Of a stretch of 8,747 nucleotides of DNA, positions 1-8,747 are shown in pieces. The DNA is taken from NCBI GenBank assembly GCA_028291285.1, contig JAQGIJ010000347.1:1-8747 (forward strand), read 5' to 3'. The position numbers and the translations under genes were made by a program. The stretch comes from Phenylobacterium sp. GTDB lineage: Bacteria > Pseudomonadota > Alphaproteobacteria > Caulobacterales > Caulobacteraceae. The first letter of the stretch is position 1. Every line of letters starts with the position of its first letter. Under the pieces are notes generated by a model that saw only the letters and a list, made by a program, of their open reading frames with translations, was not told where the DNA came from and made no database searches.

Positions 1-309
1 GAGGATCACCCGCGCGCCTGCGCGCGCCGCCGCCAGCGCCGCCATCAGGCCGGCCGCCCCGGCGCCGGCGACCAGCACGTCGCAAAAGGCGTGGGCGTGC
101 TCGTAGGCGTCGGGATCGGGCTCGCCGCTCGCCCGCCCCAGGCCCGCGGCGCGGCGGATGGCCGGCTCGTAGACCGTCTCCCAGAAGCTCCGCGGCCACA
201 TGAAGGTCTTGTAGTAGAACCCCGCCGAGAACACCGGTGGGGCGAGGTCCGCCAGCGCCATGGCATCCAGCTTCAGCGAGGGCCAGCGGTTCTGGCTGGC
301 CGCCGTCAT
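1..309 (-). CDS. mgdC: N-methylglutamate dehydrogenase alpha subunit (SoxA-like), FAD-domain part, cut by window edge
   Basis: This is the in-frame continuation of the alpha subunit after an internal TAA. The first possible restart is the ATG at 309-307, three bases after that stop. The 103 visible residues carry the alpha-subunit linker SQNRWPSL (residues 5-12), then AGFYYKTFMWP (29-39), a YEPAIRRAAGLG stretch, and the start of a Rossmann fold, VAGAGAAG (80-87), which is the GxGxxG dinucleotide-binding loop. In the sarcosine oxidase family this subunit binds a dinucleotide here and ends in a folate-binding aminomethyltransferase-like domain, which would lie beyond position 1. The stretch has no further stop. 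Whether it is translated as a separate protein, by reinitiation, or not at all cannot be read from the sequence. No Shine-Dalgarno at a normal distance is visible before the ATG; only the AAGGG touching it is purine-rich. Confidence 0.8.
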   Translation of the reverse strand, partial: MTAASQNRWPSLKLDAMALADLAPPVFSAGFYYKTFMWPRSFWETVYEPAIRRAAGLGRASGEPDPDAYEHAHAFCDVLVAGAGAAGLMAALAAARAGARVIL

Positions 310-312
310 CCC

Positions 313-597
313 TTAGTAGAGCTCTATGGTGGTGGCCCGGGTGTTGGGCTCGCGCCTGGCGCCGGTCCGCAGCTCGACCAGCGCGTTCGGCTCCTCCGAG
401 CCCGCCGTGAAGACGCCGCGCGGGCGGTGGTACTTGAACGAGCGGCCCAGCAGCTGCACGCCCGCGCCCAGCAGCGCCGAGGCCAGGGTGACGCCGGCGA
501 AACCGCGATAGGTGCGGCCGTCGAAGTCGAAGGCCAGCGCCGCGCCGCGCTCGACCAGGCCGCCGCTCGCCAGCCGGTAGGGGCCCGGCCGCCTCAT
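313..597 (-). CDS. mgdC: N-methylglutamate dehydrogenase alpha subunit (SoxA-like), N-terminal ferredoxin-like domain, ends at an in-frame stop
   Basis: A 94-residue ORF starts at ATG 597-595, overlapping the mgdB stop by ATGA. It matches the N-terminal domain of heterotetrameric sarcosine oxidase / NMG dehydrogenase alpha subunits: FDFDGRTYRGFAGVTLASALL, GRSFKYHRPRG (51-61), EEPNALVELR and a final ATTIELY. In this family the domain has the Fer2_4 (2Fe-2S ferredoxin-like) fold but often lacks cluster cysteines; no Cys is present here, so no Fe-S cluster is expected. The full subunit is normally a single chain of about 950-1000 residues. Here TAA (315-313) ends it after ELY, where family members as I recall them have one ordinary residue before Gly-Leu/Met. 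I call it a fragment of a disrupted or split gene; a sequencing error is also possible. No frameshift is needed to join the two parts. Confidence 0.8.
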   Translation of the reverse strand: MRRPGPYRLASGGLVERGAALAFDFDGRTYRGFAGVTLASALLGAGVQLLGRSFKYHRPRGVFTAGSEEPNALVELRTGARREPNTRATTIELY

Positions 598-848
598 GGG
601 ACGAACCGCGTGGCGAGGATGTCATGGGTGCGCGTGTCGCGAGTCACGGCCAGCCAGCGCCGGCATCCGGCGGCATGGTACCAGTGCTCCGTCGTCGGCC
701 CGTCCGGGTTGGCGCGCAGGTTGACGTAGCCGTGGAAGGCCTCCAGCGCGCCAGGCGCGTCCGGGTCCGGGCGCGGCGCGGCGGCCTCGCCCAGGACGGC
801 GAACTCCTCGGCCTCGCGTTCGCCGCAGAAGGGGCAGGCGATCCGCAT
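594..848 (-). CDS. mgdB: N-methylglutamate dehydrogenase delta subunit (SoxD-like)
   Basis: This is an 84-residue protein of the sarcosine oxidase delta subunit family, a small zinc-binding structural subunit of the heterotetrameric flavoenzyme. The expected zinc ligands are visible: CPFC (Cys5 and Cys8) near the N-terminus, and His58 and Cys62 in HAAGC. The family signatures FHGYVNLRANPDGPTTEHWYH and a central acidic/proline stretch are present, and the length is close to the family norm. The ATG (848-846) overlaps the mgdA stop as TGATG, and its own stop overlaps the mgdC start as ATGA, so translation is probably coupled in the order beta-delta-alpha, the usual order in sox and mgd operons. 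By context it belongs to NMG dehydrogenase rather than a true sarcosine oxidase, because gmaS and mgsABC lie directly upstream; the sequence alone does not separate the two. Confidence 0.9.
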   Translation of the reverse strand: MRIACPFCGEREAEEFAVLGEAAAPRPDPDAPGALEAFHGYVNLRANPDGPTTEHWYHAAGCRRWLAVTRDTRTHDILATRFVP

Positions 849-2098
849 CAGTGCAGGTTGGGCTGGGCGCCCATGCCGTTCTCGTCGATCAGCCGGCCTT
901 CGGCGAACCGGTCGAGGCGGTAGTCGGCGGCCGCCTCGTGGGCGGCGTCGCGGGCGATCAGGTGGGCGAAGCACCAGCCGGCGGCGGGCGTCGCCTTGAA
1001 GCCGCCGTAGCACCAGCCGCCGTTGAGGTAGAGCCCGTCGACCGGCGTGCGGTCGATGATCGGCGAGCCGTCCATGGTCATGTCGACGACGCCGGCCCAG
1101 GTGCGCAGGATCCGCAGGCGCCCGATCATCGGCATCATCGCCATGCCGCCTTCGCAGACGTCCTGCAGCACCGGCAGGTTGCCGCGCTGGGCGTAGGAGT
1201 TGTAGCCCTCGATGTCGCCGCCGAAGACCAGGCCGCCCTTGTCCGACTGGCTGATGTAGAAGTGGCCCGCGCCGAAGGTGATGACACCGGGCAGCAGCGG
1301 CTTCAGCCCCTCGGTGACCATGGCCTGCAGCGCCGTGCTCTCGATCGGCAGGCGAAGGTCGGCCATGGCGCCCACCTTCGATGTATTGCCGGCGACCGAC
1401 AGCCCGACCTTGGCCGCGCCGATGAAGCCGCGGGTGGTCTCCACGCCCATCACCCGGCCGGCGTCCACGCGGATCCCCGTCACCTCGCAGTTCTGGATGA
1501 TGTCGACGCCGAGCCCGTCGGCCGCCCGGGCGTAGCCCCAGACCACCGCGTCGTGCCGCGCCGTGCCGCCGCGCGGCTGCAGCAGGCCGCCGCGGATCGG
1601 GAAGCGGGCGTCCTCGAAGGCCAGGAAGGGGGCGAGCTTGCGCACGCCCGCCTCGTCCAGCAGCTCGGCGTCGACGCCGTAGAGCCGCATCATGTTGCCC
1701 CGCCGGGCGAAGGCGTCGCGCTGGGCGTCGGAGTGGCAGAGGTTGAGCACACCGCGCTGGCTGACCATGACGTTGTAGTTCAGCTCCAGCTCCAGGCTCT
1801 CCCAGAGCTTCATCGAGAGCTCGTAGAACGGGACGTTGCCGGGCTCGCGGTAGTTGGAGCGGATGATGGTGGTGTTGCGCCCGGCGTTGCCGGAGCCGAT
1901 CCAGCCCTTCTCCACCACCGCCACGCGGCTGATCCCGTGCTGGCGGGCGAGGTAGTAGGCGGTCGCCAGCCCATGGCCGCCGCCGCCCACCACGACCACG
2001 TCGTACTCGGGCCTGGGCTCGGCGTCGCGCCAGGCGGGGCACCAGCCGGTCTGGCCTCTCAGCGCATTGAGCGCCAGGCTGGCGACGGAATAGCGCAT
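848..2098 (-). CDS. mgdA: N-methylglutamate dehydrogenase beta subunit (SoxB-like flavoprotein)
   Basis: This is a 416-residue flavoprotein of the DAO/sarcosine oxidase beta family, the catalytic subunit that would oxidise the N-methyl group of N-methylglutamate, giving glutamate and a C1 unit. An N-terminal FAD-binding Rossmann motif is visible as VVVVGGGGHG (34-43), ending in an acidic residue at VVEKG. GGTARHDAV (177-185) contains the His (about 182) at the position that carries covalent FMN in heterotetrameric sarcosine oxidases. The C-terminal part has MDGSPIIDRTP, LYLNGGWCYGGFKATPAAGW and a second flavin-contact region. I chose ATG 2098 because MRYSVASLALNAL is the usual family N-terminus. 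An upstream in-frame TTG at 2128, overlapping gmaS and preceded by GGGAG, would add ten residues and has a better ribosome site. The stop overlaps mgdB (TGATG). A true sarcosine oxidase remains the alternative function. Confidence 0.9.
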   Translation of the reverse strand: MRYSVASLALNALRGQTGWCPAWRDAEPRPEYDVVVVGGGGHGLATAYYLARQHGISRVAVVEKGWIGSGNAGRNTTIIRSNYREPGNVPFYELSMKLWESLELELNYNVMVSQRGVLNLCHSDAQRDAFARRGNMMRLYGVDAELLDEAGVRKLAPFLAFEDARFPIRGGLLQPRGGTARHDAVVWGYARAADGLGVDIIQNCEVTGIRVDAGRVMGVETTRGFIGAAKVGLSVAGNTSKVGAMADLRLPIESTALQAMVTEGLKPLLPGVITFGAGHFYISQSDKGGLVFGGDIEGYNSYAQRGNLPVLQDVCEGGMAMMPMIGRLRILRTWAGVVDMTMDGSPIIDRTPVDGLYLNGGWCYGGFKATPAAGWCFAHLIARDAAHEAAADYRLDRFAEGRLIDENGMGAQPNLH

Positions 2099-2117
2099 CG
2101 GCCGCCGGGCCCGCGCC

Positions 2118-3416
2118 TCAGCAGTCAAGCGTCGTCTCCCGCTCCCACTCGGTGAGATGGCGGGTGTATTCGTTCCACTCGGCGTGCTTCAGCTTCAGGT
2201 AGGAGGCGGCGAAGCCCTCGCCCAGGCCCGCCTTCAGGGTCTCGTCGGCGTCGAAGCAGCGCAGCGCGTCCAGGAGGTTCAGCGGCAGCTTCTTCACCCC
2301 TTCGACCAGGTGGCCGTGGGTGTACATGTTGATGTCGAGCCGTTGGCCCGGGCTCTTCGAGTTCAGCATGCCGTCGAGCCCCGCCGCCAGGATCGCCGCC
2401 TGCAGCAGGTAGGGGTTGGCCGCGCCGTCGGCGAGCCGGAACTCGAAGCGCCCCGCCTCGGGAATGCGGATCATGTGGGTGCGGTTGTTGCCGGAGAAGG
2501 TGGCGGTGTTCGGCGACCAGGTGGCGCCCGAGGTGGTCACCGGCGCATTGATCCGCTTGTAGGAGTTCACCGCCCCGTTGGTGATGGCGCAGAGCGCCTC
2601 GGCGTGCTCGATCACGCCTGCGATGAAGCTGTAGCCGAGCGCCGAGACGCCCAGCTCGTCGGACGGGTCCTCGAACAGGTTCTTGCCGTCGCGCCAGACC
2701 GAGACGTGGGCGTGGCAGCCGTTGCCGGTCAGGTTGGAAAACGGCTTGGGCATGAAGGTCGCGCGCAGGCCGTGCTTCTCGGCGATCGAGCGCGTCATGA
2801 ACTTGAAGAAGGAGTGGCGGTCGGCGGTGACCAGGGCGGCGTCATAATCCCAGTTCATCTCGAACTGGCCGTTCGCGTCCTCGTGGTCGTTCTGGTAGGG
2901 CCGCCAGCCCATCTCCAGCATGGCGTCGCAGATCTCCGAGACCACGTCGTAGCGGCGCATCAGAGCGGACTGGTCGTAGCACGGCTTGGCCTGCCGGTCG
3001 GCGGCGTCGGAGATCGCCGTCCCGTCCGGGTTGATCATGAAGTATTCGCACTCCACCCCGGTCTTCATCTCGAAGCCGTGGCTGGCCGCCTCGGCGACGA
3101 GGCGCTTGAGGACGTTGCGCGGGGCGTGGTCGACCGGCTTGCCGGACATCCAGGGATCGCCCGCGAACCAGGCCACCTCCGGCTTCCAGGGCAGCTGCAC
3201 GACGCTCTCCAGGTCGGGGATCACGAACATGTCCGGGTCGGCCGGGGTCATGTCCAGCCAGGTGGCGAAACCCGCGAAGCCGGCGCCGGTCTTGGCCATG
3301 GCGTCGATCGCCGAAGCCGGCACCAGCTTGGAGCGCTGGCCGCCGAACAGGTCCGTGAAGGAGATCAGGAAGTACTTGACCCCCTTCTCCTTCGCCCACT
3401 GCGCCAATGCGGTCAT
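2118..3416 (-). CDS. gmaS: gamma-glutamylmethylamide synthetase (glutamine synthetase family)
   Basis: This 432-residue glutamine-synthetase fold protein would ligate methylamine to glutamate with ATP, forming gamma-glutamylmethylamide, the entry step of the NMG pathway. Synthetase residues are visible in order: ECE (122-124, metal ligands), HED plus NGQFE (178-186), NGCHAH (232-237), NSYKR (284-288), NRTHMIRIP (311-319) and RFEFR followed by ANPYL (323-336). The FDGSS motif of ammonia-using enzymes, which carries the ammonium-site Asp, is replaced by FAGFA (47-51), as expected if the substrate is methylamine. The C-terminus lacks the adenylylation-loop sequence of GlnA type I. Databases often label such proteins type III glutamine synthetase or GlnT. 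It lies 12 nt after mgsC with GGGGGA 4 nt before ATG, and 19 nt before mgdA, within one operon. Confidence 0.93.
   Translation of the reverse strand: MTALAQWAKEKGVKYFLISFTDLFGGQRSKLVPASAIDAMAKTGAGFAGFATWLDMTPADPDMFVIPDLESVVQLPWKPEVAWFAGDPWMSGKPVDHAPRNVLKRLVAEAASHGFEMKTGVECEYFMINPDGTAISDAADRQAKPCYDQSALMRRYDVVSEICDAMLEMGWRPYQNDHEDANGQFEMNWDYDAALVTADRHSFFKFMTRSIAEKHGLRATFMPKPFSNLTGNGCHAHVSVWRDGKNLFEDPSDELGVSALGYSFIAGVIEHAEALCAITNGAVNSYKRINAPVTTSGATWSPNTATFSGNNRTHMIRIPEAGRFEFRLADGAANPYLLQAAILAAGLDGMLNSKSPGQRLDINMYTHGHLVEGVKKLPLNLLDALRCFDADETLKAGLGEGFAASYLKLKHAEWNEYTRHLTEWERETTLDC
2136..2140 (-). promoter_or_regulatory. possible ribosome binding site for an alternative TTG start of mgdA
   Basis: On the minus strand GGGAG lies 7 nt before the TTG at 2128-2126, inside the last codons of gmaS. 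The ATG at 2098 that I prefer from homology has only the GAGG of the gmaS stop region, about 17 nt away, and no good site closer. If the TTG is used, MgdA gains an N-terminal extension MTAEARARRP and overlaps gmaS by 11 nt. Confidence 0.3.
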
Positions 3417-3428
3417 CTCGTCCCCCGA

Positions 3429-4757
3429 TCAGAAGCCGGTCTTGCCGGGTATCCAGTTGGTGCCCGCCAGCGGCACCTGCGCCATGGCGGCCGCCTCGAC
3501 GGTCAGCGCCACCAGGTCTTCCGGCTCCAGGTTGTGCACGTGGCTCTTGCCGCAGGCCCGGGCGATGGTCTGCGCCTCGAGCGTCAGCACGGCCAAGTAG
3601 TTGGCCAGCCGACGCCCGGCGAGCACCGGATCGAGCCTGGCCGCCAGCACCGGGTCCTGGGTGGTGATGCCCGCCGGATCGCGGCCCTCGTGCCAGTCGT
3701 CGTAGGCGCCGGCCGTGGCGCCCAGCTTGCGGTATTCGTCTTCAAGGCGCGGGTCGTTGTCGCCGAGCGCGATCAGGGCCGCGGTGCCGATGGAGACGGC
3801 GTCGGCGCCCAGCGCCAGGGCCTTGGCCACGTCGGCCCCGTTGCGGATCCCGCCGGAGACCACCAGCTGCACCTTGCGATGCAGGCCCAGGTCTTGCAGC
3901 GCCTGCACCGCCGGGCGGATCGCCGCCAGGATCGGCAGGCCGACGTGCTCGATGAACACCTCCTGGGTGGCGGCCGTGCCGCCCTGCATCCCGTCCAGCA
4001 CCACCACATCGGCGCCCGACTTCACCGCCAGCGCCGTGTCGTAATAGGGCCGGCTCGCGCCGACCTTGACGTAGATCGGCTTCTCCCAATCGGTGATCTC
4101 GCGCAGCTCCTCGATCTTGATCTCCAGATCGTCGGGCCCGGTCCAGTCGGGGTGGCGGCAGGCCGAGCGCTGGTCGATGCCGGCCGGCAGCGTGCGCATC
4201 TCGGCGACCCGCTCGGAGATCTTCTGGCCCAGCAGCATGCCGCCGCCGCCGGGCTTGGCCCCCTGCCCGACCACCACCTCGATGGCGTCGCAGCGGCGCA
4301 GGTCGTCGGGGTTCATGCCGTAGCGCGAGGGCAGGATCTGGTAGACCAGGATCTCGGAGTGGCCGCGCTCCTCCTCGGTCATGCCGCCGTCGCCGGTCGT
4401 GGTGCTGGTGCCCATGGCGCTGGCGCCGCGGCCCAGCGCCTCCTTGGCCTGGGCCGAGAGCGCGCCGAAGCTCATGCCGGCGATGGTGATCGGGATCTTC
4501 AGCTGGATCGGCTTCTTGGCGAACCGGCCGCCCAGCACCACGTCGGTGCCGCAGCGCTCGCGGTAGCCCTCCAGCGGATAGCGCGACACCGAGGCGCCGA
4601 GGAACAAGAGGTCGTCGAAGTGCGGCAGCGCCCGCTTCGCCCCGCCGCCGCGGATGTCGTAGATCCCCGTGGCCGCCGCCCGCTGGATCTCGGAGATCGC
4701 ATAGGGGGTGAAGGTGGCCGAAAGCCGCGGGGTGGTGGTGTGGCGCTCGCTGCTCAT
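3429..4757 (-). CDS. mgsC: N-methylglutamate synthase large subunit (glutamate-synthase FMN domain, GlxD-like)
   Basis: This 442-residue protein is the FMN/synthase TIM-barrel domain of glutamate synthase as a separate chain. In NMG synthase it would form N-methylglutamate from glutamate and the methylamino group of gamma-glutamylmethylamide. Visible motifs are PITIAGMSFGALS (89-101), GQGAKPGGGG (164-173), PIYVKVG (228-234), VVVLDGMQGGTAATQ (251-265) and the phosphate-binding SGGIRNGADVAKALALGADA (301-320), followed by VSIGTAAL. Where GltB has cysteines of the 3Fe-4S cluster around CPxGIATQ, this protein has GRDPAGITTQ (358-367), and its four Cys residues (69, 156, 200, 402) do not form the CysX5CysX4Cys pattern. 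A canonical cluster is therefore not expected. The gene starts 10 nt after mgsB, with GAGG overlapping that gene's stop. Without the gmaS/mgd context it would be annotated as a glutamate synthase-related protein. Confidence 0.92.
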   Translation of the reverse strand: MSSERHTTTPRLSATFTPYAISEIQRAAATGIYDIRGGGAKRALPHFDDLLFLGASVSRYPLEGYRERCGTDVVLGGRFAKKPIQLKIPITIAGMSFGALSAQAKEALGRGASAMGTSTTTGDGGMTEEERGHSEILVYQILPSRYGMNPDDLRRCDAIEVVVGQGAKPGGGGMLLGQKISERVAEMRTLPAGIDQRSACRHPDWTGPDDLEIKIEELREITDWEKPIYVKVGASRPYYDTALAVKSGADVVVLDGMQGGTAATQEVFIEHVGLPILAAIRPAVQALQDLGLHRKVQLVVSGGIRNGADVAKALALGADAVSIGTAALIALGDNDPRLEDEYRKLGATAGAYDDWHEGRDPAGITTQDPVLAARLDPVLAGRRLANYLAVLTLEAQTIARACGKSHVHNLEPEDLVALTVEAAAMAQVPLAGTNWIPGKTGF

Positions 4758-4767
4758 CCCCGCGACC

Positions 4768-5457
4768 TCAGTAGGCGTCGGCGTTGTCGACGTGGAAATG
4801 GTAGAGGCGCCGAGCCGAGCCGTAGAGGCGGAACTCGTCGGGCGCGACCTCGCCGTTGACGCCCGCCGCCTCCAGCACGCCCATGAGGACGGCGCGGTCC
4901 TCCGCTTCGAGGGGCTTCTCGACGCAGTCTGCGCCCAGGCTGCGCACCGCGCCGCGGACGAACAGCCGGGCCTCGTAGATGCTGTCGCCGAGGTTCTCGC
5001 CCGCGCCGCCGAACACCACCAGGCTGCCGGCCTGGGCCATGAAGGCGCTCATCGGCCCCACCGAGCCCTTCACGACGATGTCGATGCCCTTCATCGAGAT
5101 GCCGCAGCGGGCCGAGGCGTCGCCCTCGATGATCAGCAGGCCGCCGCGCCCGGTGGCGCCCGCCGCCTGGCTGGCGTCCCCCGCCACGCGCACGCAGCCG
5201 GACATCATGTTCTCGGCGACCCCCACCCCGGCGTTGCCGCGCACCAGCACGCTGGCGCGCTTGTTCATGCCGGCGCAGTAGTAGCCGACGTGGCTGTCGA
5301 TCTCGATCTTCACCGGGGCGTCGACGCCGGCGGCGATGGCGTGCTTGCCGCCGGGGTTCTTCACCTCCCACAGCGTCTCGTTGGTCTCGTCGGAGAGGCC
5401 GTGCAGCGCGTGGTTCAGCTCCCGCACCGTGGTCTCGGCAAGGTCCACCACCGGCAT
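4768..5457 (-). CDS. mgsB: N-methylglutamate synthase subunit, GltB C-terminal GXGXG domain (GlxC-like)
   Basis: A 229-residue protein corresponds to the C-terminal beta-helix (GXGXG) domain of glutamate synthase as a separate chain; in the parent enzyme this domain is structural and helps couple the amidotransferase and FMN sites. Repeating glycine-rich turns are visible: VLVRGNAGVGVAENMMSG (70-87), LLIIEGDASARCGISMKG (107-124), DIVVKGSVGPMSAFMAQAG and LVVFGGAGENLGDSIYEARLFVRG. The ATG at 5457-5455 overlaps the mgsA stop as TGATG. The same reading frame is open far upstream, inside mgsA, but that part has no resemblance to the family, and MPVVDLAETTVRELN is a normal GlxC-type start. The C-terminal tail RRLYHFHVDNADAY lies beyond the repeat domain. 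Confidence 0.9.
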   Translation of the reverse strand: MPVVDLAETTVRELNHALHGLSDETNETLWEVKNPGGKHAIAAGVDAPVKIEIDSHVGYYCAGMNKRASVLVRGNAGVGVAENMMSGCVRVAGDASQAAGATGRGGLLIIEGDASARCGISMKGIDIVVKGSVGPMSAFMAQAGSLVVFGGAGENLGDSIYEARLFVRGAVRSLGADCVEKPLEAEDRAVLMGVLEAAGVNGEVAPDEFRLYGSARRLYHFHVDNADAY

Positions 5458-6350
5458 CAATGGCGTTCCCAGGCGTAGACGGTGGCCGGCTCCGGCTCGA
5501 ACACGCGCGCCTGTTCGATCCCCGGCAGGCCGGCGAGCGCCCGGTACTCCGAGCCGAAGGCCACATAGTCGTCGGTCTCGGCCATCACCGCCGGCTTGCA
5601 GGCGATCGGGTCGCGCAGCACGGCGAAGCCGTTCTCCGTCCCCACCACGAAGGTGTAGAACCCGTCGAGGTCCGCCAGCGCGTCCTCCAGCGCCGCCTCC
5701 AGGCTCGCGCCCTCGCGCATCCGCCAGGTCAGGTAGCCCGCGGCCACCTCGGAATCGTTCTCCGTCTCGAAGCTCAGGCCCTCGTGCGCCAGCATCCGGC
5801 GCAGACTGTTGTGGTTGGAGAGCGAGCCGTTGTGCACCAGGCACTGGTCGGCGCCGGTGGAGAAGGGGTGCGCCCCGTCGGTGGTGACCGAGCTTTCCGT
5901 CGCCATCCGGGTGTGGCCGATGGCGTGGCTGCCGGACATGCTTGCCAAGCCGAAGCGCTCGGCGACCTCGGCGGGCCGGCCGACTTCCTTGTAGAGCTCC
6001 ATGCGGCGGCCGGCGCCGACGAGGTGCGTCTCGGGATGCTCGGCGGCGAGCCAGGCGCGCACCTCCGCCTCCAGCTCGGCAGGGATGGAGAGCACCGCGT
6101 GGCGGTCGCGGACGCTGAGCTCGGCGGCTTGCGCGAAGCTCGCCTCGAACTGGCCGGACAGCACCTCGGCCGGCGTCCCGTTCACCCGCAGCGTCAGCTT
6201 CACCCGCTCCGGCGCGCCCGCGCCATAGATGGCGAAGCCGGCGCTGTCCGGGCCGCGGTCGCTCATCACGCCCAGCATGTCGCTGACCATGGCGCCGAGC
6301 TTCGGCTCAAGCTCCGCACGTTTCAGGAAGAGGCCGACAATTCCGCACAT
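5457..6350 (-). CDS. mgsA: N-methylglutamate synthase glutamine-amidotransferase subunit (class II, GlxB-like)
   Basis: This is a 297-residue class II (Ntn-type) amidotransferase. MCGIVG places the catalytic Cys2 directly after the removable initiator Met, which fixes the start at ATG 6350-6348. Other conserved elements are SDRGPDSAG (30-38), GHTRMATES (145-153), the HPF motif (161-163), VHNGSLSNHN (172-181) and ENDSEV (197-202), all of which bind the glutamine-type substrate. In NMG synthase this subunit would act on the gamma-amide bond of gamma-glutamylmethylamide in place of glutamine, releasing methylamine into the complex; this role is inferred from context. It is the first gene of the mgs-gmaS-mgd operon, following a 112-nt intergenic region that has a promoter candidate. 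GGAG lies only 2 nt before the ATG, a rather short spacing. Alone it could be mistaken for the GlxB or PurF amidotransferase domain. Confidence 0.92.
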   Translation of the reverse strand: MCGIVGLFLKRAELEPKLGAMVSDMLGVMSDRGPDSAGFAIYGAGAPERVKLTLRVNGTPAEVLSGQFEASFAQAAELSVRDRHAVLSIPAELEAEVRAWLAAEHPETHLVGAGRRMELYKEVGRPAEVAERFGLASMSGSHAIGHTRMATESSVTTDGAHPFSTGADQCLVHNGSLSNHNSLRRMLAHEGLSFETENDSEVAAGYLTWRMREGASLEAALEDALADLDGFYTFVVGTENGFAVLRDPIACKPAVMAETDDYVAFGSEYRALAGLPGIEQARVFEPEPATVYAWERH

Positions 6351-6375
6351 GGCTCCGGTCCGTTGGGTCGCACGG

Positions 6376-6404
6376 AGCTAAGGCGGCGCGCCCGTGGCCG
6401 TCAA
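6376..6404 (-). promoter_or_regulatory. candidate sigma70-type promoter of the mgs-gmaS-mgd operon
   Basis: On the minus strand TTGACG (6404-6399) is followed after 17 nt by TTAGCT (6381-6376). The -35 hexamer matches consensus in five of six positions; the -10 is a loose match, which is common in GC-rich alphaproteobacteria. Transcription would start near 6370 and give a leader of about 20 nt before mgsA. It sits at the downstream edge of the most AT-rich stretch in the window. Not experimentally supported. Confidence 0.45.
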
Positions 6405-6409
6405 CCCGC

Positions 6410-6426
6410 AGGAACGAAAATTTCCT
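6410..6426 (-). promoter_or_regulatory. candidate operator for the adjacent XRE-cupin regulator
   Basis: This is an interrupted palindrome with 5-bp arms, AGGAA-N7-TTCCT, whose arms are identical on both strands. It begins 5 nt upstream of the candidate -35 of the mgsA promoter. On the minus strand a further GGAA (6437-6434) lies 9 nt upstream of the first arm's GGAA, so a tandem arrangement of half-sites is possible. The position, just upstream of -35, would suit an activator. The assignment to the neighbouring regulator is inference from location only. Confidence 0.3.
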
Positions 6427-6439
6427 GAGAATAATTCCA

Positions 6440-6456
6440 CGCCCACAAATTGGGCG
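6440..6456 (-). terminator. small hairpin after the regulator gene, possible weak terminator
   Basis: On the minus strand CGCCCA-ATTTG-TGGGCG forms a 6-bp stem with a 5-nt loop, starting 6 nt after the regulator's stop codon. It is followed by TGGAATTATTC, which is not a clean T-tract, so termination would be weak at best. As a 17-bp palindrome in DNA it could equally be a second operator. Confidence 0.3.
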
Positions 6457-6462
6457 CCCGCC

Positions 6463-7125
6463 TCAGTGCCGCTCGGCGCGGTAGACGATGATCGACAGAT
6501 AGGTCATCGGGCTCTGCAGCAGCGCCTCCGGCCCGTGCAGGGCGCCGGAGTCGAACAGCAGGGAATCGCCCGGTTTCAGGTGGTAGGTGCGGTCGGCGTG
6601 CCGGTAGAGCACCTCGCCGCTCAGCATGTAGATGAACTCCGCCCCGTGGTGCCGGAAGCCGGTGTAGGGCGCAGCCTCCTCGTTGAGCGTGATGAGGTAG
6701 GGCTCCAGCACCACGTCGGAGCCGAGCGCGTGGCCGAGCAGCTGGTAGACGTGGCCGACCTTGGTGCCGCGCCGGTCGATCACCACGCCTTGGCCCGCCG
6801 GCACGTAGGAGCAGTCGCGCCGCTCCTCGAAGGTGGAGAAGAGGGTGGTCAGCGGCACGTTCAGCGCCTGGGCCACGCCCTGCAGGGTGGAGAGCGATGG
6901 CGAGATCTGTCCGTTCTCGATCTTCGACAGCATGCCGGCGGAGATCGCCGCGGCGGCCGCGAGGTCGGCGACGGAAAGGTGGGTCTTCTGGCGAAGCTCG
7001 CGAATCTGGGCGCCGATGGCGCGCTCCAAAGTGCGCTCGTGCGCAGGCCCGGCGGGCGGCGCGTTCGAACCGGTGGCGAGGTCCGCCTCCGGCGCCTCCG
7101 CCTGTGGTCGCTCGCCTTCAGCCAT
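6463..7125 (-). CDS. XRE-family transcriptional regulator with C-terminal cupin domain
   Basis: A 220-residue regulator from the chosen start. An XRE/Cro-type helix-turn-helix spans about residues 35-95 (IGAQIRELRQKTHLSVADLA, then MLSKIENGQISPSLSTL, then ALNVPLTTLF). A single cupin barrel follows at about 140-215, with FRHHGAEFIYMLSG and YHLKPGDSLLFDSGALHG; His159/160, Glu163 and His197 are candidate ligand or metal positions. This architecture is common for sensors of amino acid, polyamine or amine metabolism. It lies directly upstream of the mgs operon in the same orientation, so it probably controls that operon, possibly in response to methylamine, gamma-glutamylmethylamide or N-methylglutamate; this is inference. 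The first 30 residues are Ala/Pro/Glu-rich and look disordered. I chose ATG 7125, preceded by GGAGCAGGACG; in-frame ATGs at 7149 and 7170 would add 8 or 15 residues. Confidence 0.88.
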   Translation of the reverse strand: MAEGERPQAEAPEADLATGSNAPPAGPAHERTLERAIGAQIRELRQKTHLSVADLAAAAAISAGMLSKIENGQISPSLSTLQGVAQALNVPLTTLFSTFEERRDCSYVPAGQGVVIDRRGTKVGHVYQLLGHALGSDVVLEPYLITLNEEAAPYTGFRHHGAEFIYMLSGEVLYRHADRTYHLKPGDSLLFDSGALHGPEALLQSPMTYLSIIVYRAERH

Positions 7126-7190
7126 CGTCCTGCTCCGTCTCGCCGCCATTGCTGGCGGGAGACCGCTCATAAGCCCAACCGGGCGTGGCG

Positions 7191-7502
7191 TCAGCCGGCC
7201 TGCGCGCCGCCCGCCCGCGCCACCGCATAGCGGATCCTGGCGATCCGATAGGCCTCGGGAACGGAGAGCGCATAGACGAAGAGGCCGCCGGCGAGGCGTC
7301 CCACCAGGCTGTGGTGCGGCGTCGTCAGGTTCCAGGTCACGAAGGTCAGGCAGACCATGAACATCTGCAGGGTGAAGCCGCGCCGCGCCTGTCCGCAGAC
7401 CACGTGGCCGAAGCCGGGCAGCAGGACGGCGATGACCAGGACCAGCTTGGGGTCGAGCGGGCCGCGGAGGAACGGCGCCGGCAGGCGAAGGGCTTGCGAC
7501 AT
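7191..7502 (-). CDS. small membrane protein of unknown function
   Basis: A 103-residue hydrophobic protein that I do not recognise by name. Three likely membrane segments are visible: about 18-34 (LVLVIAVLLPGFGHV), 44-60 (TLQMFMVCLTFVTWNL) and 67-85 (GRLAGGLFVYALSVPEAYRI). The element PGFGHVVCGQARRGF between the first two resembles the PGxGHxxxGxxxRG pattern found in several small TM2-like or DUF membrane families, without identifying one. It begins one base after the preceding gene (TGAGATG), with a strong GGAGG (7516-7512) 9 nt before the ATG, so it is co-translated with the 228-aa protein and probably the permease. It could be an accessory membrane component for transport or sensing, but no function is demonstrated. 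Codon use is like that of its neighbours. Confidence 0.75.
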   Translation of the reverse strand: MSQALRLPAPFLRGPLDPKLVLVIAVLLPGFGHVVCGQARRGFTLQMFMVCLTFVTWNLTTPHHSLVGRLAGGLFVYALSVPEAYRIARIRYAVARAGGAQAG

Positions 7503-7503
7503 C

Positions 7504-8190
7504 TCAGCTGGCCTCCTTGAGCCCGGTGCGCGGCTGCAGGGCGGCCGAGACCGCGATGGCGTAGTCGAGCAGGCGCCGGGCGAGGGCGGGATCCAGCCGC
7601 ACCTCGCCGAACTCGGCCTGGCGCAGCACGCCGTAGCGGGCGCGGTCGGCCTGGCGCAGCTGGCGCACCACCCGCGTGCCCCGCGGCGTGATCAGCAGCT
7701 CCTTCATCTGCGGCTCCTCGAACGCCGCGACGTGGGGCGCCAGCCGGTCGAGGTCGGGCAGGGTCGCCGGGTCGTCGGTGCAGATCACCGCCTGATCCGG
7801 CCAGCCGGCGGGGACGGCCAGCCGGTGGGCGAGGTCGCCGCTCGGCGAATAGACCTCGGCGCCTTGCGGCCGCATCATCAGGTCGAAGACGCCGCGCACG
7901 GGATTGGGCGCGAGCACCGTGGTCTTCAGCCAGAGCGAGGGGACCTTGCGCACGGCCAGGTCGTCCACCACCGGCTCGAGCCTGACCTCGAAGCCGCGGT
8001 AGCGGCCGGCGAGCACCGGATAGGCGGGGCCCTCCTGCGTCACCCGGAAGCTCTGGAAGAGCTCCAGGCAGTCGGCGAAGAGGACGCCGCGCTGGCGCTT
8101 GCGCCGCGCGCCGTCGCGACGGAACAGCCAGACCAGGCCGGCCGCCGCGGCGAGCGCCGCCAGAGCCACGAGGGTGGGGGGAAGCCCCAT
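7504..8190 (-). CDS. membrane-anchored protein of unknown function
   Basis: A 228-residue protein that I do not recognise. One N-terminal hydrophobic segment (about 5-23, LVALAALAAAAGLVWLF) is followed by a strongly basic stretch (RRDGARRKRQR, 24-34), which predicts a single-pass anchor with the rest of the chain in the cytoplasm. The soluble part begins GVLFADCLELFQSF and contains VLAGRYRGFEVRLEPVVDDLAVRKVPSLWLK, then a region of mixed alpha/beta character ending in RRLLDYAIAVSAALQPRTG. No catalytic motif is evident and there is only a scattering of Cys. The start ATG 8190-8188 overlaps the permease stop (TGATG). The frame remains open upstream inside the permease gene, but only as out-of-frame shadow sequence. 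Its tight coupling to the permease suggests a joint role, possibly as an auxiliary transporter or assembly protein; this is inference. Confidence 0.8.
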   Translation of the reverse strand: MGLPPTLVALAALAAAAGLVWLFRRDGARRKRQRGVLFADCLELFQSFRVTQEGPAYPVLAGRYRGFEVRLEPVVDDLAVRKVPSLWLKTTVLAPNPVRGVFDLMMRPQGAEVYSPSGDLAHRLAVPAGWPDQAVICTDDPATLPDLDRLAPHVAAFEEPQMKELLITPRGTRVVRQLRQADRARYGVLRQAEFGEVRLDPALARRLLDYAIAVSAALQPRTGLKEAS

Positions 8191-8747
8191 CAGTACCCGA
8201 GGGGCTTGGGCCAGGCCATGGTGAACTGCGCCCCGCGCCTGACGTAGCGGTAGCGGTAGAAGGCGAACCACAGCGAGGCCACGATGTAGAAGGCCATCAT
8301 CGCCAGCAGCTGGCGCCCGTAGCCCAGGTAGATGGCGAAGAACACCGCCACGCAGAGGACCAGGAGCACCAGCGCCGGGAGCGGATGGAACGGGTGCTCG
8401 AAGCCGCGGCGGATCACGCCCAGCGGCCACTTGCGGCGGAAGCTCCACATGTTGATCGGCATGAAGGTGTAGTTCAGCAGGCCCGAGAGGATCGAGAAGG
8501 TGATGATCTGGGCCAGCGGGATGTAGAGGGCGAAGAGCGCCGCGATCGGGGTCAGGAACAGGATCGAGCGGAACGGGGTGCGGTAGCGCGGGTGCACCGC
8601 CCCGAACCACTCCGGCAGGTAGCGGTCGCGGCCCATGGAGAACCAGGCGCGCGCCGCGTCGTTGATGCAGCCGTTGGCGCTGGCCACCGCCGAAAGCAGG
8701 GTGCCGACGAACAGGACCACCGTCAGCGTCGGGCTGCCGGTCACCTT
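8190..8747 (-). CDS. APC-family amino acid/amine permease, C-terminal part, cut by window edge
   Basis: The last 185 residues of an inner-membrane transporter of the amino acid-polyamine-organocation (APC) superfamily; the N-terminal half lies beyond the window. The family signature is clear: a membrane helix, then SANGCINDAARAWFSMGRDR and YLPEWFGAVHPRYRTPFRSI, the cytoplasmic loop with the typical GRD-x3-P and TP elements. About four more hydrophobic helices follow (ILFLTPIAALFALYI, ITFSILSGLLNYTFMPINMW, ALVLLVLCVAVFFAIYLGYG and LLAMMAFYIVASLWFAFY), and the tail is basic. Ethanolamine permease-like members of this superfamily look similar. Given the methylamine operon downstream, uptake of methylamine, N-methylglutamate or a related amine is plausible, but substrate cannot be read from this fragment. 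A GTG at 8744 is merely an internal Val codon, not the start. Confidence 0.88.
   Translation of the reverse strand, partial: KVTGSPTLTVVLFVGTLLSAVASANGCINDAARAWFSMGRDRYLPEWFGAVHPRYRTPFRSILFLTPIAALFALYIPLAQIITFSILSGLLNYTFMPINMWSFRRKWPLGVIRRGFEHPFHPLPALVLLVLCVAVFFAIYLGYGRQLLAMMAFYIVASLWFAFYRYRYVRRGAQFTMAWPKPLGY

Follow-up and report, generated by a model that had tools for sequence, protein, structure and literature searches.

The window (the whole 8,747-nucleotide stretch of Phenylobacterium sp. DNA that was analysed) carries on its minus strand a set of genes whose content and order are those expected of an ordinary methylamine operon of the N-methylglutamate (NMG) pathway. Its mgdC gene is interrupted by an in-frame TAA at positions 313–315. 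This is one disturbed codon within the conserved mgdC frame; the neighbouring complete genes are open and the stop is absent from the relatives examined. The explanation placed first here, to which we give an even chance, is that a sporadic nonsense codon broke mgdC and left a recent, real allele, null or weakened, of N-methylglutamate dehydrogenase. For this explanation we infer that the base is real, that the event is recent and that activity is lost.

The operon and the interrupted mgdC gene

The gene order along the minus strand is the end of an amino-acid permease gene, two small genes, an HTH-cupin regulator gene, mgsA, mgsB, mgsC, gmaS, mgdA, mgdB and the start of mgdC. The names gmaS, mgsC and mgdC are those found in part of the N-methylglutamate pathway literature (PMC5023228). 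The two small genes (7191–8190), lying between permease and regulator, are without Pfam match; the regulator (6463–7170) has one. A scan of positions 6300–7200 for promoters and terminators gave nothing. The mgs module codes for a GlxB-like glutamine amidotransferase (mgsA, 5457–6350, open, Pfam match), a GXGXG domain protein similar to GlxC (mgsB, 4768–5457, open), whose E-value of 4.7e-6 lies below Pfam's curated cut-off and whose assignment also draws on the names of similar plasmid genes, and a GlxD-like glutamate-synthase domain protein (mgsC, 3429–4757, open, Pfam match). It is followed by the gene of a gmaS-like protein of the type III glutamine synthetase family (2118–3416, 432 aa, intact, TIGR03105 at 677 bits), by mgdA, coding the SoxB-like beta subunit (848–2098, 416 aa, intact, TIGR01373 at 674 bits), and by mgdB, coding the SoxD-like delta subunit (594–848), which matches SoxD with an E-value of 8.5e-29 and TIGR01374 with 95.7 bits, below the cut-off of 116.5. 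Note that the remaining mgs and mgd letters are those that we take to apply, and they were set on the contig by family and gene order. The nearest MgdA protein, 87% identical (P0122), comes from a MAG named Caulobacteraceae, and another relative of MgdA (P0126) is 83% identical; P0260 is an alpha subunit of 993 aa. A Mesorhizobium locus (L046, from about 894 and 1391) has a permease gene, two small genes (each 45% identical), mgs-like genes, gmaS, mgdA, mgdB and mgdC in the same order, and no match to the HTH-cupin regulator of the window.

Read from position 597 down to 1 of the minus strand, mgdC is a single frame that goes from MRRPG to TTIELY, meets the TAA, continues with a Gly codon and then, from the ATG at 307–309, with MTAASQNRWPSLK and on to GAGAAG. 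The codons are TAA-GGG-ATG, so that the ATG begins 3 nt past the stop. The first mgdC piece (313–597, alpha subunit) has 94 residues before the TAA and a Fer2_4-like domain without Cys (E 2.3e-21, profile positions 3–71 of 82). The second piece, from the candidate restart ATG (positions 1–309), is open to the end of the window over 103 codons and consists of the conserved linker and the start of the Rossmann domain. What follows of mgdC lies beyond the contig, including the part that would correspond to the A3, GCV_T and GCV_T_C domains found in the carboxyl-terminal part of five scanned relatives; mgdD would lie there too. The first piece covers positions 4–91 of the TIGR01372 (SoxA family) profile and the second piece positions 94–196; only the stop and the Gly codon thus stand between them. 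Because the frame around it is conserved, the stop is no chance effect of open reading frames. At all ten other gene ends of the window the stop is TGA, so that this TAA does not have the look of an evolved end.

These readings bear out most of what the original prediction had claimed for the site, namely a TAA without frameshift, conserved alpha-subunit sequence on both sides of a single affected codon, an ATG 3 nt past the stop, and intact genes upstream, the complete ones being open, with nearly full-length matches of mgdA and of the glutamine synthetase gene to their family profiles. An exception is the position of the stop, which had been placed exactly at the end of the ferredoxin-like domain. 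In the window the Fer2_4 match breaks off at position 71 of the 82 in the profile, whereas in each of five scanned relatives it extends beyond this codon to position 81; in one full-length relative, P0242, it goes on for 8 residues beyond the stop column. The stop sits within the final portion of the Fer2_4 profile. Structure models were of little help. The 94-residue piece folded alone is fairly confident only at about residues 11–50, has pLDDT below 50 at residues 63–94 and is a weak model overall (mean 60.6), and the P0242 model has pLDDT below 50 over residues 44–156 save one; both are unreliable here and give the stop no place on a fold.

The same codon in relatives

The stop was searched in several sets of relatives. 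None of the 112 genome copies aligned through the codon has a stop there; the codons found are GAC (42), GAG (16), CAG (12), GAT (10), GAA (8) and others. Only matches spanning the codon by ten residues were kept in this set, which includes the best 80 of at least 386 confirmed loci and holds at least one pair from the same genome (L069 and L081). The 120 nearest full-length proteins (best 120 of 8,000 scored) have no stop either, the residue being Asp in 73, Glu in 31 and another in 16. No stop was seen inside the aligned alpha subunit in the 230 real rows listed (227 distinct after three repeats), a real row being one with E below 1e-28 and rows being counted by hand. They comprise 26 rows from 15 genomes, the best 150 rows from a search of 385 genomes (174 with any match) and 54 rows from a search of 398 genomes (98 with any match). 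Almost all of the weaker rows in the last search (E above 1e-6) are short matches to the FAD fold, and some of these contain a stop. The order of genome G261 gave a match in 3 of 5 genomes and no stop among the matches listed. The viral collection gave 27 pattern matches and no relative. The fixed TAA in related species, which the original prediction had named as support for a true split, finds no example among the relatives examined. Note that identity to the nearest full-length relatives is about 77% in the stop region, so that a very narrow clade, outside this sampling, may share the stop. A narrow search of open-licence papers found nothing on a split of this subunit or on a premature stop in the pathway.

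Of the 120 relatives of MgdC listed from the protein database, 112 are single chains of 981–1035 aa. The first mgdC piece is there a single member, P0001, on one contig of 8,747 bases. Among the 120 N-terminal piece matches listed, the window's own is alone in ending at ELY; P0048 stops at EL, one residue earlier, and its source calls it 'partial'. Others, P0014, P0017, P0036 and P0076 among them, are amino-terminal pieces that go out of frame after ELY, perhaps by sequencing errors. A break hot spot after ELY was considered and rejected: the out-of-frame pieces, including P0017, which is named Caulobacteraceae, break at scattered places, and the limit of about 52–165 aa used in that search selects breaks.

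Odd residues were counted at near-invariant columns as a sign of decay. The visible mgdC deviates at 3 of 108 columns, and 15 of 120 relatives deviate as much or more; on genome loci the figures are 3 of 70 columns, reached by 10 of 111. By piece, the first has 2 deviations in 51 columns, a count that 13 of 120 relatives reach, and the second 1 in 57 (36 of 120). The mgdA counts are typical: 40 of 119 relatives reach its 3 deviations in 232 columns, and on genome loci 73 of 103 reach its 1 in 126; mgdB has none in 19. The mgs proteins deviate more, GlxB at 11 of 152 and GlxC at 21 of 134 columns (none of 6 relatives has as many) and GlxD at 13 of 332 (reached by 1 of 5); this comparison rests on five to six relatives, glutamine synthetase having too few loci, and we read the excess as distance rather than decay. 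Decay judged from excess odd residues was set aside for mgdC, whose counts are at the upper end yet within the spread of its relatives. Old decay is not evident in the visible mgdC, and any real lesion would thus be recent, as judged on the visible part. The earlier argument that the intact operon speaks against old decay stands to that extent, although it is judged only on the 103 codons past the restart. Two residues of mgdC are unusual: codon 36 (490–492, minus strand) is Val (GTC) where all 120 nearest full-length relatives have Asp, and residue 97 is Met where 117 of the 120 have Leu and none has Met.

The restart ATG and enzymes with a separate ferredoxin-like chain

In hydrogen cyanide synthase (HcnABC) HcnA is a separate ferredoxin-like domain and HcnB the FAD domain, a layout to which the original prediction had likened the two mgdC pieces. 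Related enzymes offer further cases in both directions. A ferredoxin-like domain is a separate small subunit in the split enzymes opine dehydrogenase (OdhABC) and D-hydroxyproline dehydrogenase (PMC4575208). In the opine and D-hydroxyproline dehydrogenases this gamma subunit has a four-cysteine [2Fe-2S] motif and the alpha subunit has an ADP-binding motif at its amino terminus, and in archaeal L-proline dehydrogenase the gamma subunit has its counterpart in the first ~120 residues of the alpha subunit (PMC4575208). The mgdC gene of the window does not follow the split type. Its 94-residue piece has no Cys, and it is therefore no iron-sulphur subunit like HcnA; the Rossmann match starts at residue 77 of the second piece, about 76 residues in, rather than at the amino terminus; and a split is not conserved among the relatives examined. 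By these features it would be a damaged member of the MgdC family, to which it is alike in the sequence of both pieces, in its place after mgdA and mgdB, in the gmaS- and mgs-like genes upstream and in its amino-terminal Fer2_4-like domain, and from which it differs by the TAA after residue 94 in place of a single chain of about 990 aa. Structures of the alpha subunit of heterotetrameric sarcosine oxidase (PDB 1vrq, 2gag) align to both pieces and are about 43 residues shorter between the aligned points (23 versus 66 in 1vrq), so that they do not show the stop site.

The likeness to HcnA and HcnB is weakened by these features; translation of a second chain is in itself plausible. The mgd genes are tightly joined, with gaps of −1 between mgdA and mgdB (848–850) and −4 between mgdB and mgdC (594–597), the start ATG of mgdC overlapping the mgdB stop by 4 nt. 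Pairing with the 16S tail is absent at the mgdB start and amounts to −2.9 kcal/mol at the mgdC start. Overlaps with such poor Shine-Dalgarno pairing suggest coupled translation. In three E. coli test pairs a gap of +2 nt cut reinitiation by 5, 20 and 70% (PMC10666635). Together, the coupled-looking junctions and the E. coli gap data make reinitiation at +3 nt, and some second chain, plausible; a leaky two-chain product may result, with no sign that it is conserved. The placing of the ATG at 307–309 is mildly unusual: of the 2,775 codon positions in the window's genes, 72 (2.6%) have an ATG exactly 3 nt further on. It has no Shine-Dalgarno motif at usable spacing; its pairing with the 16S tail is −3.1 kcal/mol, which 52% of 97 same-strand ATGs equal or better, and the paired stretch lies directly against the ATG.

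Origin of the stop codon

If a sporadic nonsense codon broke mgdC, ribosomes on the coupled mgdA-mgdB-mgdC message would halt after 94 residues. Some would probably restart at the ATG 3 nt on and give a second chain without the amino-terminal domain; the enzyme would then be lost or weak and the last oxidation of the NMG route impaired. The absence of the stop from orthologues and the otherwise conserved frame are consistent with such an allele. On the other side, the original prediction derived the TAA from GAA or CAA, which is right as arithmetic, whereas CAA is found in none of the 112 relatives and the commonest codon there is GAC; among the codons seen the TAA is one base from GAA only and two from GAC or GAG, and GAA is uncommon, accounting for 15 of the window's 166 Glu codons and for 8 of 112 codons in the relatives. 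Activity, moreover, need not be lost: in related enzymes (PMC4575208), activity is low without the gamma subunit or the beta subunit is active alone, and as the domain occurs both fused and free, an enzyme in two pieces or short at its amino terminus may still work. An error in the consensus would give an identical picture. That reading, in which a short contig carries the TAA through faulty consensus or assembly and mgdC is intact in the organism, is held with rather less than even confidence. There is no second database copy of the first piece to confirm the TAA, and the commonest relatives' codons, GAC and GAG, need two changes. With the TAA one base from GAA alone and Val36 and Met97 also odd, local consensus trouble is a close rival. 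Out-of-frame pieces are easily found among deposited proteins, so that a gene of the mgdC type is often broken or mis-sequenced in deposited contigs, as judged from a search that favours breaks. Against an error, no further break came to light among the window's complete genes, and the odd-residue counts of mgdC stay within the relatives' spread.

The alpha subunit could instead be made truly as two chains, by coupled termination and reinitiation at TAA-GGG-ATG, with pieces that reassemble as active enzyme; this we consider improbable. The rarity of an ATG at +3 nt and of Met at this residue, the coupled pattern of the upstream junctions, whose starts also lack good Shine-Dalgarno pairing, the E. 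coli gap data and the free or fused state of the domain within the family speak for it. No relative examined is split, however, for which reason a fixed split was rejected as leading reading. For 24% of the positions in the window's genes, one of the four codons that follow is an in-frame start (ATG, GTG or TTG), and 10 of 112 genome copies carry this same ATG with no stop; the cut inside Fer2_4, the missing Cys and the low pLDDT at the end of the first piece also argue against two chains. Slightly more improbable still is that a narrow lineage, perhaps near Caulobacteraceae, has a two-chain alpha subunit of NMG dehydrogenase made through TAA-GGG-ATG, with one extra subunit and a free, cluster-free ferredoxin-like chain. 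Read-through or recoding of the TAA into full-length MgdC would fit a single codon with the frame conserved on both sides, but it is very improbable, given TGA at the ten other gene ends, the lack of any other TAA or TAG in the window's gene frames and the sense codons at this position in the relatives examined. The weights given to nonsense, error, split and read-through are judgements and not computed values.

The sporadic nonsense codon remains the preferred reading, and the finding is an ordinary one, a premature stop that stands alone in an operon of known type. It carries a caution: a lone in-frame stop in one contig, even beside a restart ATG and close to a domain edge, is no evidence for a split enzyme unless it is common to relatives. 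If the split were true, the separation of a fused domain would have been caught within a known enzyme family.
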